Position numbers and translations under genes: made by a program. A stretch of 64,000 nt of DNA from Bryobacteraceae bacterium (GTDB lineage Bacteria > Acidobacteriota > Terriglobia > Bryobacterales > Bryobacteraceae). The stretch spans positions 1 through 64,000 of the forward strand of contig JABAQT010000020.1 of the NCBI GenBank assembly GCA_019187195.1, in the 5' to 3' direction. Under the pieces are notes generated by a model. The model worked only from the letters and a program-made list of their open reading frames with translations, did no database searches and had not been told where the DNA came from. Positions 1 to 64,000 of the stretch are shown piece after piece. The number at the start of each line of letters is the position of its first letter. Positions within the stretch are counted from its first letter, which is position 1.

Positions 1-688
1 CCGCTTCCACGGCCCGCCGGATCTTCATGATGATCATTTGGATCTTGCCGGTGATCCCGTCGAAACCCAGAAAATCGGGAAGACGGCGCAGAACTCCCAG
101 CACAGCTTCGAGCGCGGCGGTAATTTTCTGGAAGGCGGAACGAATAGCACCGGCAAGAATGTTGGCGGCCGATGCCGGCGCCGCGCGTGCTACCCGGCCG
201 GCCTCCCGAAGGGCCGAGACCGCTGCCTGCAAGGGGCTCGATAACAGGCCGCGGATTTCGCTCAACACAACATCGGGCAGCTCCTCGATTGCGCTGAAGA
301 CAGCGAGAACCTTACCGTGAATTGCGGTGAGTCCCTGAATCACGGCTTCGACCAATTGCGAGATGCTATTGCCGTCACCGGACGCGGGGATCACTGGAGT
401 TTCGCCCGGAAGCGGAGGGTGGGGCGAGGGGGAGGGCAGTGGCGCCATGGCAACGTAACGCAGGCCGAGGGCCGCCGCCGTACGCGGTCCAACGATACCA
501 TCCATGACCAGGGAGCGCGATTGTTGGAACATCCGTACCGCCGCGTCCGTTTTCGTCCCGAATGCGCCGTCCACTTGAAGAGAAAAAGCGGGCAACAGCC
601 GGTTGAGTGTGGTCTGCAATATCTTCACGCCGGGTCCATGGGAGCCCAGGGCGAGAGGACCGGAAATGGAAGGCACGGCGGAGTTCAT
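1..688 (-). CDS. Peptidoglycan-binding-domain protein, 3' end missing
   Basis: The minus-strand frame is open from an ATG at 688 to the window edge, so the C-terminus is missing. A GGAGGT ribosome site (complement of 696-701) lies 7 bases before the start. Residues about 8-75 read as a PG_binding_1 repeat: LGSHGPGVKILQ, then VDGAFGTKTDAAVRMFQ and VDGIVGPRTAAALG. A Pro/Ser-rich linker follows (about 80-105), then a long Ala/Leu-rich, probably helical region. There is no signal peptide at the N-terminus, so export is not shown. The first domain fits cell-wall or polymer binding; the role of the helical part is unknown. It is transcribed away from the gene at 889. Opposite-strand open frames here are shadows of this one. 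Confidence 0.72.
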   Translation of the reverse strand, partial: MNSAVPSISGPLALGSHGPGVKILQTTLNRLLPAFSLQVDGAFGTKTDAAVRMFQQSRSLVMDGIVGPRTAAALGLRYVAMAPLPSPSPHPPLPGETPVIPASGDGNSISQLVEAVIQGLTAIHGKVLAVFSAIEELPDVVLSEIRGLLSSPLQAAVSALREAGRVARAAPASAANILAGAIRSAFQKITAALEAVLGVLRRLPDFLGFDGITGKIQMIIMKIRRAVEA

Positions 689-711
689 AGGTGATACCTC
701 CAGCTATGACC

Positions 712-731
712 GCCGGAAGAGCGCTTCCGGC
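712..731 (-). other. Leader hairpin of the peptidoglycan-binding gene
   Basis: GCCGGAAG (712-719) and CTTCCGGC (724-731) form a perfect 8-base stem with a 4-base loop, 23 bases upstream of the start at 688 and just before its ribosome site. No T-run follows, so it is not a typical terminator. It could be a 5'-UTR structure; the function is inferred only. Confidence 0.35.
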
Positions 732-888
732 TGAAGTCTTCGATTAGCCCCAAACCGCCCCCAGTATACACCCAAACGGCGCGCCCGGCCCCCGAACGGC
801 AATTGGATGGCAGCTTGGCAGGCCGCCCAAGCCAAGCCGCTGGCCGAAGGCGTCCTCCTCCCTCCGGCCCGTTTGAGACAATCACCTC

Positions 889-2283
889 ATGTGGTTCGTC
901 ATCCTCGCCCTGCCTCTCCTCCTCCAGGCCCAAACCATCCCGCGCACGTGGAATGCCGCCTCCGTCTCGAGCTTCGAACTTCCCTTGGCGAACCCGGCCT
1001 TCTCTCCCGTCCAGATATCCGAGGAGGCCTACTACCGCATTCCTGAACGCGTCCTCTATAAGACCTACCCGGTCTACTATCCCGGCCGCGAACCCGCCGG
1101 CTACTTCGAGATGCTCAAGAACCAGGAACCGCGAATCGCCTTCAACCCATCCGAATATCACACTCCCGAACAGTGGATTGCCGCCGGAAAAATCGTGTTC
1201 GAAGCTCCCACTTCCTTCGAGCCCGTCTTCTTCAGCGCGGCTGACTTGCGCGACCCCGCCTTCTACCGGGAAACCGGAATGCCCGTGGCCGCCGATGGAA
1301 CCATTCCCTTCGCTCGCTGGGTGATCCGTGGAAAGGGCGTTGTCGAACTCGGCTCGATGGGATGCGCCACCTGCCATACCCGCGTTCTCGAAGATGGCCG
1401 CATCGTGCCCGGAGCGCCCAGCAACAACCCGGCCGACCGCCAGGGCGCGCGCATGCTTCGCAAGGCCGCCTCCCAGGAAAAACTCATCGCCCGCTTGCGG
1501 CTCTTCGCCCGCCAGTTCGAGGTCCCGTGGGTCCCTGACGATCCGAACGCCGCCGCGCGCTCCTTCTCCCTCGAGCAGTTCATCGAGGCTGGCGAAGCCA
1601 TTCCGCCCGGCGTCACCGCGCGCGCCCGCACCAGCATGGTCGTTCCGCCCCAGATCCCGGATATCATCGGCGTGCGGGAGCGCCGCTTCCTCGATCACAC
1701 CGGCCTCATCCGCCATCGCGACATCGGCGACCTGATGCGCTACTCGACCGTCTCCCAGGATGTCAGCGCGTTTGCCCGTTATGGCCCCAACGACAAGCCT
1801 CCCGAACCCCGCGGTTCACGTTACAGCGACCCGCAACTCTACGCTCTCGTGCAGTACATCTACTCCCTCCAACCCCCGCCCAACCCCAATCCCGCCGGCC
1901 CCGCCGCGCAACGCGGCCGCGGAATTTTCATCCGCCAAGGCTGCCCCAGGTGCCATACCCCGCCGCTCTATACCAACAACCAACTGATATCGTGGGACCG
2001 CATCGGGACAGACCCCCGCTACACGCTCGAGACCCGCAAGGGCACCGGCTATTACAAGGTTCCCTCATTGAAGGGCGTCTGGTATCGCGGTCCCCTCGAA
2101 CACAACGGCTCGGTGGCCAACCTCGAGGACTGGTTCGATCCCGCGCGTCTGCGCCCGGACTACCAGCCCACCGGATTCCGCGGAGTTCCACCGGCCCGCC
2201 GCGCTGTCCCCGGCCACGAATTCGGCCTGAAGCTCGATGCAAAGGACAAGGCGGCGCTGATCGCCTTCCTCCGTACGCTGTGA
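889..2283 (+). CDS. Secreted cytochrome c-type protein with two CxxCH motifs
   Basis: The protein has 464 residues and starts with a short signal peptide (MWFVILALPLLLQAQ). Two heme c attachment motifs are visible, CATCH near residue 161 and CPRCH near residue 354, each in its own cytochrome-like stretch. The second is preceded by a GRGIFIRQG segment typical of cytochrome c N-helices. The rest is not assignable to an enzyme I recognise. The product should be periplasmic and carry up to two hemes, acting in electron transfer or as a di-heme oxidoreductase. It stands alone, reading away from the partial gene at the left edge. No strong ribosome site precedes the ATG. Confidence 0.7.
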   Translation: MWFVILALPLLLQAQTIPRTWNAASVSSFELPLANPAFSPVQISEEAYYRIPERVLYKTYPVYYPGREPAGYFEMLKNQEPRIAFNPSEYHTPEQWIAAGKIVFEAPTSFEPVFFSAADLRDPAFYRETGMPVAADGTIPFARWVIRGKGVVELGSMGCATCHTRVLEDGRIVPGAPSNNPADRQGARMLRKAASQEKLIARLRLFARQFEVPWVPDDPNAAARSFSLEQFIEAGEAIPPGVTARARTSMVVPPQIPDIIGVRERRFLDHTGLIRHRDIGDLMRYSTVSQDVSAFARYGPNDKPPEPRGSRYSDPQLYALVQYIYSLQPPPNPNPAGPAAQRGRGIFIRQGCPRCHTPPLYTNNQLISWDRIGTDPRYTLETRKGTGYYKVPSLKGVWYRGPLEHNGSVANLEDWFDPARLRPDYQPTGFRGVPPARRAVPGHEFGLKLDAKDKAALIAFLRTL

Positions 2284-2391
2284 GATGCTCGCCGCACCCG
2301 GCCCGGTTGTACGATTACTTAGGCGCCGGACCACGGTTCCGCGCCGTGATTTGCCAAAATAGTGAGTCACCCCCCCAGGAGGTCCTTCATC

Positions 2392-3498
2392 ATGGATACG
2401 AAGCTTTCCCGCAGAAAAACACTCCAGCTTGCCGGTATCGGTGGCGCCGCCTCCCTGGCGACTCCGGAGCTCGCCAAAGCGGCCGCCGCGAAGTGGCCCA
2501 TCTCCGTCATGGGCGATGGCATCCCCAAGATCTGCGCCTATGCCGGCCCCAGCGAGGCGGCCAACCGCGCTTTGCAGCAGGTGGGCGTCTATCACGTCAT
2601 CGGCGGCATCGGAGGCCGTACCCCCTGGACCGAGGAGGCGATTCGCGCCACCATTGCCCGCCTCAAGAGCCAGGGCATGACCGTGGTGAACGCCATGATC
2701 GGCGGCATGCATGACATTATCCACGGCGGCCCCAGACGCGACCAGGAGATCGAAAACATCATCCAGTCCACTCGCGCGGCGGGCAAAGCCGGGCTGCCCT
2801 GCATCGAGTACAACTTCTATGCGCACCGCCTGGTGGAAGGCTACGAAGAGGAGATCGGGCGCGGCGGCTCCGGGCTTACCCGCTTCAACTACGCCCGCGT
2901 CAAGGATCTGCCCCCGCTCGAACAGGAAGGCGCGCACACCATGGAGGATCTCTTCGGGCGTGCCGCATATTTCCTCAAAGCCGTCATCCCCGAAGCGCGG
3001 AAAGCCAACGTCCGCTTCGCCCTTCATCCGAACGATCCGCCGGCCCCCATCTCCCGCGGCTCCCAGCAGATGTTCGCCACCTTCGCCAACTGGAAGCGCT
3101 ATCTCGATCTGGTGAAGAGCCCCTACAACGGCATAACATTCGATTGCGGCGTCACGCGCGAACTGGGCGAGGATCCCGTCGCGGTCTGCCGTTACCTGGG
3201 CTCGCGCGACGTGATCAACCATGTCCATTACCGCAACGTCACCGTCCGCCAGCCTTACACCGATTACACCGAAGTATGGCTCGATGAGGGCCAGGTCAAC
3301 ATGTTCGAAGTCATGAAGGAACTGGTCCGCCAGAAATACTCCCGCAGCCTGCTCCCCGAACACCCGCGGGCCATCGACATCGACCGCGAGCGCGGCATCC
3401 GCGGCCAGTACGCCAAGGTGGGCGGCGGCGGCTTTGTGGGAGAAATCTACAACTACGCCTTCACCAAGGCGATGCTTCTCGCCGTGCTCTCGCAATGA
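2392..3498 (+). CDS. Exported mannonate dehydratase-like (UxuA family) protein
   Basis: The start at 2392 is chosen because AGGAGGT lies at 2377-2383. The 368-residue protein opens with a twin-arginine-like signal (SRRKTLQLAGIGGAASLA). The body is a TIM-barrel sugar dehydratase of the UxuA type: HPNDPP near the middle, a FDCG segment where the family has FC-x-G, HYRNV, and a late LPEHPRAID segment. The known family removes water from D-mannonate to give 2-keto-3-deoxygluconate in the cytoplasm. An exported member would act on a periplasmic sugar acid, or the prefix may not be functional. The usual Cys position and the last metal-site motif are slightly changed, so substrate is uncertain. A possible GGCGC/GCGCC hairpin (2322-2345) lies in the leader. 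Confidence 0.75.
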   Translation: MDTKLSRRKTLQLAGIGGAASLATPELAKAAAAKWPISVMGDGIPKICAYAGPSEAANRALQQVGVYHVIGGIGGRTPWTEEAIRATIARLKSQGMTVVNAMIGGMHDIIHGGPRRDQEIENIIQSTRAAGKAGLPCIEYNFYAHRLVEGYEEEIGRGGSGLTRFNYARVKDLPPLEQEGAHTMEDLFGRAAYFLKAVIPEARKANVRFALHPNDPPAPISRGSQQMFATFANWKRYLDLVKSPYNGITFDCGVTRELGEDPVAVCRYLGSRDVINHVHYRNVTVRQPYTDYTEVWLDEGQVNMFEVMKELVRQKYSRSLLPEHPRAIDIDRERGIRGQYAKVGGGGFVGEIYNYAFTKAMLLAVLSQ

Positions 3499-3525
3499 GC
3501 GAAACAATGCGATTCGAAGCGCCGC

Positions 3526-5568
3526 TTACTTGAGCACGCTCAGCAGACTCGAGTAATCATCGGTCCACAACGGCGTCCGGAACGCCACCTGCACCGGTTG
3601 TCCCAGACCCTGGAAGACCTTGTGCTCGAACACCCGCGGGGTTGAGGCCACCAGAACCCAGGTGGAGCTGAAACAGTTTCCTTCGTCGTCCTCGAAGCTC
3701 TCGACGTCGAAGGTGGCCTTGCCCAAATCCGCGGCAATCCTTCTTACGACCGGCTTCAGCTCCAGGTAGCGGTTCGAGACGTGCACGGCCAGAATGCCTT
3801 GCGGCTTCAGATTCCGGAAATACAACTCGAAGGCCTGCCGCGTCAACAGGTGGACGGGAATGGAATCTCCGGAAAAGCAGTCAATCGCCAGAACGTCGAA
3901 GTTCTGTTGGTCCTCCCGCTCGAGCGATAGGCGGGCGTCTCCCAGCATCACATCCACCTTCGCCGGCGTCGAGGTGATGTAGTAGAACTCCGACTTCGCC
4001 AGGCTCACAACCAGCGGGTTGATCTCGTAAAACTTGTAGTAATCTCCCCACCGCGCGAAGCCCGCAATGCTGCCCACGCCCAGGCCGAACACGCCGACCT
4101 TCTGCGGTTGACCCGGTTCCCGGGTGCGTATGGCGCGGCCCACACCGCTTTCCGGACAGTAGTAGGTGAGCGGGTCGAGCCGCCGTTTCGCGTTGGTCCA
4201 TTCCTCGCCATGGTTGATGGCTCCGTGCAGAAGGGTCCGGTAGGCGCTCCACTCGTCCGGCTTCCCCGTCTCCCGCACACGCAGAGAGCCATAAAAGTTT
4301 CGTTCCACGATCTTGTAGTCGTGAATGTTCCGCCTGACGGCGCCGCCGAGGAACACGCTCAGCAGCAGGACTCCGGTCGCCATGAGCGTGAGCGTCCAGG
4401 AAGTCCATTGCCGGTAGAACCGCGACTGCCTGTCGGTTACCAGCACCACAATGGCGAGAATGCCGCACAACACCAGCGAGATCGGAAACTCGATATACGA
4501 GAGGAAGAGGTAGGGGGCGATCAGCCCGACAAACACTCCCCCGAGCGCTCCGCCAACGGCCAGCATGAGGTAAAACGAGGTGAGATGCCGGGGGTGAGGC
4601 TTCCGCTTCGCCAGTTCCCCGTGGCACACCATGCAGCATACGAAGAAGGCCGCCGAGAACACGCCTAACAACGCCTTCATGCGCACGTCTGCCGTTCCCG
4701 CATGCAGGAAGTAAGCCATGGAAGCCAAAGCCGGAACCAGCAGCAACAGAAACAAAGGACGGCTGTACCAGCCGCCGGCATCGAAACACAGAATGAAGGA
4801 GAGAAGGTACAGGACCAGCGGCACAATCCAGAGGAACGGGATCGAGGCCACATCCTGGGTGAGGTAATTCGTCACCGCCAGCAGCAGCGCGGAGGGACAT
4901 GCCGCCAGCGCCACCCACAGCGCGAGCGTCCAGCCCCGGGGCGGCTCGCCCGAATCATCCCCGTACTCCGCTTCCATCGGATGTTCGGCACGGCGCGTTG
5001 TGACGAACGCGGCGAAGGCGCAGAGGACGGCGAACGCCACGTAGGCAAACGACCAGACCATTCCCTGGCGGCTGGAGCTCAGGTACGGCTCCACCACCAC
5101 CGGGTAGCTGATGAGCGCCAGCATCGACCCGAAGTTGGAGAGCGCGAACAACCTGTAGGGCAGCGCGCCTTTCCCGGCGCGTGAGTACCACCATTGCAGC
5201 AGCGGGCTTGTGGTGGACAGGAGAAAATACTGCGCCCCTACGCAGGCGGCCAGCAGGAGCAGAATTGCGATGGAGGGATTCTCCCCGCCCGCGGGCTTCC
5301 ACTTGGCGGCGGGCGTAATGGGCAGCAGGAGCGCGCTCGCGGCGAGCAGCCCCATGTGCAGATAGGCGTGATGCCTGGGACTGAGACGCTTCACGCTCCA
5401 ATGCACATACAGGTAGCCGAGCAGCAGGACGGCCTGGAAGAACAGCATGCATGTGGTCCAAACCGCGGCTGACCCGCCAAACCAGGGAAGAATCATCCGG
5501 GCGATCACCGGTTGAACCTGAAAGAGCAAAAACGCACTGAGAAAGATCGTGCAGGCGTAGATAAACAT
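3526..5568 (-). CDS. Membrane protein fused to a spermidine synthase-like domain
   Basis: The protein has 680 residues. Roughly the first 430 are hydrophobic with many membrane segments, beginning MFIYACTIFLSAFLLFQVQPVIAR, the hallmark of fused MFS/spermidine-synthase proteins. The last 230 form a Rossmann methyltransferase-like fold: VFGLGVGSIAGF, an acidic FYEINP, GDARLSLE, and FDVLAIDCFSGDSIP. True polyamine synthases are soluble and this domain may not make spermidine; the biochemical role of the fused family is unsettled. It is convergent with the mannonate dehydratase-like gene, and its start lies 19 bases from the divergent histidine kinase gene. Confidence 0.72.
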   Translation of the reverse strand: MFIYACTIFLSAFLLFQVQPVIARMILPWFGGSAAVWTTCMLFFQAVLLLGYLYVHWSVKRLSPRHHAYLHMGLLAASALLLPITPAAKWKPAGGENPSIAILLLLAACVGAQYFLLSTTSPLLQWWYSRAGKGALPYRLFALSNFGSMLALISYPVVVEPYLSSSRQGMVWSFAYVAFAVLCAFAAFVTTRRAEHPMEAEYGDDSGEPPRGWTLALWVALAACPSALLLAVTNYLTQDVASIPFLWIVPLVLYLLSFILCFDAGGWYSRPLFLLLLVPALASMAYFLHAGTADVRMKALLGVFSAAFFVCCMVCHGELAKRKPHPRHLTSFYLMLAVGGALGGVFVGLIAPYLFLSYIEFPISLVLCGILAIVVLVTDRQSRFYRQWTSWTLTLMATGVLLLSVFLGGAVRRNIHDYKIVERNFYGSLRVRETGKPDEWSAYRTLLHGAINHGEEWTNAKRRLDPLTYYCPESGVGRAIRTREPGQPQKVGVFGLGVGSIAGFARWGDYYKFYEINPLVVSLAKSEFYYITSTPAKVDVMLGDARLSLEREDQQNFDVLAIDCFSGDSIPVHLLTRQAFELYFRNLKPQGILAVHVSNRYLELKPVVRRIAADLGKATFDVESFEDDEGNCFSSTWVLVASTPRVFEHKVFQGLGQPVQVAFRTPLWTDDYSSLLSVLK

Positions 5569-5587
5569 CCAATCCCACTAGCTTACA

Positions 5588-7024
5588 ATGGGAGGCTTGG
5601 CGAGGACTGATCCGCATCGTGCTCCGCGCGGTTTGGGCCGCTTGTTCGGCGACCTTAAGGTGCGCCCGAAGCTGATTGTGCTTCACAACACATTCTTCCT
5701 GATCCTCGCCTGCGCGGTCTATTTCTCGCTCCTGCCTCTATTCGAGGAGCGTGTCGCGGGCGAGCGGCTGCGCGAAAACAGCCTGCTCATTCAGATCCTC
5801 TACGATGACCGCCCGCTTCCCAATACGCCGGGGACGGAACTCTATGATTTCCGCGAGGGCGGCGGGGAGGAATTGCGCATTCCGGCCGAAATCCGGCAAT
5901 GGCTGGACGCCAATTCGGGCCTCATCTGGAGGAACGCCGCGCAAAGCGATCTCGCGTGGCGCAGGATGCCGTCGGGAACCTACCGCCGCTTGCGGATGCC
6001 CGACAACTTCTACCGCAACTTGATCTCGCGCGCCAGGCGAACCCTGTTCATCGTCCTCGGAGCCATCTATGCGCTGGCCGTGCTGGCGCTCGAGTTCCTG
6101 ATCATGCCGCAGTACGTATACCGCCCCATCCAGGTGATGCTGCGGGCCGACCGGGCGACGCGCGAAGACGACCGCGCACATGAGTTGATTCGCGGCGAGG
6201 AAATTCTGGACGATGAAATCGGACAGATCATGCGCTCGAGAAACGCCACCGTGGAGGAGTTGCGCCGGCACGAGGATAGCCTCGCGCGCGCGCTCGAGGA
6301 CCTGCGCGCGAAAAACGAAATGCTCGAGGCGGCCAAGAAGCACCTCGAGGACCAGGATCGCCTGGCGAGCATCGGAATGCTCAGCGCCAGCGTGGCGCAC
6401 GAGATTAACACGCCTCTCACCGTTCTTCATGGATCGATCGAAAAGCTGCTCGAGACAGCGCCGGAGAAGCCGGCCCGCGACCGCCTGGCGAGGATGCTGC
6501 GGGTCACCCAGCGGATGCGCCGCATCAGCGAATCGCTCGTCGACTTCGCCCGCGTCCGCCGTCAGGAAGTCGAGCCCGTCTCCATCCGCGCGGTTGTGGA
6601 AGAGGCATGGAGCCTGCTAGCCATCGACGACAAGGCGGCCGGAATCCGCTTCAGCAACCAGACGCGGGAGGAGCATCGCGTGATGGGCAACACGGACCGT
6701 TTGATCCAGGTGTTCGTCAATCTTCTGCGCAACGCTTTGAACGCGGTGGGTCCGTCCGGCTCGATCCTGGTGACGTCGCGCGTGGTGGAGGAGGGAGGAA
6801 AGAACTGGGTGCTCACCGCCGTGGAAGACGACGGAGCCGGGATACCGCCCGACGTGTTGCCGGGGATCTTCGAGGCTTTTGTCAGCACGCGGCTCGATGC
6901 CAAGGGCACCGGTCTCGGCCTCACCGTGTCGGACGGCATCATTCGCCAGCATGGCGGGTCCATCAAGGCGTCGAACCATCCCGGTGGGGGAGCGCGCCTG
7001 GAGGTGAAGCTGCTTCATGCCTGA
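5588..7024 (+). CDS. Membrane sensor histidine kinase
   Basis: This 478-residue kinase has a membrane segment near residues 33-55, a periplasmic sensor region of about 100 residues, and a second membrane segment near 155-180. A HAMP-like stretch and a coiled coil follow. The phospho-acceptor helix contains SVAHEINTPLTVLHG. The ATPase domain shows all boxes: NLLRNALNAV, EDDGAGIP, FEAFVSTR and GTGLGLTVS. The stimulus is unknown; no known ligand domain is visible outside the membrane. Its last 8 bases overlap the start of the response regulator at 7017, so the two are translated together and are very likely partners. Confidence 0.88.
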   Translation: MGGLARTDPHRAPRGLGRLFGDLKVRPKLIVLHNTFFLILACAVYFSLLPLFEERVAGERLRENSLLIQILYDDRPLPNTPGTELYDFREGGGEELRIPAEIRQWLDANSGLIWRNAAQSDLAWRRMPSGTYRRLRMPDNFYRNLISRARRTLFIVLGAIYALAVLALEFLIMPQYVYRPIQVMLRADRATREDDRAHELIRGEEILDDEIGQIMRSRNATVEELRRHEDSLARALEDLRAKNEMLEAAKKHLEDQDRLASIGMLSASVAHEINTPLTVLHGSIEKLLETAPEKPARDRLARMLRVTQRMRRISESLVDFARVRRQEVEPVSIRAVVEEAWSLLAIDDKAAGIRFSNQTREEHRVMGNTDRLIQVFVNLLRNALNAVGPSGSILVTSRVVEEGGKNWVLTAVEDDGAGIPPDVLPGIFEAFVSTRLDAKGTGLGLTVSDGIIRQHGGSIKASNHPGGGARLEVKLLHA

Positions 7025-7625
7025 AAAGACCCCTGTCGCGGTGCTCGACGATGATCCCGACTTCCGCACTTACATTGAAGATCTGCTGGTGGACGAAGGC
7101 GCCTACACGGTGGAGACTTTCGCCAGCCCGGATCAGTTGCTTGCCGCCTGCGAGCAGCGCCTGCCCGCCATCGTGCTTCTCGATATGAAGATGGGCGAGA
7201 TCCGCGGCGATACGGTGGTCGAGCAGCTCCTGGCGCGATGGCCGGGGTTGTGCGTCATCATCGTCACCGGATACCCTTCGCTCGAGGACATGCGGAATAC
7301 GTTCCGGATGAAGGTCTTCGACTATCTGCCGAAACCGTTCACGCTCGCCCAGTTGAGACAGACTCTGAAGAGCGCCGTCGAAGCCTTCGGATTGGGGAAG
7401 ACGCCGCGCCAACTGCTGCGCGAGCGGCTCGGACAGCGCATCAAGCTTATGCGTGCCGAACGCGACTGGTCGTTGAAGGAGCTGGCGCAATCGACGGGGC
7501 TCAGTGTTTCGCAGATCAGCTCCATCGAGCGCGGAGCCCACCTGCCGAGCATCGAGAGCTTCCTTGCCATCAGCAGGGCGTTCGGCAAGCGCCCGAGCGA
7601 GGTGCTCGCGTCCATCGATTTCTAA
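7017..7625 (+). CDS. Response regulator with C-terminal XRE-type helix-turn-helix
   Basis: The protein has 202 residues. Residues 1-120 are a receiver domain with the acidic pair at D11/D12, phospho-acceptor D56 (VLLDMKMG) and the late Lys in YLPKPF. Residues about 136-200 are a Cro/C1-type helix-turn-helix (LGQRIKLMRAERDWSLKELA, then GLSVSQISSIERG). This output domain is uncommon for receivers, which usually carry winged-helix, LuxR or Fis-type domains. It overlaps the kinase gene by 8 bases. Its stop overlaps that of the convergent S9 peptidase gene. It should be a phosphorylation-controlled transcription regulator; targets are unknown. Confidence 0.87.
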   Translation: MPEKTPVAVLDDDPDFRTYIEDLLVDEGAYTVETFASPDQLLAACEQRLPAIVLLDMKMGEIRGDTVVEQLLARWPGLCVIIVTGYPSLEDMRNTFRMKVFDYLPKPFTLAQLRQTLKSAVEAFGLGKTPRQLLRERLGQRIKLMRAERDWSLKELAQSTGLSVSQISSIERGAHLPSIESFLAISRAFGKRPSEVLASIDF

Positions 7626-9898
7626 CGCCGCAGGTTCTCTTCAAACAGCTTCAGAATGCGCTTATACTCGTCCGCCCATGAGGAAGGCTGGACGAAGCCG
7701 TGGTTTTCCACCGGATAGACCGCCAGTTCCCAGTTTTCCTTTCGCAGTTCGATGAGCCGCTGCGCGAGCCGGACCGAATCCTGAAAATGCACATTCGTGT
7801 CCACCATGCCGTGACAGATGAGCAACGCGCCCTTGAGCCCCGCGGCGTGATAGATGGGCGAGGACAGCCGGTAGGCTTCGGCATCCTTCTGCGGCGAATT
7901 GAGGATGTTCGATGTGTACTCGTGGTTGTAATGCGCCCAGTCAGTGACCGGACGAAGGCTCGCCCCGGCGGCGAAGACATCCGGTTGCGTGAACATCGCC
8001 ATCAGCGTGATGAATCCTCCATAGCTGCCGCCGTAAATGCCCACGCGCTTCGGGTCGACGCCGTATTCCTTCACCGCCCATTTCACGGCGTCCACCTGGT
8101 CGTCGAGATCCTTGCCGCCCATGTGGCGGTAGATCGCCGTGCGCCAATCACGCCCATAGCCGGCCGAACCCCGGTAGTCCAGATCCAGCACCATATAGCC
8201 CCGCTCGCGCAGCAGGTGGTGAAACATGTACTCCCGCCCGTAGTAGGACCACTCCCGCGTTACGTTCTGAAGATATCCGGCGCCATGCACGAAGATCACC
8301 AACCCCCCTCCGCTCTTCCACTTCGCCGGCTTATAGAGATGAGCGGGGGTCTTCGCGCCGTCTCTCGTGGGGATCCACACGATGGGCGTATCGAGCCACG
8401 GATAGGAGAAGAAATCAGGCGCCGGCGAGGATGTCACCTTTTCCGCCTTGCCCCGCGGGTGCTGAAGGTAGAGCTCGGGAGGCTTGTTCGTGTAAGAGTA
8501 GACATCGGCCAGCATCGTGCCGTCGGGAGAAAGCGTGGCGTTGTGACCCCCAGGCATGGTGGTGATCTTCTCTCTCGCGCCGCCATCCGTGCTCATCAGG
8601 TAATAATGGTCCTCGGCGGGGCTTGTCTCACTCGTCTGCAGGAGGAAGCGGGAGCGGTCTCGCGTCAGTTGCACGCCGCGCACTTCCCATTTGCCCGAGG
8701 TAAGCTGCTTCGGCTCTCCGCCGGAGAACGCAACGGTGTAGAGATGGGACCAGCCGTCGCGTTCCCAGGTGAAGTAGATCCGCTCGCTGTCCTTGAGCCA
8801 TCCGTACGCAGACTCGGCGGGACCGTCCACCCACGCGTCGTCATGGATATCCACCAGCGGGCGTGTTTTCGCGGTCCTGGGGTCGGCGGCCGCAATCCAG
8901 ACATCCTTGTTGTCCGCCGCCCTGCCCTTCATCACCAGCCTCGATCCGTCCTCGCTCCATTGAGCCGATTCCCACTCGGTTTCGCGGCCCTTCATTCCGT
9001 CATCGAGCCACTTCGATTCCCCTGTCCTGACGTCGAGAAAGGCGACCAAGACCCGGCTGGAGGGGTCGCCCACGTCCGTCCTCGACGGGATGTCCGCCGT
9101 GTAGCCGCTCTCCGTAACAAAATTGGGGACAATTGTCTTCCTGGAGCCCTCCCGCGCCTCCTCGATCCAGGCGAGCACATACGATTCATCAGGCGATAGA
9201 CGGAGCCGCTTCACGGATTGCTTCGCGTTCAGGCGGAACGGCTTGCGCGGATTCAGCCGCTTCGCCCTCGCCTTGTCCTCCGCCTCCTTCTTTTCCTTAT
9301 CGCGAATATAGTCGAACAGCTTTGCTTCCTCGGTCTTCAGAAACTCCTGGCTGGGGGTTCCCTTGCTCTCGTCTTCGTCCTTGCCCCCCTTGCGGATGTC
9401 CGTGAGTTGAATCACCTCGCCGGTGCCCGGCGAGAGGACAAACAGATTGTCATTGCGTACGAAGGCGACGCGCTGTTCATCGTGAGTGAAATGCGGATCC
9501 GATTCCGCGTCCGCCGTCTTCGTCAGCTGCCGGCGGCGTCCGGCGAGGTTGTCGTAAAGAAAGATATCGCCGCCGCTTTCATAAACCGTCATCCTCCACT
9601 CGCGCGTGGCATCGCCGCCCGCCGGGGGCGCTTCCCTGGCCTCATCTTCGTTCAATTTGCGTAAGCCGGACCCATCGCGGTTCACCACATAGGTGGAGTA
9701 CTCCTGGAGCAACGGGTCATCGCACTTCTTCCAGCGAAAATACACGCGCTGGCTGTCGCCGGACCAGCGCACCGCCTGCGGCGGGTAGCCGTAAAGAGCC
9801 GGTCCGCGCATGATGTTGTCAATGCTCAGGACGAACTTCGGCTGCGCCGGAGCGAACAGCAGGAACGCCGGCACGCAAATGAGAATCCGGTACCACAT
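7622..9898 (-). CDS. Secreted S9 family peptidase (prolyl oligopeptidase type)
   Basis: The start at 9898 is preferred because it begins a signal peptide (MWYRILICVPAFLLFAPAQ), giving 758 residues. Residues about 40-480 form a WD40/DPP-IV-like propeller with repeated D-G and SPDG patterns. The C-terminal alpha/beta hydrolase carries the Ser nucleophile in GGSYGG, the Asp in HGMVDTNVH and the His in ENHGF. The family hydrolyses oligopeptides, often after Pro or Ala, in the periplasm or outside. A longer version from 9943 would put charged residues before the signal peptide. It is divergent from the formamidase-like gene. Confidence 0.88.
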   Translation of the reverse strand: MWYRILICVPAFLLFAPAQPKFVLSIDNIMRGPALYGYPPQAVRWSGDSQRVYFRWKKCDDPLLQEYSTYVVNRDGSGLRKLNEDEAREAPPAGGDATREWRMTVYESGGDIFLYDNLAGRRRQLTKTADAESDPHFTHDEQRVAFVRNDNLFVLSPGTGEVIQLTDIRKGGKDEDESKGTPSQEFLKTEEAKLFDYIRDKEKKEAEDKARAKRLNPRKPFRLNAKQSVKRLRLSPDESYVLAWIEEAREGSRKTIVPNFVTESGYTADIPSRTDVGDPSSRVLVAFLDVRTGESKWLDDGMKGRETEWESAQWSEDGSRLVMKGRAADNKDVWIAAADPRTAKTRPLVDIHDDAWVDGPAESAYGWLKDSERIYFTWERDGWSHLYTVAFSGGEPKQLTSGKWEVRGVQLTRDRSRFLLQTSETSPAEDHYYLMSTDGGAREKITTMPGGHNATLSPDGTMLADVYSYTNKPPELYLQHPRGKAEKVTSSPAPDFFSYPWLDTPIVWIPTRDGAKTPAHLYKPAKWKSGGGLVIFVHGAGYLQNVTREWSYYGREYMFHHLLRERGYMVLDLDYRGSAGYGRDWRTAIYRHMGGKDLDDQVDAVKWAVKEYGVDPKRVGIYGGSYGGFITLMAMFTQPDVFAAGASLRPVTDWAHYNHEYTSNILNSPQKDAEAYRLSSPIYHAAGLKGALLICHGMVDTNVHFQDSVRLAQRLIELRKENWELAVYPVENHGFVQPSSWADEYKRILKLFEENLRR

Positions 9899-9976
9899 GG
9901 AACGAATTCCCCAAGAATAGCGGGATTGACTCATGCCCCGCAAACCGTTTTACCCGATTCTGGTAGCGTGGTCTGC

Positions 9977-10966
9977 ATGCTCTTGCCAATGCTCCTCGCC
10001 GTCTCGAGCTTCGCCGCCCAGACGCACACCATTCAGGCCGTTCGCTATTACAACTCCTTCGACCACCGCAACGCGGCGCTCGCGCGCATCGCGCCCGGCG
10101 ACACGGTCATCACCAAAACCCTTGACGCCGGCGGTTACGATCAGGCGGGTAAGAAAGCCGGCGAGCGCCCCAACCCCCTCACCGGACCTTTCCACATCAC
10201 CGGAGCCGAGCCGGGAGACGCGATCGCGGTGACCTTCGTCCGCATCCGTCCAAACCGCGATTACGGGTTTACCAATCACCGCCTCGGTGTGTTCTCCCTC
10301 AACCCCGAAATGGTGGAAGGGCTCTATCCCCGCGCGTTCAAGCGGGGCGCTGTCTACCCGGATCGCGACGATATTCTCAAGTGGCGTGTCGATCTTGACA
10401 GGCGCGTGGTGCGTCTCGAGGATCCGGTGAGCAAAGTCCACAGGATGGAGTTTCCCGCCAACCCGATGCTCGGCTGCGTCGGCGTGGCCGCGCCCGGAGT
10501 GTTCGCGCCCACTTCGGCCATCTCCGGCCCTTACGGCGGCAACATGGATTACAACCGTGTCACCGAGGGAGCCACCGTGCTGCTGCCGGTCTATCATCCG
10601 GGCGCGCTGCTGTTTATCGGCGACGGCCACGCCCTGCAGGCCGACGGAGAACCCACGGGTACGGGCGTGGAAATCAGCATGGACGTCACCTTCACCGTGC
10701 GGCTTCACAAACGCGCCAACCTGCAGGTTCCGCGCCTCGAGACGCCGCAATTCATCATCAGCGTCGGGAGCCAGCCCGAATTTGTCAGCTCCCTCGACCG
10801 TGGCCTCCGCCTCGCGACTTCGGACATGGTGGATTGGCTCACCCGCCAGTACGGCATGGAGCCCTGGGCGGCGCACATGCTGATCGGCTATCAGGGACGC
10901 TACGATGTGGTAACCGTCGCCGGCTCGATGGCCCTCAGGATTCCACGGTCCGTTCTGCCGAAATAG
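9977..10966 (+). CDS. Secreted acetamidase/formamidase family protein
   Basis: The start at 9977 gives 329 residues with a clean signal peptide (MLLPMLLAVSSFAAQ); an upstream in-frame ATG at 9926 would spoil it. The sequence matches the FmdA/AmdA family: a metal-site-like MLGCVGVAAP segment, GPYGGNMDYN, and LLFIGDGHALQADGEPTGTGVE. Family enzymes release ammonia from formamide or acetamide. An exported version suggests ammonia release from short amides outside the cytoplasm, but many Acidobacteriota members of the family are uncharacterised. Its last 32 bases overlap the convergent alpha/beta hydrolase gene. Confidence 0.82.
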   Translation: MLLPMLLAVSSFAAQTHTIQAVRYYNSFDHRNAALARIAPGDTVITKTLDAGGYDQAGKKAGERPNPLTGPFHITGAEPGDAIAVTFVRIRPNRDYGFTNHRLGVFSLNPEMVEGLYPRAFKRGAVYPDRDDILKWRVDLDRRVVRLEDPVSKVHRMEFPANPMLGCVGVAAPGVFAPTSAISGPYGGNMDYNRVTEGATVLLPVYHPGALLFIGDGHALQADGEPTGTGVEISMDVTFTVRLHKRANLQVPRLETPQFIISVGSQPEFVSSLDRGLRLATSDMVDWLTRQYGMEPWAAHMLIGYQGRYDVVTVAGSMALRIPRSVLPK

Positions 10967-11813
10967 CCTCGAGAACGGCCGGCAGATCGCGCCATAGCAG
11001 AAGATGCCCGCGGGCGGGAGCGACAATGAGACGCGCCCGCGGAATTTCAGCCGCAAGAGCGCGGACGCTTGAAACCGGTGCGAGCTTGTCCTCGGAGCCA
11101 TGCCAGAAGATCACCTCGCCGGCGATCTCGGAAGGCGCGAACCGCCAGTCGCGGCCCGTGGTCCGGTAGTCCTCGATGACGCCCTCCGGTCCCCTCCGAA
11201 CCGCTTCATAGAAGAAATCGGTTGCCTCCCGGGCCGTGAGGCCACGGAAAATTTCGCGGTCGGATGGCGAAGAGAGCTGCACCAGCACGGAGAACCGCGC
11301 CAGGCCCGGCGGCAGCCACGCGGCCGCGCGGAGAACCAGGGCGGCAAGCCAGGGCGTCCGCCGGCAAAGCGGATAGAGCATGCGATCCTCGATCAATCCC
11401 AACCGCCGGATAGCCTCCCGGTCGAGCGGACCGATTCCAGCCACAATGCCCGTGCGCGTGACTCTCGAGGCTAATTGATGGGCGCAGGCAAGAGCATAGG
11501 GCGCGCCCGCTGACCATGCCAGCACGCCGAAATGTTCAATGCCGAGAGTATCCGCGAAGCGTCGCACATCCTCGGCCCAATCGGGAAGTACCGCGTCCGG
11601 ATGCGGATCCGAGAGGCCGATGCCGGGCCGGTCGATCGCAATCAGACGGACATGGGCCAGGCGGGCGGCCTCATCTCCAAATGCGATATCGAGCCGCGAA
11701 GAGAGCCCGCCGTGGAAATACAAAACGGGAGCGCCATGAGGATCGCCGTACTCGGCATACCCCAACCGCCTTCCATCCGGCAACTCTACTCGGCCGTCGC
11801 GGCGCGGAGTCAT
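10935..11813 (-). CDS. Alpha/beta hydrolase
   Basis: The start at 11813 (MTPRRDGRVELPDGRRLGYAEYG) gives 292 residues and fits family N-termini better than an upstream ATG at 11861. The fold shows the oxyanion segment LYFHGGLSSR, a nucleophile elbow written AWSAGAPYA (Ser in W-S-A-G), and the late Asp/His region (HGSEDKLAPV, ARGHLLLW). It has no signal peptide, so it is probably cytoplasmic. The substrate cannot be told. Its 3' end overlaps the formamidase-like gene in opposite orientation; it is divergent from the PQQ dehydrogenase gene. Confidence 0.8.
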   Translation of the reverse strand: MTPRRDGRVELPDGRRLGYAEYGDPHGAPVLYFHGGLSSRLDIAFGDEAARLAHVRLIAIDRPGIGLSDPHPDAVLPDWAEDVRRFADTLGIEHFGVLAWSAGAPYALACAHQLASRVTRTGIVAGIGPLDREAIRRLGLIEDRMLYPLCRRTPWLAALVLRAAAWLPPGLARFSVLVQLSSPSDREIFRGLTAREATDFFYEAVRRGPEGVIEDYRTTGRDWRFAPSEIAGEVIFWHGSEDKLAPVSSVRALAAEIPRARLIVAPARGHLLLWRDLPAVLEAISAERTVES

Positions 11814-11855
11814 GGCGGGTGATATTCTATCGGGTTTCGCATGAGGAATTGAACA

Positions 11856-13706
11856 ATGCACCGGATTCTTTGTTTGCTGCTGCTGTGCGCGCCGCTGGCT
11901 GACGCGCAGGAATGGCGCTCGTACGCCGGGAGCCCGGGAGGGCGAAAGTATTCACCGCTCAAGCAGATCGGCCGCGCAAACGTCGGAGGGCTGCGGGTGG
12001 CCTGGACGTTCCACACCGGGGATGTGAGCGACGGGAAGGAGTTTCCCGTGCGGAGCGCTTTCGAAACCACGCCGCTGATGGTGGATGGAGTGCTTTACTT
12101 CACCACGGCCTTCAACCGGCTGATCGCGCTCGATGCGGATACGGGGCGTCAGAAATGGGCGTTCGATCCGAAGATCAGCCGTACGGTTTCGCGGAATCTC
12201 TTTATCCATCGCGGAGCGGCGTATTGGACGGACGGGAGGCGGAAGCGGTTGTACTATGGCACGCTTGACGGGGACCTGTTCGCCATCGATGCGAATTCGG
12301 GCGAGCCGGCCGCGGATTTCGGCGTCCACGGGAAGGTGGATCTCAAGGAAGGCATGCTGATTCCCGGCGGAAGCCAGAGCTACGGGATGACCTCGCCGCC
12401 GGCAATCTACAAGAACCTGGTGATCTGCGGGTCGATTGTGCCGGATGGCGAGCCGCGAGGTCCGAGCGGGGATGTGCGGGCATTCGACGCGTTGACGGGG
12501 AAGCTGGTGTGGAGATTCCACACCGTGCCGCGGCCCGGTGAGTTCGGGCATGACACGTGGGAAGGGGAGGGATGGAAGGATCGGGGCGGGGCGAACGCGT
12601 GGTCCATCCTGAGCGTCGATGAGGAGCGGGGGATCGTCTTCCTGCCGCTGACGTCGCCCTCGACGGATTTCTGGGGCGGAGACCGCAAGGGCATGGGACT
12701 GTTCGGCGACTCGCTGGTGGCGTTGGATGCCTCGACGGGGAAGCGCCTGTGGCATTTTCAGACCGTGCATCACGACGTGTGGGATTACGATCTGCCGGCC
12801 CAGCCGGTGCTGGTGGAAGTGAAAAAAGACGGAAGGCTGATTCCGGCGGTGGCGCAGGTGACCAAGACAGGGTTCACCTTCCTGTTCGAGAGGATGAAGG
12901 GAACGCCGGTTTACGACATCGTCGAGAAGCCGGTTCCGCCGAGCAGGATGCCGGGCGAGCAGGCATGGCCCACACAGCCGTTCCCCCTGAAACCGCCGCC
13001 TTTTGCCAGGCAGAGCATGAAGCCCGGCGAGTTGACGGACGTCACCGGCGAATCGCGGGCATTCTGCGCGCAGTTGATCGAGGGCGCCGAGTTCGGGCAG
13101 TTGTTTACTCCGGCATCGGAGAAGCCCGTGGTTCTGTTTCCGGGGACGAACGGCGGAGCCAATTGGGGCGGGGCATCGTACGACCCCGAGACGCGCACGT
13201 TGTATGTCAACTCGCACGACAACGGAATGCTGGTGCGGATGGTGAAACGTCCCGAGGGCTCCGCGGTTCCCTACCGGACACGGGGTCCGGTCTACGGGCG
13301 GTTCTGGGATAAGAACCGCTATCCATGCCAGAAGCCGCCATGGGGCCAGTTGACGGCGATCGATCTGGACAAGGGCGAATTCCGGTGGCAGGTGACGCTG
13401 GGAGCGTTCGATGAGTTGACGGCGAAAGGGATTCCCCCAACGGGGACATCGAACATCGGCGGCTCCTTGGTGACGGCGGGCGGAGTTCTGTTCATAGGCG
13501 CGACGAACGACAGCCGCTTCCGGGCGTTCGACAAGGATACGGGCAGGCTGCTGTGGGAGACGCGGCTGCCGGCAAGCGCGCATGCCACGCCGATGACCTA
13601 TGTTGGTAAGAAGACGAAGAAGCAGTTTGTGGTGATCGCCGCGGGAGGCGGCAACAAATACAACGAGACATTCTCGGATGCCTTGGTGGCTTACTGGTTG
13701 CCCTGA
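11856..13706 (+). CDS. Secreted PQQ-dependent dehydrogenase (quinoprotein)
   Basis: The protein has 616 residues with a signal peptide (MHRILCLLLLCAPLADAQ). It opens the mature part with EWRSYAGSPGGRKYSPL, typical of quinoprotein propellers, and has repeats such as DADTGRQKWAF and FHTVHHDVWDYDLPAQPVL. There is no CxxCH, so it lacks the heme domain of quinohemoproteins and needs an external acceptor. The family oxidises alcohols or sugars in the periplasm; substrate is not evident. The pentaheme cytochrome reads directly from its 3' end in another frame, which suggests that cytochrome is the electron acceptor. Confidence 0.87.
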   Translation: MHRILCLLLLCAPLADAQEWRSYAGSPGGRKYSPLKQIGRANVGGLRVAWTFHTGDVSDGKEFPVRSAFETTPLMVDGVLYFTTAFNRLIALDADTGRQKWAFDPKISRTVSRNLFIHRGAAYWTDGRRKRLYYGTLDGDLFAIDANSGEPAADFGVHGKVDLKEGMLIPGGSQSYGMTSPPAIYKNLVICGSIVPDGEPRGPSGDVRAFDALTGKLVWRFHTVPRPGEFGHDTWEGEGWKDRGGANAWSILSVDEERGIVFLPLTSPSTDFWGGDRKGMGLFGDSLVALDASTGKRLWHFQTVHHDVWDYDLPAQPVLVEVKKDGRLIPAVAQVTKTGFTFLFERMKGTPVYDIVEKPVPPSRMPGEQAWPTQPFPLKPPPFARQSMKPGELTDVTGESRAFCAQLIEGAEFGQLFTPASEKPVVLFPGTNGGANWGGASYDPETRTLYVNSHDNGMLVRMVKRPEGSAVPYRTRGPVYGRFWDKNRYPCQKPPWGQLTAIDLDKGEFRWQVTLGAFDELTAKGIPPTGTSNIGGSLVTAGGVLFIGATNDSRFRAFDKDTGRLLWETRLPASAHATPMTYVGKKTKKQFVVIAAGGGNKYNETFSDALVAYWLP

Positions 13707-14074
13707 CACTGGCGGCGGACGACGCGCCGTTTTCCCACAAGCGGCACGCTCCGCTGAAGATGGCGTGTACCGTGTGTCACGCGGGCGCCCAGCGGAAAGA
13801 AGCGGCGGGTTTTCCGCCGGTGTCCCAATGCCGGGTCTGTCACAAGGACTATGCCGCGGCCATACCCTCGCGGCGGGTCTATCAGTTGCCGGACTTCGTA
13901 TTTTTCAGCCATGCCTCGCATGTGAAAGCCGAATGCCGCTCCTGTCACGGCGATGTGTGGGAGCAGGAAAAGGTGACGGTGTTCCGCATGCCGAAGATGA
14001 AAGAGTGCGTCGATTGCCACAAAGAGCGGCACGCGCCGGAACAGTGCAACACATGCCATGAATTGGGCCAGTGA
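13694..14074 (+). CDS. Small pentaheme cytochrome c, ActA-like, with no standard start codon
   Basis: Five CxxCH motifs are present (CTVCH, CRVCH, CRSCH, CVDCH, CNTCH), plus two FSHxxH ligand motifs and a LPDFVFFSH segment. The order matches the ActA cytochrome at 25727 in miniature. The first ATG (13760) lies after the first FSHKRH motif, so it would give a truncated, unexported protein. Upstream in frame, codons 13640-13711 encode an Arg-rich stretch and a hydrophobic ILGCLGGLLVALTLAA, a good signal peptide, but the frame has no ATG, GTG or TTG back to a stop at 13607. The listed start is a CTG placeholder; ATT 13670 or an indel are alternatives. It overlaps the end of the PQQ dehydrogenase gene and probably takes electrons from that enzyme. 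Confidence 0.7.
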   Translation: MVALTLAADDAPFSHKRHAPLKMACTVCHAGAQRKEAAGFPPVSQCRVCHKDYAAAIPSRRVYQLPDFVFFSHASHVKAECRSCHGDVWEQEKVTVFRMPKMKECVDCHKERHAPEQCNTCHELGQ

Positions 14075-14176
14075 CCGCGCACGGAACGTGCCGCGCCTCG
14101 CGTACAGAACTTCCAGTATTTCCGGCCGGCCTCGTTCCGCCTTACACTGACAGCCATCCTTCGGAAAAGGGGAACT

Positions 14177-16678
14177 GTGAAGTGGGTCGGTGCGCCTCCT
14201 GTTAGGCAAGCGGTGAAGGTGCTTGCCGCTGTTGCCGCCTTGAGCCTTGCGGGAGTTTCGCGCGCGGAGACGAAGTTCAGCGGCCAGGTGTGGAATGCGA
14301 CGCGGGCTCCGGTGGCGGGCGCGCGGATCACGGCAATCAAAGAGGACGGGAACCGTGTGTTCGGGTTTAGCGATCCGCAAGGGCGATTTTCGCTCGCATT
14401 GCCGGCGCCGGGCGGCTATCGCGTCACGGTCGAGCATGAGGGTTTCTTCCCGGCGCGGTTGAAACCGCTGCGGGTGGGACCGGAGGGCGAAGAACTCACG
14501 GTAACGCTCGAGCCGTTGCGGGAAGTGGTCGAGAGCGTGGAAGTCCACGCGACGGCCCGGACGGTGGACATGGATGCCACGAACCCGGCGCGGACGGTGC
14601 GCGGAGAAGAACTCCTCAACATCCCCTATCCGAACACGAATGACTTCAAGGCGGCCGTACGTATGGTCCCGGGAGTGGTGCGCGATAACCGGGGCGGGAT
14701 TCATGTGAATGGTTCGGCGGAAGACCAGGTGCTGTATACGCTCGATGGGTTCAATCTGAACGACCCGCTGACGGGGCGCCTCGAGACCCGCTTGAGCGTC
14801 GAGTCGGTACAGGCGGTCGAGATCGCCAGCGGCCACTTGCCGGCCGAGTACGGGAAGGGATCAGGAGGAACGCTGGCCGTCCACACGCAGGCGGGAGACA
14901 ACCGGTTGCGGTACTCGGCCACGAACTTTGTTCCGGGTTTGGAGAATCGCAAGGGCTGGACGATTGGAGACTGGTCGCCGCGCGTGGGGGTTTCAGGTCC
15001 CATCCTCAAGGACAGGGCATGGTTTTCAAACACGGTGGACCTTCAATATTCGCAGGTCTTCATCAGGGACCTGCCGAAGGGACAGGACCGCTACTCGCAG
15101 ACGAGGCTGGGAAACCTGCTCTACGCGCAGGTGAACCTGACGCCTTCGCAGATTCTGTACGCGGGGTTTCTGGTGAATGCCTTCAACGCGGCGAGGACGG
15201 GGTTGACCGCCCTTGATCCGGTGGAGACAACCATCGACCGCCGGTCGCGGCAGTGGTTCTGGCACGTGAAGGATCAGATCTATCTGACCAGCGGGTGGCT
15301 GGTGGAGGCGGGTTTCGCTTCCAACCGCACTTTCGGGCGGGAGATTCCGCAGGGCCAGGGGATGCTGATCTACACGGCGAACGGCAAGCGGGGAAACTAC
15401 TTCATGGATGCGGTGAGAAAAGGAGGACGGGATCAGATCCTGGTCAACTCCTTCCTGCCGCGCTTCAAGGCATTCGGCGAGCATCAACTGAAGACGGGGA
15501 TGGACCTCGATCACGTCACCTACTGGCAGGACGTGAGGCGGACGGGGTTCGAGAACTACAGCGAAGCCGGCAAGCGTACGTTCAGAACGGTCTATGGCGG
15601 CAGCGGGGTGCTGGGCCGCAACAACGATGAAGCCGCGGCCTACGTGCAGGATTCCTGGCGGATTGCCCCTGCAATGTTGATCGAAGCAGGCGCGCGGACG
15701 GACTGGGGGCGGATTCTGCATACGTGGAGCCTTTCGCCTCGGATCGGAGCCGCGTGGTCGCCGGGGCGAAAGGGAAACATGAAAGTGTACGCGGGCTACG
15801 CGCGCGTCTATGACGCGACGAACCTGCGATTGTTCACCCGGCCATTCGATCAGTATGCGCTTGCGACCTATTTCGGGCCCGGCGGGGATGTGGTCCGGGG
15901 ACCGGCGCTGACGACCTTCGAGATTCGCAATCCGCGTCTGGCGCGGCCGCGGTTTCAAAACTGGTCATTGGGGCTCGAGGGGCGCCTGGGGGGCGGATTC
16001 TCGTTCCGGGCGGACGTGCTGCGGCGCAGAGGGCGGAATGGGTTCACCTACCGGAACACCAATGACAGGCCGGATGCGCCGCCTCCCGCATGGGCGCTGA
16101 ATGCGAGGGTGGTGGACTCGTTGTTCGAACTCTCCAACTACCGGACGGATTCGTTCGATTCGTTTTCGATTACCGCGCGGCAGAGCATCCGCAATCAGTA
16201 TGAGTGGATGCTGAGCTATACGCGGTCCCGGGCACTGAGCAACACGGTGGTGGACATCAGCGTCGAAGATCCGATCATGGTGATGAACAATGCCGGCCCC
16301 ATGCCCTGGGATGCCCCGCACCGGCTCCTGGGATGGGGCTATCTGCCGCTCCCGGTCAGGAACTGGGCGCTCGCCTTTTCCGTGGATGCGCGGACGGGGT
16401 TTCCGTTCAGCGCGAGGACGGATGACGGGCGGATCTTCGGAGAGGTGAACTCGATGCGGTTCCCTTACTATTTCGAGTTGAACGTGCACCTCGAGCGGCG
16501 GTTCGCGTTCCGGGGCCACCGCTGGGCGCTGCGGTTCGGGGCGAATGACATTACAAATCGCGTGAACCCGGATACGGTGAACAACGTGATGAGCTCCTCG
16601 AGGTATCTGCGATTCTATGGTGGCTCCGGAAGGGCGCTGAATGTGAGGGTTCGGTGGTTGGGGCGGCTACGGAAGTGA
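14177..16678 (+). CDS. TonB-dependent receptor with carboxypeptidase-like N-terminal domain
   Basis: A GTG start after AAAAGGGGA gives 833 residues with a signal peptide ending near VSRA. Residues about 30-115 are a CarboxypepD_reg-like beta domain (FSGQVWNATRAPVAGARI, DPQGRFSLALP). A plug domain follows (GIHVNGSAEDQVLYTLDG, VEIASGHLPAEYGKGSGG), then a long beta-barrel. This is an outer-membrane receptor for an unknown ligand, probably a carbohydrate or oligomer. It follows the PQQ dehydrogenase and cytochrome by about 100 bases and may be co-transcribed. Its stop abuts the stop of the next, convergent gene in the palindrome TGATCA. Confidence 0.85.
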   Translation: MKWVGAPPVRQAVKVLAAVAALSLAGVSRAETKFSGQVWNATRAPVAGARITAIKEDGNRVFGFSDPQGRFSLALPAPGGYRVTVEHEGFFPARLKPLRVGPEGEELTVTLEPLREVVESVEVHATARTVDMDATNPARTVRGEELLNIPYPNTNDFKAAVRMVPGVVRDNRGGIHVNGSAEDQVLYTLDGFNLNDPLTGRLETRLSVESVQAVEIASGHLPAEYGKGSGGTLAVHTQAGDNRLRYSATNFVPGLENRKGWTIGDWSPRVGVSGPILKDRAWFSNTVDLQYSQVFIRDLPKGQDRYSQTRLGNLLYAQVNLTPSQILYAGFLVNAFNAARTGLTALDPVETTIDRRSRQWFWHVKDQIYLTSGWLVEAGFASNRTFGREIPQGQGMLIYTANGKRGNYFMDAVRKGGRDQILVNSFLPRFKAFGEHQLKTGMDLDHVTYWQDVRRTGFENYSEAGKRTFRTVYGGSGVLGRNNDEAAAYVQDSWRIAPAMLIEAGARTDWGRILHTWSLSPRIGAAWSPGRKGNMKVYAGYARVYDATNLRLFTRPFDQYALATYFGPGGDVVRGPALTTFEIRNPRLARPRFQNWSLGLEGRLGGGFSFRADVLRRRGRNGFTYRNTNDRPDAPPPAWALNARVVDSLFELSNYRTDSFDSFSITARQSIRNQYEWMLSYTRSRALSNTVVDISVEDPIMVMNNAGPMPWDAPHRLLGWGYLPLPVRNWALAFSVDARTGFPFSARTDDGRIFGEVNSMRFPYYFELNVHLERRFAFRGHRWALRFGANDITNRVNPDTVNNVMSSSRYLRFYGGSGRALNVRVRWLGRLRK

Positions 16679-19006
16679 TCAGTAGCGGGTGGTGGTAAGA
16701 CGGGCATTCGATTCCCCGCGGAGCCAGATATAGAGGGGGGCTTTGGGGGATGGAGAAGGCCAGGGCATGTTCACACGCAGGGATTGCTTCCGTCCGGCAA
16801 GGGGAGCGGGCAGTTCGCTCACCTGCTGCCCGGAGCCCGCGTCCCAGGATGTCTTGCCGATCACTTCGAGGTCTTGTCCCGTGAGAATGGCCGGGTAAGT
16901 GCCGTCGGGATTTTTCTCGCCGGTGAAAGTAAGCGATTCGATGCGGGGCAGGCGGATGACGCGTCCGAGTGTGACTGCCTCCGAGGTGAGGCCGTCCGCG
17001 TTTCGAATCGCGGCCGTAAGAGTGCAGTTCGGGGGGCCGAAACCCGGGACGGTGAAGAAGAGGGAGCCGGGCCCGATGACGGAGAATTCCGTGGTCGTGG
17101 TCACGCCGCCGCAGCTGAGTGGAATGCCCGTGACCGCGGCGGAGGAGTCGATCTCAACAGAGAATCCGGTGGACTCGCCGGCGGGGAGTTCACCCTGGTT
17201 GAGCGCGACTCCGAGGTCCTTCGGTACCGACGTCCTGACCGACTTGATTACGGGCGCCGGGCCGAGGACTTCGATGGCGGCCGTGAGGCGGCGCTTTTCG
17301 GTGGCGCCCTCCTGCAGGAAGAAGAGGTCGATGCGGTCGCCCTTCTTCGCGCCATCGAGACTAATGGTGGCGGTGCGGGTGGCGGGATCGGGGCCCGGCG
17401 GATCGAGCTTGATGGAGGCTCGCTCGGCTTCAACCCGGGTGATCTTGTCGAGTCCCCTGCCGCGGAGGGTGATGGCCAGCGGCGCGGTTCCGCCGGGGAG
17501 GCGGAGCGGGAGGTTATCGATATGCACGTTGTTGGGCAGCACCTGGACGGGGATCTCCTGGGAGCGTGTGTCGGGCTGCTGCATGGCGAGGAGGTAGGCT
17601 CCCTGGCGCACTTCGCGGGTGTCGATTTCGAGATCCATGGTGTTGCGCGGGCCGGAGCGGGGTCCTTGCGGAATGATGAACGGCACGGGCCTGGCGAATT
17701 CGGAGGTGGCGCCCACGCGGCGGATGGAGACTCTCCGGACGAACTCGAAGTCCGGACCCTCGAGGGTTACGCCCGCAAGACCGCTGTTTTCGACAAGCCG
17801 GGAGCGGGAGTCAGGGGAGAGAGCCGCCTGGGAAAGGTCGGCGAGCGGGGCGAGCTCCAGGCTGCCCTTCACCGGGACGGTATCCCAATCCCATTCGCCA
17901 TCGAGGCGGTAGCTGCCGGGCTTGCCCGGGAAGCCCCGGAGGTCGATTTCGAGATTGTGGCCGGGGACGGTGCGGAGGCGGACGGGGATAGCGCTGCCGC
18001 CCGCCGGAGTCAGACTCCAGCGGTCCATGCGTTCAGCGTTCTGCCAGCTCGCGGGTGTAGCTTTGATGGCGACGGTGGAACGGGCTCCGATGGGCACCCG
18101 CAAGCTCGAGGCAAGAGCGAGAGAGGGTGGAGCGGCATCGAGCAGCCGGCGGGCCCAGACGTAAACCTGGCGGTTGCGGCTGCGGTTCAGGACGCGAGGA
18201 ACACAGAGGGAGAGCGATTCTCCCGACTGCTGGACGAAGGCGGCGCGAAAATCCGTGTCCGGGAAGAGCCAGGGTTTGATTTCCGATAGAGCTCCGCCTC
18301 CGGGGAAAAGGCCCCCGGCGTTCTCGAAGAAGCCGGCGCTCGCCTTGTTCATGAGGGTGACGGGGCCGACGGACTTGCCGCCGCCCATGGGATTGTTGGC
18401 GAGAACGGTGTTGTTGAGCGCGCGGAGCAGAGTGTAGAGAGCCTGGCTGGTGGGATTCCCGCGGTCGAGGCGGGCCGCGGCGTCCTCGATGTCGAGTTCA
18501 TCTTCCTCGCTGATCGAGGTCAGAGTGTCGACGGTGTCCTCGATTTCGGTGGTCTGGTCCGCGTAGTCGGCAAGAGCGGAGATGAGTTCGTCGTTCTTGG
18601 TGACTAGCGTGTTTACGCGTTTTTCGTCGAGGCCCTGGGGGCCGAGGACGAAGACGGCGAGATCGACGCGGAAGGGAATTTTCCACTCGGCGGGAGAGGC
18701 CGCGGGCTGGAACTCGAAGATGGTCAGTCCGGAGGAGGCGGATTCGGCCGAACTCAGGACAAGCGCGACTTTGGCGTCTTTTTTCAAATCGGCCGGCAGG
18801 TCGACGGGCTTGTAAAGGATGACGCTGCCTTTTTCAATGCGCTTGATGCGGGAGAGGCTCCGGGTGTCTCCGCCCTGGGGGCGGCGCACATCGACGCGAA
18901 TCTTGGCCGCTTCGACGCCTCCGGTGCACGCGCGGGTTTTCACGGTGACTCCCGGCGAAAGAGCCGGAAATAGAGAGAAAAGCGCCAGAGCGCGGTACAT
19001 GAGCAT
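16679..19006 (-). CDS. Large secreted protein of unknown function
   Basis: I do not recognise this 775-residue protein. It starts with a signal peptide (MLMYRALALFSLFPALSPG). Residues about 155-200 are acidic and helical, possibly a coiled coil. The rest is rich in beta-strand patterns, with Ig/IPT-like segments in the last 350 residues (ITLRGRGLDKITRVE, LPRIESLTFTGEKNP). It carries no catalytic motif that I can identify. It is probably periplasmic or cell-surface. It is convergent with the TonB-type receptor without an intervening base, but its function need not be linked. Confidence 0.7.
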   Translation of the reverse strand: MLMYRALALFSLFPALSPGVTVKTRACTGGVEAAKIRVDVRRPQGGDTRSLSRIKRIEKGSVILYKPVDLPADLKKDAKVALVLSSAESASSGLTIFEFQPAASPAEWKIPFRVDLAVFVLGPQGLDEKRVNTLVTKNDELISALADYADQTTEIEDTVDTLTSISEEDELDIEDAAARLDRGNPTSQALYTLLRALNNTVLANNPMGGGKSVGPVTLMNKASAGFFENAGGLFPGGGALSEIKPWLFPDTDFRAAFVQQSGESLSLCVPRVLNRSRNRQVYVWARRLLDAAPPSLALASSLRVPIGARSTVAIKATPASWQNAERMDRWSLTPAGGSAIPVRLRTVPGHNLEIDLRGFPGKPGSYRLDGEWDWDTVPVKGSLELAPLADLSQAALSPDSRSRLVENSGLAGVTLEGPDFEFVRRVSIRRVGATSEFARPVPFIIPQGPRSGPRNTMDLEIDTREVRQGAYLLAMQQPDTRSQEIPVQVLPNNVHIDNLPLRLPGGTAPLAITLRGRGLDKITRVEAERASIKLDPPGPDPATRTATISLDGAKKGDRIDLFFLQEGATEKRRLTAAIEVLGPAPVIKSVRTSVPKDLGVALNQGELPAGESTGFSVEIDSSAAVTGIPLSCGGVTTTTEFSVIGPGSLFFTVPGFGPPNCTLTAAIRNADGLTSEAVTLGRVIRLPRIESLTFTGEKNPDGTYPAILTGQDLEVIGKTSWDAGSGQQVSELPAPLAGRKQSLRVNMPWPSPSPKAPLYIWLRGESNARLTTTRY

Positions 19007-19283
19007 AGTTTACGCCCGCTTGCGGTGCGAGGTCCGGCGTCAATGAACGAGAAGGAACCCCATCCCGACATGCTCGGTCCGGAAAAGAGACGCGGGCCTT
19101 GTCACGATACCGCTGCCGGAGTAACGTGCTCGATGTCGGCCTATCGATGAAGAGCCGCTCAGCCATGAAAGGCTTCGTCGATGTCTCCGGAGAGAATGGG
19201 ACCGGCGCGGATTCCGGCGTTCTTGAGAATCGGGTCCCTTCGACCCCGGCGAATCTGCTCATGAAGATCCTCGAACAGGCGCC
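19007..19283. other. Gene-poor gap without a convincing gene
   Basis: Between the unknown secreted protein start (19006) and the creatininase-like stop (19284) no frame on either strand has family-like sequence together with a plausible start. A 78-residue plus-strand frame (19099-19335) and a minus-strand frame run through it and into the next gene. Neither has a signal peptide, recognisable motif or ribosome site. It may be leader sequence or a decayed gene. Confidence 0.4.
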
Positions 19284-20132
19284 CTACTGCCTGGTGTCGA
19301 GGGGCCGTTGCGCGGCGTCGAAGAACTCCCGCTGAAGGCGCGGAGCGGTCTCGTCTGCCTTGATGGCCCGGATGGCGGCGGCGACACCGGCGGACCATGC
19401 TTTCATGTCGAATTCGCCGAGCTCCTTATTGCCGAGCGTGCCGTCTCCGGCGTAGTGGTTGGGAAACCTCGCGTACCACCAGATGCCGGTATAGACGCCG
19501 GTGGGGAGATCCAGGCGGTTGCGATCGGCGCCGGATTCCGAGGCGGCGCGGTCCATGTGAACGAGATCAGGGCGCGAGACGAGAGTGTGGGAGGTTTCGG
19601 ATTCGCCGGCGTGGCCGTCGGTCTTCGAGCGGAGGGCGGGGCGGCCGGGCGGATACTGGGGATGAGCGTAAACATAGACGACGTAGTCTTTGGACGACTG
19701 GAGTTGGGATTGGGCGAAGTAGGGCAACAGGCTGTTGTTGCCTCCGTGCCCGTTGACGATGAGGATCTTCTTACAGCCGTTGCGGGCCATTTCGTCCGCC
19801 GTCTCCTGGAGAAGTTCGAGCTGCAGGCGGGAGCTGTAGGCGATGGTCCCGGGTTCGTGTTTAGCCTCGAAAATCTGGCCGTGGAAGTATTCGGGGAAGA
19901 CGATGGCGTACTCCTGTTCGGCTCCGTGCAGGGAGGCGTAGCGGGCATTGATGAGGTCCGCGCCGAGCGGGAGGTGGGGCCCATGTTTCTCGATGATGCC
20001 GATGGGGAGTACGCAGACGTTCCGCGCTTTCCGGATAGCCTGGACAAAGTCGCCCGCCGTGAGCTCTTCCCACTTGACAGGTAGAGATTGAGCGGCGGCT
20101 GTGACGGCAAGGAGCAGTAAGAATAGACGCAT
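19284..20132 (-). CDS. Secreted creatininase family protein
   Basis: The start at 20132 (MRLFLLLLAVTAAAQS, a signal peptide) gives 282 residues. Creatininase-family metal motifs are present: PIGIIEKHGPHLPLGAD with the Glu and His ligands, VNGHGGNN, and DGHAGESETS. Known members are metal-dependent amidohydrolases acting on creatinine or other cyclic or formylated amines. Most are cytoplasmic, so the export signal is unusual. Substrate is not predictable here. It lies 41 bases downstream of the small secreted protein gene, in the same direction, probably in one transcript. Confidence 0.83.
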   Translation of the reverse strand: MRLFLLLLAVTAAAQSLPVKWEELTAGDFVQAIRKARNVCVLPIGIIEKHGPHLPLGADLINARYASLHGAEQEYAIVFPEYFHGQIFEAKHEPGTIAYSSRLQLELLQETADEMARNGCKKILIVNGHGGNNSLLPYFAQSQLQSSKDYVVYVYAHPQYPPGRPALRSKTDGHAGESETSHTLVSRPDLVHMDRAASESGADRNRLDLPTGVYTGIWWYARFPNHYAGDGTLGNKELGEFDMKAWSAGVAAAIRAIKADETAPRLQREFFDAAQRPLDTRQ

Positions 20133-20173
20133 GAGCGGATTGTAGACCATCGCGGCGCCGGCCGGGAACGCCC

Positions 20174-20620
20174 TTACTGCTTATCGAAGTGGGCGATGGT
20201 GAGCAGGGAGCCGCCATCCGGGGTTTTCCATTCGGTGCGGTCGGTCATCACTTTGCCGCCGCTATCGAAGTTGCTTTCATGGGTGGCGAGGATCTTGCCC
20301 TGGCGCTTATAGCGGGTGACAAGGACGGGGGCTTTCCACTCGATCGAGACAGTGTCGAAGCTGGCGTGGCCGGTCACAGGGTAGTCCTTGCCGCCGGGGG
20401 CGGCGGTGTAGTGATAGGAGTAGGGGGTTCCATCCTGGAGTTTGCCCGTCGAGGTGAAGCGAAACCCAGCGGGATCAGGCTGGTAGGTGAGGACGACATC
20501 TTTCGGTGGTTCGCCGGGGAATTGAGACTTGGCGGGGTCCATTTTCCAGACGCCTGTCCAGGGGTCGGCGGCATGGATACTTGTCGCGACGAGGAAGGCT
20601 AACAGAACGCGGCGGAACAT
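20174..20620 (-). CDS. Small secreted beta-rich protein, unknown
   Basis: The start at 20620 (MFRRVLLAFLVATSIHA, a signal peptide) gives 148 residues. The mature sequence begins DPWTGVWKMDPAKSQFPG and continues as alternating beta-strands, a pattern common in Acidobacteriota secreted proteins that may be lipocalin-like. There are no catalytic motifs or cysteine pairs. It probably forms a two-gene unit with the creatininase-like gene. Confidence 0.66.
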   Translation of the reverse strand: MFRRVLLAFLVATSIHAADPWTGVWKMDPAKSQFPGEPPKDVVLTYQPDPAGFRFTSTGKLQDGTPYSYHYTAAPGGKDYPVTGHASFDTVSIEWKAPVLVTRYKRQGKILATHESNFDSGGKVMTDRTEWKTPDGGSLLTIAHFDKQ

Positions 20621-20941
20621 ACTCGCATTATGAACCAGATCGTCGGAGGTGACCGTCAGCACCATGACGGGCCCTCGAATTTCCGCCTTTGTCCGATACA
20701 CGTGACTGGCCCAGAAGCAGACCGCGCGAATCGGGCAAGCCGGACTGATCGAGGGCCCTTAAATAGTAGTCGCACGAACACTTGTATTGGTTTCGCGCAT
20801 TCTTGCGGCAGACCTTGAAAATTGGTGCGGTGCGGAGATACCCGCAACTGGGGGTAGGGTGGCCCCCATCGAGCGTTTGACCGGGAGGGGAATACGGCAT
20901 AGACTGATGGATTTGTTAGATAGGGCTACAAACAAAGACTT
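20621..20941. promoter_or_regulatory. Divergent intergenic region with a candidate promoter for the NHL gene
   Basis: No gene is seen in these 321 bases. TTGACC (20877-20882), a 17-base spacer, and TAGACT (20900-20905) form a plausible sigma-70 promoter reading toward the NHL gene, 36 bases before its ATG. A TGGGGG/CCCCCA inverted repeat (20849-20868) lies just upstream of that -35 box. No clear promoter was found for the small secreted protein on the other strand. Confidence 0.35.
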
Positions 20942-22021
20942 ATGCATATGAACTGGTTGTGGATTGCCGTGGCCACTCTGGCCGTCCTGCCGCCGGCACG
21001 GGCGAAGACCATCCGGACCATTGCGGGGATCGGAGCCCCGGGTTATGAGGGGGATGCCGGCCCCGCCATCCGGGCGCGGATCAACAATCCTTACGGGTTG
21101 GCCGTTGGGCCGGACGGGGCGTTGTATGTGTGCGAGATCGGCAATCACGTCATCCGGCGGATCGACCTGAAAACAGGCGTCATCAGCACGGTCGCCGGGA
21201 ATGGAAAAGCCGGGTATTCAGGGGACGGAGGGTTGGCCAGGGAGGCTTCGTTGAACGAACCCTATGAAATCCGGTTCGATCGGGCCGGAAACATGTTTTT
21301 TGTCGAGATGAAGAACAATATTGTCCGGCGCGTGGATGCCGGAACGAAGATCATCTCGACGGTGGCCGGGACAGGGCAGGCGGGATTCGGCGGGGACGGT
21401 GGTCCTGCGGTGAAGGCGCAGCTCCGGCAGCCGCACTCGATTGCCTTCGATCCCCAGGGGCGGTTGCTCATCTGCGACATTGGAAATCACCGCGTGCGGC
21501 GCGTGGATCTGAAGACGGGGATCATCACGACGTACCTGGGGAATGGAGAGAAGAAGCCGACGCCGGACGGGGCTCCCGTGGCGGGGACCCCCGTGAACGG
21601 GCCGCGGGCGATCGACCTGGACCGGGAGGGGAACCTGTATCTGGTGCTGAGGGAAGGCAACGCCGTATACAAAGTGGATAGCAGGAGCGGGACATTCCAC
21701 CACATTGCGGGGACGGGCGAGAAGGGGCATACGGGGGACGGAGAGGACGCGCGAAAGGCGAAATTGAACGGCCCCAAGGGAATTGCATGGGCTCCGGAGG
21801 GTGCGCTCTACATCGCGGATACGGAGAGTCACACGATCCGCCGAATTGATCTGAGGACTGGAATCCTGACAACTGTAGTGGGAGATGGCGTGCGCGGAGA
21901 CGGTCCTGAGCCGGATCCCGCCCATTGCCGGTTGGCGCGGCCGCACGGGGTGTTCGCGGGGAAAGACGGAGCCCTATATATCGGAGACAGTGAGTCCCAC
22001 CGGGTCCGCCTGCTGCGCTAA
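20942..22021 (+). CDS. Secreted NHL-repeat beta-propeller protein
   Basis: The protein has 359 residues with a signal peptide (MNWLWIAVATLAVLPPARA); an ATG two codons inside, at 20948, is an alternative start. It is built of about six repeats of the type NPYGLAVGPDGALYVCEIGNH-VIRRIDLKTG-STVAGNG, the NHL propeller pattern. It has no enzymatic motif. Such proteins bind ligands or other proteins, or serve as scaffolds in the periplasm. It is convergent with the TonB-type receptor at 22039, with a gap of 17 bases. Confidence 0.82.
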   Translation: MHMNWLWIAVATLAVLPPARAKTIRTIAGIGAPGYEGDAGPAIRARINNPYGLAVGPDGALYVCEIGNHVIRRIDLKTGVISTVAGNGKAGYSGDGGLAREASLNEPYEIRFDRAGNMFFVEMKNNIVRRVDAGTKIISTVAGTGQAGFGGDGGPAVKAQLRQPHSIAFDPQGRLLICDIGNHRVRRVDLKTGIITTYLGNGEKKPTPDGAPVAGTPVNGPRAIDLDREGNLYLVLREGNAVYKVDSRSGTFHHIAGTGEKGHTGDGEDARKAKLNGPKGIAWAPEGALYIADTESHTIRRIDLRTGILTTVVGDGVRGDGPEPDPAHCRLARPHGVFAGKDGALYIGDSESHRVRLLR

Positions 22022-22038
22022 GAACACCAAACCGTGGG

Positions 22039-25000
22039 TCACCAGGTGAGCCGCAGGCCCATCTGGATGTGCCGTTCAAGGTTCGTCACCCCGGTGATGT
22101 TTCCGAAGTTCGAGTTTGTCGGACTCAATTGCGGGGCCGAGAAGACGGCGTGGTTGAAGGCGTTGAAGAACTCGGTGCGGAACTGAAGCATGACCCGTTC
22201 CTTGATCGGCGTGTTCTTCATAATCGAGGCGTCAACGTTATTCGTGGCGTCCTGGCGAAGATTGGCGAAGCGGGTGGGAAAGGTGCGCACGTTGTCGGAT
22301 AGCTGCTGGCTCGAGACGCGGTTGAAGCGGGTGGTGTCGAAGGCTCCATCAACGCCGCGGGCGTTCCAGTGGAGGTCGCCGCCAAGATAGATCACGTTGC
22401 CCCAATCGCCGGCCGGCGCGCCGCTTTCGTAGGAATAGATGCCATTGATGATCCAGCCGCCGATGATGCGGTTGAGGACCGGACCGGCGCCGCCGCCAAG
22501 AGGCTTGCCGTGGCCGAAGGGGAGATCGTAGCTGAAACTGGTGACGAAGCGGTGGGGGCGGTCGATCGAGCCGTTGCGCTTTTCCGGGCCTGAAAAGTCG
22601 TTGAGGCGGCTGGTCTCCTCGACGGTGCGTGCGAACTGGTAGTTGGCGAGGAACTGGAGGCCGCTCGAGAAGCGCTTCTCGAGGCGCACCTGGAGGCCGT
22701 GGAAGTAGGAACCCCCGTCGTTGGCGGATTGCCGGGTCACCGGGTTGGACCCTGTAAATTGAGGATACGCCCGGACCAGTTGATTGAATTGCACCCTCGA
22801 TCCGTTGAGGTTGGTGCCGGGCAGAAGCCCGGCGAAGGGGTTATCGACATTGGCGGTGTTGCGGTCGATGGTGGGCTGGTCGCGGTAGGGCAGGGTGCTC
22901 AGATACTGCCTGGGAACGTAGCCGAGTTGCTGGTCGATGGGAAGATGGACCGAGCGGTTGCCCGTATAGCCGATCTCGAACACCAGATTGCGGGATAGTT
23001 CCCTCTGAATATCGAGGGTCCAGCGGGCGGAGTAGGGGTTGAGCGGGTTGGGGTTGAAGAAGGCGACGTTTCGCCCGAGAAAGGTGGCGAGACCGAGCGA
23101 GTCTCCTGTCGGTTGCGCGATCCCGAGCGGAAAAGGATTTTCGAGGGTCGACGTGGGCCGGAGGCCCCCGGTGGCCGATGCGCCGAGGATGGGAGTGGAT
23201 TGGGAGAAGCCAAGCTGGTTGAGTCCGGTGGTGCCGATGGGGAAGACGAAAACGCCCGCTCCGCCGCGGATGACGGTCTTTCCTCCAGGTCCGGCCGGGG
23301 TCCAGGCGAAGCCGAACCGCGGGCTGAAGTAGCCGGACTGTGTGTGATAGATTTCATTCCCATTGGGACCGGCGAAGAGAACGCCGCCGCGGACCTTGAA
23401 AAGGTCCACGGGGAGGCCGGGAGCTGGTTTGGCCGCGTAGGCGGCTTCGGCCTGTTTGGCGATGGGACTTGGAGAAGTTGTATCAAAGCCGTTGACCGAG
23501 CGGTTGAAGCGCTCCGTGGTGGGGAGGTCGCGCTCGAAGCGTAGGCCGAGGTTCAGCGTGAGGTTCGAGCGGACGCGGAAATCGTCCTGGAGGAAGAGGG
23601 CGTAGTACTTGGCCTGCTGTGTGCGGAACGTGTTGATGTCCCAGCTTCCGCCGGTCGGATATCCGAGCAGGAACGAGGCGAGATCCTGGCCGAGAGGGGC
23701 GCCGGTCGAGTTGTCGAGAGGGCCGCGCAGGAGATCGGAGCGGAACTGGTAGGCGCCGCTCGAGTTGCCATAGCTCGCCGAACTTTCGCGGTACTCGCGG
23801 ACATCGGTCCCGAACTTGAGGACGTGCTTGCCGTGGATCTTGGTGAGGCTGAGGAAAAGTTGAAAGATATCGAAGGGCGTGTTGTCGCCTCCGCTGTTGC
23901 CGACATCGGCGAAGCGGTCGAGATCGATCGTGGGGAGGACATGGCGGGCGGAGTAGGCGAGCAGGGATTTCGAGAATCCAAGCTGCGTAAAATCGTACCC
24001 ATCGCTCGGACGGGTGTTCGACTCGGTGAACCGCGTCCAGTTCAGGCGGGTGTTCATAACCAGCGTGGGGGAGAAGGTGTAGACGTCATCGATCATGCTC
24101 CCCCAGTTGATGCGCCCGAGGAAGTTGCCTGTCGCGATGTTCTTGAAGGCGTTGCCGCGGTTCTCGACGCGGGCGTTGTGACGGAAGTTGTAGAAGAACT
24201 TGTGCCGGTCGCTGAGGTTGAAATCGAGACGGCCGAGTTCGCTGTCATAAACATCCGAGCGCACCGAGTTGGCGAGGTAGTTGTCCTGGCCGTCGGGCCT
24301 CCCTGTCTGATTGGGGAGCGGATAAAACTGCATGTAGTTCTTGGCGATGGCGCTGAGGCGTGAAGCGGGAAGAATGTTTCCGGCAAACGGCTGCCGGCGG
24401 ACCCGCGAACCTTCCTGAACGCCGGTCAGCGGGTCGTAGAGCTGATAGTTGGCTCCCACGGTCAGCAGTTGCGAGAAGTCGCCCCCCCGCTCGGCCTGCG
24501 TCGGAACGGTGCCGGTGAGCGGTTCGGGGAAAGAGTCACGGATGCCTTCGAAACCGAAGAACCAGAAGAGGCGGTTGCGGCCGTTGAAAACCTTCGGAAT
24601 GAGAATGGGGCCGCCGCCGTTGACGCCGTACTGGTTGAAATTGCCCGCTGGTTTCTTCTGGCCGGAGCGGTTGGTGAAATAAGGTGTCGCGGCGAGACGG
24701 GAAACCTGGTTGAAATCGTAGGCCGCGCCGTGGAAGTCATTCGTGCCGCCTTTCATCACCACGTTGACGGTTCCCCCGCCGGTGTGGCCGTAAGCGGCGT
24801 CGGATTGAAACGTTTCCACCTTGACTTCCTGAACGGCGTCGACGGGAGGGTTATAAGCAACCCGGCTGTTCCGGGTGGTGTCGGGCGCTCCATCGATGAG
24901 GAGTTCGTTGCTCCGGCTGGGAGCGCCGCCCATCGAAAAGTCGGAGGGGCCGGAGTTGTCGAAGGGACGTGAGAACTTGGGGTCGCTGTTCGGGGTCACG

Positions 25001-25482
25001 CCGAAGGCCAGTTGGGCGAGGACGAGCGGAGTGCGGCCGTTCATGGGCATGTTTTCGATCTGGCGGGAGTTGATCACCTGTCCGGTCGAGGCGGTGGCGG
25101 TTTCAAGCAGGGACGATTCGGCGGTGATAGTGACCGACTGCCCGACATCGCCCAACTCGAGGGCGATGTCGAGCTGCTGCCGCTCATTCGTGGCTACCCG
25201 GAGATTGGGGTTCGAATATCGCTTGAAGCCGGGCGCCTCCGCTGTTACCGTATAAGGACCGGGCGGCAGGAACGGCAGGGAATAGGATCCGTCGGCGCTC
25301 GAGGTGGTTTGAAACCGGGCGCCGTTGTCATTATTGACGGCTGTGATTTTCACGTTAGGGACGAGGGCTTGCTGCTGGTCGATGACGCGGCCGCCCATGC
25401 TGCCCCGGAATTCCTGCGCGAACGCGGATGTTGCCAGGAGAGACACGAATACCCATTCGATGCGGACGATACGGCGTAGCAT
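22039..25482 (-). CDS. Large TonB-dependent receptor with carboxypeptidase-like N-terminal domain
   Basis: The protein has 1147 residues and starts MLRRIVRIEWVFVSLLATSAFAQ, a signal peptide. Residues about 25-115 are a CarboxypepD_reg-like domain (GRVIDQQQALVPNVKI, DGSYSLPFLPPGPYTV). The plug region includes ENMPMNGRTPLVLAQ and SNELLIDGAPDT. A very long beta-barrel ends in the aromatic terminus MGLRLTW typical of outer-membrane proteins. This size and layout match the expanded Oar-like receptor group of Acidobacteriota. The ligand is unknown. It is transcribed away from the act-cox operon, and the shared 244-base region holds that operon's promoter. Confidence 0.86.
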   Translation of the reverse strand: MLRRIVRIEWVFVSLLATSAFAQEFRGSMGGRVIDQQQALVPNVKITAVNNDNGARFQTTSSADGSYSLPFLPPGPYTVTAEAPGFKRYSNPNLRVATNERQQLDIALELGDVGQSVTITAESSLLETATASTGQVINSRQIENMPMNGRTPLVLAQLAFGVTPNSDPKFSRPFDNSGPSDFSMGGAPSRSNELLIDGAPDTTRNSRVAYNPPVDAVQEVKVETFQSDAAYGHTGGGTVNVVMKGGTNDFHGAAYDFNQVSRLAATPYFTNRSGQKKPAGNFNQYGVNGGGPILIPKVFNGRNRLFWFFGFEGIRDSFPEPLTGTVPTQAERGGDFSQLLTVGANYQLYDPLTGVQEGSRVRRQPFAGNILPASRLSAIAKNYMQFYPLPNQTGRPDGQDNYLANSVRSDVYDSELGRLDFNLSDRHKFFYNFRHNARVENRGNAFKNIATGNFLGRINWGSMIDDVYTFSPTLVMNTRLNWTRFTESNTRPSDGYDFTQLGFSKSLLAYSARHVLPTIDLDRFADVGNSGGDNTPFDIFQLFLSLTKIHGKHVLKFGTDVREYRESSASYGNSSGAYQFRSDLLRGPLDNSTGAPLGQDLASFLLGYPTGGSWDINTFRTQQAKYYALFLQDDFRVRSNLTLNLGLRFERDLPTTERFNRSVNGFDTTSPSPIAKQAEAAYAAKPAPGLPVDLFKVRGGVLFAGPNGNEIYHTQSGYFSPRFGFAWTPAGPGGKTVIRGGAGVFVFPIGTTGLNQLGFSQSTPILGASATGGLRPTSTLENPFPLGIAQPTGDSLGLATFLGRNVAFFNPNPLNPYSARWTLDIQRELSRNLVFEIGYTGNRSVHLPIDQQLGYVPRQYLSTLPYRDQPTIDRNTANVDNPFAGLLPGTNLNGSRVQFNQLVRAYPQFTGSNPVTRQSANDGGSYFHGLQVRLEKRFSSGLQFLANYQFARTVEETSRLNDFSGPEKRNGSIDRPHRFVTSFSYDLPFGHGKPLGGGAGPVLNRIIGGWIINGIYSYESGAPAGDWGNVIYLGGDLHWNARGVDGAFDTTRFNRVSSQQLSDNVRTFPTRFANLRQDATNNVDASIMKNTPIKERVMLQFRTEFFNAFNHAVFSAPQLSPTNSNFGNITGVTNLERHIQMGLRLTW

Positions 25483-25588
25483 TTCTTACAGGCTCCCCAA
25501 AAATTGAAGGCAGGCGCGGGCCCGCCCGATGTCACACCAACTGGGAGAGATGATACTACAACACGGAGAGAGCCGGGAAGAGTCATAC

Positions 25589-25617
25589 TGTCAAACAGTA
25601 ATTATTTTCGTTTGACA
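25589..25617. promoter_or_regulatory. Inverted repeat, candidate operator of the act-cox operon
   Basis: TGTCAAAC (25589-25596) and GTTTGACA (25610-25617) are perfect inverted 8-mers around 13 bases. The right arm is the -35 box of the operon promoter. A second, nested palindrome TACTGT-CAA-ACAGTA lies at 25586-25600. A dimeric repressor or activator site is inferred from symmetry and position. Confidence 0.45.
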
Positions 25618-25641
25618 AGAGACTTCGAACGCCCCTATAAT
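25612..25641 (+). promoter_or_regulatory. Consensus sigma-70 promoter of the act-cox operon
   Basis: TTGACA (25612-25617) and TATAAT (25636-25641) are both full consensus with an 18-base spacer. Transcription would start near 25648 and leave a leader of about 80 bases before actA. Such an exact promoter is rare in GC-rich DNA and suits a strongly expressed respiratory operon. Confidence 0.75.
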
Positions 25642-25726
25642 TGAGGCTTCTACCTGGGTCCAATATCGTTCAGCACTAGTTTTGGAGAGGATGTAGCGGC
25701 GTAACTTCCCGCCTTGCAGGTGGCTA

Positions 25727-26440
25727 ATGTCTCAGATTTTTCACCCAAGCACCAATAGTGTAGCGAAGGTCAGTATCGTCGCCGTGCTGCTGCTGGCAGG
25801 CGGTGCTGGCTACGCGCTAATGGGGGTCAACCGGTCCCCGTATGTATCACGGGCGAAGATCCCGTTCGATCAACCGGTGCCGTTTTCTCATAAGCATCAC
25901 GTGGCGGGGCTCGGGATCGATTGCCGCTATTGTCACACCACCGTTGAACGGACCGCCTTTGCGGGAATTCCGGAAACCGAGACTTGCATGAGCTGCCATT
26001 CGATGATCTGGACGAACGCGAAGATCCTCGAGCCGGTGCGGCAGAGCTGGGCAACCGGGAAGAGCCTGGAATGGACCCGCGTCCATGACCTTCCGGGTTT
26101 TGTCTACTTCAACCACAGCATCCACATCAATAAAGGGATGGGTTGTTCGGAGTGCCACGGACGAGTGGACCAGATGCCGTTGATGTACCAGGAAAACACT
26201 CTCTACATGGAGTGGTGCCTCGACTGCCACCGGAATCCCGAAGCCCATGTGCGCCCTCGTGACAAGGTTTTTCAAATGGACTACAAACATCCCGAATGCC
26301 TTCCCGGGCTTGAGGGTGGGGAAGGCAAAGAGGGAGAGAAGCCAAAAGAACCCTGCGTTTCCCAGGAAGAACTGGGCAGGAAGCTAGTGGCCGAATACAA
26401 AATCCAGAAGCTGACGGATTGCTACACATGCCACCGATGA
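25727..26440 (+). CDS. actA: Alternative complex III pentaheme cytochrome ActA
   Basis: This 237-residue protein has an N-terminal membrane anchor (VAKVSIVAVLLLAGGAGYAL) and five CxxCH motifs: CRYCH, CMSCH, CSECH, CLDCH and CYTCH. FSHKHH and FNHSIH provide likely distal heme ligands. It is the multiheme cytochrome of the quinol:acceptor oxidoreductase that replaces the bc1 complex. It heads a 12-gene operon. The stop overlaps the actB start in ATGA. Its motif order is mirrored by the small cytochrome at 13694. Confidence 0.9.
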   Translation: MSQIFHPSTNSVAKVSIVAVLLLAGGAGYALMGVNRSPYVSRAKIPFDQPVPFSHKHHVAGLGIDCRYCHTTVERTAFAGIPETETCMSCHSMIWTNAKILEPVRQSWATGKSLEWTRVHDLPGFVYFNHSIHINKGMGCSECHGRVDQMPLMYQENTLYMEWCLDCHRNPEAHVRPRDKVFQMDYKHPECLPGLEGGEGKEGEKPKEPCVSQEELGRKLVAEYKIQKLTDCYTCHR

Positions 26441-29400
26441 GTGGAACACAACCTTTCAATATATTCGGGCAGGGCCCTCGACTGGATCTCGAGGCCGTGC
26501 GGGAACGGCTGAGCCGGAAATCCGGCCAGGAGTACTGGCGCAGCTTGGAAGAGCTCTCCGATACCCCTGAGTTCCAGGAGTTTCTCGACAACGAGTTTCC
26601 GCAGACCGGCGCGGACTGGCGGAATCCGCTGGACCGGCGGAACCTGCTCAAACTGATGGGAGCTTCCCTGGGGCTGGCGGGGCTGACGGCGTGCACACGG
26701 CAACCGCTCGAGAAGATTGTGCCTTACGTCAAGCCGCCGGAGGAGTTCGCGGAAAACATTCCGGTGCATTATGCGACTGCTCATTTGATGGGCGGATACG
26801 CGACGGGCGTGCTGGTGGAGAGCCACCAGGGCCGGCCGACGAAGGCGGAAGGGAACCCGGACCACGCCGGCAGCCTGGGAAGCACGGATATCTTCGCGCA
26901 GGCGAGCCTGCTGTCGTTGTACGATCCGGACCGGTCGAAGACGGTGTTGCGCGACGGGGAGATCAGCAACAACACGTCGTTCTGGGCGGCGCTGACGGTG
27001 CTGCGCGAAAAGCACTTCGAGGCCAAGGGCGCGGGGATGCGGATTCTCACCGAAACCATCACCTCGCCGAGCCTGCTCGAGTCGATGAAAGAGCTCCTGG
27101 CGATGATGCCGGAGCTGAAGTGGCATGTTTGGGATCCCGTGAATCCGGACGGGGCGCGCGAGGGCGCGAAGCTGGCGTTCGGCGAGCCGGTGTCGCACCA
27201 CTACAAACTCGAAACGGCGGACGTGATTTTCTCGCTCGACGCGGATTTTCTCTACACCGGCGTGGGCGCGGTGCGCTACGCCAGAGAGTTCGCGGCGCGG
27301 CGCCGGCCGGAAGAGGGCCGGAAGCGGATGAACCGCTTTTACGCGGTGGAAACGCACCCCTCGGTGACAAGCGTGTTGTCGGACCACCGGTTGGCCGTGA
27401 AGCCGAGCGAAGTGGAAGCGGTCGCGCGCAGCCTGGCCGTGAAGCTGGGGGTGGCGGCGGACGCGCCGGGAGTGCTCCCCCAGGACGCCTGGATCGCCGC
27501 GCTGGCAAAGGACCTGGCAGCGCATAAGGGGACGAGTCTCGTGGTGGCCGGCGAGCATCAGCCCGCGATCGTCCACGCGCTGGCGCACGCCATCAACGAG
27601 AAATTGGAGAACGCGGGCAAGACCGTAATCTACACGGAGCCGCTCGAGGGCAACCCGGTCTCGCACGCCGGTTCGCTCAAGGAACTGGCGGCGGACATGA
27701 ACGCCGGAAAGGTGGAGACGCTGCTCATCCTGAGCGCGAATCCGGTCTACACGGCTCCCCCGGACCTGAACTTCCGCGAAGCGTTCCTGAAGGTGAAGAA
27801 CCGCATCCAGTTGAGCCAGTACCACGACGAGACAGCGGCGCTGTGCAACTGGCACATTCCGGAAGCGCACACGCTCGAGAGCTGGGGCGACGCGCGCGCC
27901 TATGACGGGACCGTGACCCTGATGCAGCCCCTGATCGACCCCCTCTACAGCGGCAAGACGGCGATGGAAATCATCTCGGCCCTCGCCGGCGTGCAGGGAA
28001 CCAACTATCAGAACTGGCGCCGCTACTGGCGCGGGAAAATCGCCGCGCAGGATTATGACGCCCAGTTGCAGAAAGCCCTGCATGACGGATTTTGGGCGAA
28101 TTCGGCTCCTCCGCCGAAGACGGTGGCGGTGAAGGGGGACCTGAAAGCGGTCGCCCCAACGCCGGTGGGTGGCGGCATGGAGATCAGCTTCCGGCCGGAT
28201 CCCACGGTTCTCGACGGGCGGTTCGCCAACAACGGATGGCTGCAGGAACTGCCGAAGCCTGTCAGCAAAGTCACCTGGGACAACGCCGCCTATATTGCTC
28301 CATCAACGGCGCAGAAGCTGGGAGTGACCACGGACGACGTGGTCACCATCAAAGCCGGCGGCGCGCATGTGAAAGCGCCGGTGTGGGTGACCCCCGGTCA
28401 GGCGCGCGACACGGTGACGGTACACCTCGGCTACGGACGCGCGAGCGCGGGCAGGATCGGGACCCGGATCGGCTTTGACGCCAACGCGCTGAGAACTTCC
28501 GCGGCGCTGTGGGCTGCCTCGGGAGTCGAGATCACGCCCGCGGGGAGCCGCTACAAGCTCGTGTCCACGCAGACGCACCACGGGATACAGCAGATTACCG
28601 AGGCCGACGAGGCGCAGAGCGAGCGCCGCCTGGTCCGCGTCGCCACCGAAGAGGAGTATCTGAAAAAGCCGGATTTCGCCAGGGAGATGGTCGAGGATCC
28701 GGCTCCCGCGTTCAGCCTCTACTCGCCGGGCTTCGACTATTCGCAGGGGTACCGCTGGGGAATGGCGATCGACCTCAACGCCTGTAACGGCTGCGGCGCG
28801 TGCACGATTGCCTGCCAGGCGGAAAACAACATCGCGACGGTGGGCAAGGAAGAGGTCCTGCGCGGAAGGGAGATGCACTGGATCCGCGTCGACCGCTACC
28901 ACAAGGGCGAACTCGACAATCCGGCGGCGTACGCGCAGCCGGTGCCGTGCCAGCATTGCGAGAACGCTCCGTGCGAGACTGTATGTCCCGTGGCGGCGAC
29001 CGTGCACAGCAGCGAGGGGATCAACCAGATGGTTTACAACCGCTGCGTGGGCACCCGCTACTGCTCGAACAACTGCCCCTACAAGGTGCGGCGCTTCAAC
29101 TTCTTCCTCTACAGCGACTGGGATACGCAGAGCCTGTGGGGTTTGCGCAATCCGGATGTTACCGTGCGCAGCCGCGGCGTGATGGAAAAGTGCAGCTACT
29201 GCATCCAGCGGGTGAGCCGGGCGAAAATCCAGGCGGAAAAGGAAGACCGCCGGGTGAGGGACGGCGAAGTGGTGACAGCCTGCCAGCAGGCGTGCCCCAC
29301 GCAAGCCATCATGTTCGGCGACATGAACGATCGCGAGAGCAAGATCGCCAAGTGGAAAGGCGATGCCAGGAATTACGGAATTCTCACGGACCTCAACACC

Positions 29401-29463
29401 AAGCCGCGCACGACGTACCTGGCGCGCCTGGAGAATCCGAACCCTGAACTAACGCAGGCATGA
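26437..29463 (+). CDS. actB: Alternative complex III iron-sulfur/molybdopterin-like subunit ActB
   Basis: The start at 26437 gives an ATGA overlap with actA; ATG 26419 is an upstream alternative. The protein has 1008 residues. Near residues 67-84 is a twin-arginine-like element with a lipobox-like end (RRNLLKLMGASLGLAGLTAC). The middle resembles a molybdopterin oxidoreductase but, as known for this family, the cofactor is not expected. The C-terminal third has ferredoxin motifs CNGCGACTIAC, CQHCENAPCETVCP, CVGTRYCSNNCP and CSYCIQRV with CQQACP, enough for four Fe-S clusters. It passes electrons from quinol toward the heme subunits. Confidence 0.9.
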   Translation: MSGTQPFNIFGQGPRLDLEAVRERLSRKSGQEYWRSLEELSDTPEFQEFLDNEFPQTGADWRNPLDRRNLLKLMGASLGLAGLTACTRQPLEKIVPYVKPPEEFAENIPVHYATAHLMGGYATGVLVESHQGRPTKAEGNPDHAGSLGSTDIFAQASLLSLYDPDRSKTVLRDGEISNNTSFWAALTVLREKHFEAKGAGMRILTETITSPSLLESMKELLAMMPELKWHVWDPVNPDGAREGAKLAFGEPVSHHYKLETADVIFSLDADFLYTGVGAVRYAREFAARRRPEEGRKRMNRFYAVETHPSVTSVLSDHRLAVKPSEVEAVARSLAVKLGVAADAPGVLPQDAWIAALAKDLAAHKGTSLVVAGEHQPAIVHALAHAINEKLENAGKTVIYTEPLEGNPVSHAGSLKELAADMNAGKVETLLILSANPVYTAPPDLNFREAFLKVKNRIQLSQYHDETAALCNWHIPEAHTLESWGDARAYDGTVTLMQPLIDPLYSGKTAMEIISALAGVQGTNYQNWRRYWRGKIAAQDYDAQLQKALHDGFWANSAPPPKTVAVKGDLKAVAPTPVGGGMEISFRPDPTVLDGRFANNGWLQELPKPVSKVTWDNAAYIAPSTAQKLGVTTDDVVTIKAGGAHVKAPVWVTPGQARDTVTVHLGYGRASAGRIGTRIGFDANALRTSAALWAASGVEITPAGSRYKLVSTQTHHGIQQITEADEAQSERRLVRVATEEEYLKKPDFAREMVEDPAPAFSLYSPGFDYSQGYRWGMAIDLNACNGCGACTIACQAENNIATVGKEEVLRGREMHWIRVDRYHKGELDNPAAYAQPVPCQHCENAPCETVCPVAATVHSSEGINQMVYNRCVGTRYCSNNCPYKVRRFNFFLYSDWDTQSLWGLRNPDVTVRSRGVMEKCSYCIQRVSRAKIQAEKEDRRVRDGEVVTACQQACPTQAIMFGDMNDRESKIAKWKGDARNYGILTDLNTKPRTTYLARLENPNPELTQA

Positions 29464-29482
29464 CAGGAGAAGGACGCGAGAA

Positions 29483-30868
29483 ATGGAGAGAGTAGAGAAG
29501 GGGACATTGACGGCGCAGACGGGTCCTGATCCAATGCTGGCTCCAGGCCACAGTTATGCGACCGTGACGGACAAGATCGCGGCGGTTCCGCTCGAGGTGG
29601 GGTGGCCCAAGTTCTGGATTGTCGGCTTCACCATCGCATTCAGCATTCTGATGATGCTGCTGGCCACAATCACCTACCTGGTATTGAAAGGGATCGGCAT
29701 CTGGGGCGTGAACGTGCCGGTCGGCTGGGGCTTCGACATTATCAACTTTGTGTGGTGGATCGGCATCGGACACGCCGGAACGCTGATATCGGCGATTCTG
29801 CTGCTGTTGAAGCAGCAGTGGCGGATGTCGATCTCCCGCTTCGCCGAAGCGATGACGCTGTTCGCGGTGGCGTGCGCGTTCCTGTATCCCGCCCTGCACA
29901 CCGGCCGCCCGTGGGTGGCCTACTGGCTGCTGCCGTATCCCAATACGATGTCGATGTGGCCGCAGCCGCGCAGCCCGCTGCTGTGGGACGTGTTCGCCGT
30001 CTCCACCTACGCGACCATCTCGCTGGTCTTCTGGTATGTGGGCCTGATACCGGACCTGGCGAGCATGCGCGACAAGGCGAAAAGCAAGTTCGCGCAGATC
30101 AGCTATGGAATGCTGGCGCTAGGCTGGCGCGGATCGGCGCGGCACTGGAACCACTATGAAATCGCGTCCCTGATTCTGGCGGGCATGTCGACGCCGCTCG
30201 TTCTTTCCGTGCACACCGTGGTGAGCTTCGACTTCGCGGTGGGTCTGATTCCCGGGTGGCATACGACCATCTTCCCGCCCTACTTTGTGGCGGGCGCCAT
30301 CTATTCCGGCTTCGCCATGGTGTTGACTCTGGCCATACCGCTGCGGGCCTGGTACAAGATGGGCGACTTCATCACGATGAAGCACATCGACAACATGTGC
30401 AAGGTGATGCTGGCCACCGGGCTGATCGTCGCCTACGGATACTTCATGGAAGCGTTCATGAGCTGGTACAGCGGAAACCTGTGGGAAATGTTCATGTTCA
30501 AGAACCGCACGACGGGGCCCTACGGGTGGAGCTACTGGACGCTGATTCTGTTCAACATTCTGACGCCGCAGGTGCTGTGGTCGAAGAAGGCGCGCGCCAA
30601 CGTGCCGCTGGTGTTCGTGATCTCGCTGGTCATCAACATCGGCATGTGGCTCGAGCGTTTCGTGATCATCGTAACCAGCCTGCACCGCGATTTCCTTCCC
30701 TCGAGCTGGGGGATGTACTACCCGACGAAGTATGACTGGAGCATGTTTATCGGCACGATGGGGCTGTTCCTGACGCTGCTGTTCGTCTTCGTGCGCCTGC
30801 TGCCGGCCATCTCCATCTTCGAAGTGCGGACTCTGATTCCGCGAACGGGGAAAGGAGGCAGCCACTAA
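29483..30868 (+). CDS. actC: Alternative complex III NrfD-like membrane subunit ActC
   Basis: The protein has 461 residues and about ten hydrophobic membrane segments. It matches the NrfD/PsrC family: FDIINFVWWIGIGHAGTLIS near residue 85, and a long central series including SVHTVVSFDFAVGLIPGWH. In ACIII this subunit, together with ActF, is thought to hold the quinol site. A purine-rich AGGAGAAGGA precedes the ATG. It is followed without a gap by actD (stop, then ATG at 30869). Confidence 0.9.
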   Translation: MERVEKGTLTAQTGPDPMLAPGHSYATVTDKIAAVPLEVGWPKFWIVGFTIAFSILMMLLATITYLVLKGIGIWGVNVPVGWGFDIINFVWWIGIGHAGTLISAILLLLKQQWRMSISRFAEAMTLFAVACAFLYPALHTGRPWVAYWLLPYPNTMSMWPQPRSPLLWDVFAVSTYATISLVFWYVGLIPDLASMRDKAKSKFAQISYGMLALGWRGSARHWNHYEIASLILAGMSTPLVLSVHTVVSFDFAVGLIPGWHTTIFPPYFVAGAIYSGFAMVLTLAIPLRAWYKMGDFITMKHIDNMCKVMLATGLIVAYGYFMEAFMSWYSGNLWEMFMFKNRTTGPYGWSYWTLILFNILTPQVLWSKKARANVPLVFVISLVINIGMWLERFVIIVTSLHRDFLPSSWGMYYPTKYDWSMFIGTMGLFLTLLFVFVRLLPAISIFEVRTLIPRTGKGGSH

Positions 30869-31402
30869 ATGCGCAAACCTGTGTACGGCCTCATGGCCGA
30901 ATTCGAGACGCCCGAGCAACTGGTGCGCGCGGCCGAGGCCGCGCATCACGAAGGTTACCGGAAGATGGACGCCTACTCGCCGCTGCCGATCGAGGAACTG
31001 CATCACGCCATGCACCTGCCGGATTCGCCCCTGCCGAAGTTCGTGCTGGTGGGGGGAATTCTGGGAATGATCGGCGGCTTCGGGTTGCTCTACTGGATCG
31101 CGGCCATCACCTACCCCCTGAACGTCGGCGGCCGGCCGTACAATAGCTGGCCGGCGTTTATCCCCATCACGTTCGAGACGACGGTGCTGCTGGCCGGTCT
31201 CACGACACTGGCGACCCTGTTGTTTCTGTGCGGGTTTCCCATGCCCTACCACCCGGTGTTCAACGTGCCCCGGTTCAAGCATGCCTCGCGCGACCGGTTC
31301 TTTCTCTGCATCGAGGCGGAGGACGCGAGGTTCGACCTGCAGCGCACAAAGGAATTTCTGCAAACCCTGCATGCCCATGAAGTGGCGGAGGTGGAAATTT
31401 GA
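30869..31402 (+). CDS. actD: Alternative complex III membrane subunit ActD
   Basis: The protein has 177 residues. It has the family N-terminus YGLMAEFETPEQLVRAA, a soluble first part with DAYSPLPIEEL, and two membrane segments (residues about 55-80 and 100-125). It ends with a soluble domain containing RFFLCIEAEDARFD. It belongs to the DUF3341/ActD family and is a small structural subunit of ACIII. Its TGA stop overlaps the TTG start of actE. Confidence 0.88.
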   Translation: MRKPVYGLMAEFETPEQLVRAAEAAHHEGYRKMDAYSPLPIEELHHAMHLPDSPLPKFVLVGGILGMIGGFGLLYWIAAITYPLNVGGRPYNSWPAFIPITFETTVLLAGLTTLATLLFLCGFPMPYHPVFNVPRFKHASRDRFFLCIEAEDARFDLQRTKEFLQTLHAHEVAEVEI

Positions 31403-32013
31403 GGTACGCATTCCTCATCGTGGGTGGATTGACGCTGCTCGGCTGCCGCCAGGACATGCATGATCCGCCGCGCTACCGGCTGGACGCGGGAACGGATTTC
31501 TTTGGAGACCGTCGCGCGGCGCGGCCCGCGATCAAGGGCACCGTCGCGCGCAACATGGTCAAAAGCGCCAACCCCGCCTTCTGGACCGGGAAGGCGGACG
31601 GGAAGGAAGTGGAACAGCTTCCGGTCCCCTTCAACAGGGAGATGCTCGAGCGGGGGCGGGACCGCTATAACATCTACTGCACTCCCTGCCACGGTTATAC
31701 GGGCTATGGCGATGGAATGATTGTGACGCGCGGGCTGAAAACCCCGCCGTCCTATCACACCGAGGCGCTGCGCGACGCGCCCATCGGACATTTCTTTGTC
31801 GTGATTACCAACGGAAGCGGAGCGATGGCGAGCTACGCGGCCCGCATCCCGGCCAGGGACCGCTGGGCCATTGCGGCGTATGTCCGCGCTCTGCAACAGA
31901 GCCAGAACGTGAAAGTGGCCGCGTTGACGGCGGATGAGATGCGGAAAGTGGACGCCGGTCCGGCTATCACCGGGCCGCCTCCGCCGCCCAGGGAGAAGGA
32001 GGCTGCGAAGTAA
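31399..32013 (+). CDS. actE: Alternative complex III mono-heme cytochrome lipoprotein ActE
   Basis: The start is TTG, overlapping the actD stop as TTGA. The 204-residue product has a lipoprotein signal ending in LLGC (Cys16). One heme motif, CTPCHGYTGYGDG, lies near residue 94, and a Met ligand may be in the GSGAMASYAARIP segment. In ACIII this periplasmic domain can hand electrons to the oxidase. It overlaps actF in TAATG. Confidence 0.88.
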   Translation: MRYAFLIVGGLTLLGCRQDMHDPPRYRLDAGTDFFGDRRAARPAIKGTVARNMVKSANPAFWTGKADGKEVEQLPVPFNREMLERGRDRYNIYCTPCHGYTGYGDGMIVTRGLKTPPSYHTEALRDAPIGHFFVVITNGSGAMASYAARIPARDRWAIAAYVRALQQSQNVKVAALTADEMRKVDAGPAITGPPPPPREKEAAK

Positions 32014-33176
32014 TGACGGAAGCGATGCGGCCATATCTGGACCGTTTACAGAGCCGCGCCCTCGTGGTGGGCGTGGTTGGTCTGCTGGCGACGGCAGCCG
32101 GGTTTGCGATGAACTCGGAGCAGTTTTACCGCTCCTACCTGCTGGCCTTCATGCTGTGGTCGGGAGTGGCGTTGGGGAGTCTGTCGCTGCTGATGCTGCA
32201 CCACATGGTGGGCGGCGGATGGGGTGTCGCCATCCGCAGGGGCCTCGAGGCGGGGACGCGGACGCTCCCCCTGGTCGTGCTCCTGTTCCTCCCCCTCGCC
32301 TTCGGAGTGCACAGCCTCTATGAATGGTCTCACCCGGACGTGGTGGCGCGGGACCCCGTTCTCCAATCGAAGCAGATGTACCTGAACCAGACGGGATTCT
32401 ACGTCCGCGCGGCGATCTACTTCGTCATCTGGTTTTTCCTGACGGCGCGGCTCAACAAAATGACCGAAGAGCAGGAGCGGGTCGGCTACTGGGCCATCCG
32501 GCCGCGGCTGCAGAGGCTGAGCGCGCCGGGCATCATCGTCCACAGCCTGTGCATCACCTTCGCCTCGGTGGACTGGGTGATGTCCATCGAACCGCATTAC
32601 TTCTCGACAATCTACGGCGCCATCTTCATGGTGAACCAGGCCCTGTCGACCTTCGCCGTAATGATCTTCGTACTGTGCCTGCTGTCGACCAAGGCCCCCA
32701 TGCAGGGCGTGGTCAAGACACAGACGTATCACGATCTCGGAAGCCTGATGTTCGCCTTCAACATGCTGTGGGCCTATGTGAGCTTTTCGCAGTTGCTGAT
32801 TGTGTGGTCGGCGAACCTGCCCGAAGAGATCGCCTACTATGTGAAGCGCATGCGCGGGGGCTGGGAATATGTGGGGCTCGCCGTGTTCCTGTTCCACTTC
32901 TGCGTGATCTTCGTGCTCCTGCTGATGAAGAAGATCAAGCGCAATCCGCACCTGCTGCGCAGAGTGGCGGCCTACGTGCTACTGATGCGGGTGTTGGATC
33001 TGTTCTGGGTGATCCGGCCGGCGTTCAGCCACGGAATGGAGAACGGAGCTCCGGCTTCGCACTTCAGCATTCACTGGCTGGACATCGCCGCTCCCGTGGC
33101 GCTCGGCGGAATCTGGATGGCGTTTTTCGCCTTCCAATTGAAAAAGCGGCCGCTCGAGCCGCTGGCACTCGAGTAG
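32013..33176 (+). CDS. actF: Alternative complex III membrane subunit ActF
   Basis: The protein has 387 residues and about ten membrane segments. It is related to ActC/NrfD (HHMVGGGWGVAIRRGLEAG near the N-terminus, FASVDWVMSIEPHYFSTIYG in the middle). In ACIII it forms the second large membrane subunit. It starts on the last base of the actE stop codon. The small membrane protein at 33190 follows after 13 bases. Confidence 0.89.
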   Translation: MTEAMRPYLDRLQSRALVVGVVGLLATAAGFAMNSEQFYRSYLLAFMLWSGVALGSLSLLMLHHMVGGGWGVAIRRGLEAGTRTLPLVVLLFLPLAFGVHSLYEWSHPDVVARDPVLQSKQMYLNQTGFYVRAAIYFVIWFFLTARLNKMTEEQERVGYWAIRPRLQRLSAPGIIVHSLCITFASVDWVMSIEPHYFSTIYGAIFMVNQALSTFAVMIFVLCLLSTKAPMQGVVKTQTYHDLGSLMFAFNMLWAYVSFSQLLIVWSANLPEEIAYYVKRMRGGWEYVGLAVFLFHFCVIFVLLLMKKIKRNPHLLRRVAAYVLLMRVLDLFWVIRPAFSHGMENGAPASHFSIHWLDIAAPVALGGIWMAFFAFQLKKRPLEPLALE

Positions 33177-33189
33177 GGGACTAACAGCA

Positions 33190-33594
33190 ATGGAGACCAT
33201 TCATCATCACATTCCGGCGGCCGAACCCGAAGCCACGGACGCGAACATTCCTCTGGTGGCGTGGTCCACAATCGGCATTCTGACCACGCTGGCCGTGTGC
33301 ATCATCTTCGCGGGGCTGATGTTCCGCTACGAGGAAAGCGCCCTGCCGAAGCCTTCGGGAATCTTTTCGAATCAGCGGCATCTGCCCCCGTCGCCGCGCC
33401 TGCAAGCCTTTCCGGCCAAGGACCTGGCGGCGTTTCAGGCACAGCAGTTGAGCCGGGCGGAAAGCTACGGCTGGGTGGATAAACAAGCCGGCGTGGCCCA
33501 CGTCCCCGTCGAAAAGGCGATGGAGATGTTGCTCAAGAGCGGCCTCCCCGTTGCCGCCAACCCGGCGGACGCCACGAAACCGGCAAAGCAGTAA
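33190..33594 (+). CDS. Small membrane protein inside the act-cox operon, unknown role
   Basis: The protein has 134 residues. It has a His-rich start (METIHHHIP), one membrane segment near residues 23-45 (LVAWSTIGILTTLAVCIIFAG), and a soluble tail with a PSPRLQAFPAKDLAAFQAQQ motif and a GWVDKQAGVAHVPVEKAMEM stretch. I do not recognise a defined family. Its place between actF and the SCO gene suggests a role in assembly of ACIII or the oxidase, perhaps linking them; this is inference. Confidence 0.75.
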   Translation: METIHHHIPAAEPEATDANIPLVAWSTIGILTTLAVCIIFAGLMFRYEESALPKPSGIFSNQRHLPPSPRLQAFPAKDLAAFQAQQLSRAESYGWVDKQAGVAHVPVEKAMEMLLKSGLPVAANPADATKPAKQ

Positions 33595-33602
33595 GAGGAA
33601 AC

Positions 33603-34403
33603 ATGCGCAGGTGGATTGTAGCATTGGGGATCGTTTCAGCGGCATGGGCGCAGTCCTCCCGGCAGAATCCGGGCGGCCAGACGCAGTTGTTGAAACAGGT
33701 CGCATTCGAGCAGAAGTTGAACGCACAGCTCCCGGTCGAGTTGCCGTTCCGGGACGAGACCGGGCGGACCGCTCCGCTCGGCGAATACTTCCAGGGCAAA
33801 CCGGTCGTGCTGGTCCCGGTCTATTACGAATGCCCCATGCTGTGCAATCTCACCATGAGCAGCCTGGTGAAAACGCTGAAGGCGCTGCCCCTCACGCCGG
33901 GCAAGGATTTTCGCGTGGTGATGTTCAGCTTCGATCCGCGTGAGAAGCCGGAATTGGCGGCGGAGAAAAAGAAGGCCTACCTGAAGCGGTATGAGAGGAC
34001 GGGGACCGACGCGGGGTGGAGCTTCCTGACCGGCGAGGAAGCGAACATCCGGAAGCTGACCGAATCGATGGGTTTCCGGTACGCGTTTGATCCGACGATT
34101 CAACAGTACGCGCACGCGGCCGGATTCGTGGTGGCCACGCCCGACGGGCGGCTGTCGCGATACCTGTACGGCATCGAGTATTCGGCGCGGGATTTGCGCC
34201 TCGGGATTCTCGAGTCCTCGAAGGGGAAGATCGGCGATCCCGTGGGGCAACTCCTGCTCATGTGCTTTCACTACGATCCCTCGAGCGGCAAGTATACGCT
34301 CGAGGTGCTGACGGCCCTGCGCGCGGCCGGCGTGCTGACGCTGGCCGTGATTGGTGGATTTCTTATTGTCAGTTTCCGGAGGGAGAAGCGCCAGAAGGCC
34401 TGA
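33603..34403 (+). CDS. SCO1/SenC-type copper chaperone
   Basis: The protein has 266 residues and a signal peptide (MRRWIVALGIVSAAWAQ). The thioredoxin-like fold has the copper-binding CPMLC motif in YYECPMLCNLTMSSL and a later HAAGF segment supplying a probable His ligand. A membrane anchor lies at the C-terminus (GVLTLAVIGGFLIVSF). Known SCO proteins deliver copper to the CuA site of oxidase subunit II; coxB with that site is the next gene, 21 bases on. Confidence 0.86.
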   Translation: MRRWIVALGIVSAAWAQSSRQNPGGQTQLLKQVAFEQKLNAQLPVELPFRDETGRTAPLGEYFQGKPVVLVPVYYECPMLCNLTMSSLVKTLKALPLTPGKDFRVVMFSFDPREKPELAAEKKKAYLKRYERTGTDAGWSFLTGEEANIRKLTESMGFRYAFDPTIQQYAHAAGFVVATPDGRLSRYLYGIEYSARDLRLGILESSKGKIGDPVGQLLLMCFHYDPSSGKYTLEVLTALRAAGVLTLAVIGGFLIVSFRREKRQKA

Positions 34404-34424
34404 GCCGGCGGCAAGAGATCTCGC

Positions 34425-35365
34425 ATGAACAAGACATTCTCTTTACTACCTGAAGCCGCGAGCAATCTGGCCACGCAGATTGACGACCTGATGACGGCGG
34501 AGATGCTGTTTTCCGTGTTCTTCACGGCTTTGATTTTCGTTACCGTATTCGTATTCGCGATGAAATACCGGCGGAGATCGGCGGAGGACCGGCCGCCGCA
34601 CATCCACGGTTCGCTGTTGCTCGAACTGGCGTGGTCGCTGATTCCGTTCGCCATGATCCTGGGGTTTTTCGTCTGGGGCGCGAACATCTACTTCCGCGCC
34701 TACGCCACGCCGCAGCCCGACGCGATGGAGATTTTCGTGACCGGCAAGCAGTGGATGTGGAAGGTGCAACATCCGGAAGGGCAGCGCGAGATCAATGAAC
34801 TGCATCTCCCGCTGGGGCGGCAGGTGAAGTTCACCATGATCAGCGAGGACGTGATTCACAGCTTCTTCATCCCGGCGTTCCGCCTGAAGAAGGACGTGAT
34901 ACCGGGGCGCTACACAAGCTACTACGTGACGCCGACAAAGCTCGGGGATTACCATCTGTTCTGCGCCGAATATTGCGGAACACAGCATTCGGGGATGATC
35001 GGGACCGTGCACGTCATGCAGCCCACCGAATACGCCAAATGGGCCGGCGGCGGAGACGAGTCGATGACGGCGCGCGGCGAGGCCCTCTTCAACCAGTACG
35101 GCTGTTCGACCTGCCATCTCCCGGACGGCAAGGGACGCGGACCGTCGCTCGTGGGCGTGTACGGCAGCACGGTGAAACTGCAGGGCGGAAAGACGCTGAA
35201 GGCCGATGACGCCTACATCCGCGAATCGGTGCTGAACCCGCGGTCGAAAATCGTCGACACTTATGCCGCCATCATGCCCACCTTCCAGGGGCAGATCAGC
35301 GAAGAGGGATTGTTGCAGATCATCGCGTATGTCAAGAGTTTGGAAAAAGAGGAGGGAGAGCAGCA

Positions 35366-35369
<4 letters not shown>
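34425..35369 (+). CDS. coxB: Cytochrome c oxidase subunit II, caa3 type
   Basis: The protein has 314 residues. Two membrane helices occupy about residues 25-46 and 65-87. The CuA domain is complete: [13 protein letters not shown] supplies the first His and [13 protein letters not shown] supplies the two Cys, Glu, His and Met. A C-terminal cytochrome c domain carries [14 protein letters not shown], which makes this a caa3-type oxidase with its own heme c. The stop overlaps the coxA start in ATGA. Confidence 0.93.
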
Positions 35370-37001
<1,632 letters not shown>

Positions 37002-37009
<8 letters not shown>

Positions 37010-37670
37010 TCACGCCGTTGCTCTCGATTCGCACGACGAAAAACACGTAGCGCACCAGTTTTTCAGCGCCCAACAGCAGTATGAGTCGGGCAACCTGGGG
37101 ATGTGGCTCTTCCTGGCCACCGAAGTCATGTTCTTTGGCGGCATGTTCGCCACCTACACGATCTACCGCATCTGGTATCCGGACGCTTTCCGCATCGCCA
37201 GTTCGGCGACCAACGTGTTCCTGGGGGCGGTCAACACGGTGGTGCTCATTGTGTCGAGCCTCACCATGGCGCTCGCGGTCCAGAGCGCCCAGTTGGGAAA
37301 ACAGAAACGTCTCGTGGCGATGATCGTCCTCACCATGATCTTCGGCTCGATCTTCCTGGGCGTGAAGGCCGTCGAATATACGCACAAATGGCAGGAAGGG
37401 CACGTTCCCGGACCGTACTTCCACTGGGACCAGGCCGAAGGCGGCCGCGAGGTGCAGATTCTCTTCTGCCTCTATTTCGCCATGACGGGCATGCACGCCG
37501 TGCATATGATTGTCGGGTTGGGCATCATGGCTTGGCTGCTGGTCACGGCGATGAAGGGGCGATACGGACCGAAATACTATAATCCCGTCGAGATCAGCGG
37601 GCTCTACTGGCACTTCGTGGACATCGTGTGGATTTTCCTCTTCCCGCTCCTGTACCTGATCGAGAGATGA
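37002..37670 (+). CDS. coxC: Cytochrome c oxidase subunit III
   Basis: A TTG start inside the coxA 3' end gives 222 residues with about five membrane helices. Family signatures are [17 protein letters not shown] near residue 31 and [20 protein letters not shown] at the end. Subunit III stabilises the proton uptake path of subunit I. Its stop overlaps the coxD start in ATGA. Confidence 0.92.
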
Positions 37671-38020
37671 ACATCATGCAGACCGAACTACACGCGGAAA
37701 ATCACATTGCATCGACGAAGATGTATGTGACTGTCTTTTTAGCGCTGATCGTGGGCACAGTGTTGACCTACCAGGTATGGAAGATCAACCTCGGCCTGCT
37801 CAGCGTCATGATCTCCCTCGGAATTGCCGTGTGCAAGGCGACGCTGGTGATCCGCTACTTCATGCACGTGAAGTGGAGCCACATCCTGTCGAAGATGGCC
37901 CTCGCGGGGGCGGTCCTGTTTCTCGCCATCATGCTCGTGCTGATGTCCATGGACTACGTTTCGCGCGGATGGCAGCCGCCTTCCATGCCGTGGGATCATC
38001 ACCAGGTCTTGAATAACTAG
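37667..38020 (+). CDS. coxD: Cytochrome c oxidase subunit IV
   Basis: The start at 37667 makes an ATGA overlap with coxC and gives 117 residues; ATG 37676 is an alternative. Three membrane helices are present, with the family segment CKATLVIRYFMHVKWSH in the middle. It is a small structural oxidase subunit and the last gene of the operon. The next gene is convergent, 15 bases away, with no recognisable terminator. Confidence 0.87.
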   Translation: MNIMQTELHAENHIASTKMYVTVFLALIVGTVLTYQVWKINLGLLSVMISLGIAVCKATLVIRYFMHVKWSHILSKMALAGAVLFLAIMLVLMSMDYVSRGWQPPSMPWDHHQVLNN

Positions 38021-38035
38021 AACGGCGCCGGGGAC

Positions 38036-39130
38036 TCAGCCCTTCCGTTCGTAAAGGTAGGCGCAATTCTCCAGCCGGCTCTTGCCCCCGTCGTTCACCG
38101 CGAACTGGCGCGGGCGCACCTGGCCGTTCTTCGCCGTCCCGCTCCAGAGCGCCGCTGATCCGTATTGCCCGTCCCTGCCGAGCGCGTAGAAGCTGATATC
38201 GAATTTCGCCAGCCTCGCCCGGTCGTTATCGTAGTTGCGCGCCACGCGCTTCACCGCGTCGAGGCATGCTTCCCGCGGAGACATCCCGTGACGCATGTTC
38301 TCGACGATTGTGTGGCCGCCGGCGATGCGGATATTCTCCTCCCCTCGGCCCGTGGATCCCGCCGCGCCCACGTCCTGGTCGACATACAGCCCCGCGCCGA
38401 TGATGGGCGAGTCCCCCACGCGCCCGGGGATCTTCCACGCGAGGCCGCTGGTCGTCGTCACCCCGCTCATCTCTCCCTTCGCGTTCAGCGCCAGGCAGTT
38501 GATGGTGCCGGTGGGCGGATTCACCGCCCTCTCCCAGGCATAGGCAAGCAACTCATCGCTGGCCTCGGGAAACATCTGTTTCAGCCGCGCCGCGGGTTTC
38601 AGCGCCCCGGGACCCCCGATCCAGTTATTGTGCCCCGAAGCGTCTCGCAGGCTCCGCTTCCAGACAAGCCATGCCAGCCGGGACTTCTCCGTCAGAAGGT
38701 TCTCTTCCTTGAACCCGTAGGCCTTCGCAAACCGCCCCGCCCCCTCCCCTACCAGCATGATGTGGTCGGTCTGCTCCATCACGAGCTTGGCGACTTTGGA
38801 CGGCGTCTTCACTCCCCTGATGCTCGCCACCGATCCGGCGCGGCGTGTCGGCCCGTGCATCACGCAGGAATCGAGCTCCACGACCCCTTCCTCATTCGGC
38901 AGGCCGCCATAACCGACGGAATCATCTTCCGGATCCTCTTCCACTATGTTGACTCCGGCCACCACGGCATCCAGAGTATCCGCCCCGGACCGGATCATCT
39001 CCATGGCCCGGGCGCAGGCGCGCAACCCGTTGGCCGAGGAGATCACTATGGGCTTGCCCCCGGCCGGCAGCGCCTGTGGAGCCGCGGCCAGAACAGCCGA
39101 TGCCGATAACCAATGACGTCGTGTAAACAT
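38036..39130 (-). CDS. Exported glycosylasparaginase-like N-terminal nucleophile hydrolase
   Basis: The start at 39130 gives 364 residues with a twin-arginine-like signal (FTRRHWLSASAVLAAAP). The predicted self-cleavage site and nucleophile is the Thr near residue 209 in GTINCLAL, where the family often has HDT or GDT. The downstream binding motif is conserved: TTTSGLAWKIPGRVGDSPI, then GAGLYVDQDVGAAGSTGRGE. The family cuts the GlcNAc-Asn bond or acts as an isoaspartyl or asparagine hydrolase. Export fits degradation of glycoprotein fragments outside the cytoplasm. It is divergent from the winged-helix regulator. Confidence 0.86.
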   Translation of the reverse strand: MFTRRHWLSASAVLAAAPQALPAGGKPIVISSANGLRACARAMEMIRSGADTLDAVVAGVNIVEEDPEDDSVGYGGLPNEEGVVELDSCVMHGPTRRAGSVASIRGVKTPSKVAKLVMEQTDHIMLVGEGAGRFAKAYGFKEENLLTEKSRLAWLVWKRSLRDASGHNNWIGGPGALKPAARLKQMFPEASDELLAYAWERAVNPPTGTINCLALNAKGEMSGVTTTSGLAWKIPGRVGDSPIIGAGLYVDQDVGAAGSTGRGEENIRIAGGHTIVENMRHGMSPREACLDAVKRVARNYDNDRARLAKFDISFYALGRDGQYGSAALWSGTAKNGQVRPRQFAVNDGGKSRLENCAYLYERKG

Positions 39131-39209
39131 CGCACCCCCGGACTTATTGTCTGTCCCGTCCGCGAAAGAAGGCAAGCCTCCTCCCGCTCTCTCCAGCATG
39201 CGGCGGGAA

Positions 39210-39236
39210 TTTACAGTTTTTACAATCTTTTTACAA
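39210..39236 (+). promoter_or_regulatory. TTTACA direct repeats before the orphan winged-helix regulator
   Basis: TTTACA occurs at 39210-39215, 39219-39224 and 39230-39235. The last two sit in identical TTTTTACAA 9-mers 11 bases apart. Direct repeats about one helical turn apart are what OmpR/PhoB-type winged helices bind, and such a protein begins at 39302. An ATCAAC/GTTGAT inverted repeat (39259-39281) lies closer to the gene. The site may control this gene, the divergent asparaginase, or both. Confidence 0.45.
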
Positions 39237-39301
39237 ACAAACCACCATCTCCTTTCGTATCAACCTTAGTATCGAGTTGATCGGAAAAAGGGGCTTTCCA
39301 T

Positions 39302-39676
39302 ATGTTTCCAGCCAGACTAAACAACCCCGAGAAGAAATATCAGGATCAGCATCTCTTCTTTGACTTCCACAACCTCTCCGCCTATGTCGATTTGCGTGAG
39401 GTTCTTCTCACGCGCAAAGAGCATGCCTTACTTGGCCTTCTGTTGGACAACGCCGGCGAGATCGTCCGCCGCGAGATCCTTCTCGAGAAAATCTGGGGGT
39501 ATGGACGCGGCATCCGCACCCGCACTCTCGATGTGCACATCCGCCGCCTTCGCAAGAAGCTGTTTCCCTATGGTGACACCTATATCGAAACCATCTTCGG
39601 GGCCGGATACCGTTTTCAGCGCTACCGTGAGCCGCGCGGCTACCCGAACTACGTTCCGGAACTCGTCGCCGTCTAG
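39302..39676 (+). CDS. Orphan OmpR/PhoB-type winged-helix regulator without receiver domain
   Basis: The protein has 124 residues, preceded by a purine-rich AAAAAGGGG ribosome site. Residues about 35-108 are a Trans_reg_C winged helix: LTRKEHALLGLLLDNAGEIV, the recognition helix region RTRTLDVHIRRLRKKL, and the wing ETIFGAGYRF. There is no N-terminal phospho-receiver, only about 30 residues of unassigned sequence, so it is not phosphorylation-controlled in the normal way. No kinase gene is adjacent, though a soluble kinase lies at 41015. Direct repeats upstream suggest it regulates itself. Confidence 0.84.
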   Translation: MFPARLNNPEKKYQDQHLFFDFHNLSAYVDLREVLLTRKEHALLGLLLDNAGEIVRREILLEKIWGYGRGIRTRTLDVHIRRLRKKLFPYGDTYIETIFGAGYRFQRYREPRGYPNYVPELVAV

Positions 39677-39729
39677 CGCCCTCCGCGGACGCCGCCATCC
39701 CGCCACCCGGTACAATGGATGGTTTCCGC

Positions 39730-41010
39730 ATGGTCGAAACCATCCAACCTGCTCGAGCCCTGCAAGGGTCCATCCGCCTTCCCGGCGATAAGTCCATCTC
39801 CCACCGCTACGGCATGCTCGCCGCGATTGCCGAGGGTGATTCGAGAATCCACAACTACTCACAGGGCGCCGATTGCCAGTCCACCCTCGCGTGCATGCGC
39901 GCGCTCGGCGTGGAGATCGAGGCGGACGGTCCGGAAACCCTCATCCACGGCGTTGGTCTGGATGGGCTCAAAGCTCCAGCGGCAATGCTGGACGCCGGCA
40001 ACTCGGGTTCCACCATCCGCATGCTGAGCGGCATTCTGGCGGCCCAGACCTTCACCACGCGCATCACCGGAGACGAATCCCTCAGCCGCCGCCCGATGGG
40101 GCGCGTCATTACGCCGCTGACCCAAATGGGAGCGCGCATCGAAGCCCGCGACGGCATGTACCCACCGCTCGCCATTCACGGCTCGCAACTGCGCGCCATC
40201 GATTATCACCTGCCGGTCGCCAGCGCCCAGGTCAAATCGTGCGTCCTCTTCGCGGGGCTCTTCTGTGAAGGCGTCACCACCGTCCACGAAACCCTGCCCA
40301 CCCGCGATCATTCCGAGATCGCGCTTCGGCAGTTCGGCGCGGAGGTCGAGTCGGTAAGAGGAGCCGTCTCGATCCACGGCCGTCCCGCGCTCCGCGGCCG
40401 CGAACTTGCCGTTCCCGGCGATCTTTCCTCCGCGGCGTTTTTCCTCGCGGCCGCGCTGCTTGTCCCGGGCTCCCGTATCGCCATTCAGGGAGTGGGGCTC
40501 AACCCTACCCGCTCCGCGCTCATGGACTTTCTCGCCGCCGGAGGCGCGCCGCTACGCGTCCTCAATATCGGCGAATCCTGCGGGGAACTGGTGGGCGACA
40601 TCCTGGTCGAATACGCCCCCTGGCGCGGCGGCATCCTCGAGAAGTCCACCGCCGCCGCCCTGATCGATGAAATCCCCGTGCTCGCCGTCCTCGGAGCTTC
40701 CAGCCGCGACGGCCTCATCGTGCGCGACGCGGCGGAACTGAGGGTCAAGGAGACCGACCGCATCGCCACCGTGGCCGAGAATCTGCGCCGCATGGGGGTC
40801 GCCATCACCGTTCACGATGACGGCTTCGAGGTTCCCGGTAATCAGACCTTCCACTCCGCCGAACTGGACTCCTTCACGGATCACCGCATCGCCATGGCTT
40901 TCTCCGTGGCCGCTCTCGCCGCCGGCGGGCCGTGCCGCGTCCTGAATGCCGAGGCCGCCTCGGTCTCTTTCCCCGAGTTTTACAACATGCTACGCTCACT
41001 GGGCGGGTAA
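39730..41010 (+). CDS. aroA: 3-phosphoshikimate 1-carboxyvinyltransferase (EPSP synthase)
   Basis: The start at 39730 gives 426 residues and a family-like N-terminus (VETIQPARALQGSIRLPGDKSISHR); ATG 39715 is an alternative. The enzyme joins shikimate-3-phosphate and phosphoenolpyruvate in the aromatic amino-acid pathway, in the cytoplasm. Visible motifs are LPGDKSISHR, LDAGNSGSTIRMLSGILA, DESLSRRPMGRV, and near the end KETDRIATVAENLRRMG and DHRIAMAFSV. The GNSGSTIRM form resembles class II enzymes rather than the GTAMRPL of class I. No other aro gene is nearby. The kinase gene follows after 4 bases. Confidence 0.93.
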   Translation: MVETIQPARALQGSIRLPGDKSISHRYGMLAAIAEGDSRIHNYSQGADCQSTLACMRALGVEIEADGPETLIHGVGLDGLKAPAAMLDAGNSGSTIRMLSGILAAQTFTTRITGDESLSRRPMGRVITPLTQMGARIEARDGMYPPLAIHGSQLRAIDYHLPVASAQVKSCVLFAGLFCEGVTTVHETLPTRDHSEIALRQFGAEVESVRGAVSIHGRPALRGRELAVPGDLSSAAFFLAAALLVPGSRIAIQGVGLNPTRSALMDFLAAGGAPLRVLNIGESCGELVGDILVEYAPWRGGILEKSTAAALIDEIPVLAVLGASSRDGLIVRDAAELRVKETDRIATVAENLRRMGVAITVHDDGFEVPGNQTFHSAELDSFTDHRIAMAFSVAALAAGGPCRVLNAEAASVSFPEFYNMLRSLGG

Positions 41011-41014
41011 CGGC

Positions 41015-41653
41015 ATGTCCCCATCCGACGCGCAGGACCTGACCCTTCCTGGTCTCGTCCACGACCTCAACAACGTGTTTCAAACAATTCTCGACGCCGC
41101 TGACCTCTTAGCCGGCGACCCGCGCTGGGAATCCGTCGCGGGAGCCATACAGCGCGGAGCCGAGCACGGACAGAGGCTCGTTCGCGGAGTCTCCCAGGTC
41201 AGTGACTCGAGCTTTGATTTCGCCGTCATCGCCGGAATCGCCGTCCAGTTTGCGGGCGACTTCCTGCGGGCCACGCACGGACCCTCCATCGATTTTCAGC
41301 GCCGGATCGAACCCGGCCTCCGGGTCCGCGGCAATCCCGTCGGCTGGGAGCGGGTGCTCGTCAACCTGCTGCTCAACTCCGTCCAGGCGATGCCGCATGG
41401 CGGCCGTGTGCAGTTGTCGGCTTCCTCGGGCGAGGACGGCACGCGCATCGTGATTGCCGACAATGGCCCCGGGATTCCCGAAGAGATCCTGCCTCGCGTC
41501 TTCGACGCCTACTTTTCCACAAAACCCTCGAACACCGGCATCGGCCTGAACATCGTCCGCTCGATTGTCCGCTCGAACGGCGGCCACGTCCGCGCCGCCA
41601 ACCGCCCGGAGGGCGGAGCCGAGTTCGTCATCACGCTCGGCCCCGCGGGTTGA
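41015..41653 (+). CDS. Soluble histidine kinase-like protein without sensor domain
   Basis: The start at 41015 follows the aroA stop and gives 212 residues. A short acceptor helix has VHDLNNVFQTILDAADLL, with His in an H-D-L-N-N setting. The ATPase half has NLLLNSVQAM, ADNGPGIPEEI, FDAYFSTK and GIGLNIVRSI. It has no membrane segment and no PAS or GAF domain. It would need a partner for sensing; the nearest possible DNA-binding partner, at 39302, has no receiver. Translational coupling to aroA is likely. Confidence 0.8.
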   Translation: MSPSDAQDLTLPGLVHDLNNVFQTILDAADLLAGDPRWESVAGAIQRGAEHGQRLVRGVSQVSDSSFDFAVIAGIAVQFAGDFLRATHGPSIDFQRRIEPGLRVRGNPVGWERVLVNLLLNSVQAMPHGGRVQLSASSGEDGTRIVIADNGPGIPEEILPRVFDAYFSTKPSNTGIGLNIVRSIVRSNGGHVRAANRPEGGAEFVITLGPAG

Positions 41654-41673
41654 AATGCTATGCTGTTTCTCGA

Positions 41674-41904
41674 ATGACCAAGGTCGACTTACGGTATGAT
41701 CTCGCGCGTCCGCTCGGCGACGGCGATCTCGGAGCCATCGCCCGTGTCCACGCCGTGTATGGAATTCATCGCGTGATTCTCGAACAGCCATCCCTCGGGG
41801 CCGTGCGGGTGGAATACGATGCCAGCCGGTTGAGCGAACGCGCCGTGGAAGCGGCTCTAGTACGCTGCGGGATTCCCATCGTCCGCCACTCCCCGGCCGT
41901 CTGA
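41674..41904 (+). CDS. Small HMA-like protein without metal Cys motif
   Basis: The listed ATG gives 76 residues (MTKVDLRYDLARPL); a TTG at 41650 overlapping the kinase stop is possible. The alternation of strands and helices (VHAVYGIHRVILEQ, AVRVEYDASRLSERAVEAAL, CGIPIV) resembles the ferredoxin-like fold of heavy-metal-associated domains. The CxxC metal site is absent, so metal binding is doubtful. It follows the soluble kinase gene and may be its partner or sensor; that is speculative. Confidence 0.55.
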   Translation: MTKVDLRYDLARPLGDGDLGAIARVHAVYGIHRVILEQPSLGAVRVEYDASRLSERAVEAALVRCGIPIVRHSPAV

Positions 41905-41905
41905 T

Positions 41906-42799
41906 TCAGGCGCGCACCGCCGCCGTCAATTTCTTGACGTACTCGAGGCTCGGCTCGAGCAGCCGTTCGCTGTCCGCCCGGAACGAAAGATCCACGCACC
42001 ACCACTCGATGCCCGGCACCGACAGCAACTGGGGAGCCAGTTTCGGAAAATCGATCACCCCTTCTTCAAACGGGCTGTGCGTGCTCGTCTCGTCCCCGTA
42101 AAGCGTTCCGTCCGTGTTGACAATGTGAATGTGCCCGATGCGCCCGCTCAGCATCTCCAGGAACTCCGGCACGCCTCCCGCCAGCCGCTCGATGGTTCCC
42201 CGCTGCCGCGCCCCCACCACGCCGCATAGGTAGGCGTGGCAGGTGTCGAACAGGATCTGAAAATTGGGATGCCCGACCTTCTCGAAAATATTCACAACCT
42301 CGGAGGGCTTGTTGAACACAAACCCGGGCTCGAATTCCCACACCAGCCGCACGCCCTCCCTCGACGCCAGTTCCGCCGCGTCGTGCCACAAGGCGGCCAG
42401 ACGGCCGGCGCACTCCTCATAGTCGGAATCGGCAACTGATCCTGGAGCCGCAATCGGATCCACGCGCAAAGCCGGGCCCCCGGTCGCGGCGCACAACTCG
42501 ACCGAACGCTGTATCCGGTCCAGGTACCTGTTCCGGTTCTCCTCCACCAGGGGGTTTACCATCGTGAAATCAGGAGCGTATCCCGACACCCCCAGCCCGA
42601 GGCCGGAGAGCATCCGTCTCAACTCCCGTATCGAGGCGGAGCTTGCGTACTGCTCCAGGGTCACATGGGGTGGGAAGCCGCCAAGCTCAATTCCGTCATA
42701 TCCGGCGGCGGCCACCAGGCGCGCCGCTTCGTCAAGAGGAAGGGGACGCCGGGCATAAGGGCCGAATGAGAAGGCCCAACTCCCAAACGAAATCTTCAT
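41906..42799 (-). CDS. Sugar phosphate isomerase/epimerase-like TIM-barrel protein
   Basis: The start at 42799 (MKISFGSWAFSFGPYARRP) gives 297 residues. Family motifs include YDGIELGGFPPH, LVWEFEPG with the Glu ligand, FDTCHAYL, HIHIVNTDGTLYG and a late WWCVDLSF. These are metal-ligand positions of the xylose-isomerase-like/AP-endonuclease-2 superfamily. It probably interconverts a sugar or polyol; no signal peptide is seen. Its stop nearly touches the convergent small HMA-like gene. Confidence 0.82.
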   Translation of the reverse strand: MKISFGSWAFSFGPYARRPLPLDEAARLVAAAGYDGIELGGFPPHVTLEQYASSASIRELRRMLSGLGLGVSGYAPDFTMVNPLVEENRNRYLDRIQRSVELCAATGGPALRVDPIAAPGSVADSDYEECAGRLAALWHDAAELASREGVRLVWEFEPGFVFNKPSEVVNIFEKVGHPNFQILFDTCHAYLCGVVGARQRGTIERLAGGVPEFLEMLSGRIGHIHIVNTDGTLYGDETSTHSPFEEGVIDFPKLAPQLLSVPGIEWWCVDLSFRADSERLLEPSLEYVKKLTAAVRA

Positions 42800-42918
42800 C
42801 GAAGCACGGCTTTCTTCTAATACTCTTTCACCTTGTCCGCTCCGGCGCAAGCCGATGCGGGTCCGTCTCAATAGGTGAGCCCGCTCATACAGCGCGCCTC
42901 CCCTCCGAAGAGGTTGGT

Positions 42919-43245
42919 ATGAGTATTTTCTGGGAGAACGCCGCCAGGTTGCTCGACGCCGCCCTCTCGGCCGCCCGTTCCGGTTCCGCCAGCGATTCCA
43001 TGACAGTGCTCATTGGTCAGGAAGGTGGCATCTGTGTCCTGCCGGATAACGATTGGCCCCTCGACCGTCTTGCGCGGGACCGGGGCGCGCGCATGGCCTA
43101 TCGCGTTACCCGGGAAAACGGCCGCATCGCGGTGAGCGGCCTCGATGGAAACAATACCTGCCGCCTCGAAACGGAACAACCCGCTTCCAGAATGAAGGAG
43201 TTGCTGCGCGACCAGCCACGCTACTTCCTGGCCGGGTCCGGCTAG
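42919..43245 (+). CDS. Conserved-looking small protein of unknown function
   Basis: The ATG at 42919 follows GAGG and gives 108 residues (MSIFWENAARLLDAALSAA). It is soluble, with a beta-rich middle (DSMTVLIGQEGGICVLPDND) and a charged tail. I do not recognise a family. Its last 4 bases overlap the stop of the convergent galT gene. The frame is open upstream to 42643, but that part lies over the sugar isomerase gene and lacks a good start. Confidence 0.55.
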   Translation: MSIFWENAARLLDAALSAARSGSASDSMTVLIGQEGGICVLPDNDWPLDRLARDRGARMAYRVTRENGRIAVSGLDGNNTCRLETEQPASRMKELLRDQPRYFLAGSG

Positions 43246-44243
43246 CTCAATCCCGCATCGCGCAGGAATTTCGCCGCTTCCTCGGGCGGCGTCGGGTTCA
43301 GATAGAAGCCCGTGCCCCATTCAAACCCCGCCACCTTGGTCAGCTTGGGTATCACCTCGATGTGCCAGTGATAATGCGCCATCGGCCCTTCGTGTATCGG
43401 AGTCGTGTGGATCACGTAATTGTACGGCGGCCGCTCGAGCACCTTATCCATCTTCCGCACGAACGTCCGCAGCACCCAGGAAAGGTTCTCGAGCACCGGC
43501 GCGTCCGCTGTCTCGAAATGAGAGGCGTGCCTCCGCGGTACGATCCACGTCTCAAACGGAAACCGCGGAGCGTAGGGGCATACGGCGAGAAAATGATCCG
43601 TCTCGAGAACCACCCGCGTTCCCGCCTCCGCATCCTGCCTCACCATATCGCAATATACGCACCGCTCCTTGAAATCGTAGTAGCGTTTGGCGCCGTCGAT
43701 CTCCTCCTGCACCCGCTTTGGAACCACCGGCAGCGCGATCAGTTGCGCATGTGAATGTTCGAGCGTCGCGCCCGCCGCTTCGCCGTGATTCTTGAAGAAC
43801 AGGATGTAGCGCAACCGTATGTCCCGCTTGAGATCGAGCGTCCGGTCACGGAACGCCCAAAGCACGCTCTCAATCTGTTTTTCCGGCAGGTCGCCGAGCG
43901 TCGCCATGTGATCGGGCGTCCCGATGATCACCTCATGCGCCCCCACGCCGTCCATCTTGTCGTACATCCCCTCGCCCTGCCGCTCCATGTTGCCCTCGAC
44001 GCGCAGCGCGGGAAACTTGTTCGGTACGACGCGCACGGTCCATCCGGGCTCATTCGGCAGCCCGCTCGTCCGGTACGCAAGCACTTCCGGCGGTGTTTTC
44101 AACTCGTTTCCGGGACAAAAGGGACAGAACCGTCCGCCCTTGATGGTCACGGTTTCTCTCGCGAAATCGCTCGGACGCCGGACGCGGTCCGTCGCTATGA
44201 TCACCCACCGGCCGGTGATCGGGTCTTTGCGCAGTTCTGGCAA
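43242..44243 (-). CDS. galT: Galactose-1-phosphate uridylyltransferase
   Basis: A TTG start after AGGGGG gives 333 residues (MPELRKDPITGRWVIIATDR). The zinc cysteines are in CPFCPGNE. The active-site histidines are in EHSHAQLIALP, where many enzymes have HPHxQ, and the C-terminal half has HWHIEVIP. The enzyme exchanges UDP between glucose-1-phosphate and galactose-1-phosphate in the Leloir pathway. No galK or galE is in the window. It is the last gene of a leftward series; a candidate -10 box lies upstream. Confidence 0.9.
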   Translation of the reverse strand: MPELRKDPITGRWVIIATDRVRRPSDFARETVTIKGGRFCPFCPGNELKTPPEVLAYRTSGLPNEPGWTVRVVPNKFPALRVEGNMERQGEGMYDKMDGVGAHEVIIGTPDHMATLGDLPEKQIESVLWAFRDRTLDLKRDIRLRYILFFKNHGEAAGATLEHSHAQLIALPVVPKRVQEEIDGAKRYYDFKERCVYCDMVRQDAEAGTRVVLETDHFLAVCPYAPRFPFETWIVPRRHASHFETADAPVLENLSWVLRTFVRKMDKVLERPPYNYVIHTTPIHEGPMAHYHWHIEVIPKLTKVAGFEWGTGFYLNPTPPEEAAKFLRDAGLS

Positions 44244-44329
44244 CGATCCCCCTTCGAACAGTATGCAGCTTAATGGCTTCTACCAGGATGTCCGCATCGG
44301 GACGGTCCGCGATGCGGGCGCGAAAAGGC

Positions 44330-44335
44330 ATTATA
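44330..44335 (-). promoter_or_regulatory. Possible -10 box before galT
   Basis: TATAAT on the minus strand lies 87 bases before the galT start, in the 132-base gap after yraN. No good -35 box is found 16-18 bases upstream of it, so it is only a weak candidate. Confidence 0.25.
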
Positions 44336-44375
44336 CCGCTCCCCGTGCCGGGACTTCTTCCTCGCCGCGGTTTCC

Positions 44376-44825
44376 TCAATACCCGCCGCGCGCCGCCGCG
44401 TCCGTCTTCGCGAACGCGTCCCGGATCAGCGTCACGCCTTCCGGCTTGCGCCACACCACGCTTACGATATCGAAGCGTGTCTTCTCCCATTCGACGCCCG
44501 CGTGCCGCGCATAGTCGCGGGCGGCTATCAGCAGGCGGCGCTGCTTCTCCGGATCCACCGCCCGGTCAGGGCTCCCGAACTCCTCCGTCCGGCGGGCTTT
44601 CACTTCGATGAATGCCAGCGTCTTCCCGTCCCAGCCGATCAGGTCGACTTCCCCCGATCCCGATCGTGTCCGGTAGTTGCGCGCCACAATAGTATAGCCG
44701 CGCGCCCGGAGGTAGCGGTGCGCCACGTCTTCGCCCCGCCGCCCCCACGCCCGGTCATGATCCCACCGCCGCAGGCGTGCCCGGTGCCGCAGCCAGTCAA
44801 ACACCCTCAACGCGTTCAAATTCAA
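44376..44825 (-). CDS. yraN: YraN family endonuclease-like protein (UPF0102)
   Basis: The protein has 149 residues. Motifs of the restriction-endonuclease-like fold are visible: GRRGEDVAHRYLRARGY, NYRTRSGSGEVDLIGWDGKTLAFIEVK with the catalytic Asp, Glu and Lys, and RRLLIAARDY. The family is common next to rnhB and other housekeeping genes but its role is not settled. It overlaps the methyltransferase gene by 29 bases. Confidence 0.87.
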   Translation of the reverse strand: MNLNALRVFDWLRHRARLRRWDHDRAWGRRGEDVAHRYLRARGYTIVARNYRTRSGSGEVDLIGWDGKTLAFIEVKARRTEEFGSPDRAVDPEKQRRLLIAARDYARHAGVEWEKTRFDIVSVVWRKPEGVTLIRDAFAKTDAAARGGY

Positions 44826-45330
44826 ATTCCATCACCTTTCCACGCACCACGAAGCATAGGTAGTGCTCCCAGAACCGCCGGAAACGCGGAAAGGCGTTCA
44901 CCAGCAGTTCGAAGCCGCAATACCTCCACAAAGCAAGTAGTTTCACGCGCGTGGAAATCTCCCGGAACCGCGCCCGCGAATAGTAGCCGAAACCCGCGTT
45001 GTCACGGCCGAAGTAGCGGAAGGAAAAGCTGTTCAGGTGCCAGCGGTGGGTCGGGTCGCAGAACGAGCTGAAATCCGTATAGTGAGGAGTCACCAGAATC
45101 ACCCTGCCGCCGGGCCGCAGCATGCGGTGAAACTCCTCCATCGTCCGGATGACATCGGCCACATGCTCGATGACGTGAATCGCCCGTATCTGGTCGAAAC
45201 TCCGGTCGCGAAAGGGGAACGGGAAGTGGTCCAGATCGGCCAGAACGTCGGCATCGCCCGCGGGATTCCGGTCGAGCCCGATAGAGCCGGGGAATTTCTT
45301 CCTCCCGCAGCCGACATCCAGGATCTTCAC
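44797..45330 (-). CDS. SAM-dependent methyltransferase
   Basis: The protein has 177 residues. It starts MKILDVGCGRKKFPGSIGLD, the glycine-rich SAM-binding loop and acidic strand of class I methyltransferases, followed by IHVIEHVADV and RMLRPGGRVILVTPH. It is short and ends with a hydrophobic-aromatic segment. The substrate is unknown. It overlaps yraN and follows the aminotransferase stop after 9 bases. Confidence 0.82.
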   Translation of the reverse strand: MKILDVGCGRKKFPGSIGLDRNPAGDADVLADLDHFPFPFRDRSFDQIRAIHVIEHVADVIRTMEEFHRMLRPGGRVILVTPHYTDFSSFCDPTHRWHLNSFSFRYFGRDNAGFGYYSRARFREISTRVKLLALWRYCGFELLVNAFPRFRRFWEHYLCFVVRGKVMEFEFERVEGV

Positions 45331-45339
45331 CGTTCCATC

Positions 45340-46692
45340 TTACGCCACCGCCTGGCGCAAACACTCCTCGAGCACATCCACCGCGTAATCGGCCTGGTCG
45401 CGCGTCACCACCAGCGGGGGCGACACGCGGATCGTATTCTGTCCGGCGCCGAGCACCAGGACGCCCCGTTCAAACGCCAGTTGGCAGATCCGGTCCCGAA
45501 GGGCCGCATCCCGCTCCCGCGTATCCTGGTCCCTGACGAACTCGATTCCGATCATGAGACCCGCACCACGCACCTCGCCCACCCGTCCGTACCGCGCCGG
45601 CCACTCCCGTAAACGGTTCATCATATGGGCCCCAACCTTGGCCGCGTTCTCGACCAGGCCTTCCTCCAGTAGTTCCAACGTGGCGAGCGATGCCGCCACC
45701 GCCACCGGGTTCCCTCCGAAGGTCGAAGCATGAGCCCCGGGCGGCCACTGCATGATCTCCGCCCGCGCCATGGTCGCCCCTAGCGGCAGTCCGCTGGCGA
45801 TGCCCTTGGCCACCGCCATGATGTCTGGCGTCAGCCCGAAATGCTCCGATGCCCACATCTTTCCCGTGCGTCCCATCCCGCTCTGCACCTCATCGGCGAT
45901 GATCAGCGCCCCCAGCTTCTCCGCCACCCGCCGCAACTCGTCGAAAAACTTCCGCGGCGGCGTCACATAGCCGCCCTCTCCCTGCACCGGCTCGAGCACG
46001 ATCGCCGCCAGCTCTTCGGCGGGCAGAATCGTCTTCACCAGTTGCTCCTCGATCACCTTGACGCACTCGACGGCGCAGGTATCCGGCGACTTCCCGTAGG
46101 CACAGCGGTAGCAGTAGGCGTAAGGAATATGGGTCACGCCCGGTACCAGCGGTCCGAACCCCTTGCGCTGCACGCTCTTGCTCGCGGTCAGGGACAGCGA
46201 GCCGAGCGTCCGTCCATGAAAGCCCCCGAGGAAGGCGATAAACTTGTCGCGCCTGGTATGATAGCGCGCCATCTTCAGCGCCGCCTCGACAGCTTCCGTG
46301 CCGGAGTTGCCGAAGTACACACGGCGCGGCTCATCGCCGGGAGCAAGCCGAGCCAGCCGCTCCGCCAGCCTCACCATGTTCTCGTAGTAGAAATCCGTGC
46401 CCGACATGTGGATCAGGCGCGCCGCCTGCTCCTGAATAGCCTGCACCACCTTCGGATGGCAGTGGCCGCTCGCCACCACCGCGATGCCGGCATTCATATC
46501 GAGGAACCGGTTTCCGTCCACATCGTGTACGATCGCCCCCTCGCCGCGTTCCACCACCAGCGGATAGGGCCGGGCATAGGAAGGCGAAACCACCGCCTTG
46601 TCGCGCGCGATCACCGCCGCCGCCTTCGGGCCTGGAAGAGCGGTTACAATCCTGGGAACATCCGTTCTTCCTTCATCGAGCGTTCTCGCCAT
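45340..46692 (-). CDS. Class III pyridoxal-phosphate aminotransferase (GabT/ArgD-like)
   Basis: The protein has 450 residues. Family motifs are YFGNSGTEAVEAALKMAR, FLGGFHGRTLGSL, EPVQGEGGY, IIADEVQSGMGRTG, and the PLP Lys in MAVAKGIASGLPLGA. The overall layout fits 4-aminobutyrate, acetylornithine or related omega-amino transferases, including the long N-terminal arm. Substrate cannot be fixed from sequence. An unusual Cys-rich insert YCYRCAYGKSPDTCAVEC is seen near residue 200. It leads the leftward group with the methyltransferase and yraN. Confidence 0.88.
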   Translation of the reverse strand: MARTLDEGRTDVPRIVTALPGPKAAAVIARDKAVVSPSYARPYPLVVERGEGAIVHDVDGNRFLDMNAGIAVVASGHCHPKVVQAIQEQAARLIHMSGTDFYYENMVRLAERLARLAPGDEPRRVYFGNSGTEAVEAALKMARYHTRRDKFIAFLGGFHGRTLGSLSLTASKSVQRKGFGPLVPGVTHIPYAYCYRCAYGKSPDTCAVECVKVIEEQLVKTILPAEELAAIVLEPVQGEGGYVTPPRKFFDELRRVAEKLGALIIADEVQSGMGRTGKMWASEHFGLTPDIMAVAKGIASGLPLGATMARAEIMQWPPGAHASTFGGNPVAVAASLATLELLEEGLVENAAKVGAHMMNRLREWPARYGRVGEVRGAGLMIGIEFVRDQDTRERDAALRDRICQLAFERGVLVLGAGQNTIRVSPPLVVTRDQADYAVDVLEECLRQAVA

Positions 46693-46797
46693 GGTAATCT
46701 CCTTCCATTTCCGGACAATAGGTAGACGCTCAGGCCGCGGTTGCTTGCTAACCTCCCGCCCCGGGGCGCCGCCTCTTCCTCAAGGCCGGTCCGGTTT

Positions 46798-48666
46798 TCA
46801 TACGCACCGGGAAGGTTCCGCACTGCACCGCGAAGCGGACAAAACGTTGATGGCCGTTTCCAGCGAATAGCACTCCCCAATGGCTTCCCGGGCGCCCATC
46901 ATCTGGTAGATCTTCGCCGTGAATTCATAGGCCGGGGGCATGTGGTGGAAGAAATGCAGCGGCCGCGGGGCGAGCAGGCCGGCCGCCTCCGGCAGATCCG
47001 TATAGCGCAGCACGTTGAGCAATACAGGCCCGTCCCAGTGACTCTCGGTAGGCTCGATCATCAGCACTCCGCCGATCCTTGGCTCGAGCAGCGCCGCATA
47101 CAGCGCCACTCCGGCGTCTGTTCCTCTTCCCGCCACCGTGATCTGCGCGGCCTGCAAGCCGCGGACTACACGCAATACCTCCTCGACGCGCAGCGCGTCG
47201 GGCGAGGTCCCCACGTGCATCGCATTGCGGAGCGTGTCGCGGTTCGTGGTGAACCGCGGATACACCAGCATCCGCGTAGCGTCCTTGGGAAACCCGGCAA
47301 AGCGGAAGAAATTCGCCGTCGCGGCGGCTTCTTCGTCATGCGGTACAAGATAGACCAGCGCCCGGCTGTTCCCGCCCTGCGCCCTTGAACTCCCTTTCTC
47401 GAGTGCCGCAAACACGCGTTTCTCGAGCAACTCCGTCAACTCGCGGCGGCGCTTGATCCATGCCCCCCGGTTGCCGGGGACGGCCGGTTTCGCCGCCGGG
47501 CGGAAAACCAGGTCGATCTTCGGGTTGATGGCGTCCCTTGGAGGATGCCCCTGGAAGACCGCCAGTTGCCGCGGTTCGGCGTTCACATAGCGCATCTCGA
47601 GTTTCCGGCCCGGCTTGCCGAGCAGGTGCGTATCGAACCAGGCGATCGCTTCTTCCCTCAAGTAATCCGAATCCGCGTGGCCGGTATCGACCACAATGTT
47701 CCGGAACCGGTCCGGCTTCCCATAGCTGCCGTAGAGGACCTTCATCAGCTCTTCGAACTTCGTATAGCCCGCTACGGGAAACAGCGAATCCTTGCGCCCG
47801 TGCGCCATCAGGAGCGGGCGGGGGGCGATCAGCGCTCCCTGGTGCGCCATCTCCTGGCGGTGGAAGTTCAACGGGAACATGCAATCGCAATGGCCCTTCT
47901 GCGTGTTCTCGTGGAGGTTCGCGACGTAGGTGCTGATGCCCATTATGGGCGCCGCGACGCGAATCCGGTCATCGAGCGCGGCCGTAAACCAGGTCATCGC
48001 GGCGCCTCCCGACCGGCCCGTCATCCCCATCTTCTGTTTGTCCACTTCCGGGCGTGTCTCGAGGTAATCCATCGCGCGGATGGCGTTCCATGTCTCCACC
48101 CCGGCCGGCGTATACCCCCTTGCATACCAGTCCCAATGCTTCAGCCCGTACACCCCGTGGTGCACTGAATAGATCTCGCCGATTTGTATCGTGTCCGGAA
48201 TCAGGCAGGCGTACCCGTTCCGGGCAAAGGAGATTCCGTGCCGCTGGTATGCCGTCTTCGAACCTTCGGCGGGACCGGCGTGCCCGCAAACGTAAACGAT
48301 CCCCGGAACGGGCCCGTCCCTTCTCGCGGGCAGGTACAAGTTCGCCGTTACATAACACTTCGGAATGCTCTCGAAGACCACGCGCTCGACCACATAATCT
48401 TCAAAGTCGAGTTTTCCCGTGACGCGCGCCCGGAGATCGGTCCGCGCGGGCCAGGGGTCGAGCCCGAGCATGTCCTGGAGTTCCTGTCTCCTGCGCTTCC
48501 GCAGTGGCTCCCATGTCTCCCGGGAGGCCAGTTCCGCCTCGGTTCCAGCCATTATTTTCGCGGCTTCCTCTTCGAGAACGGAGAGATAGGCCGGCGGTGC
48601 GCCGGATTGAGCGGCTCCGGCAACCGCCGCCCCCGGAAACAGGCGGAACATCTGACGGCGATTCAT
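46798..48666 (-). CDS. Exported alpha/beta hydrolase, acetyl xylan esterase-like
   Basis: The start at 48666 gives 622 residues with a twin-arginine-like start (MNRRQMFRLFPGAAVAGAA). The hydrolase domain has GIVYVCGHAG, a nucleophile elbow MTGRSGGAAMTW and LIAPRPLLMAHGRKDSLFPV with the acid residue. A second C-terminal domain of about 200 residues has no clear motif. Family relatives remove acetyl groups from plant polysaccharides or act on pectin fragments. Export fits this role. Confidence 0.77.
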   Translation of the reverse strand: MNRRQMFRLFPGAAVAGAAQSGAPPAYLSVLEEEAAKIMAGTEAELASRETWEPLRKRRRQELQDMLGLDPWPARTDLRARVTGKLDFEDYVVERVVFESIPKCYVTANLYLPARRDGPVPGIVYVCGHAGPAEGSKTAYQRHGISFARNGYACLIPDTIQIGEIYSVHHGVYGLKHWDWYARGYTPAGVETWNAIRAMDYLETRPEVDKQKMGMTGRSGGAAMTWFTAALDDRIRVAAPIMGISTYVANLHENTQKGHCDCMFPLNFHRQEMAHQGALIAPRPLLMAHGRKDSLFPVAGYTKFEELMKVLYGSYGKPDRFRNIVVDTGHADSDYLREEAIAWFDTHLLGKPGRKLEMRYVNAEPRQLAVFQGHPPRDAINPKIDLVFRPAAKPAVPGNRGAWIKRRRELTELLEKRVFAALEKGSSRAQGGNSRALVYLVPHDEEAAATANFFRFAGFPKDATRMLVYPRFTTNRDTLRNAMHVGTSPDALRVEEVLRVVRGLQAAQITVAGRGTDAGVALYAALLEPRIGGVLMIEPTESHWDGPVLLNVLRYTDLPEAAGLLAPRPLHFFHHMPPAYEFTAKIYQMMGAREAIGECYSLETAINVLSASRCSAEPSRCV

Positions 48667-48775
48667 TATGACCCCCGATTCAAAATACACTACTTTCCCT
48701 CATGGGTGAAACGCCGCAGGTGTGTCCCATAACCCATTGATCCCCTGTAACGGACACGCGTCACGAATACTTTTC

Positions 48776-48801
48776 AACCGTCTGCCGATTGGCAGACGGT
48801 T
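48776..48801 (+). other. Strong hairpin before the small membrane protein gene
   Basis: AACCGTCTGCC (48776-48786) and GGCAGACGGTT (48791-48801) form a perfect 11-base stem with the loop GATT. It ends 33 bases before the ATG at 48835. It is followed by TTGC, not a T-run, so intrinsic termination is unlikely in either direction. A leader structure or protein-binding site is more likely. Confidence 0.5.
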
Positions 48802-48834
48802 TGCTCATACAACCTGGTGAAAGGAGTAGCGGCA

Positions 48835-49137
48835 ATGCCGGACGAAGTTCTCTCCATGGCAACCGAATGGATCGTCCTGGCGGTGTTGACGGCTGCCGTC
48901 ATCGGCTTGGCCCTATACCGGCATCTGATTACCCAGAAGCAGGATTTCCATCTTCATACGGAAACTCGGGAGGCCTCCATCGCGGGCCGGCAATCCATGA
49001 CAGCGGGCCGTCTGCTCGCCATCGACAGGTGGGGTAAGGTTCTGACCGTGGTTACCATCGTGTATTTCCTCGCCCTGCTGGCTTGCATGTTGTATAGGGA
49101 GTTCCAGAAATCAGCCAATCAGATACTTATGAATTGA
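48835..49137 (+). CDS. Small membrane protein, unknown function
   Basis: The start at 48835 follows AAAGGAG and gives 100 residues. Two membrane segments are predicted near residues 11-29 (WIVLAVLTAAVIGLALY) and 68-88 (VLTVVTIVYFLALLACMLY), with a His/Lys-containing soluble loop between them. I do not recognise a family. Its location just before the baeRF-like gene, both on the plus strand, suggests one unit. Confidence 0.63.
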   Translation: MPDEVLSMATEWIVLAVLTAAVIGLALYRHLITQKQDFHLHTETREASIAGRQSMTAGRLLAIDRWGKVLTVVTIVYFLALLACMLYREFQKSANQILMN

Positions 49138-49299
49138 GACATTCCTTTTTGACGGAGCATGCTTTCTTCCACCCGGCGGCTCCGCGAAGTGCAATGGGTT
49201 CAGGGCAGCGCGCCATCCGCTCGGAGAACGCGTTGCCCTTTTCTGATTCCGAGCATCAGGAGGCGTTCGTCTCGGGGCTTTTCCTTGACAACGGGAGTT

Positions 49300-50439
49300 G
49301 TGCTGTTTCCGTCTCTCACCGTCGCTCACCTGCATCGCATGGGCAAGACCATCCCGCCCGCCATTTCCGTCCTCCTTCCCGGCCTCGCTTCGAATTCGTG
49401 CCGTCTGCGCCAGGCGGTTGATGAAATCTTTCGCGTCCTCATCGGCAGAGGTTGGGCCCACCATGAGGTGGCTCACCTGGTGGCCCCCCTCCTGACTCTT
49501 TCGAGTGACCCCGGCCTGTGCGAGGGCCGCAAGTGCGGCATGGCGCTCTATTTGAGCCGCTGCGGATTCCACTGTTTCGAGGTTCCCGCCGATGTCCCCG
49601 AAACCGTTGTCGTTTCCACTCACTTCTACATCAAACCTCTGCTCGAATGGCTCACCGCGCCGAGAGACTTCCTGATCCTCGAGCTGTCTCTGGCGGGAGC
49701 CGGGCTGAAGCGTGTCTCCAACGGCATGCTGACCGAAGTCGCCCTCCCGCGCGCCGTCCCCACCTCGCTCGAGGAGATCGCTTCCTCGGACGCCCCCGCC
49801 CGCCCTCCAACCCGCCTCGCGGGCAAAGGTTCTCCCCCCTCGAACGCCATCTCCTTCGGCATCTCTTCCGCCAGTGAAGAGCGGCGGATACGGTTCTTTT
49901 GCGCCATGGTGGACCGTGGCCTCCATTCCTACCTCCAGGATCTCGGCCTCCCCCTGGTGCTGGCCGGACCCGCCCACATGGTGAATGCTTATCGCAAACA
50001 GAATACTTATCCCGCCACGATCATCACGCCGCTGCTCGGCAACGCCGAATCGATGCCTCCCGGGGAGTTCCTCGACCGCGCCAGGGCGCTCGTGAGGGAT
50101 GAGAAAGTGCAGCAGGCCGTCCGCCACCTCGCCGGGATGGAGGAATACGCCCCCGGCGACCGCTGGTCCACAACGCTCGGCAGCGTTCTTCGCGCCGCCG
50201 CCGAGGGCCGCGTTTCCAGGCTCTTTCTCGCATCCGGCGGGGCGTGCCAGGGTGATTTTCACGAAGCGCTCGGTGACTCCACCGGCCCTTTCCCGGTCGA
50301 GGAGGATCTCCTCAACGTCATCGCCATCGAGACTCTGGCTCAGGGCGGAGAGTTGAACCTCATTCCCTCCGACCAGTTGCCGGCCCGCGCCCAGGTGGCG
50401 GCGCTGTTCCGCTACTCTCAGGATTCCGTTGAAGAATAG
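49300..50439 (+). CDS. baeRF3-like (archaeo-eukaryotic release factor-related) protein
   Basis: The frame is open from 49159, but residues before about 49300 look unlike the family (Arg-rich, no motif). The listed GTG gives 379 residues starting LFPSLTVAHLHRMGKTIPPAISVLLP, which aligns with the usual baeRF N-terminus; ATG 49339 is an alternative. Later motifs are PRDFLILELSLAGAGLKRVS, RRIRFFCAMVDRGLHSYLQ, LVLAGPAHMVNAYRK and the end VAALFRYSQ. This group resembles the peptidyl-release domain of eRF1 and is proposed to act at ribosomes, but no bacterial member has a firm function. Confidence 0.66.
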   Translation: MLFPSLTVAHLHRMGKTIPPAISVLLPGLASNSCRLRQAVDEIFRVLIGRGWAHHEVAHLVAPLLTLSSDPGLCEGRKCGMALYLSRCGFHCFEVPADVPETVVVSTHFYIKPLLEWLTAPRDFLILELSLAGAGLKRVSNGMLTEVALPRAVPTSLEEIASSDAPARPPTRLAGKGSPPSNAISFGISSASEERRIRFFCAMVDRGLHSYLQDLGLPLVLAGPAHMVNAYRKQNTYPATIITPLLGNAESMPPGEFLDRARALVRDEKVQQAVRHLAGMEEYAPGDRWSTTLGSVLRAAAEGRVSRLFLASGGACQGDFHEALGDSTGPFPVEEDLLNVIAIETLAQGGELNLIPSDQLPARAQVAALFRYSQDSVEE

Positions 50440-50448
50440 AGGCGCGCG

Positions 50449-51354
50449 TTACCGGCTGATGATCCCTCTCTCCAATAGCCAGTCCTTCATTCTCTGGGGC
50501 CACTCCATGACCGGAGCCGGCTTCTTCGTGGGGCGCAGGCCGAATCCGTGCCCCCCATATGCGTAGATGTGCATCTCCGTGGGGATGCGCCTCGCTTCCA
50601 ATTCGAGGTAGAACTTCACCGTCGGCTCCACGTGTGAAGGGTCGTCGCCGGCGCACACCAGAAATGCCGGCGGCGCATTCGCGGGAACAGGAAACAGCGG
50701 GTCCGCGTCTGGTTTCATCGCGCCCGGGCGGTACCACGGGTAGACCAGAACCGTGAAGTCGGGCCGCGAACTCTCGCGCTCGACCGGATCGGAAGCATCC
50801 GCCCTGCCGCCATCGAACTTCGTTTCCACCATGCCCGCTACCTCGCCCCCCGCCGAGAAACCGATGAACCCGATCTTCCCCGGATCGACGCCCCATTCCG
50901 CCGCATGGCTCCGCGCCAGGCGGATGGACCGCGCCGCGTCCGCATAAACCTCGCCAGGCAGCGTGTACTTCGACCCCTCCGCCTTCGCCAGCCGGTATTT
51001 CAGCACGAATGCGGCGATGCCCTGGGCATTCAGCCAGTCCGCGATCTCCCAGCCTTCCTTCTCGATCACCAGTTGCCGGTGCCCGCCTCCGGGCGCTACC
51101 ACCATCGCCGCTCCCGTGGCCTTATCAACCGGCGGTAGAAACACATAGATCGCCGGATAGTGTGTCACGGTGTAGTTGGCGGGCCATCCCTGATACTTTG
51201 GATTCGCCGACGGCTTGGAAACCTCCGGCCCCGTGACCCCCTCGGACCCGGGCGCGCCGTGCGGCCACAGTTTGATCTCTTCTCCCCGCCGCGCCGCCGC
51301 GGCCACGCAGGTCAACAGCAGACACGCCTTCAGCAGTCTTGAAACCATGGCCAT
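50449..51354 (-). CDS. Secreted alpha/beta hydrolase (esterase/lipase type)
   Basis: The protein has 301 residues and a signal peptide (LLKACLLLTCVAAAARRG). Esterase motifs are AMVVAPGGGHRQL for the oxyanion hole, GFIGFSAGGEVAG for the nucleophile Ser, LVCAGDDPSHV for the acid and YGGHGFGL for the His. It resembles acetyl esterases found near polysaccharide-degrading genes. It starts 9 bases after the stop of the zinc-site protein and is probably co-transcribed with it. Confidence 0.84.
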   Translation of the reverse strand: MAMVSRLLKACLLLTCVAAAARRGEEIKLWPHGAPGSEGVTGPEVSKPSANPKYQGWPANYTVTHYPAIYVFLPPVDKATGAAMVVAPGGGHRQLVIEKEGWEIADWLNAQGIAAFVLKYRLAKAEGSKYTLPGEVYADAARSIRLARSHAAEWGVDPGKIGFIGFSAGGEVAGMVETKFDGGRADASDPVERESSRPDFTVLVYPWYRPGAMKPDADPLFPVPANAPPAFLVCAGDDPSHVEPTVKFYLELEARRIPTEMHIYAYGGHGFGLRPTKKPAPVMEWPQRMKDWLLERGIISR

Positions 51355-51363
51355 CCTCCCGCC

Positions 51364-52005
51364 CTACGGAATAATCAGCGACGGCGATTGCTGCTCCGCC
51401 GCCAATGGCCGCTCCTGGCCGTAGCGCTGCAGCAGGAACGAAAGGAAAGACCGCCCGCGCGGGCGCTTATTGTCCCAGTGAATCCCAACGCGCTGCAGAA
51501 ATACAAGCACGCCCAGCACATCCGCGTCCCTCATGCTATGCACACCCGTCTGCCGCGCCTCCGCCTCCTGAAACCGCCCGATTTCCTCGAGCGTCCGCTG
51601 CTGGATCAGGCCGGCCACCGGGTTCGTGGGCCGTGATTCGTAAATCAGCCCGCTCTGCCTCGTACGGTAAGTCCGGATCATCGTCTCCAGCGCCTCCCGC
51701 AGGTCGTTGTCATTCGCCCCGGCAGCGCTCAGCGTGGCGCCGAGAAGCATCCGCGCAAGAGCATCCAGCAGCGCCTCGTGTTCGTTCATGAACTCATCCG
51801 TCACCCGGACATCCTGGTTCGGAATCAGCTTCGGATCGACTTCGGTGAACTTCTCGTGTTTTCGCGCCTCGAGCAGGTACTCGCAATCGAGTGGACAGTC
51901 GATGCTGACCTCGCGCTCCGTTCCACAACACTGGGAGCAGATGTCACCCCCCACCCCGGGACAATACCGGCGTGCTTTCCGGGTCTCGCAGATTCGGCAC
52001 TCCAC
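51364..52005 (-). CDS. Cys-rich zinc-site protein, unknown function
   Basis: The protein has 213 residues. The first 45 hold a Cys cluster: MECRICETRK, RRYCPGVGGDICSQCCG and IDCPLDCEYLLEA, likely binding one or two zinc ions. The rest is helical with no catalytic motif. Similar short Cys-rich N-termini occur in conserved bacterial proteins of unknown role. It is divergent from a 53-residue gene by 23 bases. Confidence 0.7.
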   Translation of the reverse strand: MECRICETRKARRYCPGVGGDICSQCCGTEREVSIDCPLDCEYLLEARKHEKFTEVDPKLIPNQDVRVTDEFMNEHEALLDALARMLLGATLSAAGANDNDLREALETMIRTYRTRQSGLIYESRPTNPVAGLIQQRTLEEIGRFQEAEARQTGVHSMRDADVLGVLVFLQRVGIHWDNKRPRGRSFLSFLLQRYGQERPLAAEQQSPSLIIP

Positions 52006-52028
52006 GTTGCCATCGTATCATTAGGTCG

Positions 52029-52190
52029 ATGGCACGCACGGACATTTTCCTGAAAGTAGTGGTCGAGCACGAGGAGGAAGAAAACGCTTCGCGGCTGGCC
52101 GAAGAGATCTGCCGCCGCCTCGAGAAACTCTATGGAGTGCGTTACGCCGAAGTCTCGAGCATGGTTCGCCAGGGAGCGTCGGAAAACTGA
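52029..52190 (+). CDS. Very small conserved-looking protein
   Basis: The ATG at 52029 gives 53 residues (MARTDIFLKVVVEHEEEENA) with one strand and one amphipathic helix (RLAEEICRRLEKLYGV). It is highly charged. The compact fold and clean start support a gene, but no family is recognised. The upstream part of its frame reads through the zinc-site gene and is not coding. It ends 3 bases before the stop of the convergent acyl-CoA ligase gene. Confidence 0.5.
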   Translation: MARTDIFLKVVVEHEEEENASRLAEEICRRLEKLYGVRYAEVSSMVRQGASEN

Positions 52191-52193
52191 CCA

Positions 52194-53804
52194 TCACGCC
52201 GTCTGAATCCGCGACGCCGCCTCCAGTCCGCGCAACTCGATTTCCGCGTCCCGCATCCGGAACTTCTGCAGCTTCCCGGTCACTGTTACCGGAAACGCAT
52301 CGACAATGCGCACATACGCCGGCACTTTGTAACGCGCGATGTTCTCGCGGCAGTACTCGCGAATCTCCTCCCCCGTCGCCTTCCCCTCGGGCTTCAGCCG
52401 CACCCAGGCGCAGACAATCTCGCCCAGCCGTTCATCGGGCAGGCCGAACACCGCCACCTCGGAAATCGCCGGGTGCGTGTGGAGAAACTCCTCGATGTCG
52501 CGTGGATAGATGTTCTCCCCTCCGCGAATAATCATGTCCCTCGAACGTCCGCGAATGCCGAAATAGCCGTCGGCATGCATCACCGCCAGATCCCCGGTGT
52601 GCAGCCACCCCTCCTCGTCGATCACTTGCGCCGTCGCCTCCGGATTGCCGTCATAGCCTTTCATGACCAGGTAACCCCGCGTGCATAACTCGCCGGTCTC
52701 GCCCACCTCGACGATCTCGCCCCCAGGACCCGTAATCTTCACCTCCGTTGAAGGCAACGCGCTGCCCACCGTGCCCACACGGTGCTCGAGATCGTCGGTG
52801 GGATGCGAAAGCGTAATCACCGGCGAACTCTCCGTCTGCCCATAAGCGATCGTCATCTCCGTCAAGTGCATGTCCGCCACCACGCGCCGCATCACCTCGA
52901 CCGGGCACGGCGCTCCCGCCATGATCCCCGTTCGCAGGCTGGTGAGATCGAAGCGGGCGAAATCAGGATGCTGAAGTTGGGAGATGAACATCGCCGGCAC
53001 CCCATAGAGGGCCGTCGCGCGTTCCGCTTCCACCGCCTCGAGAGTCGCCAGCGCGTCGAAACCCGCCGACGGCTGGATCAATGCCGCGCCTGTCAGAAAA
53101 CAGAGCAGCGAACTCATCACGCATCCAAAGCAATGGTAGAGCGGAACAGGCATGCACAGCCTGTCCCCTTCGGTAATCCCCAAACGCCGCGCAATCAGCC
53201 ACGCGTTGTTGACCAGGTTGCGGTGGGTCAGCAGCACTCCCTTCGGCGACCCCGTAGTCCCCGACGTATATTGGATGTTCACCACATCCCCCGGCTTCGC
53301 CCCCGCTTCGTAAGGCGCGCCGGCCTCGAGAAACCGCCGCCAGGACGGGTGGTCGAAGTAAACCTCATGCCGGAGCGCCGCCCGCCCGTCCTTGCGGGCA
53401 TCCGCCAGGATCCGACGGTATTCGGAACGCTCATCGGCTTCCCGCAGAAAAATCGCCTTCATCCCCGAACGTTCGAGCACGTAGCGCAGTTCGTAACTCC
53501 GGTAGGCGGGGTTCACGTTCACCAGAACGATGCCCCCTCGCGCCGCGGCCAACTGGAGCAGGATCCACTCCACGTTGTTCGTGGACCAGACCCCAACCCT
53601 ATCGGCGGGCTTGAGGCCCAATCCCGCCAGGCCACGCGCCACCAGTTCCACCTGCTCGTCCAACTCCACCCAATCAAGGCGGATACCCTGGTGCCGCGCC
53701 ACCAGTGCGTCCCGCCGCGGATGCGCCGCTACCGTACGGCGGAAACCTTCGTCAATCGTGAACTCGAGCAGTGCCTCTTCCGGGCCTCTTGCGTAGCTGA
53801 GCAT
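52194..53804 (-). CDS. Acyl-CoA synthetase (AMP-forming)
   Basis: The protein has 536 residues with all adenylate-forming motifs: YTSGTTGSPKGVLLTHRN for the P-loop, MTIAYGQTESSPV, GWLHTGDLAV, the hinge RSRDMIIRGGENIYPRDIEEF, and the late TGKLQKFRMR with the catalytic Lys. It activates a fatty or aromatic acid to its CoA thioester; chain length is not clear. It is cytoplasmic. No beta-oxidation gene is nearby. Confidence 0.9.
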   Translation of the reverse strand: MLSYARGPEEALLEFTIDEGFRRTVAAHPRRDALVARHQGIRLDWVELDEQVELVARGLAGLGLKPADRVGVWSTNNVEWILLQLAAARGGIVLVNVNPAYRSYELRYVLERSGMKAIFLREADERSEYRRILADARKDGRAALRHEVYFDHPSWRRFLEAGAPYEAGAKPGDVVNIQYTSGTTGSPKGVLLTHRNLVNNAWLIARRLGITEGDRLCMPVPLYHCFGCVMSSLLCFLTGAALIQPSAGFDALATLEAVEAERATALYGVPAMFISQLQHPDFARFDLTSLRTGIMAGAPCPVEVMRRVVADMHLTEMTIAYGQTESSPVITLSHPTDDLEHRVGTVGSALPSTEVKITGPGGEIVEVGETGELCTRGYLVMKGYDGNPEATAQVIDEEGWLHTGDLAVMHADGYFGIRGRSRDMIIRGGENIYPRDIEEFLHTHPAISEVAVFGLPDERLGEIVCAWVRLKPEGKATGEEIREYCRENIARYKVPAYVRIVDAFPVTVTGKLQKFRMRDAEIELRGLEAASRIQTA

Positions 53805-53888
53805 TCCCCTCTTCCCGTCTCGGCATGATAGCAGGACATGTTCCCGTTTGCCGCTCCCGATGTGCCGGTTCCCGGCCTTACCCCCGGC

Positions 53889-54650
53889 TCATGCCTGCTT
53901 GCGCGCCAGATAGAAGGTCCGGTACCCGGGGCGGACGAAAGGGTCATCCTTGAAAAATGGAGCGGCATCCCACTTCCGGATGGAACAAAAACCAGCATCG
54001 CGCAGCGCGCCGCGAATCTCCTGGTCCGTCCAGCAGACCTGTTCGATATACTCGTGGCGCCGGCGCCACAAACGGCCTTCGCGGATGAACCATTCGGCGT
54101 CGGCGAACGCCTTGCCGGCGGACCTGTCGTATTCCCCGCGCATCACCAGAACCACGCCGGGTTTCTCGAGCCACCACGTCACGGGCCATATCCGCTCGAA
54201 AGCCAGCTCCGTATTCACATCGAAATAGAAATGACCGCCCGGATGCAACGCGCGCGCGACTGCCCTCGTGACGGAGCCCAAATCCTTCCTTTGCGGAACA
54301 TGGTTCAGAGCATCGAACTCGCAAGTCACCAGCCCTACCTGCCGCGGAAGATGAAAATCTCTCATGTCGGCCCGAATCACCTGCGCCGGCAACCCCGAAG
54401 CGCGAATCTTCCTCCTCGCCAGGCGGCACATCGCCGGAGAGAGGTCGACGGCGTAAACTTTCAGTCCCCGCCGCGCCAGTTCCACCGCCGCCGTCCCGGT
54501 CCCGCAGGCCAGATCGCAGGCGGCGTCGATCCTCGGGAACACATCCGCCAGCAGGTTCGCGCGCGCGAGCGCTCCCCACGAACGGGTGAACCCGAATAAC
54601 TCATCGTAATGTTCCGCGAGTAGTTTGTAGGGACGAACAAGTCGGGGCAT
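53889..54650 (-). CDS. SAM-dependent methyltransferase
   Basis: The protein has 253 residues. The SAM fold is clear: AEHYDELFGF, CDLACGTGTAAVELARRG, VYAVDLSPAM, ADMRDFHLP and CEFDALNHV. It fits small-molecule methyltransferases of class I; the acceptor is unknown. It lies between the PEP-CTERM gene and the acyl-CoA ligase, all leftward, with gaps of 24 and 84 bases. Confidence 0.85.
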   Translation of the reverse strand: MPRLVRPYKLLAEHYDELFGFTRSWGALARANLLADVFPRIDAACDLACGTGTAAVELARRGLKVYAVDLSPAMCRLARRKIRASGLPAQVIRADMRDFHLPRQVGLVTCEFDALNHVPQRKDLGSVTRAVARALHPGGHFYFDVNTELAFERIWPVTWWLEKPGVVLVMRGEYDRSAGKAFADAEWFIREGRLWRRRHEYIEQVCWTDQEIRGALRDAGFCSIRKWDAAPFFKDDPFVRPGYRTFYLARKQA

Positions 54651-54674
54651 GGCTGAGTAGCCCTGACCGCTATC

Positions 54675-55469
54675 TTACCGGGACCGGCCGGACTGCCTCC
54701 GCGTCCTTCTCAACCCGGCCCACGCCAGGATCAGGGCCGTACCCGTCAGTAGAAATGTGCCCGGTTCGGGAATGAGCGGGTTCTCTCCCCTGAACTGCAC
54801 CAGCACATCCTGCACGCCACCCACGAGAGTCAGAGCGCCCACGTCCTGCATGTAGGGCCCGCCGGTTCCCGTAAGCGAATCCAGCCAGAGTTGAGCAAGA
54901 TCCTGGACGCACGTGTACTGGCCCGGCGTGCATGCCCCGGAATCGGACCAGTTCCGGTACTGCACGTCCCCGGTGGACAGCGCATAGGTTCCAACCCCCT
55001 GCTGGTTCTCACGGACAATCTCCCAGATCGACACTTGCAGGGCCGCCGCGTGCAACTCGTCCACCGCTACCGAAAAATCCGGGTAGTAATCGTTCAACAG
55101 TTCCCTTAGCAGGTTGGCCTTCGTCGCGCCCATGCCGCCGATGTTGGTGGCCGCGTCTTCGACCCTCGCCAGGTTGTAAGTATAGGTTTGGCCGGGAGAT
55201 AGAAATTCCCTCGGCTCGACGCAGAAGGTGTAGAACTGCGATGGAATCCCATTGGGGCCGCTAACCAGCGAAAAGTTGAATTGGCCGGGATCCTGCAGAT
55301 ACCAGTTCGCTCCCCCATCCACCGTGCGCTCAACCGTGATGCTCGGAGAGTAGGGGGCGTTGAACAGGACGGTCACCGTGGCGGTGAACGCCGGTGCGGC
55401 GGAGAGAAGAAGGGGGAGAAGCACCCCCCTGCCTAACCTCCACCTACGTGACAGTAGATGGTTCGGCAT
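54675..55469 (-). CDS. PEP-CTERM sorting-signal protein
   Basis: The protein has 264 residues. It has an N-terminal signal (LGRGVLLPLLLSAAPAFTA), a beta-rich body with two cysteine pairs, and the tail IPEPGTFLLTGTALILAW followed by RRTRRQ. That is the exosortase sorting signal: Pro-Glu-Pro, a membrane helix and a basic end. Such proteins are cut by an exosortase and displayed or secreted, often with exopolysaccharide. No exosortase is in the window. Confidence 0.83.
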   Translation of the reverse strand: MPNHLLSRRWRLGRGVLLPLLLSAAPAFTATVTVLFNAPYSPSITVERTVDGGANWYLQDPGQFNFSLVSGPNGIPSQFYTFCVEPREFLSPGQTYTYNLARVEDAATNIGGMGATKANLLRELLNDYYPDFSVAVDELHAAALQVSIWEIVRENQQGVGTYALSTGDVQYRNWSDSGACTPGQYTCVQDLAQLWLDSLTGTGGPYMQDVGALTLVGGVQDVLVQFRGENPLIPEPGTFLLTGTALILAWAGLRRTRRQSGRSR

Positions 55470-55483
55470 CGGTTTTCACTTAG

Positions 55484-55517
55484 AAGAATAGAAGAAGTAT
55501 TGCTATGTAAGAATAGA
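55484..55517. repeat. Direct repeat AAGAATAGA before the PEP-CTERM gene
   Basis: AAGAATAGA occurs at 55484-55492 and 55509-55517, 25 bases apart, in an AT-rich stretch beginning 14 bases before the PEP-CTERM start. It may be a regulator site or chance in an AT-rich leader. Confidence 0.3.
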
Positions 55518-55632
55518 TCGGTAGTTCGAAAGAAATCTTAATACCCCGAAACATAATAGGCTTAGTACGTTTGATCGATGGTACCACTTTCCCGGCTTGC
55601 AAACCACCGCTCCCCTCAATAATGATGGACCC

Positions 55633-56772
55633 ATGACCCCGAATATGCTTGGCGCATACGGCGATTGGGCCGCGCACGCCGCCGCCGACCCCCCTCGCCT
55701 CTCCTTCCGGCAGCCGATGTTCACCAACGTGGATTCCTGGCGCCCCGTCGCCCGCGCGCGTTACCGCGAGGCGCTGCTGGGGCCGGGCGGAGCCGCCACG
55801 CCGGTCCCCTCCATTCAGCACCACATCGAATTCGATGGCTTGTCCATCGAACACATGCGGTGGCAGCTTCCCTATGGCCCCCCCACGGAGGCCCTGGTGC
55901 TGAAGCCCGCCGGAGCTACCGGCAGGTTGCCGGGCGTCGTCGCGCTGCACGACCATGGCGGGAACAAGTACTTCGGGCTGCGCAAGATCACCCGCATCTC
56001 GAAGGATCAGCATCCCTTGATGGTGAAGCACCAGGAGCATTACTACGGCGGCGCGGCATGGGCGAACGAACTGGCCAGGCGCGGATACGTCGTTCTGGTT
56101 CACGACACCTTCGCGTTTGGAAGCCGCAGGATGCGCCTGGCGGATCTTCCCGCCAACATCCGCAACAACATGGTCGAGACGAATCCGGAAGACGAAGCCG
56201 AAATCCAGCGCTACAACCAGTTCGCCGGGGGGCACGAGCACCTGATCGCCAAGAGCCTCTTCTGCGCCGGCATGACCTGGCCGGGCGTGTTCGTGTTCGA
56301 TGACCGGCGGGCTCTCGACTACCTGGCGTCGCGGCCCGACGTGGACGCGACGCGGCTTGGTTGCGGCGGTCTTTCCGGAGGCGGGTTGCGCACGGTGATG
56401 CTCACCGGCGCGGACGAGCGCATCCGCTGTTCCTGCTGCGTGGGAATGATGACAACGTGGCGGGACTACCTGTTGAACAAGTGCTACACGCACACCTGGA
56501 TGGTCTACATCCCCGGTCTGCCGCGGGATCTCGACTATCCGGAGATTCTCGGCCTCGGAGCGCCGAACCCCGTCCTTGTGCTCAACAACAGGCAGGATCA
56601 GTTGTTCACCATGCCTGAAATGCGGAGGGCGGACGAGATCCTGACCGCCGTCTACCGGAAGGCCGGGGCAGCGGACCGCTACCGGGCCAGTTTCCACGAC
56701 GGACCGCACAAGTTCGACCTCGAGATGCAGAAGGAAGCCTTCGCGTGGTTTGATAAGTGGTTGAAGGGCTGA
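55633..56772 (+). CDS. Alpha/beta hydrolase, acetyl xylan esterase-like
   Basis: The start at 55633 gives 379 residues (MTPNMLGAYGDWAAHAAADP). Motifs are PGVVALHDHGGNKYFGL for the oxyanion region, GCGGLSGGGLRTVML for the nucleophile Ser, LVLNNRQDQLFTMPEM for the acid and HDGPHKFDLEMQ for the His. No signal peptide is seen. It is followed after 19 bases by the SelA-like gene and probably forms an operon with it. Confidence 0.78.
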   Translation: MTPNMLGAYGDWAAHAAADPPRLSFRQPMFTNVDSWRPVARARYREALLGPGGAATPVPSIQHHIEFDGLSIEHMRWQLPYGPPTEALVLKPAGATGRLPGVVALHDHGGNKYFGLRKITRISKDQHPLMVKHQEHYYGGAAWANELARRGYVVLVHDTFAFGSRRMRLADLPANIRNNMVETNPEDEAEIQRYNQFAGGHEHLIAKSLFCAGMTWPGVFVFDDRRALDYLASRPDVDATRLGCGGLSGGGLRTVMLTGADERIRCSCCVGMMTTWRDYLLNKCYTHTWMVYIPGLPRDLDYPEILGLGAPNPVLVLNNRQDQLFTMPEMRRADEILTAVYRKAGAADRYRASFHDGPHKFDLEMQKEAFAWFDKWLKG

Positions 56773-56791
56773 AAGGATAGGAGGTTTTCAC

Positions 56792-58426
56792 GTGATCCAC
56801 TCCGTAAAGAGCGCTTTCCACAAATACCTGGGCGGGCTGAACCGCCGGGAAATGATTCAACGGGCCGGCTGGCTCGCCGCTATTCCCGGACTGATGAAGG
56901 GCAGGGAGGCGCTGGCCGCGCCCGCCGCCACGGTGGGCAACCTCCATGTCAGCCCGGATCAGATCTATCAGTCGATCGGTGTCCGGCCGGTAATCAACTG
57001 CCGGGGCACGCTCACCATCGTGGGCGGATCACTCGAGCTTCCCGAAGTCCGCGCGGCCAAGGAAGCGGCGGCGCATCACTTCGTGCAACTCGACGAATTG
57101 GCGGAGGCCATTGGGAGCCGCCTGGCGGAGTTGACCGGAGCCGAGTGGGGCATGGTCAGTTCCGGCTGCGCCGCCGGTCTGGCGCATGCCACCACGGCCT
57201 GCGTCACGGGCGGCAACCCGGATCTCCACGTCCGTGTTCCCGATCTGACGGGATTCGCGAAAGATGAAGTGGTCATCCCGAAGCATTCGCGCAACGTGTA
57301 CGACCAGGCCGTGCGCTCGGTGGGCGTGCGGATCATCGAAGCGGGCGACGCCGCGGAGTACGAGGCCGCGCTCGGCCCGAAAGCCGCCATGGTGTACGTC
57401 TTCGCCGGCCCGCGGGCCGAAACCGGATCCCTCCCCTACGATGCGATTTACAGCATCGCGAAAAAGAAGAACGTGCCGGTGCTGGTGGACGCCGCCGCCG
57501 AGATGCTGACGGTCCCCAACGTTCATCTGCGCCGTGGCGCGACGCTGGTCGGCTACAGCGGCGGCAAGTGCATCCGCGGTCCGCAGTGCGCCGGCTTGCT
57601 GCTTGGCCGGAAGGATCTGGTGCGGGCGGCGTGGATGTCGAGCGCCCCGCATCATGGCCACGGCCGCACCATGAAGGTAGGCAAGGAAGAGGCCATCGGC
57701 ATGCTCGCCGCCATCGAGATGTGGATGAAGCGCGACCACAAGGCTGAAATGGAGATGTGGATGTCGTGGATGAGGAACATCGGCGCCCGGGCCGAAAAAG
57801 TGCCCGGCGTGAAGTCGAGCATCCGCGAGCCGCGCGGCCTGTCCAACCACAGCCCGAACCTCAGCATCAGTTGGGATGCCGATAAACTGGGGATCACCGG
57901 CGAAGAAGTGGCGCGCATCCTCTACGAGGGCGAACCGCGCATCGCGCTCAACGGCGGAGGCGGCAGGAGGCGCGGCGGGGAGTCTGCCGAAACCGGCATC
58001 TTTATCACGGCCTATATGATGTCGCCCGGCGAGGACAAAATCGTCGGCGACCGGATTCACGAGGTGCTCTCGGCTCATCGCGCTCCGAAGAAAAAAGAGG
58101 CTCCCGCCGCCCCTGCCGGGAATCTCAGCGGAAAGTGGGAAGTCCACATCCAGTTCGCCGCCGGCGCTTCCCAACATATCCTTCACGTGCAGCAGGAGGG
58201 CAACCGCCTCGTGGGAACCCACCAGGGCGACTTCGTCTCGCGCGACCTCTTCGGAACCATCGAGGGAGCCGACGTGCGAATCGCCAGTTTTGTATCGGAG
58301 GCGCACGGAGCGGCGCTGTCCTACCGCTTTACCGGCAAACTCGACGGCGGCGCCATGTCCGGAACGCTCGACATGGGCGAATATCTGACGGCGTCGTGGA
58401 CGGCCAAACGGCACCTGTTCGCCTGA
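56792..58426 (+). CDS. Exported SelA-like PLP protein with C-terminal beta domain
   Basis: A GTG start after AGGAGG gives 544 residues. A twin-arginine-like signal (NRREMIQRAGWLAAIPGL) comes first. The core is a SelA/D-glucosaminate ammonia-lyase type PLP fold: RPVINCRGTLTIVGGS, SSGCAAGLAHATTAC, VLVDAAAEML and SGGKCIRGPQCAGLL with the PLP Lys. Residues about 445-544 are a separate beta-rich domain (NLSGKWEVHIQF, HVQQEGNRLVGTHQGDF). An exported SelA-like enzyme cannot make selenocysteinyl-tRNA, so a lyase or racemase on a sugar acid or amino acid is more likely. Confidence 0.8.
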   Translation: MIHSVKSAFHKYLGGLNRREMIQRAGWLAAIPGLMKGREALAAPAATVGNLHVSPDQIYQSIGVRPVINCRGTLTIVGGSLELPEVRAAKEAAAHHFVQLDELAEAIGSRLAELTGAEWGMVSSGCAAGLAHATTACVTGGNPDLHVRVPDLTGFAKDEVVIPKHSRNVYDQAVRSVGVRIIEAGDAAEYEAALGPKAAMVYVFAGPRAETGSLPYDAIYSIAKKKNVPVLVDAAAEMLTVPNVHLRRGATLVGYSGGKCIRGPQCAGLLLGRKDLVRAAWMSSAPHHGHGRTMKVGKEEAIGMLAAIEMWMKRDHKAEMEMWMSWMRNIGARAEKVPGVKSSIREPRGLSNHSPNLSISWDADKLGITGEEVARILYEGEPRIALNGGGGRRRGGESAETGIFITAYMMSPGEDKIVGDRIHEVLSAHRAPKKKEAPAAPAGNLSGKWEVHIQFAAGASQHILHVQQEGNRLVGTHQGDFVSRDLFGTIEGADVRIASFVSEAHGAALSYRFTGKLDGGAMSGTLDMGEYLTASWTAKRHLFA

Positions 58427-58445
58427 ACGGAAGAGTCGAAAAACT

Positions 58446-59612
58446 TCAGTATTTAGGGACCGAAGGGTCCACTTTGTCGCTCCAGGCGAGAATGCCGCCC
58501 GCCATGTTGCGTACGCTGCGGAAGCCCGCTTCACGGAGCACTACGCATGCCTTGGCGCTCCGCACGCCGCTGCGGCAATGAATGATGTATTCGGCGGCGG
58601 GATCCAGTTCTCCCACGCGCTTGGGCAGTTCCCCCAGAGGAATCAGCCTCGCCTTCGGGATGCGGCAGATCTGGTATTCGTGAGGCTCGCGCACGTCGAT
58701 CAGTACGAAATCATGGTTGCGGTCGAGCAGTTCCTTCAAGCCCACGGCGTCAATCTCTCCGCCCGCCGCGACAGGCTCCGGTTGAGCGGGCTGCTTCGGA
58801 ACGCCGCAGAACTGGTGGTAGTCGATCAGTTCGCGGATGGTGCGGTTGGGCCCGCAGATGGGGCAATCGGGGCTCTTGCGCAGCTTCATCTCGCGAACCT
58901 TCATGTTCATCGCGTCGTACAGCATCAGCCTGCCAACGAGCGTCTCTCCCTTCCCGAGAATCAGCTTCACCGTTTCCGTGGCCTGCACGATGCCGATCAT
59001 CCCCGGCAGAATGCCGAGCACGCCGCCTTCGGCGCAGCTTGGAACCAGGCCCGGAGGAGGCGGTTCCGGATAAAGACAGCGGTAACAGGGACCATCCTTG
59101 GTGGCGAACACCGAAGCCTGCCCCTCGAAACGGTAGATCGAGCCGTACACGTTCGGGATGCCGAGCAGCACGCAGGCATCGTTTACCAGGTAGCGGGTGG
59201 GGAAATTGTCCGTTCCGTCCACCACCACGTCATAATCCTTCATGATCTCCAGCGCGTTCTCGCTCGACAGCGCCACCTCGTGACGCACGATGTTCACGTT
59301 CGGATTGATGTCGATCATCGTCTCCGCCGCCGAATCGAGCTTCTTGCGTCCGATATCCTTGGTGCCATGGATGATCTGCCGCTGCAGGTTGGTGCGGTCG
59401 ACAACGTCGAAATCCACCATTCCGATGGTCCCCACGCCCGCCGCCGCCAGGTACATGCCGAGCGGCGCCCCCAGTCCGCCCGCCCCAATGCACAGCACGC
59501 GCGCCGCCTTCAGCTTCAACTGCCCGTCCATCCCCACTTCGGGCAGAATCAGGTGCCGGCTGTAGCGCAGCACCTCTTCATTCGAAAGCGCAACCGGTAC
59601 CGCCGTTGCCAT
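58446..59612 (-). CDS. moeZ: MoeZ-type adenylyltransferase with rhodanese domain
   Basis: The start at 59612 gives 388 residues and a TAATG overlap with the carrier gene; 63 more upstream codons lie over that gene and are not used. Residues 1-270 are a ThiF/MoeB E1-like domain: GAGGLGAP, the acceptor Asp in DGTDNFPTR, zinc Cys176/179/250/253 and active Cys193 in PSCAEGGV. Residues about 285-388 are a rhodanese with Cys346 in HCRSGVRS. Known members adenylate the carrier C-terminus and load sulfur as a thiocarboxylate. It is the last gene of the cysM-JAMM-carrier operon. Confidence 0.88.
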   Translation of the reverse strand: MATAVPVALSNEEVLRYSRHLILPEVGMDGQLKLKAARVLCIGAGGLGAPLGMYLAAAGVGTIGMVDFDVVDRTNLQRQIIHGTKDIGRKKLDSAAETMIDINPNVNIVRHEVALSSENALEIMKDYDVVVDGTDNFPTRYLVNDACVLLGIPNVYGSIYRFEGQASVFATKDGPCYRCLYPEPPPPGLVPSCAEGGVLGILPGMIGIVQATETVKLILGKGETLVGRLMLYDAMNMKVREMKLRKSPDCPICGPNRTIRELIDYHQFCGVPKQPAQPEPVAAGGEIDAVGLKELLDRNHDFVLIDVREPHEYQICRIPKARLIPLGELPKRVGELDPAAEYIIHCRSGVRSAKACVVLREAGFRSVRNMAGGILAWSDKVDPSVPKY

Positions 59613-59887
59613 TAACGCCCTCCCGCTATCGATGGAACGATCGAGATGGTATCCCGGTCGCCCGCCGCGGTCGCCGTCTTGTCCAGGTAGCGGATATCCT
59701 CGTCGTTCAGGTACACGTTCACGAAACTGCGCAGCTTTCCCTCGTCGTTGAAGAGATTCTTGCGTAGGTCGCCGAAATCGGTGGTGAGCTTTTCCAGGCA
59801 CTCGCCTACGGTCGCGCCCGCGATCTCAACGGCGTCCTGTCCGTTCACGAAATGACGCAATGGAGTGGGTATGAGAATCTTTGCCAT
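59612..59887 (-). CDS. ThiS/MoaD-like sulfur carrier protein with Gly-Gly-Arg tail
   Basis: The start at 59887 gives 91 residues (MAKILIPTPLRHFVNGQD). The ubiquitin-like fold is seen in VNVYLNDEDIRYLD and DTISIVPSIAGGR. The chain ends Gly89-Gly90-Arg91, not in Gly-Gly. Adenylation needs a free terminal glycine, so Arg91 would have to be removed first. The JAMM gene 14 bases upstream is the natural candidate. By context it is CysO-like: it would carry sulfur for cysteine synthesis with the CysM upstream. Confidence 0.84.
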   Translation of the reverse strand: MAKILIPTPLRHFVNGQDAVEIAGATVGECLEKLTTDFGDLRKNLFNDEGKLRSFVNVYLNDEDIRYLDKTATAAGDRDTISIVPSIAGGR

Positions 59888-59901
59888 GTAATCTAAACCT
59901 G

Positions 59902-60324
59902 TTAAATCGAATATTCTAACTGTTCTTTCTCCGCCGCGGTCTGGTCGAAGTTCGGCAGAAAACTGTTCGCGTGGTCGAATTCGCCCTTCTTCACGGAGAG
60001 CACGACGAAGGAGTACCAGGGACACGAGTTCTCGAGGTCGCGCCGCGAAAAATAGGCATCGCAATCAGGATGCGAGTGAAAGATGCCGAGAACACTCAAC
60101 CCGCGCGCCCGCGCCTCCTTCTCCACCTGAAGCTGTTCGCTCGGGTCGAGAACATAGGTATCCTCCTGCGCGCCTTCAAACGCGTTGCGCATGGGCCGCG
60201 CGACGCTGACCCGCCGCGCTCCGTCCTTTTCCACGCCCAGCATCGCTCCGCAGCACTCGCGTGGATAGGCGGCGCGCGCATGCGCCACCATTACCTCCCA
60301 GGCCTCTTTTTCGATTTGGATCAT
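59902..60324 (-). CDS. JAMM/Mov34 metalloprotease, Mec-like
   Basis: The start at 60324 gives 140 residues (MIQIEKEAWEVMVAHARAAY). The zinc motif is complete: Glu23 in RECCGAML, then His83, His85, Ser93 and Asp96 in HSHPDCDAYFSRRD. In known systems Mec releases cysteine from the CysO adduct, and relatives trim extra residues from carrier C-termini. It lies between cysM and the carrier gene with 14-base gaps on both sides. Confidence 0.88.
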   Translation of the reverse strand: MIQIEKEAWEVMVAHARAAYPRECCGAMLGVEKDGARRVSVARPMRNAFEGAQEDTYVLDPSEQLQVEKEARARGLSVLGIFHSHPDCDAYFSRRDLENSCPWYSFVVLSVKKGEFDHANSFLPNFDQTAAEKEQLEYSI

Positions 60325-60338
60325 CTTGTAGTGTAGCG

Positions 60339-61295
60339 CTAGTCTTCCTGCTCCCAGAATGGCTCGCTCAGATACTTCGCCGCGCCGTCGCAAAGCACCG
60401 TCACAATCACGCCCTTCTGCCCCTTCCCCGCCAGTTCTTCGCCGATCTTGCGCGCCGCCACCACGTTCCCGCCCGCCGAGATGCCCACCAGCAGGCCCTC
60501 TTCGCGCGCCAGGCGCCTCACCATCGCATACGCGTCTTCCGTATCGAGCCAGATGTTATCGTCGGCGAGGTCTTTGTCGTAAATGGCCGGGACAATCGCC
60601 GTGGGCATGTGCTTCAGTCCTTCCAGGCCATGAAAGCCCGACGATGGCTGGGCGGAAATGCAGCGCACGCCCGGCACGTCGCGCTTCAGCCGCCGCGTCG
60701 TGCCGACGAACGTTCCGCTCGTCCCCATGGAGGTGACAAAGTGCGTGATGCGCCCTTCCGTCTGGTGGATCAACTCCGGTCCCGTAGTCTCAAAGTGCGC
60801 CTTCCAGTTGGCCGGATTGCTGTACTGGTCCGGATAAAAATAGATGTCCGGGTCGGTTTCGTAGATCTCATGGCACCTGCGAATGGCGCCATCCGATCCT
60901 TCGGCCGGATCCGTAAGTACAATGTCCGCCCCGAATGCTTTCAGAATCTTCTTGCGCTCCTCGGACGCGTTCTTCGGCAGGCAGAGCTTGACCCGGTAGC
61001 CCTTGGCCGAGCAGATCATCGCATAGGCGATGCCCGTGTTCCCACTGGTGGAATCGAGCAGAATCCGGTCGCGCGTCAGCCTCCCCGTGCGCTCCCCATC
61101 CACAATCATGTTGAGCGCGGGGCGGTCCTTTACCGAACCGCCGGGATTGAGGAACTCGGCCTTTCCATAGATCTCCACCCCCGGCAATCCGGCGGCGATC
61201 CGCTCCAACCTGATGAGCGGGGTATTGCCGATGGCGGAGAGCAGGGAAGTGGCGTGTGTGCTCCAGAAATTCGGTGCGGTGATCGGGAGTGCCAT
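60339..61295 (-). CDS. cysM: Cysteine synthase, CysM-type
   Basis: The protein has 318 residues. The PLP Lys56 is in NPGGSVKDRPA, and STSGNTGIA and GTSGTFVGTTRRL bind substrate and phosphate. It lacks the GPHKIQGIG motif of CysK, and has GFHGLEGLKHMPTAIVPAIY instead, as in CysM relatives. In the CysO pathway CysM uses O-phosphoserine and a thiocarboxylated carrier. The three downstream genes encode the carrier system, which supports this role; the donor substrate itself is not proven. Confidence 0.88.
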   Translation of the reverse strand: MALPITAPNFWSTHATSLLSAIGNTPLIRLERIAAGLPGVEIYGKAEFLNPGGSVKDRPALNMIVDGERTGRLTRDRILLDSTSGNTGIAYAMICSAKGYRVKLCLPKNASEERKKILKAFGADIVLTDPAEGSDGAIRRCHEIYETDPDIYFYPDQYSNPANWKAHFETTGPELIHQTEGRITHFVTSMGTSGTFVGTTRRLKRDVPGVRCISAQPSSGFHGLEGLKHMPTAIVPAIYDKDLADDNIWLDTEDAYAMVRRLAREEGLLVGISAGGNVVAARKIGEELAGKGQKGVIVTVLCDGAAKYLSEPFWEQED

Positions 61296-61308
61296 TGCCT
61301 CTTATAAC

Positions 61309-61314
61309 TATAAT
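61309..61314 (+). promoter_or_regulatory. Possible -10 box in the divergent gap between cysM and the methyltransferase
   Basis: TATAAT lies 83 bases before the methyltransferase start, inside the near-palindrome TTATAACTATAA (61303-61314). No good -35 box was found. The 102-base gap should also hold the cysM operon promoter, for which I see no clear box. Confidence 0.25.
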
Positions 61315-61397
61315 GCCTCTTCCCACCATAATACCGCAATCTTGAGCAAGATTAGGGAGATTGCCCCCCCTCCCTCCTTCGCTACCATCGAAAGAAA

Positions 61398-62648
61398 GTG
61401 CCCCTGCCCTCCGTATCGAACTTACACCGGAATCCCGGACCCGCCCTCGCCGCTCATTGGAAAGCCTGTGGCATCGACCGCGCCTTCCTCCGCCGCATGA
61501 CCGGACATTCGGACAACCTTCGCCACCCGCTCACGCCGGTCCGCGAAGCACAGCTCCGCGATGACCCGTCGGCCGTTCTGCTGCGCCTGTTCTTTTGCGC
61601 CGCGCCCACCCCGGCGCCTGAGGCCGAAGCCGCGCTCGGAGCCGGACTGCTGCGCGCCGCGCTCGAGTGCGGGCTCCTGCTGTCTGACGGCGGCCAGCTC
61701 ACCGCGCCATTTCACCTCCGGCTTGTACGCGGACTCTATTTGTTCAGCGACTACCTGAACGGACACTCGGAAGCCGTCATGGGAGCGGGTGAAACCACCG
61801 CCATCCTCTACCAGGCCGGGTGTCCCGTCCTCCCTGTCCAACGCGCGCTCGATCTCGGTTGCGGCGCGGGAACCCTGGCGCTTCTGCTGGCGGGCGCGGC
61901 TGCCCATGTGGTGGGAACCGACATCAACCCGCGCGCGGTCTCGCTCGCCAGGCTCAACGCTTCGGTGAACGGCATCGGCAATGTGGAATTCCGCCACGGG
62001 GACGGTTTTGCCCCCGTGCGCGGCGAGCGGTTCGACGTCATCCTTTCGCAGCCGCCCTACTACCCCGATCCCCAGGGGGCCCACGCTGAAACCTACCTCC
62101 ATGGCGGCGCCCGAGGTGACGAACTCGCCTGGCGTCTCACCATGGAAACCCCGTCCTACCTTACGCCCACCGGCAAGGCGGTCATCTTCGCGTCCTGGAC
62201 CAGTGGACGCCCGCCTATCCACGCGCCGGACCGCAAGGTGTTGGAACTCAGCGCCAACCGCCTCGAGTTGCATGGAACGCGCCAGGGAATCACCGTTCTC
62301 GCGCATGCCGCCGGCGGCGAAGCCTGGCACGCTGGACGCGAGGTGCCGGCCGACCGCTGGGGAGCCGTCACCCGATCCGCCATCGAGGAGATCTTCGCCA
62401 TCGAGGACTACCTCTCGCGGCCATCCCCCACGATGAGGTTCGATGTGCCGCCAGGCCTGACCCTATTGCCGGAAGGCTCGGACATCATAGCCCAGGGAGG
62501 TCCCCGGTCATGGGTGGGAACGGTGCCGGTCGACGAGGCCATTCGCGCTGTCCTGGAATCGCCTGATGCCGGCCACCCTCCGCACGCCATTCGTGCCGCC
62601 CTGCGGCGGGGGCTGCTTACGCTCAGGGATGTCCCAACTCCGCCATGA
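61398..62648 (+). CDS. Class I methyltransferase, HemK/PrmA-like
   Basis: The protein has 416 residues. After a helical N-terminal region of about 150 residues, the SAM domain has ALDLGCGAGTLALLLA, VVGTDINPRAVSLARLNA and a catalytic loop ILSQPPYYP in place of NPPY. The C-terminal 150 residues carry no clear motif. It may modify a protein or small molecule. Its last 26 bases overlap the convergent ferredoxin-type gene. Confidence 0.8.
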   Translation: MPLPSVSNLHRNPGPALAAHWKACGIDRAFLRRMTGHSDNLRHPLTPVREAQLRDDPSAVLLRLFFCAAPTPAPEAEAALGAGLLRAALECGLLLSDGGQLTAPFHLRLVRGLYLFSDYLNGHSEAVMGAGETTAILYQAGCPVLPVQRALDLGCGAGTLALLLAGAAAHVVGTDINPRAVSLARLNASVNGIGNVEFRHGDGFAPVRGERFDVILSQPPYYPDPQGAHAETYLHGGARGDELAWRLTMETPSYLTPTGKAVIFASWTSGRPPIHAPDRKVLELSANRLELHGTRQGITVLAHAAGGEAWHAGREVPADRWGAVTRSAIEEIFAIEDYLSRPSPTMRFDVPPGLTLLPEGSDIIAQGGPRSWVGTVPVDEAIRAVLESPDAGHPPHAIRAALRRGLLTLRDVPTPP

Positions 62649-63642
62649 TCGGAATCAGCCGCCGGTAGACCGCCTCGGGCACCGTCCCCTCCCAATATCC
62701 GCTCACCATGGCAAATCCCACGACGCCGAGGAACACCGCCGCGATCGCCGCCGCCATCACCCACGGCCGCACTTCGCGTCCGCCTGGAGCCGCCATCGCC
62801 AGCGCTCCTTCCGCCGGACACGCCGCGACGCATTCCATGCATCCGAGGCATTCGGCCGAGCGGACTCGCGCCAGCGTGTCCACGGGCAGCTTCGCCGGGC
62901 AGGCCCTGGCGCACTTGGCGCAGTCGATACAGCGCTCCGCGTTGCGCCGGATGCGCAGCGGGCTGAGCAGCGAGGCGATGCCCATCAGCGCCCCGTAGGG
63001 GCACAGGTAGCGGCACCAGAAGTTGCGCACAAACACCGATGCCGCCACCAGCACCGTTAACACAATCGCGGCGGTGACGCTGAGATGGCGGAAGAAATCG
63101 AGCATCTTCACGTCGGCCAGCACACCATAAGGAGAGTGCAGAAACGCCCGGAGATCCGCCGCGTCCATGCCGGCCACCGCGTATGCAAAGAATCCAAACA
63201 GCAGGTATTTCAATCCCCGGAGCGGTACGTCGATCCATCGCGGCGGCGAAAAGTTGCGGCCAAAGGTGTCGCGCCCCAGTTTCCACAACTGCTCGGAAAC
63301 GGCTCCCACCGGACAAAGCCACCCGCAGAACGCCTTCCGCAGCAACAGGCTCATGCCGAGAAACGCGGCGAACAGAAACATGGCCGCCGGATGCACGCCC
63401 GGAACCTCTCCCGTGAGCAGGAAGTACTTCGTGTTCATCATCCCGGCGATGGGCAGCCACCCCTCTACGCCGGCCGGGCGGGTCCACCCTCCGCTTCCGG
63501 TCTCCACTCCGCGCACGAAAAAGTAAAACTGCGCTCCGATCCAGAGGTTCAGCACAAAGAAGAGGCCCTGTACGGTCCTCCGGACCATCTGGGACTCGTC
63601 AGGCGGCGTTCGGCGAATCAGCACTTTCCTTTGCGCGTCCAT
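62623..63642 (-). CDS. Polyferredoxin-type membrane protein (NapH/CcoG-like)
   Basis: The protein has 339 residues and about five or six membrane helices. Two membrane-edge Cys motifs are present, FCGWLCPVGAVSE and WCRYLCPYGALMG, as in NapH/NosR relatives. Two ferredoxin motifs follow: CIDCAKCARACP and CLGCMECVAACP, for two 4Fe-4S clusters. The protein should move electrons across or along the membrane; partner unknown. It starts 44 bases after the Cas6-like stop, same direction. Confidence 0.85.
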   Translation of the reverse strand: MDAQRKVLIRRTPPDESQMVRRTVQGLFFVLNLWIGAQFYFFVRGVETGSGGWTRPAGVEGWLPIAGMMNTKYFLLTGEVPGVHPAAMFLFAAFLGMSLLLRKAFCGWLCPVGAVSEQLWKLGRDTFGRNFSPPRWIDVPLRGLKYLLFGFFAYAVAGMDAADLRAFLHSPYGVLADVKMLDFFRHLSVTAAIVLTVLVAASVFVRNFWCRYLCPYGALMGIASLLSPLRIRRNAERCIDCAKCARACPAKLPVDTLARVRSAECLGCMECVAACPAEGALAMAAPGGREVRPWVMAAAIAAVFLGVVGFAMVSGYWEGTVPEAVYRRLIPIMAELGHP

Positions 63643-63686
63643 GCCCTTTTCCTACGGGCAAATGGCGAGCCAAACCGCCGCGCGCG

Positions 63687-64000
63687 TCACAGAATCGCGA
63701 TTTCCCCTTTCCCCCAAACCGTTTGCCGCCCAACTCCGGTATGTGCCGCCGCCTCGAGATAGGGCACAAATTCCGCCAAATCCCCCTCGTAAGCGGCAGT
63801 TCCCACAAAGCCGCCCAAAGGATGGCGCTGGCCGGTGCGGCGGCTTTGGCGCTCGGCGTCCACGCGCCGTACATCGCGGGAGGAGAGGCGAACAGCCGCG
63901 GCGCGCTCCCCGAATTTACGGAAATCCATCTCCAGCGGACCCGCCCCATAAAGCGCGCGCAGCGTGCTGATGCGATCCCGGATCCGCGCCATCAGGATGC
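63687..64000 (-). CDS. CRISPR-associated Cas6-like endoribonuclease, 5' end outside the window
   Basis: The frame is open from the right edge to a TGA at 63687, giving the C-terminal 104 codons. It reads ARIRDRISTLRALYGAGPLE, then DVRRVDAERQSRRTGQRHPL, GFVGTAAYEGDLAEFVPYLE and HTGVGRQTVWGKGEIAIL. The GFVG-x-YEGDL block followed by a glycine-rich VGRQTVWGKG is the C-terminal RAMP signature of Cas6 relatives, which cut CRISPR precursor RNA. Other RAMP-family proteins are possible. No repeats or other cas genes are in the window. Confidence 0.68.
   Translation of the reverse strand, partial: ILMARIRDRISTLRALYGAGPLEMDFRKFGERAAAVRLSSRDVRRVDAERQSRRTGQRHPLGGFVGTAAYEGDLAEFVPYLEAAAHTGVGRQTVWGKGEIAIL

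Follow-up and report, generated by a model that had tools for sequence, protein, structure and literature searches.

By literature search, little appears in print on the control of alternative complex III operons, and we compare the locus reported here with well-known operators. The E. coli LexA box is CTGT-N8-ACAG; Crp/Fnr-type sites are dyads of even length with an N4 or N6 center; and GalR represses by upstream contact from the external gal operator near −60. The E. coli PdhR box (AATTGGTnnnACCAATT; GntR/FadR family) is a 17-bp dyad, with two 7-bp halves around 3 bases, that is placed at cyoABCDE and ndh (PMC7660256).

The locus reported here is a real, conserved and ordinary regulatory promoter; its kind is well known and its spread is one genus. 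It is found in an uncultured Bryobacterales (a soil acidobacterium), in the window, that is, the whole stretch of 64,000 nucleotides that was analyzed, and it precedes genes for alternative complex III and cytochrome oxidase (Table 1). From its Pfam matches, the operon is assigned as an alternative complex III / caa3-type oxidase operon (act-sco-cox): the predicted actB-like product is a molybdopterin/iron-sulfur protein, ActC is NrfD-type, and the cox genes encode cytochrome oxidase subunits II, I, III, and IV. The order of the operon is kept in relatives as far as the contigs and the compared stretches extend; a search of viral contigs for relatives of ActA found none.

Table 1. Features of the promoter region and the downstream operon (positions in the window).
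Feature	Position	Strand	Basis and remarks
Inner palindrome, 17 bp, operator-like; genus consensus TTACTG-N5-CAGTAA, here ATACTG-TCAAA-CAGTAA	25585..25601	+	Sequence and genus conservation
Outer inverted repeat, TGTCAAAC-N13-GTTTGACA	25589..25617	+	Arms 25589-25596 and 25610-25617; perfect in the window genome only; judged coincidental
T-rich 8-bp stretch between the operator-like palindrome and the extended −35	25602..25609	+	Length 8 in 9/9; 3/8 columns invariant (8 distinct rows)
−35 box, TTGACA	25612..25617	+	Inside the invariant octamer GTTTGACA (25610-25617); 9/9 genus orthologs
−10 box, TATAAT	25636..25641	+	Spacer 18 in all 9; TATAAT in 8/9 and GATAAT in 1/9 (G001) genus orthologs
CTGGG, early transcribed leader (predicted)	25654..25658	+	C[T/C]GGG 12-13 bases past −10 in 8/9 genus orthologs; absent in L008
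Shine-Dalgarno-like AGGTGG before actA	25718..25723	+	Sequence
actA-like, multihaem cytochrome c, first operon gene	25727..26440	+	Pfam Cytochrome_C7 and class III matches
Remaining operon: actB, actC (NrfD), actD (ActD family), actE (cytochrome c), actF (by position), small ORF, SCO1/SenC, coxB, coxA, coxC, coxD	26419..38020	+	Pfam

The initial annotation described an outer inverted repeat with two 8-bp arms, a palindrome nested in its left arm, and a TTGACA-N18-TATAAT promoter; all three are present as letters. Its reading of the hexamers as a strong, full-consensus sigma-70 promoter before a respiratory operon is borne out: the promoter (25612-25641) matches the consensus at 12/12 positions, lies within the 16–19 spacing criterion of the sigma-70 type, and is found at 9/9 genus orthologs, one of them with GATAAT. 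The full-consensus promoter is clearly non-random, with one exact TTGACA-N16..19-TATAAT in the window vs none in 100 shuffles and two in the whole 5.83-Mb genome vs none for the reversed pattern. Transcripts from sigma-70 type promoters start ~7 bases after the −10 box, which would place the start of this transcript near 25648. The promoter scan of the window region reported no second promoter, and an Rfam search of 25400-25800 (up to E 1) gave no match to a riboswitch or RNA element. A divergent minus-strand promoter that uses the TTGACA in the left arm was considered and rejected: by eye, no −10-like box is found at 16–19 bases, and it is also disfavored by G009, where the divergent Oar gene is likewise present but the minus-strand hexamer differs from TTGACA.

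Judged on a single sequence, neither of the repeats is beyond chance: among dinucleotide shuffles of the 244-base intergenic region, 137/2000 hold an 8-bp inverted repeat (gap 3–30) and 650/2000 hold a 6-bp inverted repeat (gap 0–8). Comparison with relatives separates them; the inner palindrome is conserved and the outer repeat is not. The genus sample contained 12 genomes, nine with a close ActA ortholog and three (G002, G003, and G004) without, G003 having only a second-type paralog. CAGTAA-N8-GTTTGACA served as the anchor for locating the alignment rows, so its own columns are fixed by the search; all 9 orthologs nevertheless had it. Counts on eight rows omit G010, a near copy of G009. In all nine orthologs the blocks occur in the same order and without indels: a TTACTG-like half, 5 variable bases, CAGTAA, 8 T-rich bases, GTTTGACA, 18 bases, and TATAAT or GATAAT. 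The spacing of these blocks never shifts, while the distance from the −10 box to the ATG ranges from 35 to 129 bases.

The inner palindrome (TACTGT-CAA-ACAGTA at 25586-25600, within the 17-bp element in Table 1) keeps its dyad symmetry within the genus while its surroundings diverge, as is looked for in an operator. The promoter-proximal half, CAGTAA, is kept in 9/9 genus orthologs. The columns of the distal half agree in 5, 8, 6, 7, 8, and 8 of the 8 distinct rows vs a flank mean of 3.78 of 8 (no invariant column among 110). The two arms remain reverse complements of each other, with 42/48 arm positions paired in the 8 distinct rows (counted by hand); the distal half is degenerate in three of the nine genomes (G001, G009, and G010). 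The N5 center varies freely among the genus rows, and this fits the expectation for protein recognition. From these patterns, TTACTG-N5-CAGTAA is the real conserved element and most likely the operator of a dimeric regulator.

On another reading, the region has no regulator: a constitutive promoter of unusual strength would be extended upstream by a UP-like element, and the dyad would be incidental. The proximal half and the T-rich stretch are the best kept parts, 6-bp palindromes are found in shuffles at the frequency given above, and neither a regulon nor a linked regulator was seen (vide infra), all of which agree with such a promoter; however, conservation extends to the distal arm, which is the mirror image of the proximal arm on the other side of the free center, and CAGTAA is not A/T-tract-like, so we consider this reading unlikely. 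The palindrome and the T-rich run might also constitute a weak terminator or RNA hairpin that insulates the promoter from upstream transcription, and a stem-loop is indeed followed by T-rich DNA on the + strand. However, each stem contains only two G-C pairs, the pairs next to the center break without compensation, the terminator scan did not report the palindrome, the region has no Rfam match, and the upstream genes differ between genomes; we give this reading very little credence.

The initial annotation noted that the outer, 29-base repeat covers the −35 box and suggested strong expression under tight control by a dimeric regulator; on this view the repeat would be the operator, and the regulator would block the −35 box. 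The repeat is perfect in one of the 8 distinct genus sequences, that of the window genome, and none of the 8 other genus genomes keeps it. Across the eight rows, the numbers of left-arm positions (out of 8) that match are 8, 7, 7, 4, 5, 5, 4, and 7, and every change falls in the center of the inner palindrome. In favor of the outer repeat are its perfect 8+8 match in the window genome and a right arm, GTTTGACA, that does not vary within the genus; that arm is accounted for by the −35 box, however, and an equally long repeat arises in the shuffles as described. We read the outer repeat as a coincidence that pairs the −35 box with the variable center of the inner palindrome, and we find it very improbable that it is the true operator. 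The inner palindrome, said to be nested in the left arm, is present but spans the arm and protrudes on both sides. Control by a dimeric regulator is likely, with the adjacent dyad kept in the genus; tight control by a blocked −35 box does not follow, as 10 bp separate the end of the conserved site from TTGACA and neither the −35 nor the −10 box is overlapped. A lack of conservation upstream of actA in related genomes had been named in the initial annotation as grounds for refutation; it was not seen within the genus, where 9/9 orthologs show conservation. The lesson is that a longer, prettier repeat can mislead when a shorter one carries the conservation.

The distribution of the site is narrow. 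CAGTAA-N8-GTTTGACA was found in 4/399 genomes of the class, that is, the four sampled members of the genus (each at actA), and was absent from the 395 class genomes outside the genus; the reversed-pattern control matched 8 of the 399. Perfect TTACTGT-N3-ACAGTAA was found in 2/237 genomes of the family (G011, at actA, and G002, before an Oar-type receptor) vs 3/237 for the control, so the site in G002 is compatible with chance. A start was assigned in 89 of 110 actA-type loci (the starts of distant loci may be wrong); the block is present at 11 of these 89, representing the nine genomes, two of them also as public contigs, and the other 78 are without it. The window genome contains no close match to the site apart from the actA copy. 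As to a regulon, counts of the site in the 12 genus genomes at 0 and 1 mismatch did not exceed the reversed-pattern control (32 sites vs 46 for the control with ≤1 mismatch); 26 of the sites are not at actA, and in the 17 whose sequence was inspected no correctly spaced −35 box was present. Thus, the site is single-copy and genus-specific, without a visible regulon.

Other upstream regions were observed in the course of these searches. G002, a genus member without the actA block, has three consecutive TTACTGT/ACAGTAA half-sites immediately upstream of the gene for an Oar-type TonB receptor (L151, contig C292). In nine loci from other acidobacteria, several of them labeled Candidatus Sulfotelmatobacter (L075, L078, L079, L081, L082, L110, L119, L123, and L134), the best promoter-like site upstream of actA has GCGACA, not TTGACA, before TATAAT, another kind of conserved promoter for this operon. 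The second actA-type gene of the window genome (L169, contig C8), together with L166, L167, and L168, has a different conserved upstream block that contains AAGAAAGCTATAACG and is kept in G000, G003, G009, and G010; a frame that by eye resembles a response-regulator receiver domain ends just upstream of L169.

To the observed sequence, the conservation of the palindrome, spacing, and promoter, and the single close copy in the genome, we add an interpretation. We think it probable that the locus is a genus-specific regulatory promoter in which a full-consensus sigma-70 promoter is joined to a 17-bp dyad operator, at ~ −55 from the predicted start, for a dimeric factor encoded elsewhere. This transcription factor would bind TTACTG-N5-CAGTAA as a dimer; the site would be centered at ~ −55 and end where the proximal UP element (~ −46 to −38) would begin. 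The T-rich 8-mer sits where such an element would and may have this role; the bound dimer would make contact with the alpha-subunit domain of RNA polymerase at this stretch or push it aside. Contact with polymerase agrees with the fixed spacing and with the stronger conservation of the proximal half.

The direction of control is less clear from these features. The same 17-bp operator may be the site of an activator, in which case a dimer at ~ −55 would recruit polymerase in a class-I-like manner, by seating the alpha-subunit domain on the T-rich 8-mer. The exactly constant spacing to the −35 box in 9/9 orthologs, the contrast between an invariant proximal half and a distal half that decays in 3/9, and the position of the site clear of the core promoter all point in this direction; however, both hexamers are full consensus in 8/9 genomes, with little need for activation, and a center at −55 is not a canonical activator position. 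Activation is a substantial possibility to which we give somewhat less than even weight. A repressor or damper is slightly preferred, since both core hexamers already match the consensus fully, and an activator is nearly as likely; our confidence in the regulatory promoter as described and in the activator overlap, and both share the operator claim. Counting against a repressor, an operator that does not overlap the −35 or −10 box is unusual for simple repression. The strongest promoters of the genome appear to go with repressor-like sites because the only other exact TTGACA/TATAAT promoter (L148; contig C110, 3739-3767) has a palindrome between its boxes; downstream of it are a Fur/PerR-like ORF and an ORF for an HPII-like catalase, an arrangement that looks like PerR-type autoregulation.

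Candidates for the regulator were sought near the operon and by family. Outside the operon, synteny extends only to the closest relative, G009, and no gene for a regulator stays beside the operon across these genomes. A winged-helix gene (39302-39676) is located downstream of the operon in the window; it was rejected as a linked regulator because only act-sco-cox matched in G005, G007, G008, and G011 to the compared edges (that of G008 lies inside coxC). The BlaI/MecI/CopY family was also rejected, as the genome has 3 PF03965 matches and TACTGT-N3-ACAGTA is missing from the 300 bases that precede each of them. Genes with FCD domains occur in 12/12 genus genomes, including the three without the block. 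Among 33 FCD loci from 6/9 genomes with the block, the widest ortholog-like group is found in 5/6 and is missing from the 79%-complete G005; a TACTGT dyad was found upstream of 0/33 of these loci. A short distance upstream of one FCD-type GntR gene (L214, in G011) lies GCTTGT-CTG-ACAAGC, a GT-N3-AC site that may serve autoregulation. A literature search on the half-site letters TACTGT/ACAGTA as an operator or palindrome found no match.

Tentatively, the site may belong to a private, single-target regulator of the alternative complex III / oxidase operon of this genus, with one operator per genome held in fixed geometry to polymerase and the regulator encoded elsewhere; this type would be new for this respiratory complex, and we offer it as a conjecture that is plausible but short of likely. 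The defined 17-bp site makes the regulator directly fishable.

Several known systems resemble this locus in part. As for GalR, the dimer would be bound upstream of the −35 box, beside the contact region of the alpha subunit; in contrast to GalR, the site sequence is unrelated and no looping partner site was seen. The PerR-type promoter at L148 shares full-consensus boxes, the GTTTGACA context, and an associated palindrome; however, its palindrome lies between the boxes and before the regulator's own gene. The TACTGT / ACAGTA halves are like those of the LexA box, but LexA was rejected because 3 bases, not 8, separate CTGT from ACAG and the target is respiratory, not SOS. Crp/Fnr-type regulators were rejected because the dyad is odd (17 bp). 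A PdhR-like GntR/FadR core was rejected as well, with GGTnnnACC in none of the genus sites and the generic GT-N3-AC in only 5/9. The PdhR half-site is AATTGG (PMC7660256), whereas that at this locus is TTACTG; the likeness to the PdhR box lies in the 7-3-7 geometry, the 17-bp dyad, and the placement of the site before a terminal oxidase operon (PMC7660256).
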